From positions 7,354,924-7,418,923 of the forward strand of contig NC_049995.1 of the NCBI RefSeq assembly GCF_000003815.2: a stretch of 64,000 bases of DNA, read 5' to 3'. Positions 1-64,000 of this stretch are shown in pieces (within the stretch, counting starts at the first letter, position 1; each line of letters starts with the position of its first letter). Position numbers and translations under genes: made by a program. The notes beneath the pieces were generated by a model, which saw only the letters and a program-made list of their open reading frames with translations, ran no database searches and was not told the DNA's origin. The DNA is from Branchiostoma floridae (lineage: Eukaryota > Chordata > Leptocardii > Amphioxiformes > Branchiostomatidae).

Positions 1-234
1 TCATCGCTTGACTTTTATTCCTATGATATGTAGAAGGAAATTACAATGTTATTTGTTGAACTCATTGCCATACACCTCAACGTATGTCTATTACAAAAAA
101 TACATTAAGTTTGTACCTGTTCTCATATGTCATTTTATACCGTAAAAAATCATATATTTTCTGAAGATTACAAGCAAAATATGTAGATAAAAGGCAAAAT
201 AAACTCATGCATTATTTAAAACTTTCTTTTCCAG

Positions 235-295
235 GGTTATGAACCAGTGGAAGTGCCTTTCAACTTTGGTTGTAACTGCTCTACTCTTGAATGCC
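235..295 (+). CDS. Exon: end of a VWC-like cysteine module
   Basis: The acceptor is CCAG at 231-234 after a pyrimidine-rich tract; the donor is GTACGT at 296. Read in phase 0 it gives 20 codons plus one base, including the motif CNCSTLEC. The leftover C joins AA of the next exon to make a Gln codon, which supports the junction. It is the first exon visible; bases 1-234 are intron. Confidence 0.7.
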
Positions 296-3200
296 GTACG
301 TTTCTTTGATAAATTTTTGTAATTGGTAGTCATAATTTGATGACAATCGGCAGAGTCCATAGCATGCCCGCTTCGTTATGTCATTTATGCCTTTATGATG
401 TAATGATGTAGTTATGTCTGTTTATTGTCAGGCACTATGACCCATAAGGACGAACAATTGACAGGACATTATACCTGTGGCCAATCATCAAATGGGACAA
501 AGTCCCTGGCCCCAAACCCAGAAGAAGACTCTATCAGTACAATGTACATGTGGGTTGGTGCGAAGAGTAGAATTGGTGAATTATTGGCCAAAAGAATCGG
601 TCCATTGGAAGTCACATATCCACTATGTCAGGCAAATGAAACCCAACGGTGACCAAACTCTTCTTGCAAGTATTCTCTCTAAAGCCTAGTCTATGTTATT
701 AGTCTGACAGAGAAACCCAAAGGGTAATGGTTTGACTACATATTGACTGTTCTGGTTGCGATTTGAATTTGCCCAACGTACAGAACATAAAGCATTCCCA
801 GTCATTGGAGAAGCGTCAGGTGCAGGTTAAAGAGCCCAACGCACTTGTCCATTCGATTGGGAGTCTACCCTGGGTGTGCTTGACATAACTAATAGCGAAT
901 ATGTCATATTTCAACTAAATGTGATGACTGCTTTACCTTTTTTTTCCTTGTACCTTTTCCCAGAACCACTACCAGACTACTGCATCTATGAGGATTCTGA
1001 CTTTGTTGATTACATCACACAACTTGGGATTCCTCTTCCTCCCGGCATAGATATCGGCCAAACATTCTACGAGGTAAGGAAAGTTAGCTTTCCTGGTGAG
1101 AAAAAAGAGTTTCACAGATTTTTTCAGATTTTATCATGTTGATGTAATTACTATAGAGAGAACAAGGCATTCAAAATGGAGGTAAAGTTTCAAAACTGGG
1201 GTCTGGGCGGGCATCTTTTGGAAACGAAAAAGGTATGATATAAAAGACACCAAGCTTCATTTCTTAACTACACAAGACGTAAAGAGAATACTCATTTGCA
1301 TTATTGGTTATATTTATACGTATACATTTCCATTTCTCGTTTTCACACACATCCCGGCCGGGCCCCGGTTTGGAAAGGTGACGTTAGCCTAAATCTTTAT
1401 AGCTCACAAAATTATTCTGTTCGTTTGATTTATATATATTTAGCCGGGAGACATATGGCAGGCAGCCTTTGGATGTGTGGAATGCACCTGTCTGGAAACA
1501 GTGGAAGATGAAAACCATGAACATGGCGGTCGCCTGCATGAAATCGAATGTTACCCCACAGAAGATTGCGATACAACGTGCCCAGAACCAGTGAGTGACA
1601 ATTTTTTCTTCACTGTATAACTGTTACAACTAGCCTGGGTACCATCCGGATAGTAGTTCGCTCCTATGTTCGCTTCTGCTATCCAGAAACACAGAGAAAA
1701 AAAATCTAACGGTTCTTGGTGGAAGTCAATGTGCAGATGTTGGCACATCAACGCACCAAATCGGTAGTGTGTTTTTGGCACACAGTTAGACAGATTAGCC
1801 GAAGAGGCTCGGTGGGCGTCACTCCACCGTAAGGGAAAGTCGTGTAAAGTGCATTTCCCAAGGGCACAACGTCGGGGCATGGTGGGAATCGAACTCGGAA
1901 CCTTTCGATTCAGAGCCGAACGCTCTACCAGTTACGCCACGCCAACGCCACAGAAACACAGAGAAGCGATTGTATATAGTGTATAATGAATGTCAGAGCT
2001 AGAAGCGACTGTATATAGTATATAATGAACGCCGGAGCGAACGACTTTCCGGATGGTACCCAGGCTATGTTACAGCAACATTAGAGGGCTTCTTCATAAA
2101 GTGTTGAAAAGTTGTAATTTTCCCGCGGACAGTACAGCTGTCAGACATGTTGTTGTTAACATCCCGTGAAGTACCAATGAGTTGTAAAAAGTACCCGTGT
2201 GTCGAATACCTTTAAGATAGCGGTGATTCATTTTCACGCGTAGGAGTGATTAGATTGTTTGTTTGTTTTATTAGGATCTCCATTAGCGATACCGCCGAAG
2301 TGGTACCGCTATTCTTCCTGGAGTCCGAAACTTACATATATATATATATATATATATACAATAAAAACTAACATAATCAACGAAACTTATACAATTGTTA
2401 AACAGAAAAGTTGTTTGCAATGATTTTATTTGGCGAGGGCGATATAGTCATAATACCCAATTACTATAGTATGGAAGCACCAACAGTTTTGAGTTCACGG
2501 GGAAGCGAACATGAAATCAACGTAAAAATGTCAATAATTTAACAGCAACATGAAATATTGCACTACAGTCAAACCTGTATATAGCGGAAAGATGGAGAAA
2601 TATGACCACTATAGACAGGTGACCACTATAGAGAAAATGTTGATCAATTGACCATGAGTAAGCTTCACATGATTTCAGTTCCCACTAATCTTTCTCACCA
2701 AGTAACATTGTCTCGATCGGTAAATTCACCGACAAAGACTTGCACTTTAATGCTCAAGGCATGCATACATTCTGCTACCGCCAAAATAACCCTGTCGGGA
2801 ACTCCAAATCCTCGCAAACTACAATTTCAAACTCGGTGCAGGGTGACATAAGGCTGCAGTATGGTTGCAATAGGCAGTGTTTCGGTATCTACGGGACCGA
2901 AAATCGTGTGGCTGTGGCCGCGTTGGACAGGTGGCCGCTAAGCCTATTTCTTAATCATTACGAATCCAAGGGACCGACAAAAAGTGGTCACTGTGGCCAG
3001 GTGGCTGCTATGCAAAGGCCGCTAATACAGGTTTGACTGTATTTCTTAACTGTTTTTGCACTGGGTGTTGTTTCAGTGCACGGCATATACGCCAAGCACA
3101 ATACCGGGGACGTGCTGCGGAACGTGTGAACCTATTCCTTGCTGCGTAGTTGGATTGGATGGCGGGGAAACATTCTATGGCGTAAGTAGCTTCACAACAT

Positions 3201-6200
3201 ATCTTTTGTTGATTCAACATATCATATAGTCAGATAATGCCAACTTTGATCTTAATTATCAGAGCGACACTTTTCACTATACTTTGATAATTTGCACATG
3301 ACATTTGCTTAGTTATTGAACTATTATAATTTCCTTCCATTTTGTTAATTGATATAACACTTTTGTATTATTGTCTAATGTATAATTTTTCACATCTATC
3401 CAATTTTTATAAGTTTATGAATTTTGTATTATAATTTGTTACTTTTTGGGGAAGACTATGTATAAGCCACAAGGCTTTTTTCCTCCCCCCTGCACGTTCT
3501 TTCCTCCTTTAATTTGTGTTATGTTATCTTTTTTAAAGATTGTGCAAAATTGATAAATCAAAAATCAATCAATACACCATATCTGATCTCAAAGTACACG
3601 TAAACCATGCGTATAGCAAACTGGAGCATACTTTCGTAAAAACGCAACCTTTACGCACACACTAAGGCGTGCTAAAGATTGGATTTCGTGCAGTAATTTG
3701 TCAGTCACCAAGTGCAACGGAATACTTGTTCAAAGAATAGCTACATCATTCATATAGATAGACAAATAGATACATAGATACAATGTAAATAGATAAATTT
3801 TGATGGATGTACTATGTGTTTGAATGTGTCACACAAACTCACATTGTATATCACAGGGTTCACATTAGATGACTTGCCCCACCTAGACCATTCACGTTCA
3901 AGCTTAGTTGCTGTTAGGCATTGAATATATATAAGCTTCTTCCCGTATTCTATCAACTTAAGTAACTGAAAATGTATAATGGTCCCTGATGGCAACATGG
4001 CAAACCTGCACATTCTGTTCTTGCACTTCTACTAGATAAAAAAAGAAGACGTTGAATTTATTTGTATTTGTAATTTGCTATCTTTAAACATGTTTTGTTG
4101 CGCCTTCCCCAAAAAATACAAAAAAAAGTTTTTAGTCATCATTTAGTCAGTACTTAAAGGATAAAAAGACCCTTAACGTAGATGTAAGACAACAGGTATT
4201 ACTCCGCAATATGCCTTACCTTAGCACCTTAGTTATTCTCCTGTTTTTGAGGCACATTGTTGTCCTTTTCCACGTATCTTGTTGTTGCTTCCCTCCTATC
4301 TATATACGAAGTTCCAAGTTCTTTCTCTATATTTAATCTTCACGTCAATTTTGGCCCACATTTACTTCTCCTTCGTTTCCCTCTGATTTTGATTTGTTTT
4401 CTCATAGCTTCAAGAAAACGAATGGTAGTTGACTATTTTACACTGTTCAATTGATTTGTTTTCTCATAGCTTTTTTTTTTCACTGATTTCTTTATAGCTT
4501 TAAGAAAACGAATGGTACTTGTACATTTTGCACTGTTTAGTATTTGATTTTATTGATTCTGTATCCTCTGTCAACTTATGTTTTATCCTCTTATTTTAAT
4601 TTCAGCTAACTTGATGTGTGTGTTATTGGTCCACGCATGCTGACACATCACACTTTAATAGAATTTCATTCATTCATTCATTCATTCATTCATTCATTCA
4701 TCCCTTTCCTTCCTTTATTCCTCCACCCTGGGAGAGCATACATATTATATACAATTATGTACAAATGTTGAAATATTAAACGCAACATAATTACAACTCG
4801 TCTCATCTTAAACGTTTCTGGAACAACAGTCCTGCGTTTCTGTTAGATTTCTGCACACAGCATAACTACACCTTGTCATGCCAAACGTTTCTGGGACAAC
4901 AGTCCTGTGTTTCTGTTACATGTCTGTACACACATAGTTACACCTCGTTTTGTCATAAACGTTTCTAGAACAACAGTCCTTTGTTTCTGTTACATTTCTG
5001 TACACACATAGTTGCACCTCGTTTTGTCATAAACGTTTCTAGAACAACAGCCCTTTGTTTCTGTTACATTTCTGTACACACATAGTTACACCTCGTCTTG
5101 TCATAAACGTTTCTAGGACAACAGTCCTGTGTTTCTGTTACATTTCTGTACACACATAGTTACACCTCGTCTTGTCATAAACGTTTCTAGGACAACAGTC
5201 CTGTGCTTCTGTTACATTTCTGTACACACATAGTTACACCTCGTCTTGTCATAAACGTTTCTAGGACAACAGTCCTGTGTTTCTGTTACATTTCTGTACA
5301 CACATAGTTACACCTCGTCTTGTCATAAACGTTTCTAGGACAACAGTCCTGTGCTTCTGTTACATTTCTGTACACAGCATAACTACACGTCGTCCTGTCG
5401 AACATGTTTCTGGAACAACAGTCCTGTGTTTCTGTGTTACTGTTCTGCACACAGCATAACTACACCTCGTCCTGTCGTACATGTTTCTGGAACAACAGAC
5501 CTGTGCTTCTGTTACATTTCTGCACACAGTATAACTCCTCGTGTGTGTGTGTGTGTTATGTACAAATATTAAAATATTAAACGCAACATAATTATACCAC
5601 GTCCCGTCTTAAACGTTTCTGGTTCAACAGTCCTGCGTTTTTGTTACATTGCTGCACACAACATAGATACGCCTTGCCCCTACTTAAACTTTCCTGGGAC
5701 AATAGTTCTGTGTTTCTGGTACAGTTCTGCACACAACATAAATGCACCTCGTCCTGGCTTGAACGTCTCTGTTATTCAATAACAGTCCTGTGTTTCTGTT
5801 ACAGCTTTAAACAGTTTTCATTCGTTCATTCATTCATTCATTCATTCATTCATTCATTCATTCATTCATTCATTCATTCATTCATTCATTCATTCATTCA
5901 TTCATTCATTCATTCATTCATTCATTCATTCATTCATTCATTCATTCATTCATTGGTCCCGTCTTCTCCTTCCATCTATCAGGTAAATGACACCTATGGA
6001 CTTCCGGGAGACAATTGCACCGTGTGTGAATGCATTGAAATTGTGGCACCTCCCTTCAGCCACCCTACGGTGATGGAGACTTGTATGCCGCATATTTGCT
6101 TGCCTGAACCTGAACTACCTGGGTTCTGTTACCACGATCCATACACTGTTGAGACCTACACTGAGGGAGGACCCGAAGGATTCTGTTGTGTGAAGCACAA

Positions 6201-9200
6201 CTGTAAGTGTGTTTCCTGGACATTTGAATAGAAGGCAGGATGAAAACAGCTGGCTTGAAGAGAAACGCTTGAATCTCATCATATGCACAACTTATAACTG
6301 TGTGAACCAAAGGGTATAGGAGAAATCTTGTGCACAACCTGGGTTTACTTACTTTGCTTACGTTTCGGTGTCTAACAGACACCTTCCTCGGAGCTTCTGC
6401 TTCTCGCCACTATAGTTAGCCGATGTAGGTGATCCTTTTGCGGCGAAAACACAATCCTAGTGCCACCTACATCCAGCCCACTATTTTTTTTTAAGTTCGG
6501 TTATATTTTGCGTGAAGATAGGATACTCCAGCAAATAGATTCCTTTGTAGCGAAATGGACAATTGTTTTTAGTATTGCCCATTCACAAACAATTAGGTTC
6601 AGGTCCGTACCTGTACCTGAATTTTCTGTACCGGTATCCACCCCTAAACCCACACTTAGATTTGCCACGCTTTCGGTTTTAACTTTATTTAAACTAGAAG
6701 GAATCTGACTCCTTTCACCAAAGACAAAAAGAATTAACGGATGTAAAAACGAAATTGTGGTCTTCTTTCCAACCTGCAGGTTTCAGAAGGGAGGGCACAC
6801 CAGAGGAATCATGCCAGCCATACAACTATACCGATAATATTCACTATTCGACTGAGGATGAAGATGGTCATGAGCTTGACTGTGTCAGTACAGCAAAAGT
6901 ACTGCACACCTACTGTGAGGGTCAATGCACTACCCAAGCCACTCTTCACAGTGAGTGTTTTATCCTTTTGTCAACGTCTTCATTTATATCTGTGTACATA
7001 GGATCCACTGAATGCAAGAGCAGAGTCAGGATATTGTACGATAGGTACGTGAATTGAGGGTATATTCAGTTGTCGATTTGTTGTTGTACAAATGTGAAAT
7101 GTGTAGTAGATTATATAATATGAATGTCCCTAAACAGACTATGTAGTTTGTATATCTTGTGACAGCAAGGTTTTCTGTAGATCCTTGTTGACGTTTGGCT
7201 CTTTTATAACCTTACTGAACATCATGTAGTGAAAAGAAAAACCTTGTGACACTTTTCCGATTAGCTGGATTTGGCCTTGTAAATATGAAGTTCTTTATAC
7301 AATGGCGTTAATGGGAAAGGGTTTGATTTCACAAGCATTGGCTGGATTTTGCTCCAAAGCTAATAGCAATTTTCTTCTTCGTTATTACGTGCTCAACCTC
7401 AATTAAGCTGAGAGCTCGATGTAAGACGTACACAAAACTGTTTAAGTTTTGATCCACTCACCCCGGGAAGGACCCCTAGTCTTTTCGAGAAGTGTGGCGG
7501 GTTCTTTTACGTGCTTGCGTGGGGTGTGGCCTTCCCTGAACACTGGACCTACATTTAATATCGTATCCTAGGGACGTCCCTAGCCGAAGCTAGGTACTCA
7601 TTTAAGTGGTTAATTCTGTACCTCTTTCTGGTTACAGCATCACCACCACATTGCCCGCCTGACTGGCACTCAGATGACGGTATCAGCTGCTACAAGATCA
7701 TACACGAAGAACGTGATTACCAAGGTGCAGCGGACAAATGCGCAGAGTTAGACGGACGGCTTGCAAGCTTTTGGACTGCAGACAAGGAGGTAGGGCTTCG
7801 AAACCATAACAACTTTGAAAGAGATTGACAATCTATTGTAAAATGGCATTAAAATATTGGGAGCTTTGAATGCATCTGTGCAACAATTTTATGTGAAGGG
7901 AATGTAGAAAAGCAGAGCGGAATCGTCGTCTTGACTGGAAGTGATTTTGAGAGTATGCTTTGATTCGAACTCTCATCGTCGCAATGTAGTAGGGCTATCC
8001 GCATCCAACCATGCGTAGTAGGCCATGGAATTGTTGTTCAGCAAAGGACCGAGCCACCAGATAATGAATGAAGACTTTTGTTGCACAGTTTTGTCCAACC
8101 GAGCTAAGTACAGGTCACAACAAGTAAAAACATGTATAAGTTATATATACATTTAAAAGTATCACAAATCTAATCTAACACAAGAGTTCGGCTTCCTCTC
8201 GCTTCTTGGTAATTGTGAAAATGTAGGACTGTATGGGTTTAGCTATGGTCGGTTTGTCAAAACGCATGAGAAATATAAACTTGTCAGTGCTACTCATGTG
8301 TCTAAAATGAGGGAATTCTACTTTCCATGTAACTTAATAGAGTATTTCTACCATTGACATACATGTCGCAATCAACAGTGAAGTGCACTTCATCTTCTAT
8401 CATGTTTGAGGTACAAAATTGGCAGACTCTTTGTTCAAAAGGAGTGCGGTTGTGCATGGCAACCTGCTGCGGCTCTCATTCGGGTGTTCCCAAGTACTGC
8501 ATTAAGGTCAATCTCGGACCACCAACCCGTTCAGCTCAGCATGGGCGATTCAAGGAAAATTCTTTGGCCTACCTCCTATGATCCAGCCAACATTTGTAGT
8601 ACAGCTTGTATCTACATGGAGCGGGGTTAAGAAACAAGAGAGTCTGACCAAATTTCAAGCTGTAGAATGTTCACTACAAGACAATTATAGTCAGCAATTG
8701 AACAATTGAAGTTTTCTTTTCCTTGGTTCATTTTATGAAGCAGTTGTAAATTAAGTGCTCTCAAAGCCCACTGATAGATGCTCAGCTTGCTGAGCAGAAA
8801 GACTAACAGCCAACATGTCATTCTCACAAGCCTCGGAGTTTCGTCTTGGCCTTTTGTTTAATGTTCTTAACGTCATAAGGAAAATACTATCTACCTCAGG
8901 TTACTTCTGCTATTTAAACGCCAGAGGGAATGGGTTCGAAACCACTGATTTTTCTCGATGTTTTGCCCTTGGGAAATGTACTTTACTCAACTTTCCTCAC
9001 TTCACTCAGGTTAAAATGAGTACCTAGATGTTTGAGGAGGGACACAATTCGACCATGTTTAATGACCCACCGCACAAAAGACTGTCCATCATAATTAGCA
9101 GTTCAACCAAAGATAGCCTGGCAATTTGGAAATAGACCAATGAGAGAATGGCTGCATGTCCGTCAAATATTTGCATTATTATGTTTTTATTTTGCATCTC

Positions 9201-9855
9201 TTAAGAGACCATGGGATCAGTCTACGGTGCTCTAAATTGCTATATCTTTCGGTTATAATATTTATTATTTGATCTTATATTGTGAAAATTTGTGTGGTTA
9301 GGGTGAAAACTAAATGGAAGCTGATTTTAGAATTAAGTTTTGTCTGTTTGCCCCATTGACCTCGTCTTCGATCTATCATGGCCGCCGAGTGAGAAAGGTG
9401 TATTGTAAGCTCCTCGTAATTCAGCTCACCCAATAACAATAACACTCACACATTTTCTTGTCTTGGACAGGCATACCTGCTGCAGCTGTTGGCAAATTAT
9501 ACAGGCACACAAGATCTCTGGGTGGGCTTGGCGATTGACCCGGACACAGGAGTATGGACATGGACTGATGGAATGGAAGCTGAACCTAACACGTAAGGAA
9601 TTAGGTTTCAGTTTTACTGTAAATGCAGAAATGTTCGCGGTGGATTAATGTTCGCGTTTTTCGCCGCTTCACCGCGAATTTAAAACCACCGCGAACATTT
9701 TCCATAACAGTAAGAGACTACAGTGCATGGTGCTACCGCGAAATTAAAACCACCGCGAAAAGTCCACTTTCCCGCTACCGCGAAATTAAATCCCCGCAAA
9801 CTTAAATGCATTTACAGTATCTCCATGAAAATGGAGATATTGTTTTGGATGTGTG

Positions 9856-9909
<54 letters not shown>

Positions 9910-11698
9910 CCGGATTTTTGTAGACATCATAGCTCAAGAACCTCCTGATGGATTGCAATGATATATAATATGTAGGTAGGTATTGGAAAGACAACGGTCA
10001 AGGTCAATTTTGGACCCCTAGTATGTGACCATGGTACTGCAGCAGAACTTCCATATTGTGTATATTTTGACATGGACATGCTATGGTCTTGATTGTTTGG
10101 TGACAGATAACTTGTTTAGTATGAGTTTGGCCTCAGCTGGAACAAATAGAACAAAAGCTGCTGCAGTTCCAAGGCCACCCACCAGGGGGACCTAAGATGG
10201 ACCTTGATTTTCGTCTTCTCAACACCTACCTACATCTCAAATATCATCCCAGTCCACACGGAGGTTCTTAGTAAGCTGAATACAAAAATACAGAAGCACA
10301 GAATAAGGGCAAACCCAAAACAGTACTTTCTTTTATTCATTGAGGTAACAAAGCAACAGCCATAGCAAGAACTAAGATGCAATTTTAATAATAAAGTTTA
10401 TTGCAAATTCTTGCCCGTGGGCTAACTGCAGGTAACATAAGAGATTCAGACAAAGTAAAAACAATATGAAAGGTGTCTACTCTAGTCTAAAACTAGTAAA
10501 AGCTAACTCTAGATCCTGGGTTATTGGGTTCGACTCCTTTTTCAAAGACAGTGAAAGACGAAAGATCCCACCTTTTCTATTATGTGTGGGGTAAGAAGGA
10601 GAATTGTTTTCTTTTTGTCGGTGAATGTTAAGAAGTTTGGATGGAATTTGGTGGCCTCTTCAAACAGCTCTTTTCTTTCGTGATCATATTAGAAAGAGCA
10701 GTTTGACATAAAATGTGTTTCGTCTTCCACCATGTTTGACGTGCAATGTTTGCACGTTCTTTTACCTACTGCCCTTCTTTTACCTACTGTTCTTTTACCT
10801 ACTAACCTACTGCCCTTTCGGCCTAAAACGGTAATGGGATTACAGTTGTATCTTTACCATCACCATTCGGCCACTTTGATTTGATTCTTTCAGTTTCCAG
10901 ATCGCGTGCTCCTGATAGAAACTCAATATTTTTCCCCAAATACAGGAACTGGGCGTCCATCACCGAAGCAATCGATGGAGATATCTGCGCAGCGGTCACG
11001 CCTGCTGGCGTTTTCGTTTCTAGGGACTGCCTCTGGTCCTTCCCATTCATCTGCGAACGTGCGCCAAGTAGGTTTGCCCTGTACTTACATGTACCTTTGT
11101 CAATTGATACCTTACCGTTTGTCTTTGAATGTAAGTTCATCTGTGACGGTAGTCAACATTATATTACAACTTTAAACTCTATCTCCTTACAAAAAAAGCG
11201 CTTACCAACAAGCTTTCGATCAGTCCTCTTATCCTTATCAAGTTGAAATGACGCAGAGCCTATGTCACACAATTGTGATGTTAGCAAAGGGTCAAAGGTG
11301 CTTACAAGTCGGTGTCGGCCCCCGTCTTGGTTGAGGGAAGGTTGGTGGGGTAACCGTTTGTCATTGCATTACCTATACACTTGCCAAATTGATTAACTGC
11401 TCGCTTTGCATTCGGGCCTATTAACTTGCCTTGAGCATAAATGTTCAATAAAGCTCTTTCAGTTCATTCCATTGATGATGGTACTTGATGTCTCTCTGCA
11501 GCTACTAAGGTGAGGGACCTGTGCCGCTGCTGTACTGCCAGTACTTTCGAGGAAGAGGATGTCCCCATGTACTGTAGTAGTTCCAGTCCCACTGGTGAAG
11601 ACAAGTCCTTCTACTTCAGTCACCGCATCATCACCGAATGTGTCTGTGAAGAACACTACTGTGAGGATGAAGATGAGCATGAAGTTCCCTTGGGCTAA
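235..11698 (+). CDS. 3' part of secreted VWC-CTLD-CTCK protein gene (10 exons)
   Basis: Partial gene; its 5' exons lie left of the window. Ten exons were placed from AG/GT splice sites, and all junction phases agree (exon phases 0-1, 1-0, 0-0, 0-0, 0-1, 1-1, 1-0, 0-2, 2-1, 1-stop). The summed coding length is 1407 nt, giving 468 residues. Domains in order: the end of one cysteine-rich VWC-like module, a full VWC, a second VWC-like module, the first half of a C-terminal cystine knot, a complete C-type lectin domain, then the second half of the cystine knot and a stop (TAA, 11696-11698). In known families (mucins, VWF, otogelin, SCO-spondin) VWC arrays ending in CTCK belong to large secreted, disulphide-linked proteins, so an extracellular or mucus role is likely. 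The lectin domain within the CTCK is the odd feature. Domain calls rest on cysteine spacing and motifs read by eye, and no orthologue name is claimed. Confidence 0.85.
964..1073 (+). CDS. Exon: first half of VWC domain
   Basis: A strong polypyrimidine tract and CAG end at 963; the donor GTAAGG starts at 1074. It begins with two bases of a split codon and ends in phase 0. It codes the opening VWC cysteine (DYCIYEDSDF) and the segment ending GQTFYE, which matches the usual VWC start of a Cys, a Gly and an aromatic ahead of a G-D-x-W segment in the next exon. Confidence 0.8.
1444..1590 (+). CDS. Exon: second half of VWC domain
   Basis: 147 nt, 49 codons, phase 0 on both sides (acceptor TTTAG ending 1443, donor GTGAGT at 1591). 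It contains the VWC hallmark PGDIWQ followed by the C-x2-C-x-C motif CVECTC, then two further cysteines in ECYPTEDCDTTC. The VWC ends in the next exon. Confidence 0.85.
1631..2067. mobile_element. TA-flanked palindromic MITE (mariner-like) split by a SINE
   Basis: Terminal inverted repeats: GCCTGGGTACCATCCGGA at the left and its complement at the right (TCCGGATGGTACCCAGGC), both flanked by TA. The right half also carries a near-duplicate of about 55 bp. A SINE (1699-1950) interrupts the element. A fragment of the same family is at about 62315-62370. Confidence 0.75.
1699..1950 (-). mobile_element. tRNA-derived SINE, nested in a MITE, with 15-bp TSD
   Basis: On the - strand it has a tRNA-like head with an A-box-like GGCGTAACTGGTAGAGCG and a B-box-like GAGTTCGATTCC, then a body with TTGTGCCCTTGGGAAA. 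The 15-bp target-site duplication CAGAAACACAGAGAA is at 1684-1698 and 1951-1965. Not a functional tRNA. Confidence 0.8.
2245..2330 (-). mobile_element. 3' tail of a non-LTR retrotransposon (fragment)
   Basis: On the - strand it reads ...GGAGATCCTAATAAAACAAACAAAC, typical of a LINE 3' end with an AAAC-type tail. No coding sequence remains. A TA microsatellite follows at 2335-2358. Confidence 0.45.
2335..2358. repeat. (TA)n microsatellite
   Basis: About 12 TA units. Confidence 0.9.
2565..3040. mobile_element. Palindromic DNA transposon remnant (ACAGTCAAACCTG termini)
   Basis: It begins ACAGTCAAACCTGTATATAG and ends with the complement (CTAATACAGGTTTGACTGT), with inner motifs of the GTGGCCGCTA / GACCACTATAGA type repeated in inverted order. 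It lies in the intron before exon 3077. It has no transposase ORF. Confidence 0.65.
3077..3181 (+). CDS. Exon: VWC end (CC-x2-C) and start of next module
   Basis: 105 nt, 35 codons, phase 0 on both sides (TTTCAG before 3077, donor GTAAGT at 3182). It contains the VWC-terminal motif GTCCGTCEP and then begins a second module (PCCVVGLDGGETFYG). Confidence 0.85.
3210..3575 (+). mobile_element. 5'-truncated copy of the RT element at 51352 (3' end only)
   Basis: It shares the 3' signature with the element at 52800-52920: TATAAGCCAC, A/CGGCTTTTTTC, CCCCTGCACGTTCT, TTTTTAAAG, then a tail of AAATCAATCAA units. Only 3'UTR sequence is present. Confidence 0.75.
4130..4705 (+). mobile_element. Possible retroelement 3'UTR with (CATT)n tail
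   Basis: T-rich sequence with an internal direct repeat (TCTCATAGCTT...AAGAAAACGAATGGTA near 4400 and 4480-4520), ending in GAATTTCATTCATT and a (CATT)n run at 4667-4702. The assignment is tentative. Confidence 0.3.
4760..5800 (+). repeat. 74-bp minisatellite, about 13 copies
   Basis: Unit ACGTTTCTAGGACAACAGTC...; clear unit starts at 5107, 5181, 5255 and 5329 (exact 74-bp spacing), diverging toward both ends. A 45-bp flank (ATATTAAACGCAACATAATT) occurs both at 4770 and at 5570, so the array has a second, rearranged block. It lies in the intron before exon 5983. Confidence 0.9.
5821..5955 (+). repeat. (ATTC)n microsatellite, about 33 units
   Basis: Nearly perfect tetranucleotide run ending 27 bp before the splice acceptor at 5982; it creates an artefactual open frame of HSFI repeats. 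Confidence 0.95.
5983..6202 (+). CDS. Exon: second VWC-like module and linker
   Basis: 220 nt; the acceptor is ATCAG (5978-5982), only 27 bases after a 130-bp ATTC microsatellite; the donor GTAAGT is at 6203. It codes GLPGDNCTVCEC, the C-x2-C-x-C core of a second VWC-like module, then cysteines at METCMPHIC, FC and FCC. It ends in phase 1; the last base T plus GT of the next exon gives Cys. An open frame runs upstream through the microsatellite (poly HSFI), but that is intron. Confidence 0.85.
6780..6950 (+). CDS. Exon: N-terminal half of the CTCK domain
   Basis: 171 nt, phase 1 on both sides (TGCAG ends 6779, donor GTGAGT at 6951). After a linker with one Cys (EESCQPYNY) it codes ELDCVSTAKV and HTYCEGQC. 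This is the C...C-x-G-x-C signature that opens CTCK/cystine-knot domains. The exon stops just after TLHS, where a continuous CTCK would proceed to C-x-CC; that part is found in the exon at 11502, after the lectin exons. Confidence 0.8.
7430..7612 (-). mobile_element. SINE body fragment (same family as 55035-55295)
   Basis: The reverse complement matches the SINE body at 55137-55292: AGCTTCGGCTAGGGACGTCC, GAACCCGCCACAC, GAGTGGATC. The tRNA-like head is absent. It ends 25 bp before the CTLD acceptor at 7637. Confidence 0.6.
7638..7789 (+). CDS. Exon: C-type lectin domain, part 1
   Basis: 152 nt, entering in phase 1 and leaving in phase 0 (GTTACAG ends 7637, donor GTAGGG at 7790). It codes the long-form CTLD start CPPDWHSDDGISCYKI and then the helix-1/helix-2 segment with A-x-x-x-C and LASFWTADKE. 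These match the first two cysteines of the long form and the conserved C...L-x-S region. Confidence 0.9.
8240..8640 (-). mobile_element. Degenerate non-LTR ORF2 end (CCHC-type zinc motif)
   Basis: The - strand reading gives VCQFCTSNMIEDEVHFTVDC, the C-x2-C...H-x4-C motif near the end of some LINE ORF2 proteins, with flanking similarity to 44085-44366. Broken frames; a dead copy. Confidence 0.55.
8925..9030 (+). mobile_element. SINE fragment (tRNA-like family)
   Basis: It contains GGGTTCGAAACC (B-box-like), TTTGCCCTTGGGAAATGTAC and TTCCTCACTTCACTCAGGT, as in the full copies at 29651 and 1699. Confidence 0.55.
9471..9592 (+). CDS. Exon: C-type lectin domain, part 2 (WVGL, EPN)
   Basis: 122 nt, entering in phase 0 and leaving in phase 2 (TTGGACAG ends 9470, donor GTAAGG at 9593). 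It codes DLWVGLAIDPDTG, VWTWTDG and EAEPNT. WVGL (WIGL type) is the lectin core; EPN is the Ca2+/mannose-type sugar-binding tripeptide of classical CTLDs. Confidence 0.9.
9615..9819. mobile_element. Palindromic MITE, TACTGTAAATGCAGAAATG family (copy 1)
   Basis: Both ends read TACTGTAAATGCA... in inverted orientation, with interior GTTCGCGG / CCGCGAAC palindromic blocks. It starts 22 bp after the donor of exon 9471-9592. Further copies: 45877, 47619, 49634. Confidence 0.8.
9851..9907 (+). repeat. (GT)n microsatellite
   Basis: About 28 GT units in the CTLD intron. Confidence 0.95.
9908..10268. mobile_element. Palindromic interspersed repeat
   Basis: The left arm (GTAGGTAGGTATTGG, GGTCAAGGTCAATTTTGG) and right arm (CCTTGATTTTCGTC, CACCTACCTACATC) are inverted copies. 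A one-armed copy is at 58985-59130. Confidence 0.6.
10384..10860 (-). mobile_element. Non-LTR retroelement 3' fragment (family of 43995-44470)
   Basis: It matches 43998-44360 in order (TTTATTGCAAATTCTTGCCC, GTGTCTACTCTAGTCTAAAA, GAAAGAGCAGTTTGACATAAA). Decayed frames. A small TTTTACCTACT tandem (about 10760-10815) lies at its inner end. Confidence 0.65.
10946..11067 (+). CDS. Exon: C-type lectin domain, part 3
   Basis: 122 nt, entering in phase 2 and leaving in phase 1 (ATACAG ends 10945, donor GTAGGT at 11068). It codes NWASITE, GDICAAV and SRDCLWSFPFICER, giving the last two CTLD cysteines and the conserved PFICE-type end. The usual WND calcium-binding triplet is replaced by VSRD next to the third cysteine, so Ca2+ site 2 is only partly conserved even though EPN is intact. 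Confidence 0.9.
11502..11698 (+). CDS. Terminal exon: C-terminal half of CTCK and stop
   Basis: The acceptor CTCTCTGCAG ends at 11501; the exon enters in phase 1 and ends at TAA (11696-11698). It codes LCRCCTAS (the C-x-CC of CTCK), VPMYCSSS and ECVCEEHYC (the closing C-x-C-x3-C), then an acidic tail EDEDEHEVPLG. It completes the knot begun in exon 6780-6950. A direct join 6950 to 11502 is also in frame (phase 1 to phase 1). Confidence 0.85.
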
Positions 11699-12330
11699 AT
11701 GAAGACTGACGATACGCGCATAACGTAAACGGACCCGTATAACGAGCTACGACTACGATTTGAACAAAACGGACCGGTATAACGATTTTACGACCATGAA
11801 TTAACCTAATCGGACTGATATAACGAGAGAAGACCACGGCGAAACCACGTGCGGACCAACAACGATTATCGGAAAACATGCTGTTTGACAGGATTGCTGG
11901 CTAAGATCTACAAAACTGAACCTCAACTGTTTCTTTTCTCCCCATCAAATCAAATGTTGTATCTTTATGATGCAACCTCACTTCACATACACTGATGTAT
12001 TACTCTCTTCCTAACTCAGTAATTCATACCTATATCATTTTAATCTCAATTATTTCTCTAAAAAGGTATATAGACCTTCCCTTCCTGGTCTACTCATACC
12101 ACAGTTCGCGCCAACTTCTTCTTTAAAAAACTAATCTCACTCGAGGTACCGAATGGCTTGGTTGAAAGACTTAATGTCCTCAGCATGTTGAATTTTATCA
12201 ATTTATTTTTTGTAGTTGCCTAGGATGAGTTGCCTATAGTCATAGGAGTGAAGGTTGACTTTGAAGAGATGAACACATCATGATGAGACCAGAAGGTTGC
12301 AAAAAAATAAATCATAAGCATAAAAAAACA
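11699..12330 (+). other. Probable 3'UTR of the VWC-CTLD-CTCK gene with 40-bp tandem repeat
   Basis: The sequence after the stop codon. From about 11713 to 11840 there are three imperfect 40-bp units, each containing a CGGAC...TATAACGA core (starts near 11729, 11769 and 11809). An AATAAA hexamer at 12306-12311 is the first convincing polyadenylation signal. The UTR end is inferred. Confidence 0.5.
12306..12311 (+). promoter_or_regulatory. Candidate polyadenylation signal AATAAA
   Basis: First AATAAA downstream of the stop at 11698 on the + strand. Assignment to this gene is by position only. Confidence 0.4.
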
Positions 12331-15300
12331 TGTCAACATCTGATGAAGAGCAACTTAGAAATGGTTGTAGTAAACTTGAAAACATCTGACGATTGAATAT
12401 GAGCATCACTCAAAGATACGGTAGACGATTGCAAATATTTGCTTCATTCTGCATTGTTGGAAAAAAAGATACACAAATAAAACAAGTAACCCGGATTTAA
12501 GCAATGTAGAAATAACTGGAAATGTGAAATAATCAAGGACAAAAAAACAACAAGCAGGTAACGCAAATTGTAGGAACATGGCAAACCAACTGTAAAATGG
12601 CTGGGATACAAGTGTGTATAAGGCTTCTGTCACAATAACATCACGTGGCAAAGTGTCAGTCAAAGAGGAGAGAGCAGGATTTTGGGCAGGATCGGCGATT
12701 TGGGCAGGATCGCCAACTAAGAACTGAACATGTTAGTCTGTAGATAACATCTGGAATGCGTTATACTTTGACATTGAGACAAAGGGCTTCCTAGAATGGC
12801 CCCCAAAGAATGTATTTGATACAGATCATTATATACACTGATGTGCAATCAACAAATATATGCTACGATCTTGAGAGGTTAGAGAGAATAGACATGTTGC
12901 TTGTCATTTCCTACACTGCGATAGAATTTCAATGGTATCAGCGTATCTTTCTCAAAGGTATTTCATTTATTTCTTAAATATCGGTGCTGAAAAGTTATCG
13001 AAGGTAGGAATGATTCCAACGGACATGGATAACCAGGATTTGAATACTAAATTTCAAAAGTTGCTATGATGTCCCACATATCATATCATGATAACTATCT
13101 TAGAAGTTCATACAATATAGTATTTCATCACCTAAACCAATGGAATTTCATAGCCTTACACTGACTTTCTTCCACACAAATACTGTACAAATCCTGGTCA
13201 CAAAAGAGCACCGTAGTTAACGTTCTTCTAGGCATTAGAATAAAAGCGCAAGCATCAAATATAATGTCTTCAGTCTCTTTCGTTGAGTCTCTTGTTCCTT
13301 ATGTTCATATTGAATTGTGATGTGATGTGATAAAGGAAGTAGTAATTGCATTTTTACGCAATGAAGCAAGAATCTAATATTTGAGGAAAGTTAACATCAA
13401 GCTGATTTGTCAGGCGATTTTATGCAATTCTCAGAAGTAGTCGATTAACCCTCAAACGCAGCACTGAAGCACGGAGGGTAGTGGTTATGGCTGACACATG
13501 GAACAAACGTGTGTATTATATCAAGGAGGTTATATCACATCCTATTTAACCTAGCGGGGCCGAAGTGCCCTCGGTCTGGGGCCGAAGTGTCCTGGACTTG
13601 GGGCCGAAATGTCCGGGCCGAAGTGTCCATGTGCCGAACTGTCCTGATACCATAAAATATGCCAAACATACGGTCAACCTAACCGTTTCCAAAATCCTAT
13701 CCAGTTGCTTGAGTAACTGATTTTTGGAATACAGCACATGATATCGGCTCATGATCGAACTTGTCCTTCATTTCCCCAAAACCTACCTACGTTCAATTGT
13801 GATACAGATCCATCGACAGCCTCTCACACACAAGTTCATAGACAACACCGAAAACACAGCATTCTTGACAATTGTGACAATAAATTGTGCCATTATAAAA
13901 ACGCGCCCTTATCAAACATAAGCATTGGCACTTATTCTCACAATATGCATGCTACATTGATACCATCATGACGGACATACATGTACATCAATAAACAAAC
14001 ATGACCAAACCTTACTTTACTTATTCTCATGACGGATTACTATAAAATCAGTCGCTAGCTGATCGACATAAAGGTATTGCTCATAGTTATCCTAGATGAT
14101 GGTGGACTCTGGAGAATATCAAATGGTCAGTCAGCAAATAGTTAAGAAGTGAGTTTAGAATGAAAGCTCATCTTTGTTGGTACGATCTGGGATGCTAGTT
14201 TTACCAAAATGAAAATCCAGTGGATGGCACTTGGAGACAGAGGCAAAATGTCCACAGACATTGCATGATATACAAAATGACCAACAAACTGGTGGTCGTA
14301 TCGACTGATAAGTATACGTTGCTAATACCAGCTCAAAAAAAGTCATGCCTTCAAGTACCACCAGATTTACCAATCTATGATATAAATTGTTTTTTCCAGA
14401 ACTATCATAGAGTAGAAACTGTTATCGCCAAAGGCAGTAGGGACATCTTCGCTGGATAGTTTTAAAGAGCATTTGCAGGTAGATGTGCAAAAGTTAGGTG
14501 TGACATTTACTTAGTCGTTCAGTGTAATATAACCAGTTGCTGCCGCGCCATGCCTGCTACGCTGGTGTGTTACGCCGAAGTGTGGTTATACCAACTATTC
14601 AGATACAGATACACATACGTTCCTTGTTGAAGTTTGTAATTTTTATTCAACACAAGCAAATTGCTTACCTCGACCTTCTACCAAAAATTCGAAGTTGTGT
14701 TTAATAACGAACGTTACAAACTTCAGCATGGAATGAACAAGTCAGCCATAAACACTTGATTCTGACGCTTGGACCGTGCGGCTCATACTGCAATAGAAGT
14801 AAATAAGCATAAGGTTATATCCATGAGTAAAAATGTACGGTAATCTTCCTTATAAACAATAGATCATACATTCGTAGTTGAATGGTATTTCATTGTTATG
14901 ATTTCTATTAACGTACAGCCGTATTATCCTCCCCCCCCCCCATTGTTTGTTATAGTGCTTTCAATGTTGGATAAAATGTACATTGATTGTACATCTAAAA
15001 GACTGTTGAATTACTTGACAATATAATGTTTCGATACAACTTCAACTGCCTTCCTCGCGGCAACCGTGGTCGAATCTACTTTCTATCGCAAGGTGGCGCT
15101 CCAATTAGAGTCAGTCACTTTTCCCAAGAGTACTCTGAGGTAGCCTGTGAAAAGTGCTACCAAAATTTTTGAAAATTAACTCTCTTTATTGTGCAACAAT
15201 AGCTTTAAATTCATCATCATATTTACTTTTTACAGTCCAAATGAAACTATTAACGGTTCCATGACAATTACTCAAACAGCTGGATGAATTTGTAAGAGGT

Positions 15301-15360
15301 CAGAGGTGTCAGGTGGTATCCACTACCTTTTGTTTGTCCATTGGTCCTCACTAGTTTGCA
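12330..15360. other. Intergenic stretch, no gene supported
   Basis: AT-rich unique-looking sequence between the two gene models. Small items only: five copies of a GGGCCGAAGTGTCC motif (13556-13640), a GTAATATAACCAGTTGCTGC / GTGGTTATAC short dispersed motif (14524-14600), and a C11 homopolymer (14931-14941). The 85-residue hydrophobic open frame at 12663-12406 (-) has no supporting context. Confidence 0.5.
13556..13640 (+). repeat. Short tandem motif GGGCCGAAGTGTCC
   Basis: Four to five imperfect copies of a 14-20 bp unit. Confidence 0.75.
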
Positions 15361-15725
15361 TATAAATCAGGGTTGTAGCTAGCATCTGTCCTTTGAAGGA
15401 ATTTTGCAGCTGGGGACTGAAAAAAGTTTTCCCCATTCCGTCCGCTGGGACAGACAAAATTGATATGTAAAGATATAGAAAAACTGAAACCCATGTGTTC
15501 TTCTTCCCCAAAACAGATGCCATTGAATTTCTTAGTCTACAAGCAAAATTTGCACCTCAAAATGCAGGAAATAGTGTTTCAGAGGGTCTTGATTTAAAAA
15601 TTTTCTGGGACCCAGACCCCCCAGAAATGACGCGCAATGTCACGCCATGCATTCGGTGCTCGATAGGATTCCCATTCAAAGGGCACTGAAAATGATTTCA
15701 GGCTGGCTACAACCCTGATATAAAT
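15360..15725. mobile_element. hAT-type MITE with 8-bp TSD
   Basis: The element 15368-15717 begins CAGGGTTGTAGCTAGC and ends GGCTGGCTACAACCCTG. The perfect 8-bp target-site duplication ATATAAAT (15360-15367 and 15718-15725) is typical of hAT elements. A diverged relative is at 40820-41125. Confidence 0.85.
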
Positions 15726-15900
15726 TGTTAGCTTTTGTTTGAATAGCTGTTGGACTTCACAATCCCTGGACTACACATCCTTCTCACTTCTCAGTCGCTG
15801 CCGAAAGGTAGTAAACGTCTGGCCGTTCATACACCTATCCAGTGAGTAACCGTTATATTGCTTATATCATAACCTGAACGTCTTAGCTGCATAAGCCCTT

Positions 15901-16110
15901 TCACAGAGATCAGAACGCATGTGCAGCGACAGGAACTCTAGGTAATATGTCAAAGGTAAAGGCCCCCCAATATAAAATAAAACCTGTTATGCAAAATCGA
16001 AACAATGGTCGAGACAAGGACTGTTTTCTTTTTCGGGGCCCTCACCTTTGACATATTACCTAGAATGCCTGTCGCCCCACATGAGTTCTGACCTTTGTGA
16101 TTGGGGTAAT
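15901..16110. mobile_element. Palindromic MITE (AGGTAATATGTCAAAGGT arms)
   Basis: The left arm (CAGAACGCATGTG, GACAGG, AGGTAATATGTCAAAGGTAA) is mirrored by the right arm (ACCTTTGACATATTACCT, CCTGTCG, CATGAGTTCTG). It sits just beyond the stop codon of the LRR gene, probably in its 3'UTR or downstream of it. Confidence 0.75.
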
Positions 16111-16182
16111 TGACGTATCATGGGGTGTTTTACAATGAAATAAGATGTACCTGTTTTTGATAAGTTTAAAATCCACTGCCAG

Positions 16183-16343
16183 CTAGCCATTTTTCTCCAG
16201 CTCTGCCTCACCAGAATGATGACGCCGGACAATGTAGCAACAGCCAGCGATCACCACGACAACCAGGACAGCCGCAAACGTGCTGACTGTTGCCAGGGCA
16301 ACGATTAACGGTCTCTTGTCACACGTCTCCCATCGTGCGCTCT
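16183..16343 (-). CDS. Terminal exon: transmembrane helix and short cytoplasmic tail
   Basis: 161 nt; acceptor TTTTCCATAG (edge 16343), entering in phase 1, stop TAG at 16185-16183. It codes a juxtamembrane Cys (WETCDKRPL), a 24-26 residue hydrophobic helix (ALATVSTFAAVLVVVVIAG), CC next to the membrane (possible palmitoylation), a stop-transfer cluster (YIVRRHH) and a short tail ending AELEKNG. No signalling motif is seen in the tail. Confidence 0.85.
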
Positions 16344-19300
16344 CTATGGAAAAAATGCATGAATAAAAATAATTCGTCTTACACATTAATATTAGGAGGT
16401 CTATGGCTCCAAGTAAGAATGCACAGAGGAGTGTATTGTGGGTAATATGTCTTAGATGAAGGCCCCTAACATGTTAACCAACACAGTTATTAATCATGCA
16501 GACCACCAAGGAAGACCGGACGCTGTAGCCCGACCAAGAATTCACGAATTCGTCTTTCGAAAGGGACGTAAAACGGGTCTCCCGTGTTCGAGGAGGTGCC
16601 TCGAGCACGTAAATTAGCCTCATTACTAAAAAAATGGGGTACCTACTGGGTGCAAATGATATACCAGATGTATTATTTCTTACATGCCTAAATGTAAGAG
16701 TCCTTCACCTTTGGCATATTGCCCACAATGCATTCCGTCACGCATGCGTACTTAGAACGACGGACGTCCTTGCCATGGAGATGATGATGCTATTCAGGGA
16801 CTCAGTCACGAGTTGTAAGTATGCATCTATTATTCTTTAAATATCTATTTACAATATTAAAGTTGGTAGACAGTGCATCGAATCATACAGCCATACACAC
16901 GTGCACAGACACACAAACATACGAGAAGTCATATTTCAATGGTTAAGACCTTACTTACCTTTGGCCTGAGAAGCTGTGGGTTTGACAGATTTCTGTGAGT
17001 GAGCGTTTCTGGTTGGCTGACTAGTTGGCACGATGGGGCGTGGCGAAGTTGTCGTCATTACAACAGATGAAGATAGAATCGCCGGTACTGTTGTTGCTAG
17101 TGTTGTTGTTGTTTGTCCTGCTGTTGTTTGTGCTGTTGTTGTCTCACCTACCGTTGTTGTTGTTGTTTGTCCTGCTGTTGTTTGTGCTGTTGTTGTTGTC
17201 TCAGCTACCTTTGCTGTTGTTGTTGTTTCTGTTGTTTGCGATACTACAAGAAAACATTTTGTTGCGAGTGAATTACGACATTTTCTGCCACCTTAAATTT
17301 CTGTGACCTTTCTGATACCTTTGACCAATTTTCACGTGTGTAGCGTTAAGATGCCCATTGCGGTACAGCGGTTAAAACACTACGTTTTCATGGTAGTAAA
17401 CAAATAAAACGTATAAAAGTCGTCTATTGCAGAAGTTGGAATCTATACTATCAAAATCGAGATTAGCTGTAGACACTTCACAAAGTAGTCAAATACGTAG
17501 ATGCATATTGTAAAATCTTTATTCCTAACGTATTAGAGATACAGAGCAAGAATTGCACTTCGATGGCAAGGTTGTTTTCAATATGGTAAGTTGATCTATA
17601 TATATACATATAGATATATATTGTGCTTGATACCAAGTTAAGAGTACTTAGTCTAGTATTAATCACTTCGGAGTATAAGCATTAATTTTACCATACGTAT
17701 AATATACTACTGTAGTCATTTTTTGTGGAGGTCCACAGTTCATAGCATGCATGTTCAGGTATATTCATGGTTAGTAATGTCAGAGCTTTCTTCAACGTGC
17801 ATTACTTAGTAACACTAATTACCTTCTGCTGTTATACCAGTCTACAACTTTATGATAGATATATTGTTAAGTGCAGAGGTCACAAATGTTTTATCCTTAG
17901 TTTGTAACATGTATTGTTCTGGCCAATGTTCGCGTATGAGTCTTTTCATGGTTCCAACTGCATTTGCATATTCATACATGACTGAGATGGTGGCTTGTCT
18001 TGGTTCAGTGATTAGTCATCCTGCCTCTGAACCTTGGATTCGAGTGCAGGGATTTTCGACCCGCAGTTTTAGTCCCGGAGGCTGTTCCGGAGTTTTTTTT
18101 AGTCCCGGAGGTTGTTCCAGAGTTTTAGTCCCGCAGGTTGTCCCAGAGTTTGTTTAGTCCCGGAGGTTGTCCCAGAGTTTGTTTAGTCCCGGAGGTTGTC
18201 CCAGAGTTTTAATCCCGGAGGTTGTCCCAGAGTTTTTTCAGTCCCGGAGGTTGTCTCAGAGTTTTTTTCAGTCCCGAAGGTTGTCCCGGAGTTTTCTTAG
18301 TCCCGAAGGTTGTCCCAGAGTTTCCTTAGTACCGGAAGGTTGTCCCGGAGGTTGTCCCAGAGTTTTCTTAGTGCCGGAAGCTTGTCCCAGAGGTTGTCCC
18401 AGAGTTTTAGTCCCAGAGGCTGTCCCAGAGTTTTAGTTCCGGAGGTTGTCCCAGAGTTTTTTTTTTGTCCCGGAGGTTGTCCCAGAGTTTTTTTAGTCCC
18501 GGAGGTTGTCCCAGAGTTTTTTTTAGTCCCCGGGGTTGTCCCAGAGTTTTTTTTAGTCCCGGAGGTTGTCCCAGAGCTTTAGTCCCGAAATGTTCGTCCC
18601 ATAGTTTTAGTCCCAAACTTTTAATCCCACGGTTAGAGTGCCAGTGTTTTAGTCCCGGAGTTTTCGTCCCAGTAGGTTACCACAAATGGTATCGTCCTTT
18701 ATAGCAAATGAAGCTGTAGTACACTGTCCATTAGGCTTGTCGAAAAGGGAGAGGACACTTCGTTGTAAAACACGTAGTAAATCAAATTGATGCGCATTGA
18801 TTCTTATATAGTTACATTGATCATCTTTTAGACCATATACAGGCTTTTCATTTGACGTCATTTACTCGTACTGCATACAGTGTACGTCTGTTGGAAGTCA
18901 ACATAATGCTGCTTTAATCCTCCAGTTACCCGTCAACATTTTCGGCAGGACTTCAGATTATAATAACCATTACGATACCAATGAAAAGCATCTATACACT
19001 ATGATAAGGCGCTTATGCGACTGAACTCGTGTAGCCCTAGAAGTATGTTGGAATGACGTGATGACGTTCCTTCTTACTCGTTAATGCTATATCCAGTTGG
19101 ATGTGGAGAGGCTTTGCTTTATAGAAACTAACTACTGAATTTTCAGGCACTTATATGTATCCAGGCTACTTGAAACATATTAAAAGACGCACTATAGGAC
19201 CGCTATATTACTTAGCCCTCCATAATAACAACTACTCAAACAAATTAAACGCCGTCATTGATTCTTGAAAACAACAGGATAATTGTCATTAATTCTTGAA

Positions 19301-22300
19301 AACAACAGGATAATCGCTATCATTTGTAGTAATTTCGTTTTCCCTATTTCTTTCTTTCACTATCTTTCGTTGTCTTTCTTTCTTTTTTGCTTTCCCCTTT
19401 CTATTCCCTTTCTTCTTTCCCTTTCTGCGTCTTCGATTCTGCTTTCCAAGTTCGTCATTTTCTTCCCTCTTTGTCGGAACCGCCAAAAGGGTGCCGTCGT
19501 CAGCTCCAACATCTGTTGCCATGGTTATCATCTTCATGTCGTCTGATTGGTCAGAAGGTAATGGCGACCCTGGTCCCTGCTTTCTCATCCAAACTAGATT
19601 GGAATCTTTTTCCTTTTCCTTGTTTTTTCGTCGTCGTCGCCTCTCCTTCCGGTTTCTCTTTCCTCGTTTTTGATCATTCTTTTCTTTCTTCTTTCCGTTA
19701 CGGTCTCTTTTCTTGTTTCTCCCTCTTCCACCCTTTTTCCGCTTCCTCTCTTTGTTTTTGCCTTTCTTCTCCTTCGACTTTCCCTTCCTTCCAGGCCGCC
19801 TTCTTCCAAAAGCACGACCGTAGATCTTAAACTGTGGCTTCAGTTCTGTCGGAAGAAAAGAACATGAAAATGATATTAGCCAAGAAACCCTTTCCATCTC
19901 ATCGCAACGCTAAACATTTAGGCATGCGACACGCTTTCATTTCAGTAAGATTTACCTTTTACTTCACGAAGAAATGGTCACCGAACAATTTTGATGTCCT
20001 GTGACTTTGAAGAAGGCTGTGACATAACCAATAGCTGACGAGAATGTAAGACATCGAATTAAAGTATCGGAAACAAAACTGCTGAAAGTCGTAGAACACA
20101 TACACGACTGTCCCAAGAATGCTCGTGCGACAGTTGTATCAGAATTAGCTGACTGTTTGCTTCGAAAAACTTTCTATTAATATCTCGTAACAAGAAGTCG
20201 CCGGTAAATGTTCAAACAAATGTAAGCTAATTCCACGAGCAGACCATCTCAGATAACCCCATCCATATGTGAAGTAGTTGATACGGTATTTCAATTAGCA
20301 CTATTGCTAAAACATCACCTACCACTGGAAACTCGAAGAGGACGTAACGAACTGATGACAGGCAACCACCCACATACCAAAATGTTACGTGCCACGTGGT
20401 AACTAAATAGTTGCAGCTGTTTTAAATTTGGAAATAAAAGTAATAAGAAACCAACCTTCTCGTAATTCATAGAAGGCTACTCCTGGTTCAATTCGCAGGC
20501 GGAAGCCGACGGTGTAGGTATTCCCTCTCCTGAGCACGCACTTCTGTATCACGGGCATGAACTCAAAGGACAGGCACTCGCTTTTGCCTCGGCTCCAGCA
20601 CAGTACCGCACAATCTCGCACGGTGACGATGTTAAACAGTGGCGTAACTTCTTCGTGATTCAGCATGGAAGCAGCGACCCCTGGCGTCCAGCGAAATTGC
20701 TTCATGATATCTGGCACAGGAACGGGGGAGGCGAAGTGGAGGAAAATGGGGGAAAAGGAGATTTCAAGAAAAGAAGAAAAACCGTGGCATTGTATATTTA
20801 TGATATTTGCTTGCCAGTGCATCCCTTCTTCGCACATAAGCTCGTCCAGGAGGAAGGAGACAGTCATGACAGATGTGAACAGAATGACGTGGACCATTTT
20901 TCTATAGGGGTGTTGTTGGTGGAATGAGAACATGATGGTTAAGTTAACGTTAAAAAATGGAGGATGTGTACTCCTTTGTGCTTCAACATTATCAAGATGA
21001 ACATCATACGTATCAAGTGGGCTGTTAGGTTTTCAACCAACCGTCAAGAGTGCAAATTATTTTTTCAGTCCTCACAGCAAAGCATACACATGGCATAAAC
21101 AGTCATAATAATTTACGACAGTTGCTCAGAGATTAGACGCTCGTTCAAACGCGTAAAATGAGCTTCCATTTCTTGCATAAATCTTCCATGATTGTATCGG
21201 CGCAACGTTCTTGAGCCCCGTGTGTTTCTTCTTGTTTCTTTGTTTGTTTCGCTTGTAACTGGTACCCGGTAAACCGCTTTTAGGCGTTACACAAGTTTTG
21301 TATAGACATTACAAGCTGTGTGAGACTGTACTGTAAGGCACACCGAGATGGACCCATAGCCTTTTCAGTATGGTTGCGAAACACAATTATTAACTTGTTA
21401 GAAATCAATGAAAATTCAAGTGGATTGAAGTAAACATAAGCATGAATAATGACCAAAGGCCAATTATTTCTGGAACACACGTCTGTAAATAATATTTGTC
21501 GTGCAATCCTGACATGTGACAATGAGCGTCTTTTTGTTTGTTTGGGCATTTCCAATATCTTACAGTCAAGATTGCTTCACATGAGAAATAAAAGATAATA
21601 AATTAATAAGTAATGAATAGGAGGGATGTAATTTCATGAAAGAAAATAAAGGTTGAAGTGCATATTTGCATGAGCAAGCTTGAAGCATTCTTGGATGCTC
21701 TACGTTAACTTACAGGGGTAAAGGCGTCTTAGCATGTTAGTTAATTTACGGCGAACGGTTTAGAACACATAAGTTAACCTCTACACAGCATATCGCATAG
21801 TTAGGCAAATGGTTCTGTGTGATGAAGTATCGAATGAATGCGATGACAAAGTATATCAGATTAGTATGAGATTGAGTCTTCAACATGTTGTTGGCATAAG
21901 AACAAAACTATACCCAATACATGTAATTATCTAAGTTACGACGTAAATCGATTACTCTGCTTTTTAATGAAAGTATATGGTACGTTATCATTAGCAAATG
22001 CATTCAGTTGAGAGGTAGTAATCTTGTAACTTCCTACCAAAACAATAAGATCCAGTTTGTAACGTGTTTTCTGATTACTTGTATTCGAAGGAAGCTCTCT
22101 CGTGTGTGCTTAATTAGAACAAGAGGAGTCATAGTTCCAAATACGTATGCGCTGTGATGCATTGTGGATACTATGTCAAAGTTGAAGGCCCCTTAGACAT
22201 AAACAAAACATGTCTGGATATGAATCAAGAACTTTTTATTGAAGATATTCTTGAAATAGTGACGTCGTTTGTTTGAAGGCACAGAGACAAACCTCCAATT

Positions 22301-25300
22301 TTTTTATGTCTTGTATCAAGAACTGTTTTTTTAAGTTAGGAGCCTTCACCTTTGACCCAGCGCATGCGTGCTTAGAGTCATGTACCTCCTTACGTAAACA
22401 GTCAAACTTTAAACGGGAGACTGAAGAATACCTTTCGGGGGAGGTGACGGTTTGGGCGGCTGAGAGGACGGTAGACACTGCTCTTGTAGAGTGTCCTCGG
22501 TCAGAGACAGCAGGTTCTGTCCAAGCAGAGCCACTGGAGTCGTGCAGTTGGGGAGGGGGGCGGCTTGGCCGGATGGCGTTCTGTTGTTAGGCGTGCACAG
22601 TCATGTCAGCATATGAGTGGATCATTTACGTACATTTACTACCATTGTGTCTTATTAATAACTTTTATCATCTACTCTTGGCAGCCCACTGCTGATGCAT
22701 AGTGCTGCGTGTCTGAATGTGCACATAACATCAGGTTTTAACCCTTACATGTAGTTAACAATTTGACAAAGTACATTTATAACAGGTGGTCTTCAATGGC
22801 GAACGAAACACGAATAAACAATTATTCGAATGTCTTTTACACTTCAGGCATCTTATACAGCGAACCCATTTTTTCTAAACCCATGCTCAAATCAAAGATC
22901 GACAGTGCTGCTTCAAGCGCCCATACAATATTTCAATCTTCTTTGGGTGCTTTAATCTTTGTGTGTGGAATAAAATTAACAAAATAAGTCATCAAGCAAG
23001 GTCTTTTACGTCCTTGCAACAGATGAGTGTAAGTATATTCACCGGTTCAGTACTAGTGCATCGATGTCCTGGTATTTTCTACCTGTGCCTACTAGTAAAT
23101 GATCATCGTGGTACCCTATCCAGTACTATAACGGTACATTAATGTTCCAGTAGATCTGTACCTGAATCGCGGTGCCCTACAGCTAACCGGTACTGTACCG
23201 GTGTGACAGCGATCTCGCCCCCCCGGCGATCACTAGGGGGGCGAGATCACTAGCGTTTTCGCCCCCCTTTAGCGTTTTCGCCCCCCCCCCCAAGAGCAGC
23301 TGGTTACTACATATTACAGGTGCGCTACCTGGTACTATACTGCACCTGGGGAGTAACGTGTATGGTGTGTTACCTGGTACCTTATGGCACCTTATTACCG
23401 TACCGTAAGATGCCTGTCATACCTCGAAAGTCGATACTATATTGTTCGGTGCAAACATGACATTGAAATGAAAAAGACAATTTTTGCAGCTGAGGTGGCA
23501 TAAAAACAGTGCTACTGCGTATAAATCAACACCGTCTATGGTACGGAATACGTCAGCTATATGGTTTCAATTTGTCACAGTGTTTTCTTTCTTGTGCTGG
23601 AAACATTTCCAAAGCACTAACAAAAACACACGTGAATAATAGTTTCTCATTATAAACACTATCTACGCGCAAGTTGATATAGCTGTTGCTAAATGCTACA
23701 GAAACACTGGTAAAGTACCAGTCTTAAGAAACACGGGTAAATGCATCAGTTCCTAAATACTAGAAAAACAGTCATGTAGGAGGTGAAGATATCCCTTGGC
23801 CAGGTGCATATACCAAAATGTGCGTTATTCTAATTAATACCTAATATTTGCATAATTAATAAAGACATTACATAGTTCTTTTGTGGTCACTTCATGGTAG
23901 AGACTTCATATTGGAGATATATAGGTTGTTTGAGGACAGGTGAATACAATGAAATACATCTTATGTCAAGACTCAGGTATATGCAATAATGGGAATACAA
24001 GGGACCCAACCCTCCTTGTCTGAAACAAGTTCAACTATCTTATTACCATGTAATTACGTTGATATTGATACTATGAATGGAGTTATGTATCAAACTCGTG
24101 TACTTATATCATTCTGAAACTGCATTTTGTGATTTATACCAATATTTATACCAACTTCTAAAATGTCATGTAAACCCGTTTTTNNNNNNNNNNNNNNNNN
24201 NNNNNNNNNNNNNNNNNNNNNNNNNNNNNNNNNNNNNNNNNNNNNNNNNNNNNNNNNNNNNNNNNNNNNNNNNNNNNNNNNNNAGGTAGGGGGCGAGACA
24301 TAGCCGTAGAGGGCGAGATCGCTAGCGATTTCGCCCCGGGGGGGCGAGATCGCTAGTGATTTCGCCCCCGGGGGGGCGAGATCACGGGGGGGCGAGATCG
24401 CTGTCACACCGGTACATTGTTGTTCCGGTAGATCTGTACCTAAATTATTTTCGCGGTACCCTATCTGGTACTATACCGCTAGACCGATGTTTCAGTAGAT
24501 CTGTACCTAAATCGCGGTACCTATAGCTATCCGGTACTGTACCGGTACATCGATGTTTCAGTAGATCTGTACCTGAATCGCGGTACCCTATAGCTATCCG
24601 GTACTGTACCGGTACTCCTGACTCACTTGATATTGTCCCTGTTCTGCCTCAGATAGTCCACAAGTTTCTGCAGCCGACAGTCGCAGTGCCACGGGTTGTT
24701 ATCCAGGCTGAAGTAAGCCAGTTTCCTCAGTTGTACAAGTTCCTCTGGAAAAAAATCAAGCTTTACTGCAAACGATGCAATTCATGCTAAATGCATTCAC
24801 AACACTACATTGAAAAACAAAGATATAACACCAACACTAATAACATGAATGAAAGACGAAATCTGCACTTAGCTATTAAATACAAGCGTTCTGATAATTG
24901 TTACAATGTATATGAAACGCGTGTACATTAAATATAAAATGCGGGTGTCATAAAAGATATTGGAACTTAAGTTTATACATGGTTATTATTGTAGTATTTT
25001 TGCCTCTAACATATGTTATTGCGTGTCTTCAATTGATCCATAGAAATATTGCCGATCATATAGCAACATAATGAGTGTTTTTGTACCTCCGTCCAAAAGC
25101 GTCAGTCTATTCCTTGCAAGGTGAAGTCCCAGCAGTGATGTCAGGACGGTAAACGCACCTGGATAGCGGAGGGATATGTTGGTGAGTAGCTTCATAGTGT
25201 TAGTACGCATTGTCAGGAAATGGTACTATTTGGGGGGGGGGGTATACATTGCATTCCCCGGGGAATCTCCAGCATATCCTACTGCAAAAAAGCGAGCAAC

Positions 25301-26518
25301 CAAACCTTTGCCTGGGTAGAACAATGATGTTTACGAATATTTCCTTGCATATTCCTGTCCAAAAGGCATGTAATTAACTTAACATACATATAAGTTTAAC
25401 AAGATTTTGTTTAATGTGCGCAGTGTTTTACATGGTCACCAATGGGGCATATCTGTGACATTTGCATAAATTTGCATAAAGATCCCTTGAACCGTGATGT
25501 CCCACCTGAACCATGGTACATCATACCTAGAAAGGACCTGGATATATCAAGCAGCAGCATTCAAGCTATTATTTTATGGCACTGGTCTAAATGTGTACAA
25601 GGTGCATGTGATCCGTTTCTCAATTTCTAGGCTTCTGAGAATCTACCATACTATTTAGTCAATGTTTGACGTCAAACATGAGAACTTCTATTCTCCCAAA
25701 GGAACATGTTACAAGCTATTCAAATTTTCAAAAGTATACAGTTGCAATCGTTGTGGCGAATACAGATTTAACGAAACTAGATCTGGGCAGAGAGAAGCAT
25801 GTTGAAAGACACTTGTGCTGGACATCGAGGTCCCTAACAAAAAATAAATGTCAAATATCAACAGAAAAAAACAACATAATACTTTGAAAGCTTATCATCC
25901 CAACATAAAACTTACCCCCTAACCCTGCGACATAGGGTGAATAAAAATTAAATTCTACGCAGGCATGCGATCCTCATAAAGCATGATTAAGACTTATTAC
26001 TTGTTAGTTGTTCTCCGTTTCATTGATTTTCGCTCGTTCGTTTGTACTGATTGAATCACTGAGCGAGTCTATGCACTTGGGAGTCGGGTACACCAGCCAT
26101 ACGCAATCAATTATTCCTCTCTACTCTCCCTAATCAAATGACCCAGAGACGTAATTGTACGGCAAATCCCCATGTAGGGTTGGATGTAGATTTATCTGAC
26201 TTGTAACAAAGTTATGCCTAAATGTGGGATGATCACTAGGGGTAATGGTAAAGTGGGGTCAAGTTAAGATGCAATGAAAACGGCCAATTATGTGTGTTTC
26301 AGCCTCACTGGCGACAAGCCTGTCCTCAATACAAACTTGTGTTGTACTAATGTATATGTTACGTTTGTGAATATTAGTCAGCCAAGATGTAGGTAAAACA
26401 TGTAGTTAAATCAAACCTTACAGGTATTCTTTGTTCAGTAAGTTTTTTTATACTTTTTATTTTATTTTCAATCACTTAAGATAGACAGTGGATGCTGTCA
26501 GAAAGGTTTGAATAAATC

Positions 26519-26576
<58 letters not shown>

Positions 26577-29568
26577 AGAAGTAAGGATTGAGTAAACTAT
26601 ATATGTTGTATAATGACATGTTTTTGACAATGTCACCGACGTAATGGCCAAGTGAGCTGAGTGTTTGCATTCGGTTTAGATCGTAGAGTTAGATCGTCGG
26701 CCGAATCATGGACATATTGCTTTCTCTAATTTTTAAATGCCATAGTGGAGGTAGCAGTTAAAGGTATCAATATTGTTATTACGTTTTGAGGGTCTTGAGC
26801 GAACTGCACAACACTCAAGGAACACATGATGTTGTAACTATTTCATGTTTCATGTCACAAGTTTTCACAAGTTTGAACTGGATGAATAAGAAACTGTTAA
26901 CAGGTTTAACGTCTTTCGGGTTGACTACCTCTTTGGATTTTCAGAAAATTATTCTGGTTTCGAGCATATAAGATATTGAAATGGACAATACAATGCGAAT
27001 GGAAATATCGTTTTGGTAACCCGCGGGAGACAAATTCTGACTGGGAATGACTGTTATGATGAACGTATACGTACCTTCCTCAACGGTGCCGATCTCATTA
27101 TCATGTAGCATCAGGTATCGTAAGGTTGTCAGCCCAATGAACGAGTCTGAAAGACAAGAGTTGAAAAATCTCATGCCTTCGTAAAAGGATTAGAGTTCCT
27201 CATATGTCTTGTTTAATTGTTGTTCATGATTATGCAAATGAGTTTTTCATTTTTCCTTGACGTCCCTCGACGGTGAACGTCGCTAGCATATGGAAAATAT
27301 ACGACTACAAACAAAACAGACAGACCAAAAACTATACCCCCGTCAATTAGTAGACTCTTCTATTGACCCCTTGACCTGGAATGTCATGTCTGATCAACGA
27401 CAACTTCTACCACCTTTGAACTCTACTTCCTGCCACTTCTAAAAGTCTGGCCCTTGTGGTCATCTTCCTGCCACTCTACTGGCAGCGTACTCATGTAGGC
27501 ACGTATAACCGTTACAAGGAACCAGGTATAATCAGAAAACGGCAAATAATAAACAAAAAACAAACGTTTTATGAACGAGATAATGTTTGGCGTACCTTGG
27601 CCGATAGATGTCAGTTTGTTGCCGTCCAGGAAAAACTCGCCCAACTTGGATAAGTCGGAGAAGATGCCTGTAGAGAACATGAACGTTGAACTTTTTACAC
27701 CCTTTTTCTGCTACAGCTATTGCAACAGGGAAAATGTTGAACAAACCTTGGGACAAAACGTGTTGAAATAGAAAAATCCTGACTCATTGACTAGCTAAGC
27801 ATTATCTGGACTGTTTTTGACATGTCATTGTAGAATAAGTTTGTTCAATGTGTCCTCGAAAATGATAATTCAATTTGCTTACCACAGATCATCATCATCA
27901 TTTCGGGTACTGTATGTCAACTTGACCAATACGTTCCACTATCGACAGAGTATTGCTTTTCACCAAAACAACGTCTACGGAAATGAGACTTGGAAAAATC
28001 TCAAGGACATTTCTTACCACCATCAATCGAAGAAAGTCGGTTGCGTGACATCTTCAGCCACTCCAGTCTTGGCAGCTTCCTGAACGCACCTGAAAAGGAA
28101 AACATCTTTAACGTTATGCATATGGACCTTGCTTCTCTATGTCAAGCCCTCGCTATTAGCGAAGACTTTTTGAAGGAATTGAAGATTATCTGACTTTAGA
28201 TTTGCACAACGCCTTTGTTGCCTGACGCCATACTTACCCCTAACCCAAATTTATTGAAAGACACTAACTTTTTAGCCATTCAACTAGCAAAAAAACATAT
28301 AAAACTTCTGAATGTGACCACAATTACCTCATTCTATATAGCCTTTATCTTATTCTAGCTCTGGTGTGCTTAGCTTATCCGCAGAATGCAGAGCTGAGAG
28401 ATTTTAGGCGTACCAGTATGTAATTTACATCGTTATACTGTTCGAATACCACCCTCAAAGTCCTTCAACAGCAACAGCTTCATACGAGTCATGGACTGCA
28501 AATAATTTAACTCTCTCATTGACAAGTACAAATACAACCCACATAGAAAACCAACATTCACTGTCAACTCCAAGCGATATCCCCCATCATTAACTGACTC
28601 CGACGAGCCNNNNNNNNNNNNNNNNNNNNNNNNNNNNNNNNNNNNNNNNNNNNNNNNNNNNNNNNNNNNNNNNNNNNNNNNNNNNNNNNNNNNNNNNNNN
28701 NNNNNNNNNTACGTGATGCAGGTGCACCGCAGCTGGAAGGCACAGCTGCGAACCGAGTAGCCTGACACCTGCGGAAACGTACCAAGTTCAGAGATACGTT
28801 TATGAAGGTGAAAATTAAATCCTGGTAAACTTTTTTTTTCTAAATCAGATTCGTAGGGCCTGATGTTACCATCATGAAGATGAAGAGCGGCCCATAGCGC
28901 TAACTGTAGCAGCATCTCTTCTCCCTACGCCAGAAACATCAAGCTTAGGCAAGCTTGACTTCACTGACTCAATAGGCGGAGCAGGGGTTACGAGGCTCAA
29001 TTAAAAGCGTCCTGCAGGCCGATTTGAGCATTCGTGAATAAACAAAGTTTAAAACAAAGACAATTCAACAAAGTGGAGATGAACTTCCGGACACTCAGGG
29101 TGACATCCGTCTCTCTTCTTCAGCGTCACTAGATTGACGTGACATTAGTTCAATAGCTTTCAACTTATGTCATAACGTGTGTGTAAAATCATGTGATATA
29201 TCAGGATTTTATACCATGTAATGGTTTGTTAGATTTTGTATGACCTTTTCTTGTCAGTGGCAAATGGCCTACATGCCAATTTGAGCTTCTCATTGATAAA
29301 CAAATATTCAAAGAAACCCCAGTTCCTAGGTGTACCCAGGCCAATACATCTGTAGCGCGTATTATTTCTGACGCATATACGTAATGCACACAATGTCTTC
29401 TATGCATTTTGATTGTTGTGCTTTTTACTTTTCCCTCTGTTCCTTACATATAGAATAACGCATGAATATTAAACTGTGATAAATCAAACTCACGCTTTGA
29501 GCAAGAAGAAACATCAGTAGAAATCCCAAACAGGTTGCCGGAAGGTCTCTGTGACACCACTGTACCAT
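16183..29568 (-). CDS. Leucine-rich-repeat receptor gene with alternative 3' ends
   Basis: Multi-exon gene read right to left. Exons: signal peptide 29568-29494; LRRNT 28768 to the N gap; single-LRR exons 28089-28018, 27667-27596, 27146-27075 and 25158-25087 (each exactly 72 nt, phase 1 on both sides); LRRCT 24744-24627 and 22580-22432; optional PAN exon 20710-20456; optional basic terminal exon 19845-19289; Thr-rich stalk 17243-16959; TM and cytoplasmic exon 16343-16183 with stop. All junctions are compatible. One or more exons (rest of LRRNT, probably LRR1) are lost in the gap 28610-28709. The LRRNT-LRR-LRRCT-Thr-rich stalk-TM layout is that of type I LRR receptors and is broadly similar to lamprey VLR-like proteins, but here each LRR has its own exon. 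The ligand is unknown. A second gene could instead lie within the large intron (see the PAN and basic exons). Confidence 0.8.
16398..16780. mobile_element. Palindromic MITE related to 15901-16110, with extra insert
   Basis: Inverted arms contain CATTGTGGGCAATATGCC (right, complement) and TATTGTGGGTAATATGTC (left). The interior 16500-16670 (AGACCACCAAGGAAGACC, CGTAAATTAGCCTCATTAC) reappears in inverse orientation at 37545-37690. It lies in the intron between the stalk and TM exons. Confidence 0.65.
16959..17243 (-). CDS. Exon: Thr-rich mucin-like stalk
   Basis: 285 nt, phase 1-1; acceptor TTTTCTTGTAG (edge 17243), donor GTAAGT. It codes a low-complexity stalk rich in Thr, Gln and Ala with an imperfect duplicated unit (TTTAQTTAGQTTTTT occurs twice), then a Ser/Pro/Thr segment (TTTSPRPIVPTSQPT). 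It is expected to be heavily O-glycosylated and to lift the LRR head from the membrane. The Leu/Val-rich open frames on the + strand here are shadows of this exon. Confidence 0.8.
18060..18680 (+). repeat. Minisatellite, about 30-bp unit, about 20 copies
   Basis: Unit AGTCCCGGAGGTTGTCCCAG followed by AGTTTT and variable T-runs. It lies in the intron between the stalk exon and the basic/PAN exons. The long Pro/Gly/Ser open frames here on both strands are by-products. Confidence 0.95.
19254..19315. repeat. 31-bp tandem duplication over the stop of the basic exon
   Basis: Two copies of GTCATTRATTCTTGAAAACA..., starting at 19254 and 19285; they differ at the A/G that makes (TAA) or unmakes the stop codon on the - strand. 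Confidence 0.85.
19289..19845 (-). CDS. Alternative terminal exon: Lys/Arg-rich basic tail
   Basis: 557 nt; acceptor CTTCCGACAG (edge 19845), entering in phase 1 and continuous with the PAN exon (GAAG + AA gives Glu), with stop TAA at 19291-19289. It codes 184 residues. The tail is extremely basic, with runs such as KGKSKEKKGKNKERKRKKGG, KKRDRNGKKKEKN and RRRKGKKKGNRKGKAKKK, broken by a short acidic/neutral segment (SDQSDD, DVGADDGT). No known domain is recognised. Such a tail on a secreted LRR or PAN protein could bind heparan sulphate, DNA or bacterial surfaces; that is speculation. The last eight codons and the stop fall within a 31-bp tandem duplication. The open frame is long for chance but low in complexity. 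Confidence 0.55.
20456..20710 (-). CDS. Optional exon: single PAN/apple domain
   Basis: 255 nt, phase 1-1. A long pyrimidine tract precedes the acceptor GTGCCAG (edge 20710); the donor is GTTGGT. It codes one PAN/apple-like module of 84 codons: TVRDCAVLCWSRG, KSECLSFEF, IQKCVLRRG and AFYELRE. These fit the C-x3-C...C-x-S-F...C-x-L...Y-E pattern. PAN domains bind proteins or sugars in secreted and receptor proteins. The open frame continues upstream to a Met with a hydrophobic stretch (MVHVILFTSVMTVSFLL, near 20897), so it could alternatively be exon 1 of a nested secreted gene. The pyrimidine tract and 1-1 symmetry favour an internal exon of the LRR gene. Confidence 0.7.
22105..22395. mobile_element. 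Palindromic MITE abutting the LRRCT exon
   Basis: The arms ATGCATTGTGGATACTATGTC with GTTGAAGGCCCC and GGAGCC-TTCACCTTTGACC with GCATGCGTGCTTAGA are inverted relatives of 16398-16780. It ends about 40 bp from the donor of exon 22432-22580. Confidence 0.6.
22432..22580 (-). CDS. Exon: second half of LRRCT
   Basis: 149 nt; acceptor CTAACAACAG, donor GTATTC. Its first base completes the Lys codon of the previous exon. It codes NCTTPVALLGQNLLSL and EQC, the C-x-x-P-x-x-L-x-G...C pattern that closes LRRCT, then a Pro-rich linker (QPPKPSPPPK). It leaves in phase 1 and is compatible with the PAN, basic or stalk exon. Confidence 0.85.
23090..23300. repeat. CCGGTACTGTACCGG / GGGGCGAGATCACTAG palindromic repeat, left block
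   Basis: Palindromic blocks with GGTACTGTACCGG, AGTAGATCTGTACCTGAATC and GGGGCGAGATCACTAG with long C/G runs. It is repeated in inverted and direct forms at 24285-24620 across the N gap, which suggests one disrupted element. Confidence 0.6.
24184..24283. other. Assembly gap (100 N) next to GC-rich palindromic repeat
   Basis: 100 N, ending beside C/G-rich inverted motifs (24285-24400) that are hard to sequence. It lies in the intron between the LRRCT exons. Confidence 0.95.
24285..24620. repeat. Right block of the same GC-rich palindromic repeat
   Basis: GGGGCGAGATCGCTAG... in tandem and inverted copies, then three direct copies (about 80 bp) of GTAGATCTGTACCTRAATC ... CCGGTACTGTACCGGTAC. 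It ends immediately beside the LRRCT exon donor (24627). Confidence 0.7.
24627..24744 (-). CDS. Exon: last LRR strand and start of LRRCT
   Basis: 118 nt; acceptor TTTTTCCAG, donor GTGAGT. It codes LVQLRKLAYFSLDNNPWHCD followed by CRLQKLVDYL. NPWHCDC is the diagnostic opening of the LRR C-terminal cap (first two cysteines). It leaves in phase 2. Confidence 0.9.
25087..25158 (-). CDS. Exon: one 24-residue LRR
   Basis: 72 nt, phase 1-1; acceptor CGCTATCCAG, donor GTACAA. It codes AFTVLTSLLGLHLARNRLTL, matching the LRR consensus. Confidence 0.9.
25240..27000. other. LRR gene intron without other features
   Basis: I looked for further 72-bp LRR exons on the - strand (L-x-x-L-x-x-L-x-x-N with flanking AG/GT) and saw none. 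AT-rich; it contains the TA microsatellite. Confidence 0.4.
26521..26574. repeat. (TA)n microsatellite
   Basis: About 26 TA units in an LRR gene intron. Confidence 0.95.
27075..27146 (-). CDS. Exon: one 24-residue LRR
   Basis: 72 nt, phase 1-1; acceptor TGTCTTTCAG, donor GTACGT. It codes SFIGLTTLRYLMLHDNEIGT, matching the LRR consensus. Confidence 0.9.
27596..27667 (-). CDS. Exon: one 24-residue LRR
   Basis: 72 nt, phase 1-1; acceptor CTCTACAG, donor GTACGC. It codes IFSDLSKLGEFFLDGNKLTS, matching the LRR consensus (L-x-x-L-x-F/L-x-L-x-x-N-x-L). Confidence 0.9.
28018..28089 (-). CDS. Exon: one 24-residue LRR
   Basis: 72 nt, phase 1-1; acceptor CCTTTTCAG, donor GTAAGA. It codes AFRKLPRLEWLKMSRNRLSS, the canonical xxFxxLxxLxxLxLxxNxLxx LRR consensus. 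Confidence 0.9.
28610..28709. other. Assembly gap (100 N) inside LRR gene
   Basis: Exactly 100 N, so the true size is unknown. It removes the rest of the LRRNT exon and probably the first LRR exon(s). Confidence 0.95.
28710..28768 (-). CDS. Exon (cut by N gap): LRR N-terminal cap
   Basis: The acceptor TTTCCGCAG ends just above 28768. Joined in phase 0 to the signal-peptide exon it reads SVRSCAFQLRCTCIT, a C-x5-C-x-C pattern expected at the start of LRRNT. The exon runs into the 100-N gap. Another frame of the same bases resembles the end of an LRRNT (AAVPSSCGAPAS), so the frame is not fully certain. Confidence 0.5.
28975..29060 (+). mobile_element. LINE 3' tail (family of 38690-39105)
   Basis: AAAAGCGTCCTGCAGGCCGA, TTTGAGCATTCGTGAATAAA and CAAAGTTTAAAACAAAG match the 3' end at 39040-39105. 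It lies in intron 1 of the LRR gene. Confidence 0.65.
29195..29315 (+). mobile_element. LINE 3' tail, second copy of the family
   Basis: AATGGCCTACATGCCAATTT, GAGCTTCTCATTGATAAACA and a CAAAG-rich tail, diverged from 28975-29060. Confidence 0.5.
29494..29568 (-). CDS. Exon: start codon and signal peptide of LRR gene
   Basis: ATG at 29568-29566 in a good initiation context (A at -3, G at +4). It codes 25 residues with a hydrophobic core (CLGFLLMFLLAQS) typical of a signal peptide, then the donor GTGAGT (29493 downward) in phase 0. An acceptor-like TTTTTCAG just upstream (exon edge 29594) suggests a 5'UTR splice. Confidence 0.75.
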
Positions 29569-29650
29569 CTTGCCAGGTCCTGTTAGTTACCGGTCTGAAA
29601 AACACATTGTCAGAGCTTGAAATATGTATAGAACTATAGATGCAATATGT

Positions 29651-29830
29651 GGCGTCGTGTGTGGCGCAACTGGTAGAGCGTTCGGCTCGGGATCTAGAGG
29701 TCCCGAGTTCGATCTCCACCTTGCCCCGACGTTGTGCCCTTGGGAAAGGCACTTTACAAGACCTTCCTCACTTCACCCAGGTGTAAAAATGGGTACCTGA
29801 CTTCGGTCGGGGAGGTAAAAGAAAAGACTA
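29651..29830 (+). mobile_element. tRNA-derived SINE
   Basis: A-box-like GTGGCGCAACTGGTAGAGCG, B-box-like GAGTTCGATCTCC, then TTGTGCCCTTGGGAAAGGCA, CTTCACCCAGGTGTAAAAAT and GGGTACCTGACTTCGG. It has the same head and body as 1699-1950. It lies about 60 bp upstream of the LRR gene 5' exon. Confidence 0.8.
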
Positions 29831-31390
29831 AATTTGCCTTCTGTCTGTACCTTGTATGTGGCATTGTTAACATAAGTTACTAACTTGAGTTCAGTGCCAC
29901 ATTGTCCTCGTCTGTCCAATAGCAAATAGACAAAAAGATGCAACAGTACGTCAATGACAAATGTTAAAGTTACGGTGGCTACATTTCATTACCAGCGATC
30001 GACCCATTTTGAAATTCCTGTGCTGTAAAAGTGCCCGACCAATTTTGTTTCAAAGAAAGGTTGTTGTTTTAAGGCGGCTCTATGTAATATTACTTTATAT
30101 TCGGCAATTTAGTTTCACAAGTTGTCACCCATAATTTTCAAACAAGAAAGACTTTCAGTCGCTGGCATTTCAACACTGCGAAAAAATGTTTCTGCATGCA
30201 TTAAAAATGCGTTCGGGACAATCGCTGAAATCGTGACCGAGGACAAAGGGATGGAATATTCTTTGACCGATAAAAAATGCGGGCACAAGAAAAGGCCGGT
30301 GTCACACACCACGGAGCCAATACAGGACCGCACACTACCGCCCCGCGGGGTGTGGTCATCGCCAAGGCAACGGGCTTGAATTCCCAGGAGCTGATGACCT
30401 ACTGAATGGTGTAGCCTGATGATCTCCAAGCAGATACGCGGAGTTTTGACTCGTTTTGACTCGTTTTTTCCTGGTTTCGTTCGTCTTGTATACGGTGGTA
30501 AGTTTGCTTGAATCTCCTTTTCACAGTGCAAAATACGTGACCGACAAAACAAGTAAAAAGTCTGATATGTTCATAAAACGTGTTTAGGACAGACATCTGC
30601 TTGAAGATGATAACGGTAAAAACACGGGCATAACGAGAGCATGAATTATCAAAAAGAAGAAAAAAATCCCTTGGTCATAATAATTATTAATCAACGCGTA
30701 ACATTAATGTCACAGTGCCCTTAATATGCCTGTACAGGATAAGGTTGTTAATGTTAGTGCTTGCATGTTTTCAATACTTAAGACTCATGTCTTAGAATAC
30801 AATGTTTGCTTTCAAGAGAGGAAAACAGTAGACAAACATCTTACCAAGTCCTGTGCGAATGCTTCACAGGTTTGCCTCAGGATGACTGGAAGATTTCGTC
30901 ATTCGATGTGGATAGAAGCATGATCATACGGACTCAGTACAGTCACATGCGGAGTTCCACTACATAAGTTTTAAATACATAAATGTCAGAGGTCATACGG
31001 GGTCCAGTGCATCATGGGAGTTCTCGATGCAAATTTTAGACGTCAGGGTAGGGTCAGGAAAATATGGGAAATATTTTCAAAAAAGATAATGTACGATACG
31101 ACAAGGTAAGTGTTTTGGGAATATTTACTTCCTAGTTGGTATTACAATTACTTCTTTTTTCCAAGTTATATTCCAATGTGACATTATACCCAATTCATCG
31201 CTTTCTACAAAAAAAGTACTTTTGCACCGCCGCACATTGCAATACATTACATACTAGTCACCCAAGGACAAGTGGGCAGAGACTATTGAAATCAATTTCC
31301 ATCATTCAAAGTTTTAGTCAACAAATATCATTTAATTAGATTGGGTAGCCCAGTTGGTGTTGTTAGTCGCTCTCAGTCTAGAAAAGCTAT
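29831..31390. other. Non-coding stretch upstream of the LRR gene
   Basis: The promoter of the LRR gene is expected here, but no TATA box or CpG-dense core stands out. A partial MITE arm (GATCTCCAAGCAGATACG, 30420) is related to the element at 32272. The 145-residue open frame on the - strand at 30552-30115 is not supported by any motif. Confidence 0.35.
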
Positions 31391-31394
31391 TCGC

Positions 31395-31580
31395 CAAGCA
31401 GAGGTTAGGCTCCGGCTGTTTTTTGACGTTACGTGTTTTAGGCGTTTTTAACGGGCTTTTAATTTTGTACGATTTTCTATGTCTGAGCGCGAGACTTAAA
31501 GAAAACGGTACAAAACAGAAAGCTTGATAAAAACGCCTAACAACACGTCAATAACAGCCGAGGCCCAAACTCTGCTTTAA
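31395..31580. mobile_element. Palindromic MITE
   Basis: Left arm GCAGAGGTTAGGCTCCGGCT, GACGTTACGTGTTTTAGGCG; right arm is the inverted counterpart (AACGCCTAACAACACGTCAA, AGCCGAGGCCCAAACTCTGC). Confidence 0.7.
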
Positions 31581-32262
31581 AAGTATAGGAAAGTGTAAGT
31601 GTAACTGTTGACTAAGCCATACATGCTTTGTAGAGTGCAAGCACACGTGCAGTTTGGTCACAAAAGCGTGCGTGATAGAGGCGATTTTTGACAGCCTTTT
31701 GGGAGACAAAGAACATGATTGTGATAAGGGTATTCCCTGGACACATGTTGCACGAATTAGACGGCCAAAAAGCATTTAAAGCTGGTGTTACAAGAAGGAA
31801 AATAGCTTGCTCGACGAATCTGCGACCTCTAAAAATGATTTTTGTTGTCGGCAATGCGACATTTAACGTTAAAGATCTGCCAATATTCGCAGATCACCGA
31901 AATTGGTAGGGTGCTCCCCAATCCGTTGGACTCCATAGGGTTTTGTACGGAGGCGGTACTTACCACTTACGGATCCCAAAAGATTACCCACGTTTTTTTT
32001 TTCACGTAGACAGCACGCACGACGGGTTGTGCCCTTAGCTTAACCGTGCATTCGGTGCCGCGCCAATCTACACATATACTGCAGACGTGATCAGATTATC
32101 TATTGTTGACATCAAAACCAATTTTCCTACCTTTCTATTTTGATTGTACAATTGAAGAATTTGTTATCGTCAAGTGTAATCAAAGTCCAAAACCCTGGAT
32201 TATGTGCTGTAGTTAGAAAGCAATACATGTAACTTACTTATTACCCGAAACCGCAGAATCTC

Positions 32263-32397
32263 CCGAAAGTCTAATCTCCAAGCAGATCCTACGGTACCCC
32301 GGTAGCAAAACACACTCCTAAGCCGGCTTCACTCCTCTGGCAGCTTTTGATACTGTCTTATGCTACCGTAGGATCTGCTTGGAGATTACCGAAAGTC
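32263..32397. mobile_element. MULE-like MITE with perfect 9-bp TSD
   Basis: The element 32272-32388 (117 bp) begins TAATCTCCAAGCAGATCCTA and ends with the complement (TAGGATCTGCTTGGAGATTA). The 9-bp duplication CCGAAAGTC is at 32263-32271 and 32389-32397. Such length is typical of Mutator-like elements. Single arms occur at 30420 and 39240. Confidence 0.85.
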
Positions 32398-32399
32398 GA

Positions 32400-35385
32400 C
32401 ATCAAAGAAAAACATCTGTTTTTCCGTACATTCTTACAAAAGAATGCAAAAATAACATAGAAAACTGGAGTAAAATATTCATGATGTTATATGAACCATG
32501 ATATATGAACTGTCACATTTATTTTCTTGTCAGATGTAATTCTACTCCAAAATTGTACGCCGAGACGCAAATCTGAAATTTATAAAATCACACTCAGGTG
32601 AAAGATATTATAACAACGAATGTGACTGACTCTGTCGACCAGACTATTTATGTAAAGAGCAATTTAGAAAAACAGGTCCCCTTTACACATCTAGATTGTC
32701 CGATATTGCACTGTTATTTTACTATAATGCTTGTTGATACAACCCAGACCAACATTCTTCAGATTTCCATCCAAGCGTAAAGTGCATTACGGTGTCGAAT
32801 GTCGTGCTAGCTTTCTCTCACACGGCCCTATAGTATGTCAGTCCGTCTACACATGTTTTGTTGAAGAGGATATTGATATCAGTTTATAGTATAGCTGTCT
32901 GGATAATTGTACTACTTTTACGTCTTCCCCGTGTATTGTACATATTCTAGAAGGGATATGTGATGAAGTATTTAAAAAAAACTCACGAAATTCGAAAGGA
33001 AATCATGAAAATATGACATTGAATGCGCCAGCACTAAGAAAATGATATTTCAAGCAAGAAAGCTTAATGGAAGTAGACAAAAGCAGCATGGGAGAAGCAA
33101 TACACATCTGTTGACGAAAGTAGAATATTTTCACACACACAAACGCCTTTCCTAGTCCGTCTGAAACGTCCATTTCTTCACTTGACGTGAACACCTTTAA
33201 AAATACATTTTCCATAATCTTTCTCTTTTGTGTTACATACATATTGTTGCTTGCTACCCCCTTGCAATTAGCATTGCCATTTCCCTCAGATTTTTCCGCA
33301 TCAAAAATCACCACGGTGAATAGTACAGAAATGCCACAAAAAACTTACCCGTCTGACAAGGTGTCCACTGCTGCACAAATGCAAGGCTGGCTTTTTCCCT
33401 CGGTGTACCGTAATGTGGTAGCCTCTAATATGGACCGCGTTTATACGCAGAGATTGGCGATCATCATGCAATAAGATCGTCTCTAAAAATCAAGACCGTC
33501 TCTAAAATCAAGACCACTTGTCAGTCATCCTTGCATCACCATGGTAACGGTTCCTATAGCAACGGCCGACATCCCACACTTGTTTTTCTTCAAAAGTGGT
33601 GTGAATAGCAAACCGCCTGACTACCGTTATATCCAGGTACGTTCTTGCTTACATTATAGACGTACATATATATGTCAAAACCACGTATGCTGTCCGAGAC
33701 ACTAGGCCACGCCCCCAACTTTGATTGACAGCGCACTATATTTTCAAGGGGGCTGTTATACCTACCTACAAAAAGTCAACTCTTACATATGTTAGTCATA
33801 GAGGTTGTATGGAATTATTGCTATTTCACGCAAGGGAAGGAGTTTTGCTATCCAAACCACGAAAATGTTTGGAATGGTTGAGTGTGTCATTGAAGACAAC
33901 CCGCCAGGTGTCTATAATGGATTGTCCCCTTTAACAGGGCTGTCACTATGGCTTTGCTATGACTTGAGCCATTGGGGGATAGCACGGCATGTTATCGTGT
34001 AACGTTATGTATTATTCACGCTGTTCCCGCTTTCGGCTTTTCACCTCTTTATCCAATAATAACACCTGTACTAAGCGCAGAGGCTATCGATAGATTACCG
34101 CTTTTGAAAACAAAATTATCTCGTTTCGTGTTGCACGAAAGCCCATAAAGAAAAATCCTGAATCTATTGGCAAAGAAATGAAATATTGAATACAAGAAGA
34201 AACTTTGGTATTTGAAAATGTTTTCTTATGTCTTATATAATCTTGTTTACATTTAGAGCAGCTTATCAATCATGTGGACTAAGCTATGAAATTATTGACG
34301 AACCATTTGCATAAACATGGGATCAAATAGTCTATATGATATCAAATAACGCTATAATTAGTTGTAGATAACAACAAGACACCTCTAAAACACAGGCACT
34401 ATTCAAGATACAGCATCTACATGCTAGTCGCTGATGCAACAATGAATAATAAATTATCATAACAATATTAACGATGATTATGACAATGATAACAATAATG
34501 AGCATGGCGACCTTTGTTGTCCATTTTATGCCCCAAATTTCGCTGAATACAAGTCACAAATTTGGTTTACAAAATCGATGGATGATTAATCATCAGAACG
34601 ATATGACAATGATAACAATAGTGAGCCATATGTAGCATGAAAACCTTTAAATTGTCCATTTTATGCCCGAAATTCGGTTCAACGAAAATACATGCCACAA
34701 ATACGGATTACAAAAGCATTGTATACAAGCTAATAAGAGCACTAAATCCGATTGGTGTATTCGGTTTCTTCTCGCTTGTTTGTAACGTTAGAACAATACG
34801 ACCAAACCAGACAAAATATTAGTCTGTATTAGACCCTCTCGGGGCCGACTAGACAGATTTCCCATCGCAAGTTTGTTTTGGTTTATCCGAATCTCTGGGG
34901 ATATTTGCCCACGAGGACGGCAATCATTTCCTTTCATGATGCAGCCATTAGTTTGAAGTATGAGATTATTCTCATTCCTACCGGGATAGTTTTGCAGTCT
35001 AAGGCCATGTTGATTTGATTATATGGATGACATAAGCACGCGCATCAATTTTCGTTCGTTTACAAAAATAAAATTTAAAAAAATTCAACCATACTGTAAA
35101 TCATACAAAGCAGATTCAAAATAAGCAGATGTGGATTGTAAACAAATTGTCAGAAAACGTATACGAACGTCATAAAATATATTCCAAGGTAAAAGAAGAT
35201 CTATACTCCTTTCTGTAATATAAGTTATAACGTTACAGTTTTGGTATGAGATTTTGCCAATAAATGTCTTGTTTCGCACAAGACATCGGTCAAATTTAAT
35301 CTTATTGTGATGTGTTTAGTATCTAATTGTAGACGCTACAACTCATTCGTCTTTTTATTAACATTCAGCATGACAAACTAGAGTT
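32400..35385. other. Non-coding stretch
   Basis: No gene supported. It holds an X-box-like pair (33539-33563), a 20-bp tandem GACCGTCTCTAAAATCAAGA (33478-33520), and two similar segments (GATATGACAATGATAACAAT near 34480 and 34600). Otherwise AT-rich with nothing recognised. Confidence 0.35.
33539..33563 (+). promoter_or_regulatory. Candidate RFX X-box pair
   Basis: GTTCCTATAGCAAC (33550-33563) fits the X-box consensus GTHNYYATRRNAAC at every position, and CCATGGTAAC (33539-33548) fits its 3' half. No gene is identified next to it. Confidence 0.3.
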
Positions 35386-35387
35386 CC

Positions 35388-36290
35388 ACGACCCCATACC
35401 TTCGCCAAATGATTCTACCCTTTATAACTGCTGTATTGATTCTGTTTGTCATTAATTATGCAAATTAGTTATTAATTTGCATAAATTATATTAGTTGGTC
35501 ATCTCCTTTACCAAACAACAGGCGTACACAATCTATGTTAAGAAATAAGGCTTAATCGCATTTTCTGATAATTTATGCAAATGAGGACCTCATTTACATA
35601 ATTAATGTTTGACGATGTTCACCTGTACATAACTTTCAAATGCTACAAGTACGAAAGTTCCTGTCAGTTACCACAATGACATGATAGCATTTTCTCATTA
35701 ATTATGCAAATTAGGTCTTTATTTTGCATAATAAATATTTATAAATATTCTTTTTTTCTCATTTACAAATGCCACATGTTGCAATGGTCCTATAATTGAA
35801 CTGAGCCTGTAAGACAATTTTCTAATTAATTATGCAAATTAGGTTCTAATTTGCATATTTAATATGTAATCATATGAAGCATCACTTCAGCTATCTACAT
35901 ACAAAAAATCATGACAATCCGTCAATCCCTTCTTGAGTTATTCCCTTTCAAAGTCTGAAACTAAACCTGCCCTGCAGTTACAAAGCAAGCCGCTAGGGTG
36001 CCCAAATCTATACTACTTACTCTCGGTCCCACAAGCTATCTACCACTTAAAAATCATGACCACAGCATATCCAGAACCTGAGATATCAAACCCGGAAGTT
36101 CCGCTGCAGTACCGTAACAAGCCCCTAGGGGGCCCAAAATCTAATCGTTTCCAGGTCTTATCAAGATCTACCCACATACCAAATATCAATACAATCCATC
36201 CAGGCGTTCTCCAGTTATGCCGGTGTTCTACACACATACATACATACAAACACACGCTACCCAAAATATAACCTTCTTGGCGAAGGTAAT
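35388..36290. mobile_element. Long repeat with TACCTTCGCCAA inverted ends
   Basis: It begins CCATACCTTCGCCAAAT and ends CTTGGCGAAGGTAATT (inverted). The left part is four degenerate units, 120-130 bp apart, of TTAATTATGCAAATTAGGT...; the right part is three units with GGGGCCCAAAATCTA / CCGCTGCAGTACCG. Part of the right unit (GGGCCCCCTGGCGGCTTCC, ACTGCAGC-AAACTTCCGG) recurs at 43680-43950. Confidence 0.6.
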
Positions 36291-36299
36291 TAAAGAAAC

Positions 36300-38690
36300 C
36301 GTAGTTGATGAATGGCTGAACGGAGGGATTGGGACACGAGACAGACTACGCAACCTGCAATTTACAATATAACCGCGAGGGGGCGTTCAATGGCGGTCGA
36401 GTTGTTGTTAACAGGTGGTTGCTGTCATAGTTGCTGCCATAGTTTCTTTTCTGGGCATTCATTACCCGAAATATGGCTACTGGAGTTAGATTATTCATTC
36501 CCCTTTCGTTTATTATGTCCATGAAATTTAGTTTCATCACCCTCGTACCGTTATTAGTAATTAAATGGAAATTGGAAACCTGGCATGGTACAAGGATCTA
36601 TGACCTGCACTTGACATACTGATCGCTAGAGGGCGTACGTGCTACACGAGTGTTTTGTTGTCAAATTTGACAGACTACATTTACGTGACCCACGGTCATT
36701 TCAGGACAGACAAAAGCCGTTCTGTGTTCCCAAATCATCGCTCTGCGTCTTTTACAGCACAGGTAAGATATCTGACTGTTGTGTACTTTAAAATCAGGTT
36801 GTCTGTCGATAAAACGGTTCCTTACGACCGAAACGCAGGCCAGATTGAGGATTTTCACCGATTTTTGCCCCGGGGGGTGGGGGGTACAGAAATCCGTGGC
36901 TTAGGCTTTTGATCGACTTCATATAAATAAGAATGAGTAGTAAATCCACGTAGAAATTGCATTGGCTATCCTTTGAGAAATTGAAAGAATATTGGTGTCG
37001 TCGAGAAGGTTTTTCAACAATTTGAACTTGATGTCTATTTTTAGCATATGAGAAAATATAGCGTTTACTCTGCAAAATCTCAAAAGTTCAACATTACTCA
37101 ACAAAGAAAATTGCTGCTCATTCTTGCAACATTGAAGACAGGAATTGCTACAAAATCAATATGTTATATTTCAGGTAAGTTCCAATAATATGTCAGTGTC
37201 ATTGCATGAAAATGATATCGATGTGAAAATGATACATAATTTGTAACAATTGACCTCCAATGACCCCCTGACCTTAAACAGCACAAAATACCCTTTTATG
37301 AACATTAGCACAGTTATAAGTATTGTTGTTGGACCTGAGAATTTGCACATGGATTTCTTCTTTCGTTTTAAGTACAAATTAGCTTTCAAATTTAACCTTA
37401 ACGCCGTTAACGGTTTAATCTAATGTTGTTTTAGGGAAAAATGGAATGTTTGTGGCAGTTCCAGATGTGCAGTTAAAATGATATGGTGCAAGAGGGGTTA
37501 TAATAAAAGTAAGAATGATACATCTGGTGTATTATTTGCAGGCAGTAAGTACAATCTTTTTTTTAAGTAATGAGGCTGATTTACGAGCTTGAGGCACCTC
37601 CTCAAACACGTGACCCCGTTAACGTCCCTTCCGAAAAACAAATTCATGAATTCTTGGTCGGGCTACAGCATCTAGTCTTCCTTGGTGGTCTAAACAATAG
37701 AAGACATTTTTGTGGTCCTCGGTTTTGAAGCGTGAAAATTTCAACATTTACAGTACTTTTCTTACATATAGAATTCATAGCGTAAAACGTTGTAGCATTA
37801 CATATCATGTTTTTTCATAATTTGGAGACGTTAATACAACCTTTTGTATTTTTGGAATGCATTTGATCGTGAGGGAGGTAGACAATACGTCACCTATTGC
37901 TGAACTTGTTTACAGTTTGTCTGATATATCAGTACTTACAGTGATCGGCTAAGAACCTTGTCAACTATTAATAGCTGTTCTACAAATAGAAGTATTGACT
38001 TTGGCTTGTTCCAGGCCGGAACTGGAGAAAACTATTTAAAGGCGTTCAAAAACATCAAAGGCATGCATGAAAATATCATGAATCTCCTGAATTTTTGTTC
38101 TCTTGTAAGGGAAAATCTGTTTCAAATTCAATCATATTTTTACAATAATGAAACTCAGGATTTGTAAATAGAAGATACAATCTCTACATTAATTAACATA
38201 TGTCCATACATGACAATTGGGAATGAATAACTTCAATGATAAGCTTATCAAGTAACATGTACTGTGTATCAAATCAACAGGTGGTTGGTAGTGTTCTGCA
38301 GAAAACTGAGATCAGAATGCTTGGTTTAACAAGCAACATTTTAACAATTTTCCTCATCTGAGGTGAAGCATGATAAAATAAAAAGGCTGTAAAAATAAAT
38401 ATTGTCAAGCTACTGGCACTAGCTACATTTTTTCAGGTCATTAACATATATTTTATGGTACTGAACTTATTCATTCACTTACCGCGATAATGAACATAAT
38501 TTTTTTTTGAAAACTTTTTTGTCATAAAATGAAATATGTAAAATTGTTTTTGACGAATCAGTTCCTTTTTACGAATTTTTGTAAAATATTTGGCTATTTC
38601 TAAGGTCTGGACCGTTTAAAACACAATTAAGAACATTGACAACTAACATTTGCACTAATAAGCTGCCACCCTACATCTACCTAATTTTTA
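36300..38690. other. Non-coding stretch
   Basis: No gene supported. At 37545-37690 lies an inverted copy of the insert seen at 16500-16670 (TTACGAGCTTGAGGCACCTC, GAATTCTTGGTCGGGCTACA). Two CTCF-like motifs (CCGCGAGGGGGCG at 36372-36384; GCTAGAGGGCG near 36626) are noted. Confidence 0.35.
37545..37690. mobile_element. MITE interior fragment, inverse of 16500-16670
   Basis: The reverse complement shares AGACCACCAAGGAAGAC, GAATTCATGAATT and AGGTGCCTC with the insert inside 16398-16780. Confidence 0.6.
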
Positions 38691-39105
38691 ACAGAAGACA
38701 AAGACAAAGAAAAGCACATGTCTTTTCATTTTCCCCATCAGGGAAAACAATATGTTAACAGCTATTTCATAAGCCTACCGTGGACCCAATGTCTGGAACA
38801 ACCTACCGCCAGACACACATACAGCTCTAAATCTAACCAGCTTTAAGAGACTCTTGAAGTAAAAGTTATTGACCAAAATAAACGGACACGGACTATGAAC
38901 ACTGAGCCATCTGCACCACTATATGTTTTGTACCAAGTATGTGTGGTGATATAGGTTGATGAATCTAATAGTACTCAATGTAATCTGTATCTCTGTATTA
39001 TATTTTATATGACCCTGACCTCCCTCATGACCTCAATGAAAAGCGGCCTGCTGGCCGATTTGAGTTTTCATGAATAAATAAAGGTTCAAACAAACAAACA
39101 AAGCA
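38690..39105 (+). mobile_element. 3' end of a CR1/L2-like LINE with (AAAC)n tail
   Basis: It reads GPNVWNNLPPDTHTALNLTS followed by FKRLLK and a stop, the typical C-terminus of LINE reverse transcriptases. A 3'UTR follows with GGCCTGCTGGCCGATTTGAG and a CAAACAAACAAACAAAG tail. Truncated at the 5' side. Confidence 0.75.
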
Positions 39106-39109
39106 CAAA

Positions 39110-40500
39110 ATCACAATGTGATGCACCCATGTACAATTATATTATCCCAATGCTATAGTCCAAACACGAATTTGGAAAACTTACTTAATCAATTTGAATA
39201 CACATACATGTACCTCAGTCTATAACAACGCAATCTAACCTCTGCTTGGAGATTCACATCCCTGACTGAAGTTACATGTATTATGCAATCATTTATTATG
39301 CTATAAAATACATTTTGTACTGAAATTCTTTTCCCCTCCATAGCCAATTCATAACTCTAAGAATACGTGTGTCTGTTGCATTTACTTTACTGTACGATAA
39401 TTGTTCTAGCCACAAACTAATAGAGAACACTTTCAACGCTTTCCCCTTGCTGCGAACTTCAGGCCATATGAGTGTAATAGATTTTACAGTAAGAAGTTGA
39501 AGTAGTTTTTTCTTTCCAATTGCTTCCCTAAACACTTGAAGAATATTGCGACCACACAAGTAAAAAGAGGCCAATGTTTTCCTTTTTTAGATAGTTCCTA
39601 TAGGAACAATTAATAGGTAATCTTGATGTGTATAAGTCCTTACAAAAACATGTCATGGTGAAGTGTTGTAAACGATGTTGTTAACTGAGCTACAGTAGGT
39701 GTGGCATGAAGATTTAACGACCAACAGCATCTGGTATTCACAGGTGAACGGTTAGGTTAATACACGTGCGTCGTGGAATACGTCTCTCGTATCAGTCTCT
39801 GTATCGGCCCACGCGGGTCAATTGTTATACGCCGTCATGTTGATGATGGAATGCGCACGGATATGCTACTTGGAAAAGATAAAGAGTTAGACTACGTAAG
39901 ATTTAAAGCATTCATCACTTGGAATTCATCTTTAGGAATTACATTACACTGATACACCTATAAACTTTAGAAATAAAATGGGTGCGCAACATGCATGATT
40001 GAAAGAACCTAAATAGCTAATGTCTTAAAAAGTATTGCCACATAGTTTTGTTGTTTTTTTTTTCATTACAGACACTTAAATGTCATAAAGATAATGTATA
40101 CTAGTGTAGTGCTTAAACATACTTTTCCCTACACAGTATCCCAATGTACCCACCATCAAGAAATAAATTGCACAGCTCAAATTTCTGGTGCACAAAATTA
40201 TGCACTCAATACAGGGTTTAAATACAAAAGTGCCACATAAACCCCTTTTTTTACATCACAACCATTTTTGTTGCTATCAGAACTTTAGTCAACTTAAAAC
40301 TCAGGAGTTATAAATGGTATCAGTAGTGATATTTCAGGTCCTTTCATGTTCTGCCTTTAAAAAAAAAGCAAATCTGCCACCCCCCTGGCTCCCAAAAATG
40401 GAACATCCCGTGGAACAGTCCATTTATATATATTTCACGGAATGTCTCCTATTTCTTCAACAGATTCTCTTAAATACCAACATCACATTGTTAGAATAAA
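39110..40500. other. Non-coding stretch
   Basis: AT-rich; I see no exon, RNA gene or clear repeat apart from a MITE arm (CTCTGCTTGGAGATTC, 39240). Confidence 0.35.
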
Positions 40501-40504
40501 TAGT

Positions 40505-40740
40505 AAAGCGCTTTTCAATTGTTTTGTCATAGACACCCGATTCAGGCTAAATCGCAGCCCCCAAATGGTTAATCGATAGAAAGCAGGGTTGAATTTATTC
40601 GTCTTTCATTCTCGGTTCCCTAGCAGCGGACTCTGGCTTCCCAGGAATCAATAATTAAGAGGGCTGTCTATTTTCCAGCCTCCTATTCTACTGATATTCA
40701 AACAGCCTTAAGCGAGGGAACAACCGATGTTGCTACAGCA
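40505..40740. promoter_or_regulatory. Candidate conserved non-coding element
   Basis: Non-repetitive, medium-GC sequence with several homeodomain/GATA-type cores (GGTTAATCGATAG, GAATCAATAATTAAG, ACTGATATTC). It is unlike the repeats around it. The inference is from texture only; a cross-species alignment is needed. Confidence 0.2.
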
Positions 40741-40819
40741 AGGGTGCCCAAGAAGATCACTTAGTGGTCCGATAAAATCTGCAAATAAAAGTGGTCACTT
40801 AATTAATAGCAAGGTCCTA

Positions 40820-41125
40820 GCAAGTATTCATCCTTTCATTCTTTGATGGAATTTTAGGGACAGACAAATTTTACCCATTCCATCCTCTCACAAAAATTAG
40901 CATTATCAGATATGAAACGATCTCCTGAAATTCATCACAGGTGCAATTCAACCAAGCTAAGTCTACTCTCAAAATGCAGGAAATAACGTTTATGAGGGTT
41001 TTAGATTTCAAAATTTTACTGGACCCCCCTATGACTTTCGTGGCAGCCTCCAGCACTCGGCAGGATTTACTTTAAAATTCAGGGGATGGAAAAAAATTCA
41101 TGCTGGCTAGAACACTGCACTATAG
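40820..41125. mobile_element. Diverged hAT-type MITE (family of 15368-15717)
   Basis: It shares in order AAAATGCAGGAAATA, TTTAGATTTCAAAATTTT / ACTGGACCCCCC, and ATTCATGCTGGCTAG with 15540-15710. It sits inside an older element with GTGGTCACTTAATTAA and GGTGGTCCTTATGCAAATG flanks. Confidence 0.6.
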
Positions 41126-41839
41126 GCAGGCTTATGTCAATAGGAAAATTATCTAACTTAAATCTAAGGCACCAACAAAATTTGGTCAGGTGGTCCTTAT
41201 GCAAATGTGGTTACAGTTGTATTAAATAGGTTTAACATGAGTTGAAATTGTCAGAAAAGAGAATACTTTATGCTTTGTGCTATATCAATATATTCTCACT
41301 GTTTTGCCAATTTCAACCATTTTTCTGAGCCAGGGAAGAATTTTAAGAAGTTGAAAGTAGCAAAATTTGGTCATAGGCAGGACTGTACTTGTGGAACTGT
41401 TTCTAGCATTAGCCAAGGTTAAAGAGAGGATTTTGTGTTGCTTTATTGAATATGTCAGTCATTCATGATGGCAAGCCATAATAAATGTTTTCAGAATCTT
41501 ACAATTCATTGTGAAATGATATTGTCAATAGTCTAAGAATGAATTCAACAGTAGACTTATTTCATTAATATTGGTCAGATCAGTAAGTAACCATACTTTT
41601 TACATGAAAATACCTATTTAATTGAATTCTAAGCTCAAATTTATTCTTAATCTCACATCTAGAAATTCAGGTCAACTGAAAAATAGAATTTCCCTCTCCA
41701 CAACTGTAAAATGGTTTGTCCCAAGTACCCCCAGATGGAGTGGAACATTCCAACAGACCTATTGTAATGCTGTCAGACACTCTGAAAGCCCGTGTCAAGC
41801 ACTAAGTGTTCCAGCGTTCTCTCGTGTTGACCTCGTCTG

Positions 41840-42074
41840 AATAACTTCACCGCCTCGGCAACCTCTCAAAGACGTTCTCTTTGTTCCCTCCCACACCCTG
41901 CCCACCCCCAGGAGAAAAAGGAACGTTCCAGATCGACCGGCACGCTGTGATTTTCCCTCAATGATCCACGGATTGAAATAAAATGGCTGCTTTGGTCCGC
42001 ATATTCCCTTGAAAGATCGGCTGAGATTTCAAGTCCTCGGAGAGAGAAATCCGGATCACGTTATACAAAATCTG
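41840..42074 (+). other. Possible untranslated first exon
   Basis: A GC-richer stretch ending in a consensus donor (CTG|GTAAGT, 42074/42075). It holds only a nine-codon upstream ORF (ATGGCTGCTTTGGTCCGC..., then TGA). The 5' limit is unknown. It could be the first exon of a gene extending beyond the window. Confidence 0.3.
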
Positions 42075-43444
42075 GTAAGTCGATCCCCTTTATGATATTA
42101 TAAACTCTCGTAATGTTTTTGTAGCCGTTTTCAGTATTCCTTGCTGGTTGTGTATATAGCATTTACATGTATGGCCTCTTACGGCAACCTACATAATTAT
42201 CTCCATCTAAATGGCCTGTCCTAATAGGGGGATTTCAATAAAACTGTCTGTGATGAATTGTAGGCTGTTCTTGCTAATAACCTCTGTACCATTCCCGGCC
42301 ATCTGTTGTTTGTGTTAGCCTCTTAATTGTTTTTAACCTTTAAGCTGCTAAGGTGGCTATTTGCCACCAAATTTGTCATGGTTATGGGATTAGTCAGCAG
42401 CAAAAAGGTTAATTCAGGAGGTTTTTTATTTTTTTAGTTGTGGAAGAGTTCCAAATTTTGCAACTTGTTTTTTTAACTTTCTGCTTTACTGTAGATTCAC
42501 CTATATTTGCAGGCATGATAATTTCATGGTACGGGGAAAGGAGTTTTCCCTTGTGTTTTAACTTTGCGGTTAAAACAATTTGGTGGTACAATAGTTTGTG
42601 ATACTATCAAAATGCATACAGGTATTCGTGGCGTGAGCTGATTTTTACATTATGTCGCTGCATTTAGGTAAATGGTCGAACCTCAGAGTCAGACTTAGAG
42701 GACACTTTAAACATGACACTTCTTCTTTAACTCTCAGCATTGCAATGGCTTGTAATAATAAAGCCAGAACAAAGATTTCAAAATCTATAGTATGAAGACT
42801 TAAAGTACACAATGTACTACTACTATTATTGTACAATGTATAGTTGACAGTTAAACCAAAACAATAATTCCACGTATGCTGTAAAACGTAATTGTGGCAA
42901 TTGTTTCCATGAAACCATTTGACTTCTGTTGCCATTTTGAGTGAAAATTCAATACCGCAAGTTAAGTGTTTATTTTGGATAAGAGGTACATTTTGTAGTT
43001 ACTGTACTAGATTTATTGTGTACAGCTATTTTAGACTGTTACATTATTGAAATGCCAACTGTCACACATGTATGTATGTAATCAAACACTGTCCCCTTTT
43101 GTCCATATAAAAGACAAGCATAGACGATGTCTTTTGATTTTTTGATTTTTTGTTATATTCAAGGTGAATTGTATAGAATAATTTAACTCACCTTGCATGT
43201 ATAAAACTGCTGTCTACTACAAAGTTGGTGTGTAACACCTAATTAACAGTTCAATGCATAACAGACAAGAAAGGTAATGTTTAGCTGTTGCCAATTCTGC
43301 AACACATGTACTAATACAACTTGTATTAGTCTCAATAAATAAAATGTAACAAAATTATACAGAAAAAGCAGGTCACTTTTTATCAAATACCAGAAAAATA
43401 ATTTTATTTTTCTTTCCACGAAGACGACACAAAAAATATGCATA

Positions 43445-43640
43445 ATTTACGCCAGAGCCCTCATCTGTCACTGACTGTGCCCTTTGGCATTATGGCTTAT
43501 CTATCGCCACCTTGCATTTTGGCTGATTGAAGCCCAAATGTCAGGAGTGGATCATGTCTAATTAAGCGTACCAGGCTTCCTGTGTGGACCTGTCATTAGG
43601 CACTGGTTTACGAAGCAGACACCGCTGCAATTATAAAATG
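43445..43640. promoter_or_regulatory. Candidate conserved non-coding element
   Basis: Non-repetitive sequence with many homeodomain cores (GTCTAATTAAGCG, GTCATTAGGC, GCAATTATAAAATG) and TTGGCATTATGGCTTATC. The texture resembles developmental CNEs. No reference alignment was possible. Confidence 0.25.
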
Positions 43641-43679
43641 TCCCCCACCTACATTTGTATGGCCACTGCCCACAATATG

Positions 43680-43950
43680 TGTGTTATTACCTCCATGAAA
43701 TGTCATGGAGGTTATATTTTCACTAGCGTTTGTGTTTCTTCTGTGTGTCAACAAGATAACTCATGAACGGTTGGGTGGATTAGTTTCATACTTGGTGTGT
43801 TGGTAGGGACTGTGATATAAGCTAGAAATGATTACATTTTGGGCCCCCTGGCGGCTTCCCTTCACTGCAGCAAAACTTCCGGTTTTGCTCTCTTGTGTTT
43901 GAACAAATCATGGTCACGGTTTTTAAGTGTTAGAAGCTCTTGTGCTCAGG
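43680..43950. mobile_element. Repeat related to 35388-36290
   Basis: It starts with the palindrome CCTCCATGAAATGTCATGGAGG and holds GGGCCCCCTGGCGGCTTCCC and CACTGCAGCAAAACTTCCGG, as in the 35388 repeat. Confidence 0.5.
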
Positions 43951-43994
43951 AAGAAGTGACATAAGTCTGGGCCTGCTAGCGGCTAGTTTTGGGA

Positions 43995-44470
43995 TAACAA
44001 GTTTTATTGCAAATTCTTGCCCGTAGGCTAATTGCAGGAAACATAAAAAGATTCAAACAGTGTAAAATACAATGTCACAAGTGTCTACTCTAGTCTAAAA
44101 CTAGTAAAGCTAACTCTAGATCGACTCCTTTTTCGAAGACAGTGGAAGACGAATGATCCCACCTTTTCTATCATGTGTGGGTTTTGTGATGTTAAAAGGA
44201 GAACTGTTTTCTTTTTGTCATTGAATGTGAGAAAGTTTGGGTGGAATTTGATGGCCTCTTTGAACAGCTCTTTTCTTTCTTGGTTATAGAAAGAGCAGTT
44301 TGACATAAAATGTGTCTCGTCTTCCACCACGTTTGACGTGCATTGTTTGCACGTTCTTTCACACACGGATCTAAGCCTCTTGTACCGCCCTCTCTCAATT
44401 TAACAGGGGCATTTTTGTCAAAAACTTCAATGTTACTATCCTGGCTAGAACCAGTAGGTAGCACACCTCT
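43995..44470 (-). mobile_element. LINE ORF2 C-terminus with zinc motif, 5'-truncated
   Basis: The - strand reading gives GRYKRLRSVCERTCKQCTS and then VEDETHFMSNCSFYNQERKE, the C-x2-C...H-x4-C motif common at the end of LINE ORF2 proteins. The frame then runs to a stop near 44085 and a 3'UTR ending TTTGCAATAAAACTTGTTA. The frame is intact over about 90 codons; everything upstream is lost. Related decayed copies: 10384-10860 and 8240-8640. Confidence 0.75.
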
Positions 44471-45007
44471 CTAAGGTGTATTACATTACAACTGATGAGT
44501 GATGGCCTGGACTCTGCAATCTGAGCAACACCTGACCAATTATGTCCACATGGGAAATGTTGGAGGTAAAATGTGCAACGTTAGCACAATTTGGTGAGAT
44601 TGCACATTGATTCCTTGATATTCCAGACAATATATATGATGGTGAAATGGGTAATGCTAAAGTAAAGTATGTATGATAATGGTGAATTGTGTTATAATAT
44701 ATAATTGTGCACAATGCCTAAAAACTTGTGTATAATTATATATGATTATGGTATACATGTAATTGCATTAATCCCTAGGGATCCATTGATGCTTTCCGCA
44801 TATTCATCACCCATGTACTCAATAGAAATATAAAGTTGATCGGGTAAAGCATTTTGAATAATGGACTGGAATCCAGAATTAGTGAGAGTGTTTTTCCATA
44901 GTTAAATAGTTAAAGCAGGTTTAGTATAAACCTAAATCCCATACACCGTCGTAATAAGTTAATAAGTTAAATATTGAACTGTGAAGCAAATTCCTTGACA
45001 GGTAAAC

Positions 45008-45363
45008 ATTCAGACCAGGGCTCTAGCCAGCGTCCGTTTTTCCGTCAATTGACGGAAATTTGCTGCGTCTGACGGAAAAATTTTAAAGCCAATCCGTCAA
45101 CCTTGATGGACAAAAATCCTTGGTGGAAGCTACAGGCGGCTTGGGGACGCCATCCACGGCCGTAAAAGACACACACTGTTTGTTTTGCTATTGTTATGAT
45201 TGTTGACAATGTGTGTCGGCGCCCTTTCGCATACGATAATCTCATTAAAACCCGTTTTTCAAGGTCTCAGTTCAGTCCTTCTAATTAATTTTCGCGGTTT
45301 TCACGACGATTGTAATTGGCTGACGGAAAAAAAATTCGAGCTGGCTAAAGCCCTGATTCAGAC
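45008..45363. mobile_element. hAT-type MITE with 8-bp TSD
   Basis: The element 45016-45355 (340 bp) begins CAGGGCTCTAGCCAGC and ends GCTGGCTAAAGCCCTG; duplication ATTCAGAC at 45008-45015 and 45356-45363. The interior has inverted TGACGGAAAAA motifs. Confidence 0.85.
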
Positions 45364-45548
45364 CCTCTCTTATTGGTTAAGCCACTAATTTTGATTGACA
45401 GACTAACTGAATGAACATGAATGGGAGCTGCTTCAAGATGTAAAAGTGTATGACACAGAATATCAAATCAAAATGAAAGATCGTCCGTGACATTTAGAGG
45501 TTATCATTGTAGAGAATTTGTACACTATATCCCGTGATACACTGAGAT

Positions 45549-45801
45549 CTTACCAACAAACCTTCAGTCAGTCCTTTGACCCATCTCAAGTTGAAATGAC
45601 CCAAAGTATGGAGTCACATGACTTGAATGGAAGTGTGACGTCAGCAACCGGTCCCCCGGTCAACCATCCCAAAACGGATACCAGCTGCCGGGCACTTTTC
45701 GCGTATTGCTGACGTCAAACTTCCGTTCAGGTCACGCAATCGGAGTGGGTCAATTTCCAACTTGAGGAGGGTCAGAGGACTTATCGAACGCTTCTTGGTA
45801 C
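45549..45801. mobile_element. Palindromic MITE
   Basis: The arms TTACCAACAAACCTTCAG, TCAAGTTGAAATGACCC, GAATGGAAGTGTGACGTCAG are mirrored by CTGACGTCAAACTTCCGTTC, TTTCCAACTTGAGGAGG, CGCTTCTTGGTA. One-armed relatives are at 11205-11275 and 62405-62465. Confidence 0.75.
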
Positions 45802-45876
45802 TTTCTGTAGCTGTGGATGTAGTATGTAAAATCTCAGGTCTGCCTAAACACCTCAAAATACCTCAAGCCACTCTAA

Positions 45877-46046
45877 TACTGTAAATGCAGAAATGTTCGC
45901 AGTGGATTAATGTTCGCGGTTCTCGCAGTGACCACTTTACCGCGAACTTAAAAGCATCGCGAACATTTTTCTATAATGGTATTAGACTGCAGTCTATGGT
46001 GTTACCGCGAACTTGAATCCCTGCGAACTTAAATGCATTTACAGTA
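45877..46046. mobile_element. Palindromic MITE, TACTGTAAATGCAGAAATG family (copy 2)
   Basis: Complete with inverted ends (TACTGTAAATGCAGAAATG / GCATTTACAGTA). Confidence 0.8.
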
Positions 46047-46049
46047 TGC

Positions 46050-47615
46050 AGTATATATGAGACAAAAACCTTGTGTGGTGCTCTGAATACAATGAATAAG
46101 TATTTGATAATGAATTTTTTTTAAAACTGCAGCAATTCCTAATTATTTACCAGTTTTTTTAGTTAGTCAGCTGGTTTCAAGATCTGAAGAAATTTAGGCT
46201 GAAAAACCCTTAGTATACAATCAAGTATAATTATTTATAGAATATATTGAATTATAGGTTGGCAATGCAGCGTGCAAAATACCCACTTGCACACTTGCAC
46301 ATTGCAACCACTTTTTCATTCAGGTGCAACTTACTTCTAAAATTAGGTTGCACAGGGTGCAACTTAGATTTTGAGCCTCAGAAAGACAGAACTTGATTTT
46401 GTTCTCAATTTCCTTGGAAGAAGTAAATGGACCGAGGCAGCTCCATTTCGTATCAGCCAAACATGTATGTTTTGACTCACTGTACCTTTTTTCAGAAATT
46501 AGTGAATGGTAGATGGTGCAACATGAAATTCAGTTGTGCAACCTAGTTCTTGCCCCAGGTTGCACACTGCACACTGTGCAAGCTGGCTCAGAAAAGTATT
46601 TTGTACACTGGCAATGATAGAATTGAGCTGTGCTGTAATCTATATGAGCTAACAGCATCCACAGTTTTATTGTACTGTCATCTGTGTACTGAAGAAGGTA
46701 TCGAAAACTTCCCCATGCAGACTCCTCACACAGATGATCCAATATATGGCGACCAGACATTGCTTCGATCTTGAAACTGGTGGACTAACTCTAAATAACG
46801 TTATATACTTAGGACTTGCTGCATTTTTAAAAATTCATAAATGCATACAGTATCCAGAGTGCCACACAAGGTTGTTGCCCCATATACATTGCATATTTGA
46901 GTCATTTGAGGTCGTTTGAGGTTGTTTGAGGTCATTTAAGGTTCTTAGGCAGAGTACGATCTCCAAAGCTTGAAATCTACTAAAAAGAATTAAAATAGAA
47001 ATTTTAGATGTACAATTCATCCCAAGGAAGGTCACGCGGCCTTTAATGGTGCTTTTTACGTCTTGACGAACTTTGTTGAAGACTTCGGAGTATATCTCTT
47101 ACTGATTGTATGCCCTGCTATATTGGAGAATAGCCAAAAAAGCTTTCACAGCGTCTCAAAACTAGCTAAAGAGAGCCGTACAAATGCGGCTAAAGCTGTT
47201 AGACCCACAGTTACCTGCAAATGGAATAGGCAAGATGATCTTACACCTTGAAAGTGTGTATTCATCTAGTAGAAGGGTGAGTGATTATATTGTCTTGGGG
47301 CGATATTATATCATGTCAAAGAGCAGTTTATCTGTTGAAAATGGTGTGGGTTTCAACACGAAAAGTGAGAAATTGAGCCATCATCTGGGACTTTGACACC
47401 ATGCCATTACTCAGATAAAAAGAAATGGCTCATTCAGTCTTCTTACAATACTGTAAATTTGCATAATTTTCTGATATTTTCTTCAAGGCGGGGGAGAAAA
47501 AATGGTGGGTTTTGCTGTGTTCTAAAACAATTCTGTCGTATAGTTATATTATACATAGAAAATAAATGCATAGTTACACCTTTGCAGTATCATGAATTTG
47601 CAAAAACCCATTGGC
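46050..47615. other. Non-coding stretch with dispersed repeats
   Basis: It contains a GTGCAACC / GGTTGCAC-rich segment (46265-46580) of palindromic character, a short TTTGAGGTCG tandem (46896-46945), and segments similar to 50000-50200 (AACACCTCAAA...CCTC, CTTTGTATGGGGCTCTG-like). No gene seen. Confidence 0.35.
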
Positions 47616-47618
47616 AAA

Positions 47619-47780
47619 TACTGTAAATGCAGAAATGTTTACGGTGGATTAATGTTCGCGATTTTCGCGGTGACCACTTCACCGCGAACTTAAATCCACC
47701 GCGAACATTTTTCCATTATTGTATTAGACTGCAGTCTATGGTGTTACCGCGAACTTAAATCCACCACGAAAAGTCCTTTC
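47619..47780. mobile_element. MITE, TACTGTAAATGCAGAAATG family (copy 3, right end eroded)
   Basis: The left end is intact; the interior GTTCGCGATTTTCGCGGTGA matches copy 2; the right terminal repeat is lost after AAATCCACCACGAAAAG. Confidence 0.7.
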
Positions 47781-48296
47781 ACCTGACGATGATGTACTGG
47801 TAGACATCGAAAATTTGGGAGGTATGTACTGTACCTTTACAAAAACAGTCATTGATTTATGAATTTTTCAAATTTTATCAATTCATAGTTAAGATATATT
47901 AAAATCTGCTCTTCAGTGGATCTGCTCCTAAATGTCACTGACGAAAGATAAGTGGATGCTATCTGAAACATTTGACCATTTCCAAAATCATACCCAGTTG
48001 CTTGAGTAACTGCTATTTGGTGCATGTACAATTTTCACCACTCAATAGAATTATTCTATAACATTCAGTGCTAAAAGCCATCTGAATTTCTATGGAATAA
48101 GGTTTGATTTGAAGTCGTTGCCTTTGGCTGTATAGCAGTAACATAAAAAGAAGGGTTTTCACAGACGTTAGATAGTCTATGGTTATAGTTATGGTTCTGC
48201 CACTTTGCAGCTAAAGGCCTGTGGGAGTCATTACAGTAAAGCCATACGACCTTAAATGGTCTACTGGCAAGGAATATTAGTTTCGAGCGGTATCGG

Positions 48297-48462
48297 NNNN
48301 NNNNNNNNNNNNNNNNNNNNNNNNNNNNNNNNNNNNNNNNNNNNNNNNNNNNNNNNNNNNNNNNNNNNNNNNNNNNNNNNNNNNNNNNNNNNNNNNNNNN
48401 NNNNNNNNNNNNNNNNNNNNNNNNNNNNNNNNNNNNNNNNNNNNNNNNNNNNNNNNNNNNNN
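48297..48462. other. Assembly gap (166 N)
   Basis: 166 N in non-coding sequence. Open frames spanning it are artefacts. Confidence 0.95.
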
Positions 48463-48592
48463 CAGATTTGTGAAAATAGTGCCATTTGGTTTTTATGTAC
48501 TGTCCCCAGTCTGTTTGAGATAGATAATATTGTTCTGCAATATTTTGCAATGTAATGGTACTGATCATGATACTAATACTTAGGCTTGTGGC

Positions 48593-48799
48593 TACTGTAA
48601 TTCCTGATTTTTTCAATGTAGTTTGTCACTGTTTCACGGTGACGACTGTAATGTGAAATTATCGTTACCGATAACAAATAATTCTTCTTAGTGACAATAG
48701 TAAATAATTCGTTCCCCGTGAACATTTAGTCCCGAGAACAAGTTAGATTTTCTCAGACCGTGAAAGTTTGGCACCGAGAAGACAAAGTGAATTACAGTA
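48593..48799. mobile_element. Palindromic MITE (TACTGTAATTC ends)
   Basis: It begins TACTGTAATTCCTGA and ends TGAATTACAGTA, with inner GTTTCACGGTGAC / GACCGTGAAAGT and CCCGTGAACATT / AGTCCCGAGAAC inverted motifs. Confidence 0.6.
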
Positions 48800-49633
48800 T
48801 TTTGTCTTCAGTAGGATCAAGCAAAAGAAGATGGAAGGAGAATCATGAGATGTGCCTTCTAATAACAAAGATGGAGTGAATCCCTCTCCTGTCATTGACT
48901 ATTATCTTGAAGTTTCCAATTGACATCAGGTAGTACTACACATTTGACACCAGGGTGGAGTGAGGAAATTCATGTTAAGTGCCTTTTTCTAGGACACAAT
49001 GTCTAGTCAGAAAGTAGGCTAGCCACTCAGCCATTCGATGCCCCAGAAATATGTAATTATGTTTCCAAAGGAAAACATATATTTGCTGGCCTATATCTAC
49101 AAGCTGTATTCTTTTTCTTTTATCCAACTTTAGCCAAGTAAGACTCAGAACTGCTGTTGAGCAAATGTGCCTTATACAGTTATAGTTATATACATTTAAG
49201 TTAAAAAATCCCCATTACTTAATGCAGGCACAAACACATGTAGGTCAGCCTTCAGTGCAACCGTCTATGATGCAAGAGGATGAAGGCTGTTCCCACCTAA
49301 AGTTTTTCATTTTTCTTCTTTTTTTGCCTTTTAAGACAAATATCTTATAATTTGAACTTATATGTATACACAACACTTTAATCATGCAAACGGTGCATTA
49401 TGCTATCGGCTTTTTAATCTTTTTTCTGACGATTTTTTCTCCCCTTTGGAAACATCCTGCATATTTGCGTTGAAAATGTGGCCTTTCTAGTTTCCATGTG
49501 GTTCAGCCATATTTGCCCCTAGAAGCAGAACATTCCAAGAAGTAAGCAGGATGTGATGTCACAGGAACCTGTCTTCATGACGTAAATCGTTACCTCAACC
49601 TTTTGGCTGGATTGATGGAATAAAGTTGACCTG

Positions 49634-49830
49634 TGAATGCATATAAGTTCGCTGGGATTTAATTTTGTGTTGGCGGGAAAATGGAGTTTTCGCTGTGGTT
49701 TTAAGTTCAGGGTGGCGCCATAGACTGTAGTCAAAAACTATAGTGGAAAATTGTTCACGGTGGTTTTAAGTTGTCGGCCACTGTTGTCGGCGAATATAAA
49801 ACCACCGCGAACATTTCTGCATTTACAGTA
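49634..49830. mobile_element. MITE, TACTGTAAATGCAGAAATG family (copy 4, inverted, left end eroded)
   Basis: The right end CGCGAACATTTCTGCATTTACAGTA is split here as CGCGAACATTTC plus TGCATTTACAGTA, the complement of the family's start. The left end is degenerate. Confidence 0.7.
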
Positions 49831-51350
49831 CATCGTGGCTGTAAACTCTTTATTTAACCCTTATCTTGCTTAGGTAGCCATTTTGTACCAGATTTGTGTT
49901 GGTTCTGGGGTTAGGCAGCGAGCATAGAGAAGGTTAAACATGCACCAATACAGGTCACATTCTGTTGAGAGTTGGAGAATGAAAGTCTGAGTTGATGATT
50001 TTGCAATGCCCAAACACCTCAAACGACCTCTAATGGCTCTGATATCTTGTGTACAAATGGGGCAACAACTTTGTATGGGGCTCTGGATACATTGCATTTA
50101 TGAAGTTACAAAAAATGCAACAACTCCTAAGTATTTACCAGGTTCTGGTTATTTCAAGTTAATCCGCCAGTTTCAATATAGTGTAGATTTTTAGACCATT
50201 TGGGCTCAGAAACAATGCATTGATCCTGGATTCGATACTTGCCATGTTCAGAAGTGTGGAGAACAATGATGGCTCGCCTTAGTAAACATTAACTGATATG
50301 CAGCAAGGATGATGATGATGATGATGATGCTCAGATGTTGTGCCCTTGGGAAAGGCACTTCTGAATTCTCTTATTTTCTCTGACGATGGAGTCGCACCTA
50401 CCGAGCCCCTTAGTACCTGGGCTAATCTACCTTAAGGTCTTATATTTCATGTATCTCTATTTCTATGCATTGCTGAACAAATGTCCCTTCAGAGGCATCC
50501 CACCCAGAATTACTTCAAGTGGGTTCCTTAAAAGTGTGCTGAGCTAAAAAAAGAACGGCTGCATGGATGTGCATTTTTAGTGGTGAGAATTCCCTTTAAG
50601 CCAGCTGAACTGATCTCAAAAGTTAGATTGGTGAAAGTTTGTTTATATCTGAAGTAATTAGCAAGTAATTTTTGTCAAGCGCTCGCAATGTCAGAGGTAC
50701 ACAGTACACAGTAGACATATAGTATGCTCTGAGTGGTACGGTTGCGCACGAATATTTTCTTGAAGTGCCTCTTCCGCGAGTGACTAATTGTAGTTTGTAA
50801 TTGCTATAGTATAAAGAAATAGTATGGTATATTGGTCATTGGCAATTTTTTCTCATGATCTAGGGTTACAATAATATGCTTAACAAAGAATGAACAACAT
50901 GAGGAGATTTTTTTTCGGTAGCATCGTTATGAAAGGGCGTAACATGTAAAACACATATTGTATTACTTTCAATGGAGTGAAAAAAACTCCTGAATGGATC
51001 CGAAAGTGCACCAAAAATACACACAGATTTGCCGGTGTGCCAAAATCTGTACATTTGCCACTAACAACCATAAATTTCATTTTTAACTGTCACATGATAA
51101 TAAAAATAGTTAGTAATACATGCTACTTCATGTACACATGTAATACTCCCTGAACTACTTTTTCACTCATAAAAGATGATTGATCTCTTCAGACCCTATT
51201 TTCATTTGTGTCCATTTGGGTATTATGTAATCCACATGGGCATTATAGGTTTCTAATCTATGTAAAATCTTGGTCGCACATTTTTAGCCTGAAGGATTAA
51301 GCCATCTTTAATCTGTATAAGATCTCCTTATCGTGACACTTGGGGTATTA
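49831..51350. other. Non-coding stretch
   Basis: No gene seen. It contains a (GAT)n run (50305-50331) and a SINE scrap (TTGTGCCCTTGGGAAAGGCA, about 50338-50357). Confidence 0.35.
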
Positions 51351-51351
51351 A

Positions 51352-52446
51352 AGAACAAAGCACAACCATTGGGTGAACCCAAACAAACTCAACACATATG
51401 GTTTCAAAGGCTCTGTACTTAAATGGTTAAAAGATTATCTGTCAGAGAGAACGCAGTATGTTTCTAATAACAGTTTTGTCTCGTCCCAGAAATTTGTTAC
51501 ATGTGGTGTCCCGCAAGGCTCCATACTAGGACCTCTTTTATTTTTGATTTATGTAAACGACCTTCCCATGATATCAGACAAATTTTTCGCCTTAATATTT
51601 GCAGATGACACCAATCTTTTTATGTCACATAAAAATTTTGATACACTTATTTCAACAATTAACGATGAACTTTGCAAATTAAATCAGTGGTTTAAGTCAA
51701 ATAAGTTATCCCTAAATATAGACAAAACAAATTTCATCATTTTCACAGGAAGAAATAAGAAATACAGTAAAGAAATGGCAAAGTTACACATAGATAATAA
51801 ACCCATTAAACAGGTAAGCAACGCACGGTTTTTAGGAGTCGTTATAGATGAAAAACTCACGTGGAAGTTTCACATAGACATCATTTGTAAGAAAATTGCT
51901 AAGAATATTGGTATCATAAGAAAAGTCGCAAACTGCCTATCTCGTAAAATATTTATGACTCTTTACTACAGCTTGATATACCCCTACTTAACATACTGCA
52001 ATATAATCTGGGCTAGTACCTACACTACCTCATTAAAACCACTGCACCTACTACAAAAACGTTTTGTTAGAATTGCATCAAACGCCTCTTTTATAGCAAA
52101 TTCAGCAACTTTTTTTCACAATCTGAAGATTTTGACAGTATACGACATAAACAAATTGCAGTCAGCCATTTTCGTCCATAAAGTTATTCACAATAATTCT
52201 TTCTTACCAGTCCTATATAAAGACATTTTTAAGTACAACGCAGATATTCACGATCACAGTACAAGGCAGCAAAATAGTCTTAGACCTATCAAAACAAAAT
52301 CGAACCTAACACAATTTACTATAATGTTTAGAGGCCCATCCATATGGAACACTCTAAGTCTTTCCCTACGAAATTGTCAGTCCCTTTCCATTTTCAAGAA
52401 ACGTATGAAAAACAACCTTATAGAGAAGCCAACTATTTACTCCTGA
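51352..52446 (+). CDS. Non-LTR retrotransposon reverse transcriptase, 5'-truncated ORF2
   Basis: An open frame from just after a stop near 51351 to TGA at 52444-52446. Motifs in order: LNTYGFKGSVLKWLKDYLSE (RT domain 3), CGVPQGSILGPLLFLIYVND (domain 4), FADDTNLF (catalytic FADD, domain 5), LNIDKTNFIIF (domain 6), FLGVVIDEKLTWKFHI (domain 7), then the thumb/connection and a typical end FRGPSIWNTL...FKKRMKNNLI. The endonuclease and the N-terminal RT are absent, so the copy is inactive, but the remaining 360 codons carry no stop or frameshift, implying recent insertion. The clade is probably CR1/L2/Rex1-like. It is an interspersed element, not a host gene. Confidence 0.9.
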   Translation, partial: RTKHNHWVNPNKLNTYGFKGSVLKWLKDYLSERTQYVSNNSFVSSQKFVTCGVPQGSILGPLLFLIYVNDLPMISDKFFALIFADDTNLFMSHKNFDTLISTINDELCKLNQWFKSNKLSLNIDKTNFIIFTGRNKKYSKEMAKLHIDNKPIKQVSNARFLGVVIDEKLTWKFHIDIICKKIAKNIGIIRKVANCLSRKIFMTLYYSLIYPYLTYCNIIWASTYTTSLKPLHLLQKRFVRIASNASFIANSATFFHNLKILTVYDINKLQSAIFVHKVIHNNSFLPVLYKDIFKYNADIHDHSTRQQNSLRPIKTKSNLTQFTIMFRGPSIWNTLSLSLRNCQSLSIFKKRMKNNLIEKPTIYS

Positions 52447-52920
52447 TTTGTTTTTTTCCTTGTTTTTGATCATGTTATGCTCAATTATCATTTAGTATTA
52501 CTCCGTGTATTTGGTGCTCCTTTAACCTGTTTGTTTGCAGTCTTTGCACCCATTGTCTTGGTTATCTGTATTTGCTTTCATTTTGTTTTGCTAGCATGAT
52601 TAATTGTATGATTTTGACTAATTTCTTTATGATCTGTTGATCATGTTTAGTTTTGTCTAATTTCAGTTTTTGATGTTAAGATTAATTGTAACGTTATGTA
52701 TGATCACTGAGTTATATTTTTTTCACTTGGTTTATTATTGTTCGATGTATAATCTTCATGACCATTTAATTGTATCATGATTTGTATATTTTGACGGGGG
52801 GAGAGTTTGTATAAGCCACCTGGCTTTTTTCTCCCCCCTTGCACGTTCTGTTGTATTCTATAATTTTCTGTATGTATCATTTTTTAAAGTGCAAAATAAA
52901 ATCAATCAAAAATCAATCAA
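52447..52920 (+). mobile_element. 3'UTR and tail of the RT element
   Basis: T-rich 3'UTR with TATAAGCCACCTGGCTTTTTTC, CCCCTTGCACGTTCTG and TTTTTTAAAGTGCAAAATAA, then a tail of AATCAATCAAA units and a C-run. The same signature is at 3440-3575. Confidence 0.8.
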
Positions 52921-53330
52921 ACCCCCCCCCCCCCCAAAGGATTCCCTGATGATTGTACAGTGTCGTCTATGTTTTACGCATCCTGGTATTAAATGCAAGG
53001 GTGGCATTTTTCACCTCTACTATATAGATGCCATAGTTTGCAAAAGAAAATTGCCACTAAGAATAAAAGTGATATACAATAATTATTTTGAAACTTCAGG
53101 GTAGGCATCATATTACTATTATTAGATCAAAACTTTCATATTTAGTAGGAGTTTCTAATTGATTAACACAAGATGAGATGATGCTTATGTATTGAACATT
53201 TCAAATTGATTTTTCATAAAACCCATTTTCATATCCTCTTAAGTGCATTTTGAGGGCTAAGCAAATTCATCATAATGCATCCGTAAATAACTTTATCAGG
53301 TTGGCAATTATTCATATCACAGGTTCTTTA

Positions 53331-53590
53331 GGCACAACCAGGGAGTACTTACTTCCAATGTTCGGTGTCTGTCAGATACCATCATCAGGGTAGAATGGCT
53401 GAACAGAGATGAGGAGGGGGGATACAAACTGAGCCACGTTTGGGACGGCATTCTCGCTGCTGCAGCGCCACCTACATCGGCTATAAGTATCAGTATAAAG
53501 AATCATATCCAGCCATTCTAACCCTGATGATGGTGTCTGACAGACAACGAAACGGAAGAAAGTACTCCCTCATTGTGCCTAAAGAACCTT
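53331..53590. mobile_element. Palindromic MITE (AAGGTTCTTTAGGCACAA arms)
   Basis: Arms of about 80 bp: AGGTTCTTTAGGCACAACC, GTGTCTGTCAGATACCATCA, CAGGGTAGAATGGCTG, mirrored by CAGCCATTCTAACCCTGATG, ATGGTGTCTGACAGACAACG, TTGTGCCTAAAGAACCTT. A weaker relative is at 6350-6480. Confidence 0.8.
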
Positions 53591-53596
53591 ACTATA

Positions 53597-53953
53597 CAGG
53601 GCTCGAAATACTGGGTGCATGTGCACCCAGGTGCACCCAAAATTGGAGCTGTGCACCCAATTATTTTCTGTGGGTGCACAGGGTGCACCCAAATATTTTC
53701 TTAGGTTTACGTATGTAAAGATATCAAAGTATATAAGTATACAACATATTCTTGACATCTAAGTTAGACAGATGATAAAAATGCCTGTCATGGTACTTGT
53801 TTAAGAATTTGATAGCTTGTAACCAAGTTTTATAATTTAGGTTTAACTTATTACTTAAATTAAAGTGGTGCACCCAAAAAATTTTTAGTGCACCCAATTT
53901 TTTAAGCTGGGTGCACCAGTGCACCTTATCCCCAAAATGAATTTCGAGCCCTG
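53597..53953. mobile_element. MITE with CAGGGCTCGAAAT termini
   Basis: 357 bp; starts CAGGGCTCGAAATACTGGG and ends ATGAATTTCGAGCCCTG, with GGGTGCAC / GTGCACCC repeats inside each arm. CTATA flanks both ends (53592-53596, 53954-53958); an 8-bp hAT duplication is not seen. Confidence 0.75.
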
Positions 53954-54183
53954 CTATATGACATTATGATGTTTACTGAGAATTCCACTTGAAATTTCTT
54001 AAAACTTGTAAATTGCAGTCAAAGCCAGGCCATTTGATTTTTTGTTTTTGAGATTGATGATTCACATTGATGTAGCCTAACAGTATTTTTAAACATATGT
54101 GAGCCCTACATAGATAAATCCACATGACAGTTTTGGGGCAAGAACAGATTAGACTAAATGCAGAGTGATGCTTCATTTGTGTT

Positions 54184-54650
54184 TTAGGCTACACCAATTT
54201 AATTTCTTGGTTCACGGATTTTTTCATGAAAAATATGGAGCGAAAGGGCGATTCGGAAATAAAAATAAAAATAAAAATTGTAAAATGTTTGGGGTAAAGG
54301 TAAGGGCTAATCCAAAACATAAAGAATAAAAAGTTTTCAGCTTGAAAAAACTACAAAACCACTATTACTGTACAGTAACAGCACCTGTTTGTTGAAAATT
54401 ACAAAAGTAGTGTCAGTTTTTATGTTTGTCCCATTCTTCATGAATGAAAGATATAACTGCAATAATAATACCCACATTTTAAGGAGCTTATAATATAAAG
54501 GCCAATTTGCTACTGTAACACCAGAAAGTTGGTAAATGGTTTCATTAATGGTGAAAATTTGCTGAGTGGTAATTTTTATTTTTTATTTTTTTTCCAAAAA
54601 ATAGGAGCGAGCGAATCCGTGAACCAAGAAATTAAATTAGTGTGGCCTTA
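54184..54650. mobile_element. PIF/Harbinger-like MITE with TTA target site
   Basis: The element 54187-54647 (461 bp) starts GGCTACACCAATTTAATTTC and ends with the complement (GAAATTAAATTAGTGTGGCC), each with TTGGTTCACGGATT further in. The TTA duplication is at 54184-54186 and 54648-54650. Confidence 0.75.
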
Positions 54651-55034
54651 TAGTGACAGATTATAAATCAGCAAACACGTCAGCAAATTTTGCTTTTTTA
54701 TGAGAATGGATCCTTTTTGTGATGAATTCAGACTAATGGCAACTAGTTCACTGCTTGAAACAATTCTTTTTTATTATAGTCAGCAGCATTGATACATAAA
54801 ACCATATTTCATTTTAATCCCAAAAGACAACGCGTCTTCATTAAGAAATGGTTTCATTTTAGCCCTATGTAAAAAGTAATCAATTATCGAAATTTGTGAA
54901 CTTAAGTAGTTCGATAGATGCAATTAATTGAAATGAAATGAACTTAAATTTTGTTGGGATGATGAAATGTATGACATCTGACTGAATACTGAAAAATGAG
55001 TACCAGTAGAATTGTCGAGTTGTGTTCGTGTAAC

Positions 55035-55295
55035 AATTAGACCAAGACCCAGGGGCCCTGGGTTTGAACCCCCTGAGAGACCATTTACATAATGCCATTG
55101 GGAAAAGTGCTTAACATGTATTTTCTTACTTTGCTCAGGTGAAAATGGGTACCTAGCTTCAGCTAGGGATATTCCTCGCATAGGATGTTAAATGGAGGTC
55201 CCAGGTTTGATGAAATCCACACATCGAACAAGTAAAAGAACCCACCACACTTACTAGTAGTGAAAAGAGTAGTCCATCCTGGTGTGAGTGGATCA
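55035..55295 (+). mobile_element. tRNA-derived SINE, full-length body
   Basis: A degraded head (CCCTGGGTTTGAACCCCC, B-box-like), then GCCATTGGGAAAAGTGCTTA, TTTGCTCAGGTGAAAATGGG, TACCTAGCTTCAGCTAGGGA and AAGTAAAAGAACCCACCACA, ending GTGAGTGGATC. The antisense body at 7430-7612 matches it. Confidence 0.65.
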
Positions 55296-55299
55296 ATAG

Positions 55300-55795
55300 A
55301 TATGTCCAGACATGCAGCATGCAGTCTTCAGTACAAACCTGGTATGTTATGCCATGACATAAGGCGGTTCACTGTGTATGCAATACATAAATAGCACAAT
55401 AACCAAAAGTTCAGCACCATGTACAGCAACAACACAGCCATCTTTGACAAATGCAGTCACAAATATTAAAACATGTTGGGTGCTTATATTTCGCCAATTT
55501 CAACACCACATATTCTACATCAGATGTATTTTGCAATCAAATATTCTTAATTTATAAGATCATAGCAATGTATGAAAATTTGTGTCAGACTCTACAATTT
55601 ATTATATAAACCGAATCTGAAGAGGAAGTAAGAATCACACAATTTTAGAGGGTGTAGTCAGATTCAAGTTGTCGTCCCAACCCTTGTAATATTGTCTTCT
55701 TGCTGTACTCTTCCCCTTAGAATTAAATAGAGGCCAAGAAAAAGCCTAAGAATCATTTCTAAGTATATGTAGGGCTTGCCATCAAGAATTTTTTC
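55300..55795. other. Non-coding stretch
   Basis: AT-rich; nothing recognised. Confidence 0.35.
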
Positions 55796-55799
55796 CAAC

Positions 55800-56230
55800 A
55801 TGATCATCCAATTCACATTGATGAAATTCTCTTTCTGTATTCGTTCTCCCCAAAAAGCAAGAAATTCAAAATAAACTCATGTGAATGGCTTTAGAATTAA
55901 TATTTCTATCTATAGCAACAGGATTTTTTTTGCATAATTCAATTCCCATTAATGAAATTGCAGCAGCCACTGTGACAGCACAGCACGCTTTCTTCCCAAC
56001 CCTTTCTTTTAATTCTGTCCTCTTTTCTGTCATATTCTTTCCCTTCTCTTTCTAGTGTATTCGTCCCCAAAAAAGCAAGAAATTCGAAATTAACTCCAGT
56101 TAATAGCCTTAGAATTATTCCATGGCTTGCTAGAATGAATTTTTTTCCATCCTCCAATTGAAGAAATTGCAGCAGCCACTGTGACAACACAGCATGTTTT
56201 CTTCCCAACCCTTCCTTTTTATAATTCTGT
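55800..56230 (+). repeat. Direct repeat flanking the 162-bp satellite (left copy)
   Basis: It contains CCCCAAAAAGCAAGAAATTC, CATTAATGAAATTGCAGCAG and CCACTGTGACAGCACAGCAC, in two successive sub-copies (55830-56010, 56040-56210). It is repeated at 57330-57715 with few differences. Confidence 0.8.
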
Positions 56231-56339
56231 CCTCTTTTCTGTAATATTTATATTGCAATCCATACATAGTATGGGATTGCAATATATTGTTTTTTGTTGG
56301 TCTCTTCTCCTTCTCCTGTCAAATCTTCAAATGGATTCT

Positions 56340-57290
56340 ACTTTTTCATTTTTGGGCCAAATGAGCTGAAATTTGGCATGAAGGTAGGGATAGCAAATAC
56401 CCCCAGACGTTTTTTTCACTTTTTTGATAGAGGCCTTGAAAATTATGATATTTAGGGTTTTTGGTCATTTTTAGACAAAATATATATATTTTGGGTCACT
56501 GTGCCCTGGTATTAAACCCTAATGACCTGAAATTTGGTACAGAGGTGCATTGGACATATGAGCACAGGAACCCATCAACACTTTCTTCATAGGCCACTTC
56601 AAAAATTATTTATTTGGGGTTTTTTGGCCATTTTTGACTAAAAATGTCTATTTTTGGCTCCTGTGCCCTTGTATGAAGGCTAAGTGACCTGAAATTTGGT
56701 ATATAGGTGTATTGGATATATGAGCACAGGGCTTCATCAACACTTTCTTCAGAGATCACTTCAAAAATTAGTTATTTGGGGTTTTTCGGCCATTTTTGAC
56801 AAAAAATGTATATTTTTGGCTCCTATACCCTTCTATGAAAGCCTAATGACCTGCAATTTGGTACATAGGTGCATTGGACATATGAGCACAGGGTCCCATT
56901 AACACTTTCTTCATAGATCACTTAAAAAATGAGTTATTTGGGGGGTTTTCGTTCATTTTTGACTAAAAATGTATATTTTTTGCTCCTATGCCCTTGTATA
57001 GAAACCAAATGACCTAAAATTTGGTGCAGAGGTGCATTGAACATATGCTCACAGGACGCCATTGAAACTTTCTTCATAGATCACTTCAAAAATTATTTAT
57101 TTTTGGGTTTTCCGTCATTTTTGTCTAAAAATGTATATTTTTGACTTCTATGCCCTTGTATTGAAACCAAATGACCTAAAATTCGGCATGAAGGTGTCTA
57201 GGACAAGTGCCCACAGTACTTCATTTTCCCTTTGAGCAAACATTACTTCAAATTGTTGAATTTGGGGATTTTTTCAAGGATGAAGATGGA
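56340..57290 (+). repeat. 162-bp satellite array, about 5.5 copies
   Basis: ATGACCTGAAATTTGGTACA-type boundaries at about 56361, 56524, 56685, 56848, 57011 and 57170 (spacing 159-163). Each unit has CACTTTCTTCATAGATCACT and AAAAATGTATATTTTTGGCT. Confidence 0.85.
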
Positions 57291-57329
57291 TTGCAATATG
57301 CTGTATTTGCTCCTAAGCAAATATCGGCC

Positions 57330-57715
57330 TTTCTAGTCTCTTCTCTTTCTGTATTCCTTCCCCCAAAAAAGCAAGAAATTCAAAATAAACTCACAGGTGA
57401 ATGGCTTTAGAATTGATATTTCTATCTATAGCAGCAGGATTTTTTTTTCATCATTCAATTCCCATTAATGAAATTGCTGCAGCCACTGTGACAGCACAGC
57501 ACGCTTTTTCCCCAACCCTTTCTTTTAATTCTGTCTTCTTTTCTGTAATATTCTTTCCCTTCTCTTTCTGTATTTGGTCCCCCAAAAAAAGCAAGAAATT
57601 CAAATAAACTCCGGTTAATGGCCTTAGAATTATTCTATGGCTTGCCAGCATGAATTTTTTTCCATCCTCCAATTGATGAAATTGCGGCCGCCACTGTGAC
57701 AAGACAGCTGGAAGC
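57330..57715 (+). repeat. Direct repeat flanking the 162-bp satellite (right copy)
   Basis: Near-identical to 55830-56210, including GGCTTTAGAATTGATATTTC and the GCAGCCACTGTGACAGCACA block. Confidence 0.8.
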
Positions 57716-57719
57716 CATC

Positions 57720-57945
57720 AGTAATATAAATTGGACATGAGCTGGTAACGTTAACAAGCACACAGCCGGGTGAGCACACTGCTTGTTAGGTGCTGTACTG
57801 TCAGATACTTGGAACTAGTCACTGGAAAATTAACCCAGGATTCTGCTGTGGAGAATTCATTCTGTCTGCTGGGTTTTGTTTGTGGATGGGAGGTTATATG
57901 TTGGCATACATGTAAGTACCATCCTATAGTTTGAATGCCAGGGTT

Positions 57946-57991
<46 letters not shown>

Positions 57992-58980
57992 TCTTTTCAT
58001 TTGTATGTGAGTGTGATTATGAGTGTATGTATCTATGTGTGTCTAATTGTGTGCATTTGTGTGTGTATGTGTGTGTGTGAGAGAAATAGAGAGAGAGAGA
58101 GTATCATAATGAGTATGTGTCTAATTTTATGTGTGTCTAAGTGTGTGCATGTGTCGCTGTGTCTGTGTGTGAGAGAGAGAGAGAGAGAAAATCAAGGAAA
58201 GAGAGATTTAAAGAAAAAGGACAGAGAAATAGAAGGAATAGGACATTCTTTAAATTTTTAACCACATGTATCATTAGTTTAATTCAGAATTATGATAATC
58301 AATACCTTTTTTACTGCTGATATTCCAATCTTGGGTTAGTGAACATAATACATGTGCACAGTTCAAGTACTTAGCATAACATCAATCAGATGGCTTTCCC
58401 TAAAATCTGTTCCAAATTCTCATGGCCAAATTGTCATTCTACAAGAGTTACAGCTATGTTTAATTAAGAATCCTGTTACAAATCTTAGCTTCACGGCTAC
58501 TGTACCATCTAAAAAAACAACTTGGCACGAACAACTTGTCAATGCCAGTATGTGGTATGAATCGACTCGCACTAATTTGCAAGCTGGGGAGGGCTGTGCT
58601 ATATTTAGACATTGCAATTAAGGAGATCATATACTGTGTAATCAGTATCTAAACCCAAGAGTGGTTCCACAACTTTGGAATTATTCTTTCATCCGGCAGG
58701 ACGTGTAGGTTGATTAAAGATGGAAAATGGAAGATTTGGAGCCTACTAGAGTCGTAATCTCTTTTTTCATCTATAACAATTTATATTCTATGTACACTGT
58801 ATGATAATCAGTTAGAAATAGAAAGTCTATGAAACAATTTGTTTCAAAGAAGATGGCATTACTGATATTTTATTAATTATATTGCTGTTGTATGGTATAT
58901 ATGGTTCAAAGTGGGTAAGTGCCTTAAGGGTGGGGATATGGAAAATTTGGAGAAATAGTTTTTAGTTTGTCTGTCTGTCT
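57720..58980. other. Non-coding stretch around the compound microsatellite
   Basis: No exon with paired splice sites recognised; the 89-codon open frame at 58352-58621 has no family motif. Confidence 0.35.
57939..58200 (+). repeat. (TG)n and (GA)n compound microsatellite
   Basis: (TG)n at 57939-57986, GTGTATGT-like imperfect repeats, then two (GA)n blocks (58078-58100, 58168-58188). Confidence 0.9.
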
Positions 58981-58984
58981 GTAC

Positions 58985-59130
58985 ATGTGTTTCCAGATTT
59001 TTGTAGTCAGCATATCTCAAGAACCTCTGGATAGATTACGATGATATCTGGTATGTGGGTAGGTGTTGGAAAGACAAAGGTCAAGGTCAATTTTGGGCCC
59101 CCTGGTATGTGACCTTGTTCAGATGGTGGT
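58985..59130 (+). mobile_element. One-armed copy of the 9908-10268 repeat
   Basis: It shares CCAGATTTTTGTAG, CTCAAGAACCTC, GTAGGTGTTGGAAAGACAA and GGTCAAGGTCAATTTTGGG. Confidence 0.6.
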
Positions 59131-59225
59131 GAGAGAACATCTTTAGAAAGAAACATGTTTTCCCTACCCTGGTATCCACTATAATCTCTGATTTTGCCCT
59201 CCAATAGACCAGTCTTCACTGTCCA

Positions 59226-59350
59226 TCACAATTAACCATTCAACCAATGATCAATTGGCAATTAACAGTTCAACCAATGATAGATTGGCAATTAACATTT
59301 CAACCAATGATAGATTGTGTTAATTAGCTGTTTGACCAATGAGAGATTGC
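59226..59350 (+). repeat. 30-bp tandem repeat with CCAAT cores (4 units)
   Basis: Units CAATTAACAGTTCAACCAAT + GATAGATTGG at 59229, 59259, 59289 and about 59319; related units recur at 59622-59690 and 9085-9150. Confidence 0.8.
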
Positions 59351-59816
59351 ATGTTGGTTGAATAATTCCATTTCTAAGATTGCAGCAAGATGGGTTTGGA
59401 CCTTGAGATTGGCACAGCATTGCTTTAAATGTACTGCAGAAATAGCTTTAATTTTTCCCCCATTGTAAGAGAAAAGATTGAATGTCCTTTTAATTTTGAT
59501 TGCCTCAAAGTCACGAAACAGCATGTGACAAATGAAAACAGGTTTTATCTACATGTATCCTGGTACCTATCATTTTCTATCTCAGGCTCACCCCCCTTAT
59601 AATTGACCAATCCTTACTGTCCATCACAATTAACAGTTCAACTGTTCAACCAATGACAGATTGGCAATTAGTGGTTTGACCAATGACAGGTTCCCTCACA
59701 GTTGGTCCAATTTTTTATGATTTTTTTTAGCATTTCTAAGATTTTGACCTAGGTACATGTATGACTGGTATTTATCAAGCATTCGGATGTTTAATCCCTG
59801 TTATGAATATCTTATA

Positions 59817-60030
59817 TAACGTAGTTCACCTTTATTCGTGGGGCAACCTATATCCATTGTGTTGCTAAACAGGGTATCCAGCAATATCAAGTTGATTGAC
59901 GGAAGTTCCAAATTGTACTATTTTTTAAATATTACAATTTGAAACCTCCATCTGTCAACTTGATATTCCACATTGTTCTTAAGAAGAATGGATAAAAGTT
60001 ACCCTATGGATAAAAGTGAACTAAGCGTTA
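59817..60030. mobile_element. Palindromic MITE (TAACGTAGTTCACCTTTAT ends), copy 1
   Basis: The left arm TAACGTAGTTCACCTTTATT and GGGGCAACCTATATCC are mirrored by TGGATAAAAGTTACCC and GATAAAAGTGAACTAAGCGTTA; inner ATCAAGTTGA / TCAACTTGAT. Same family as 62958-63177. Confidence 0.75.
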
Positions 60031-60185
60031 CATTTAAAGTCCAAATTTCTAAATAGTGCCTGGGAAAAGTCTGTTGAGAAGTGATAAGAGGATCAAACCA
60101 TAGCTAGAGTAGGATGCAGGATTTATAGTAACGTTAAGTGGTCATAAAACTTGATGATAATCAATATCTTGTTTTTATGTTCCAG

Positions 60186-60254
60186 AAAGACTACCACAGC
60201 GGTTTTGTTCATCTGACTGACTCGTCAAAATAGATTGGAACAAGAGCGGTCAAG
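60186..60254 (+). other. Possible untranslated exon
   Basis: 69 nt between the acceptor TTTTTATGTTCCAG and the donor CAAG|GTGAGA. All three frames contain a stop, so if it is real it is 5'UTR. It could pair with the donor at 42074. Confidence 0.3.
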
Positions 60255-60659
60255 GTGAGAATTTATTTTGTGTAATGTAAAGAAACACACACCAAAACAA
60301 ATAAACAGACAAAAGACAAAGCTAGGTTTTCACAGAGAAAAAAAAACTCTTCCTCATTTGTGATTTAGAACAGCATCATTTTCTTCTTCCTTGCAGTTTA
60401 AAGAAACATAAAAATAATAAAAAGAAGACATCCAAAAATAAATAAATCATTTTTTTTTCTTGATTGGTGCAACTTACACATTTTGCATATAGCCTGGATC
60501 TTTTTTTTACCTCCCTTGATGCTTCCCATGCAAAATAAAGCCTAGAAACATTAAAGTCATTATTACTAACTTAAAGATAAACAAAGGAGACTTCTATTGA
60601 AGTATCACAAGTATAAACTATAGGTCTCCAGCTCAGTCTTTATTAGACATTCTGGCTTG

Positions 60660-60860
60660 TTCTCAGAGCTTACCCATTGAAGTGTAAGGGATAATTGGAT
60701 CTTGGGTTCAGCGAATCAAAGCAGAGGTTGAGGCCTAGGGCGTCGCTACATCACTCACAGAGATCACAGGTCAGAAAGATTGGCACCCCTGCAATCAGCT
60801 GGTGATAGGGAGACAGCTGAGGCACTGATCTTCACTGGAAACTTTAAAGTGATGGATGAT
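60660..60860. promoter_or_regulatory. Candidate conserved non-coding element
   Basis: Non-repetitive, with GGATAATTGGATCTTGGG, GCGAATCAAAGCAG (TCF/LEF-like CAAAG) and CAATCAGCTGGTGATAGG (E-box CAGCTG). Texture only. Confidence 0.2.
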
Positions 60861-60959
60861 AAGGAAGGGTTATATATAGTCATGTAGTATATAGGGGGCA
60901 GCGGGGGAAAATAACAAAATGGGTGCTACTTCTTTTTTTCTTTTGAAAACTAGTTCGTA

Positions 60960-61330
60960 TTAAAAGCCTGATTTTAATTCATGCCTCAGGTTGGTCCTCC
61001 AACTGCGTCGTAACTTCAGAAATCAAGGCTGCATCATCTGGGAAACGATTTCCTTTCAAAAGCAACTTCAAAAATGATGCCAGCGTCTTACAAGGTCATA
61101 TCATTGGGCATCATCACCATAAGTTTCTTTCATTTCATCAAAAGTCTCCTTTGGTGTGCGTCCTTTCAAATACAAAAACCGGATCACTGCGCGACACTCA
61201 ACTGGCTCCATTTCACACCTGACTTAGTTCAAACACCTGTAAATCAGAATCCACAATTAGTCCAGAGCTATTTTTTGCAACACAACCCACAGAAATATAA
61301 ATCAAAACACATGCAAACTTTCATCTAGAC
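60960..61330. promoter_or_regulatory. Candidate conserved non-coding element
   Basis: Non-repetitive, balanced-composition block (CATGCCTCAGGTTGGTCCTC, TGGGCATCATCACCATAAG, GGATCACTGCGCGACACTC) that is flanked by AT-rich DNA. The 84-codon open frame within it shows no family motif. Texture only. Confidence 0.2.
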
Positions 61331-61399
61331 AACTGGAAGTGGGTCAGGGGCATTACTTATTGAACGCCCCTCGTATATGTAACTATGCATTTTAATTTG

Positions 61400-62950
61400 T
61401 ACACTCAAAACTGGAACCATGCACCTACATGTCATGTTCTTTTTTACATGAGATAATGCATGTAGATAATTAAGTACGAACAACTGTACACTTGGCATTC
61501 AACATGTTCTGAAACTTTCAGTGTCAGAATGACAAAAGCTTTCTTGAATGTAGTATTTTCTTGTAATTTCAAAGGTAGCTAATAATACAGAATTTCATAT
61601 GCAAGTTCTGAAGAAAAGGAGTAAGTTTAATTAGTTTTGTAATCAGATTTTACTGACATTCATTGGTTTTATCCTATTTTGCTCTCAGTTTTTTACTAAC
61701 CAAGACTAAGACTGTTGGTCTGGCCCAAGGAAAGGTTGTCTAACTTCTTCAATGTGTGGCTTCCCAAACTTGTGACCAAACTTTTGATATCCTGACTGTC
61801 TTCAACTCATTAGAATATAAAGCTATCAGCATTTTGCAAATCAAGTTTCATTCATGAGATCAATGCCCTGCCACAATTTGATGCGCGCAACCCACGCAGT
61901 CTCCTCTAAGTCTCGTCATGATTTTGAGGCAACCCTTGGTATTCTCGACCTTTGTTATCGGCACCTTTTGCAGATACCTGTCACGACTGACAGGGTTTGA
62001 TGCTATTCTTAGTTTCCTGACCAGCGTGTATAAGCCACGTGTGCCATCAACCATACATAACGTGAACACAGATTTTTCACAGCGTCTGATCTTCACAATA
62101 CATTCATTGATTGACACCCATAACCTATATACTTAGGTTAAGGGTCTCAGGCATTGACTACATATGATTCTATATATGGTAGAATTTTCTACAGTGAGAT
62201 AAAAAGTGCTTGTTAGTGTACCGGTCCATGTGTGATGAAATGTGACTGAAAAAGCTTTGAATTAGTCCAAGAAGCACCAAAGAAGTGTGGCCTTACGCGT
62301 TTGAGTATGGTTCCAAGCGACTGTATATAGAGTCGGAGTGAACGACTATCCGGATGTTACCCAGGCTATAAGCTAGGTCTAGGTTTCCAAACCTTGCATA
62401 AGCGTGTGACTTTTAACTTGAGAAGGATCAGAGGACTGATCGAAAGCTTGTTGGTAAGCACTCTATTTTGTGCACGGATATCTGATCTTAAAATTATGTT
62501 CATGCGTGTTTTAATGTTTATTTCCCAGGGGCCTTTACCTTTGACCTGCGTCCATGAACATACTTATTGCCCTACTTTGACACGTTTTTGAGCCCTCATC
62601 TTTGGGTAACTTAAAGTTACCTTCTTGGCAGGAAGGACATTGGTGGTTTAATGGGCTGAATGTCTGAGACCTTCTTCGCACAGTGTGCTCTATTTTAACT
62701 ACAATTGGGACATTTTCACTCTGGGGTCTTGAAAGAGTGCCATTTACTGGGTGTATTTTTGGAAAATGCTGCAGGAAAGCCTTTGGGGATCCATTAACAC
62801 CTCTAATGTCCCACCTTAGTGGCCATAAAACCTTGACTCAGCTTGAGCAAAATGAAATGCCCCAGAAAGACATTACACTGTCTCAACGGTAGCCAAATGT
62901 CTCGGGCTTGTAAGGTTTATGAGTGTGTGTTTAGAGTCAGATTCTAGATA
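61400..62950. other. Non-coding stretch with MITE scraps
   Basis: It contains arms of other families (TATCCGGATGTTACCCAGGC at 62349; GATCAGAGGACTGATCGAAA at 62427; GGGGCCTTTACCTTTGACC at 62529). A compact segment at 61865-62110 is unusually free of repeats and has an 85-codon - strand frame, but no domain is recognisable. Confidence 0.35.
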
Positions 62951-62957
62951 CTGCGTG

Positions 62958-63177
62958 TAACGCTACTTCACCTTTATTTGCGGGTTAACCTATATCCGTT
63001 GTTTATAGAAAAAACAAGGCATTTTGGGATAGCAAGTTGACAGACGGTGGTTTCCAACCGTATATTGAATATCTTGCTATTTGAAACGTCTGTTGACTTG
63101 ATACTGTATCCCTAATTACCTTGTCTTTTTTAAGAACGGATATAGGTTACCCCACGGATAAAGGTGAACTAGTGTTA
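62958..63177. mobile_element. Palindromic MITE (TAACGTAGTTCACC family), copy 2
   Basis: TAACGCTACTTCACCTTTAT and GGTTAACCTATATCCGTT are mirrored by AACGGATATAGGTTACCCC and GGTGAACTAGTGTTA. Confidence 0.75.
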
Positions 63178-63309
63178 CATTGATGAAGGTTACACATCTA
63201 CTAATGAGATGTAAGATATGCCAAAAATAAAGCAGTTGATATTAATACAAGCTACTGGTTTCCAAAATCATGTCCAGTTGCTTCTAAATGAGTAACTGCT
63301 ATGCTAAAA

Positions 63310-63575
63310 AAAAGTTAAAGTTGCCCAAACATCTGTAACAGATGCTTAGGGGTGGTGCCACATTTCTGTAGCCATTGGGCCACACATTTGTGCAAGCCAC
63401 TACAGCAAGGGGCTATAGTGCACTGGTAGTGATGTGTGTTTAAGCCCCATACTCTGCCTTATTAGTGCTGAGTGCTAAGCAGAGAAAGCAGAATGTACCA
63501 TTTTTAAAGTCTTTGGCTTCATACAACCTACCGAATGTAAGGCGAACACTTTACCCCCTTGGCCATTGCAGCAGT
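63310..63575 (-). mobile_element. tRNA-derived SINE, second family, copy 1
   Basis: The - strand head reads GCAATGGCCAAGGGGGTAAA then GTGTTCGCCTTACATTCGGT (degenerate A-box region); the body includes GTAGTGGCTTGCACAAATGT. It is 80-90% similar by eye to the next copy. Confidence 0.7.
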
Positions 63576-63594
63576 TCTTTTTATTTTAGAAGAC

Positions 63595-63885
63595 AAAAAA
63601 GTTGCCTGTGCATCTGTAACGGAGGCTAGGGGTATTTCCCATCTCCATTTCTGTAGCCCTTGGGCCACACATTTGTGCAAGCCACTACAGCAGGGGGCTA
63701 TATTATAGTGCGCTGGTAGTGATGTGTGTTTAACTCCCATGCTCTTCCTCATTAGTGCTTAGTGCTAAGCAGAGAAAGCAGCAATGTACCATTTGTAAAG
63801 TCTCTGGTATGACTCAGCCGTGGATCGAACTTACGACCTCCCAAATGCAAGGCGAGCACTCTACCCACTTAGCCATTGCGCTATT
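63595..63885 (-). mobile_element. tRNA-derived SINE, second family, copy 2 (full)
   Basis: The - strand head GCGCAATGGCTAAGTGGGTA, GAGTGCTCGCCTTGCATTTG and GTAAGTTCGATCCACGGCTG (A and B boxes) resembles a tRNA; the body includes CACTACCAGCGCACTATA, CTTGCACAAATGTGTGGCCC and CTCCGTTACAGATGCACAGG. Not a functional tRNA. Confidence 0.8.
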
Positions 63886-64000
63886 ACTATGTGGCATACT
63901 TTATCTATTAGGTACAGTTTGGTGCATCTGATACATTTCTCCTCTTTTAAGTCTAGATTCTCGTAACACTTTTATTAAACTAACCACTATGACATACATT

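Follow-up and report, generated by a model that had tools for sequence, protein, structure and literature searches.

Can a cystine knot hold a whole second domain between its halves and still be one knot? The question is raised by a lancelet gene whose 3' end lies in the window studied here, the whole analysed stretch of 64,000 nucleotides at C17:7354924-7418923, from a genome that was searched across 513 Mb in 431 contigs. In this window, the two halves of a C-terminal cystine knot (CTCK) are separated by three exons encoding a C-type lectin-like domain (CTLD). The gene extends upstream beyond the window start, exon 235..295 being the first within the window, and its exons there are the following:

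235..295, + strand: Cys-containing exon of the VWC region, assigned by eye; phase 0 to 1, open frame with AG/GT borders
964..1073, + strand: exon of the VWC region; phase 1 to 0
1444..1590, + strand: Cys-rich exon, VWC-like by eye; phase 0 to 0
3077..3181, + strand: Cys-rich exon, VWC-like by eye; phase 0 to 0
5983..6202, + strand: Cys-rich exon, VWC-like by eye; phase 0 to 1
6780..6950, + strand: first half of the CTCK, through C-x-G-x-C plus 7 residues; phase 1 in and out, 171 nt
7638..7789, + strand: CTLD exon 1; phase 1 to 0, 152 nt
9471..9592, + strand: CTLD exon 2; phase 0 to 2, 122 nt
10946..11067, + strand: CTLD exon 3; phase 2 to 1, 122 nt
11502..11698, + strand: second half of the CTCK (C-x-C-C ... 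C ... C-x-C-x4-C) and stop; phase 1 in, 197 nt

The five exons from 6780 to 11698 were found with the positions, phase-1 bounds and 396-nt cassette that the original prediction had given them, and all have AG/GT borders; its knot motifs C-x-G-x-C and C-x-CC are likewise present, but the closing motif, which it had read as C-x-C-x3-C, is actually spaced C-x-C-x4-C. The sequence gives intron phases of 1, 0, 2 and 1 behind the first four of these exons, and the CTLD cassette (152+122+122 = 396 nt), with phase 1 at both ends, is flanked by introns of 687 and 434 nt. Past the donor at 11067, about 58 codons can be read before the first stop, so that a shorter form with the CTLD at its end is conceivable. 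When joined, the five exons from 235 to 6202 (215 aa, between D4 and the CTCK) gave no Pfam match at E 1.

Several repeats and other open frames were also observed in the window. A long TTCA repeat (5820-5955) stops about 28 bases short of the acceptor of exon 5983, and the same intron holds a period-74 repeat (4809-5474). Another repeat occurs in two copies, one within the last intron of the CTLD cassette (10530-10765) and one at 44121-44362, matching at 84-95% in pieces. Furthermore, an inverted pair was found at 1834-1940 and 29661-29767 (107 nt, 89% complementary), the first copy having by eye the look of a tRNA-derived SINE. A 364-aa open frame on the + strand (51352-52446) resembles, by eye, a LINE-type reverse transcriptase, and a Thr-rich, mucin-like open frame lies on the opposite strand (16951-17292, -).

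Once joined, the CTCK halves display the motifs C-x-G-x-C, C-x-C-C and C-x-C-x4-C and 11 Cys, and a Cys is found at 11 of the 11 positions of the VWF CTCK, a domain for which four intrachain Cys pairs and three interchain cysteines are given in the available text of PMC8626975. In a PDB search, the joined CTCK retrieved the VWF CTCK (9qrv at 1.5e-4 and 4nt5 at 2.3e-3) as its sole two matches up to E 10; the N-half alone retrieved no cystine knot up to E 10, and the C-half alone retrieved VWF at E 4.6 only. A profile HMM was built from eight CTCKs (six lancelet rows of the 12 found with MUC2, plus VWF and MUC2), from which the focal CTCK was excluded. The original prediction held that removal of the CTLD leaves an in-frame CTCK, and proposed profile searches with and without it; these bear the idea out, as the joined CTCK gave a single match (positions 14-90, 39.7 bits) whereas the CTLD-containing form gave two, at 15-39 (16.3 bits) and 42-90 (19.3 bits), with 31.9 bits for the whole sequence. 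The halves alone scored 18.6 and 21.7 bits, and 400 decoys with one half shuffled reached at most 25.1 bits. The joined CTCK stays below the Pfam cut-offs of DAN (15.5 bits, cut-off 22) and Cys_knot (15.1 bits, cut-off 24), models that may not reach VWF/mucin knots.

The CTLD interrupts the CTCK between HMM positions 39 and 42, and the domain is thus an interrupted CTCK rather than an uninterrupted one. When the joined CTCK was compared with the window by tblastn, its second half was found only at 11501-11695, all other matches having E values of at least 1.1; this rules out, within the window, an uninterrupted second half directly after 6950, and the assumption that none had been missed there holds. 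Used as a genome query, the joined CTCK retrieves only its own two exons, its relatives being obtained via MUC2. On sequence grounds, the halves flanking the CTLD form one cystine knot domain.

The search of the genome with the MUC2 CTCK yielded 12 places, two of which, L029 and L033 (contig C4), carry an intron 7 residues after C-x-G-x-C, in phase 1 and 6 full residues before C-x-C-C, as in the focal CTCK. These host-site introns measure 828 nt in L029 and 421 nt in L033, and their translations show no CTLD. Elsewhere in the loop, an intron is found in phase 0 in L030 and in phase 2 in L027 and L031; L034 has an acceptor resembling that of L031, its first half not being found. Four rows (L038, L032, L035 and L037) have no intron in that loop, L028 has an intron ahead of C-x-G-x-C, and no knot was seen in L036. 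An intron ancestral to all lancelet CTCKs is ruled out, as only 2 of the 12 rows share site and phase.

A tree was obtained from nine CTCK sequences, namely six of the 12 MUC2-found rows, VWF, MUC2 and the focal one, the other six rows being unassembled or of other knot kinds. In this tree the focal CTCK, whose branch is long (1.5), groups with L033 (0.801), and those two with L029 (0.976). Because L029 and L033 have the same intron without a CTLD, the host intron is probably older than its CTLD; alternatively, L029 and L033 may have lost theirs. The view that an exon-shuffled CTLD was captured by a phase-1 intron in the knot, which had been put forward from the letters of this locus, gains from the same empty site in L029 and L033 and from their grouping at 0.976, but the knot is not a lone case, nine upstream CysD modules being alike.

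The knot CTLD (131 aa) is recognised by PF00059 (3.1e-13, 50.8 bits, cut-off 22.6) and is of the long form, with six Cys. EPN/QPN and WND-like motifs are the usual sugar/calcium motifs of C-type lectins. By eye, in the CTLD alignment, EPN/QPN-like and WND-like residues are absent from the knot CTLD at the aligned places, the letters EPN being present but ahead of the canonical place, and the CTLDs of the CysD cassettes are likewise without aligned EPN/QPN and WND-like residues. The name lectin therefore fits the CTLD fold but not the canonical sugar/calcium motifs. Since these residues are missing, canonical calcium-dependent sugar binding by the knot CTLD appears unlikely; it may bind proteins, microbes or other glycans, or have a mechanical role.

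The 110 kb ahead of the window were read on the same strand. Three VWD stretches, one TIL and WxxW were recognised by Pfam; Thr/Pro-rich (PTS) exons, further TIL-like stretches, a C8-like stretch and VWC-like exons were seen by eye, as were EGF-like stretches near 7254-7263 kb. The order on one strand is VWD/TIL assemblies, PTS with CysD, a later VWD, VWC and CTCK, in which VWC and C8 are by eye only. A 10-kb N run (7292125-7302083) parts the N-terminal part and the first CysD module, M0, from modules M1-M8 and the window, and the view that both sides of it form a single gene is drawn from the order and strand of the parts. If it is one gene, its span is about 110 kb (7256402 to window position 11698), the stretch from M1 to the end being about 62 kb. 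This order is that of a gel-forming mucin and suggests that the gene may encode such a mucin; M0 may belong to a neighbouring gene.

Nine CysD modules (in loci L007-L010, L024 and L041) have a first part, with WxxW, and a second part split by three CTLD exons:

C17, about 7256-7262 kb: M0, beyond the N run, CysD with CTLD
C17:7304-7342 kb: M1-M8, CysD with CTLD

When joined, the CysD of M8 matches Mucin2_WxxW over 1-88 (4.3e-10); if the insert is kept, Pfam matches the CTLD at 4e-9 and WxxW only over 17-88 (9.4e-6). The CTLDs of M1 and M8 match Lectin_C (1.5e-8 and 2.5e-9, respectively), and in the remaining seven modules the CTLD was identified by its resemblance to that of M8. The exons of the cassette have the phases 1-0, 0-2 and 2-1, as in the knot, in eight of the nine modules (M0-M3 and M5-M8), the border between exons 2 and 3 of M4 not being resolved. 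All 30 genome matches of the M8 CTLD at E <=0.001, from 59 candidates scored, fall either in M0-M8 or in an inverted copy at C17:6.454-6.466 Mb, which also shows the first part of M1 that was not found ahead of the N run. This copy (L039-L040, minus strand) reproduces part of the repeat region, lies between N runs, is 91-99% identical in its five longest pieces, and is either a separately placed haplotype copy or a duplication of part of the region.

In a tenth CysD, M9 (7342.9/7343.8 kb), the corresponding place is taken by a phase-1 intron of about 0.9 kb that has a weak donor (GTTATT) and holds no CTLD. When seven CysD cassettes were compared in 21 pairs, 20 pairs gave dN/dS values of 0.45-0.77 and one gave 1.27, and therefore constraint looks weak. 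Because the nine CysD modules hold a CTLD in the same way as the knot, the predicted nesting is recurrent in the gene and not confined to the CTCK.

Our main reading, to which we assign a probability of roughly 0.77, is that a CTLD cassette sits in a pre-existing CTCK intron of a mucin-like gene, and that the knot closes, dimerises and displays CTLDs. A three-exon, phase-1-flanked cassette would have entered the older phase-1 intron, between C-x-G-x-C and C-x-C-C, so that in the protein the knot would extrude the CTLD as a loop. A CTLD has its two termini close together and can therefore be spliced into a loop, which here sits between the matches of VWF Cys2754 (knot) and Cys2771 (interchain). 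As the 11 VWF-matching Cys are kept and the CTLD has its own six, the knot is expected to close round the CTLD and still dimerise, each subunit presumably showing one CTLD at the dimer node. Further CTLDs would be presented along the chain by the cassettes of this kind that lie in the first part of the nine CysD domains. Disulfide-locked mucin domains might in this way act as bases on which lectin-like modules are displayed in mucus, where these could bind microbes or particles or form cross-links, probably without a canonical calcium-dependent sugar site. The gene layout is real and recurrent, and the mature protein likely carries the nested CTLD; its inclusion in mRNA, folding, dimerisation and ligand binding are what we infer from the sequence. 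The CysD fold is described in the accessible part of PMC11912381 as a stable scaffold for evolving new interaction capabilities, and lancelets feed with mucus nets from the endostyle, as stated in the available text of PMC6109156, which is a plausible setting and not evidence.

Simple chance is excluded by the profile scores, the decoys and the recurrence. With 396 nt and phase 1 on either side, the cassette is symmetric; skipping it would keep the frame and restore the knot, and the CTLD could be an optional part, included rarely or in a tissue-specific manner in what is otherwise an ordinary CTCK. However, the single exons are asymmetric (1-0, 0-2, 2-1) and therefore all three could be skipped only together, and the nine CysD modules with the same anatomy suggest that inclusion is tolerated, which makes this explanation unlikely. 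It is also quite unlikely that the insertion disabled the knot, leaving no dimers and a C-terminus that serves otherwise: 11 of 11 Cys positions are kept despite sequence divergence, although the CTLD enters shortly before the Cys matching the interchain Cys2771 and Cys2773 of VWF, and the focal branch (1.5) is long in the CTCK tree. A separate gene nested inside the CTCK intron would agree with CTLD exons lying wholly inside the interruption of the knot, with flanks of 687 and 434 nt, and with the frame open for about 58 codons to a stop past 11067. We find it highly improbable, given that both cassette ends match the host intron phase, that no leader was recognised by eye in the open stretches of the first flanking intron (the longest of 57 residues), and that the same arrangement is repeated in the upstream CysD introns.

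A further alternative concerns the origin of the knot CTLD, which might derive from this gene's own CysD cassettes by copying rather than from a new capture. The shared gene and the same three-exon phase pattern speak for a copy, but this pattern is common among chordate CTLDs and therefore is no proof of copying within the gene. Moreover, in a comparison including seven of the nine CysD cassettes (M0 and M4 left out) and the seven best outside loci, the knot CTLD was nearer to the latter, seven single-exon lancelet CTLDs (z 20.7-24.9, about 30% identity), than to the seven cassettes (z 5.1-11.9). We hold a copy to be doubtful; the CTLD tree is not decisive between copy and new capture.

Returning to the main reading, it seems rather probable that one mucin gene repeatedly made its cysteine-rich domains into display bases by means of phase-1-intron CTLD cassettes, once in the CTCK and nine times in CysD. 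Exon shuffling is usually viewed as beads on a string; if our reading is true, nested insertion, and not end-to-end addition, would be a working route for it, and the dimer node plus nearly every CysD node of the mucus would bear a lectin-like head. Two different cysteine-rich folds would take a whole domain inside, and as there are empty-site relatives for both (L029 and L033; M9), domain-in-domain insertion without folding loss is directly testable. A rigid domain would thus seem able to take in another one entire, which points to an unusual mucus design in a filter-feeding chordate.

Among known systems, the literature searches on this layout turned up no CTLD nested in CTCK or CysD. The 11 Cys positions of the VWF CTCK (4nt5, 9qrv), including the three interchain ones, are shared with the lancelet knot, which differs in holding about 132 CTLD residues between C-x-G-x-C and C-x-C-C and in having extra residues ahead of its second Cys and behind its eighth. 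In alignments to MUC2, the knots of Norrin and Gremlin also have extra residues in the same loop; these are a few residues, whereas the lancelet insert is a whole domain. Empty counterparts are the lancelet paralogues L029 and L033 (C4), with the CTCK intron at the same codon and phase and without a CTLD; among the WxxW rows listed at the paralogue contig (C4:18.00-18.01 Mb), 8 of 14 span the whole model in one frame. Ci-GFM1 of Ciona is another chordate mucin that gained binding domains, in its case chitin-binding, and differs from the lancelet gene in that the available part of its account (PMC6109156) mentions no nested domain. The gene also resembles the gel-forming mucins MUC2, MUC5AC and MUC5B, which are alike in VWD/TIL assemblies, PTS with CysD repeats, a late VWD, a Cys-rich stretch and the CTCK; human MUC5AC has nine CysD and MUC5B seven, according to the accessible text of PMC11912381. 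The lancelet gene differs from these three in the CTLDs nested in its CTCK and in nine CysD, and its predicted layout is that of a gel-forming mucin variant with an interrupted CTCK rather than a new class of system.
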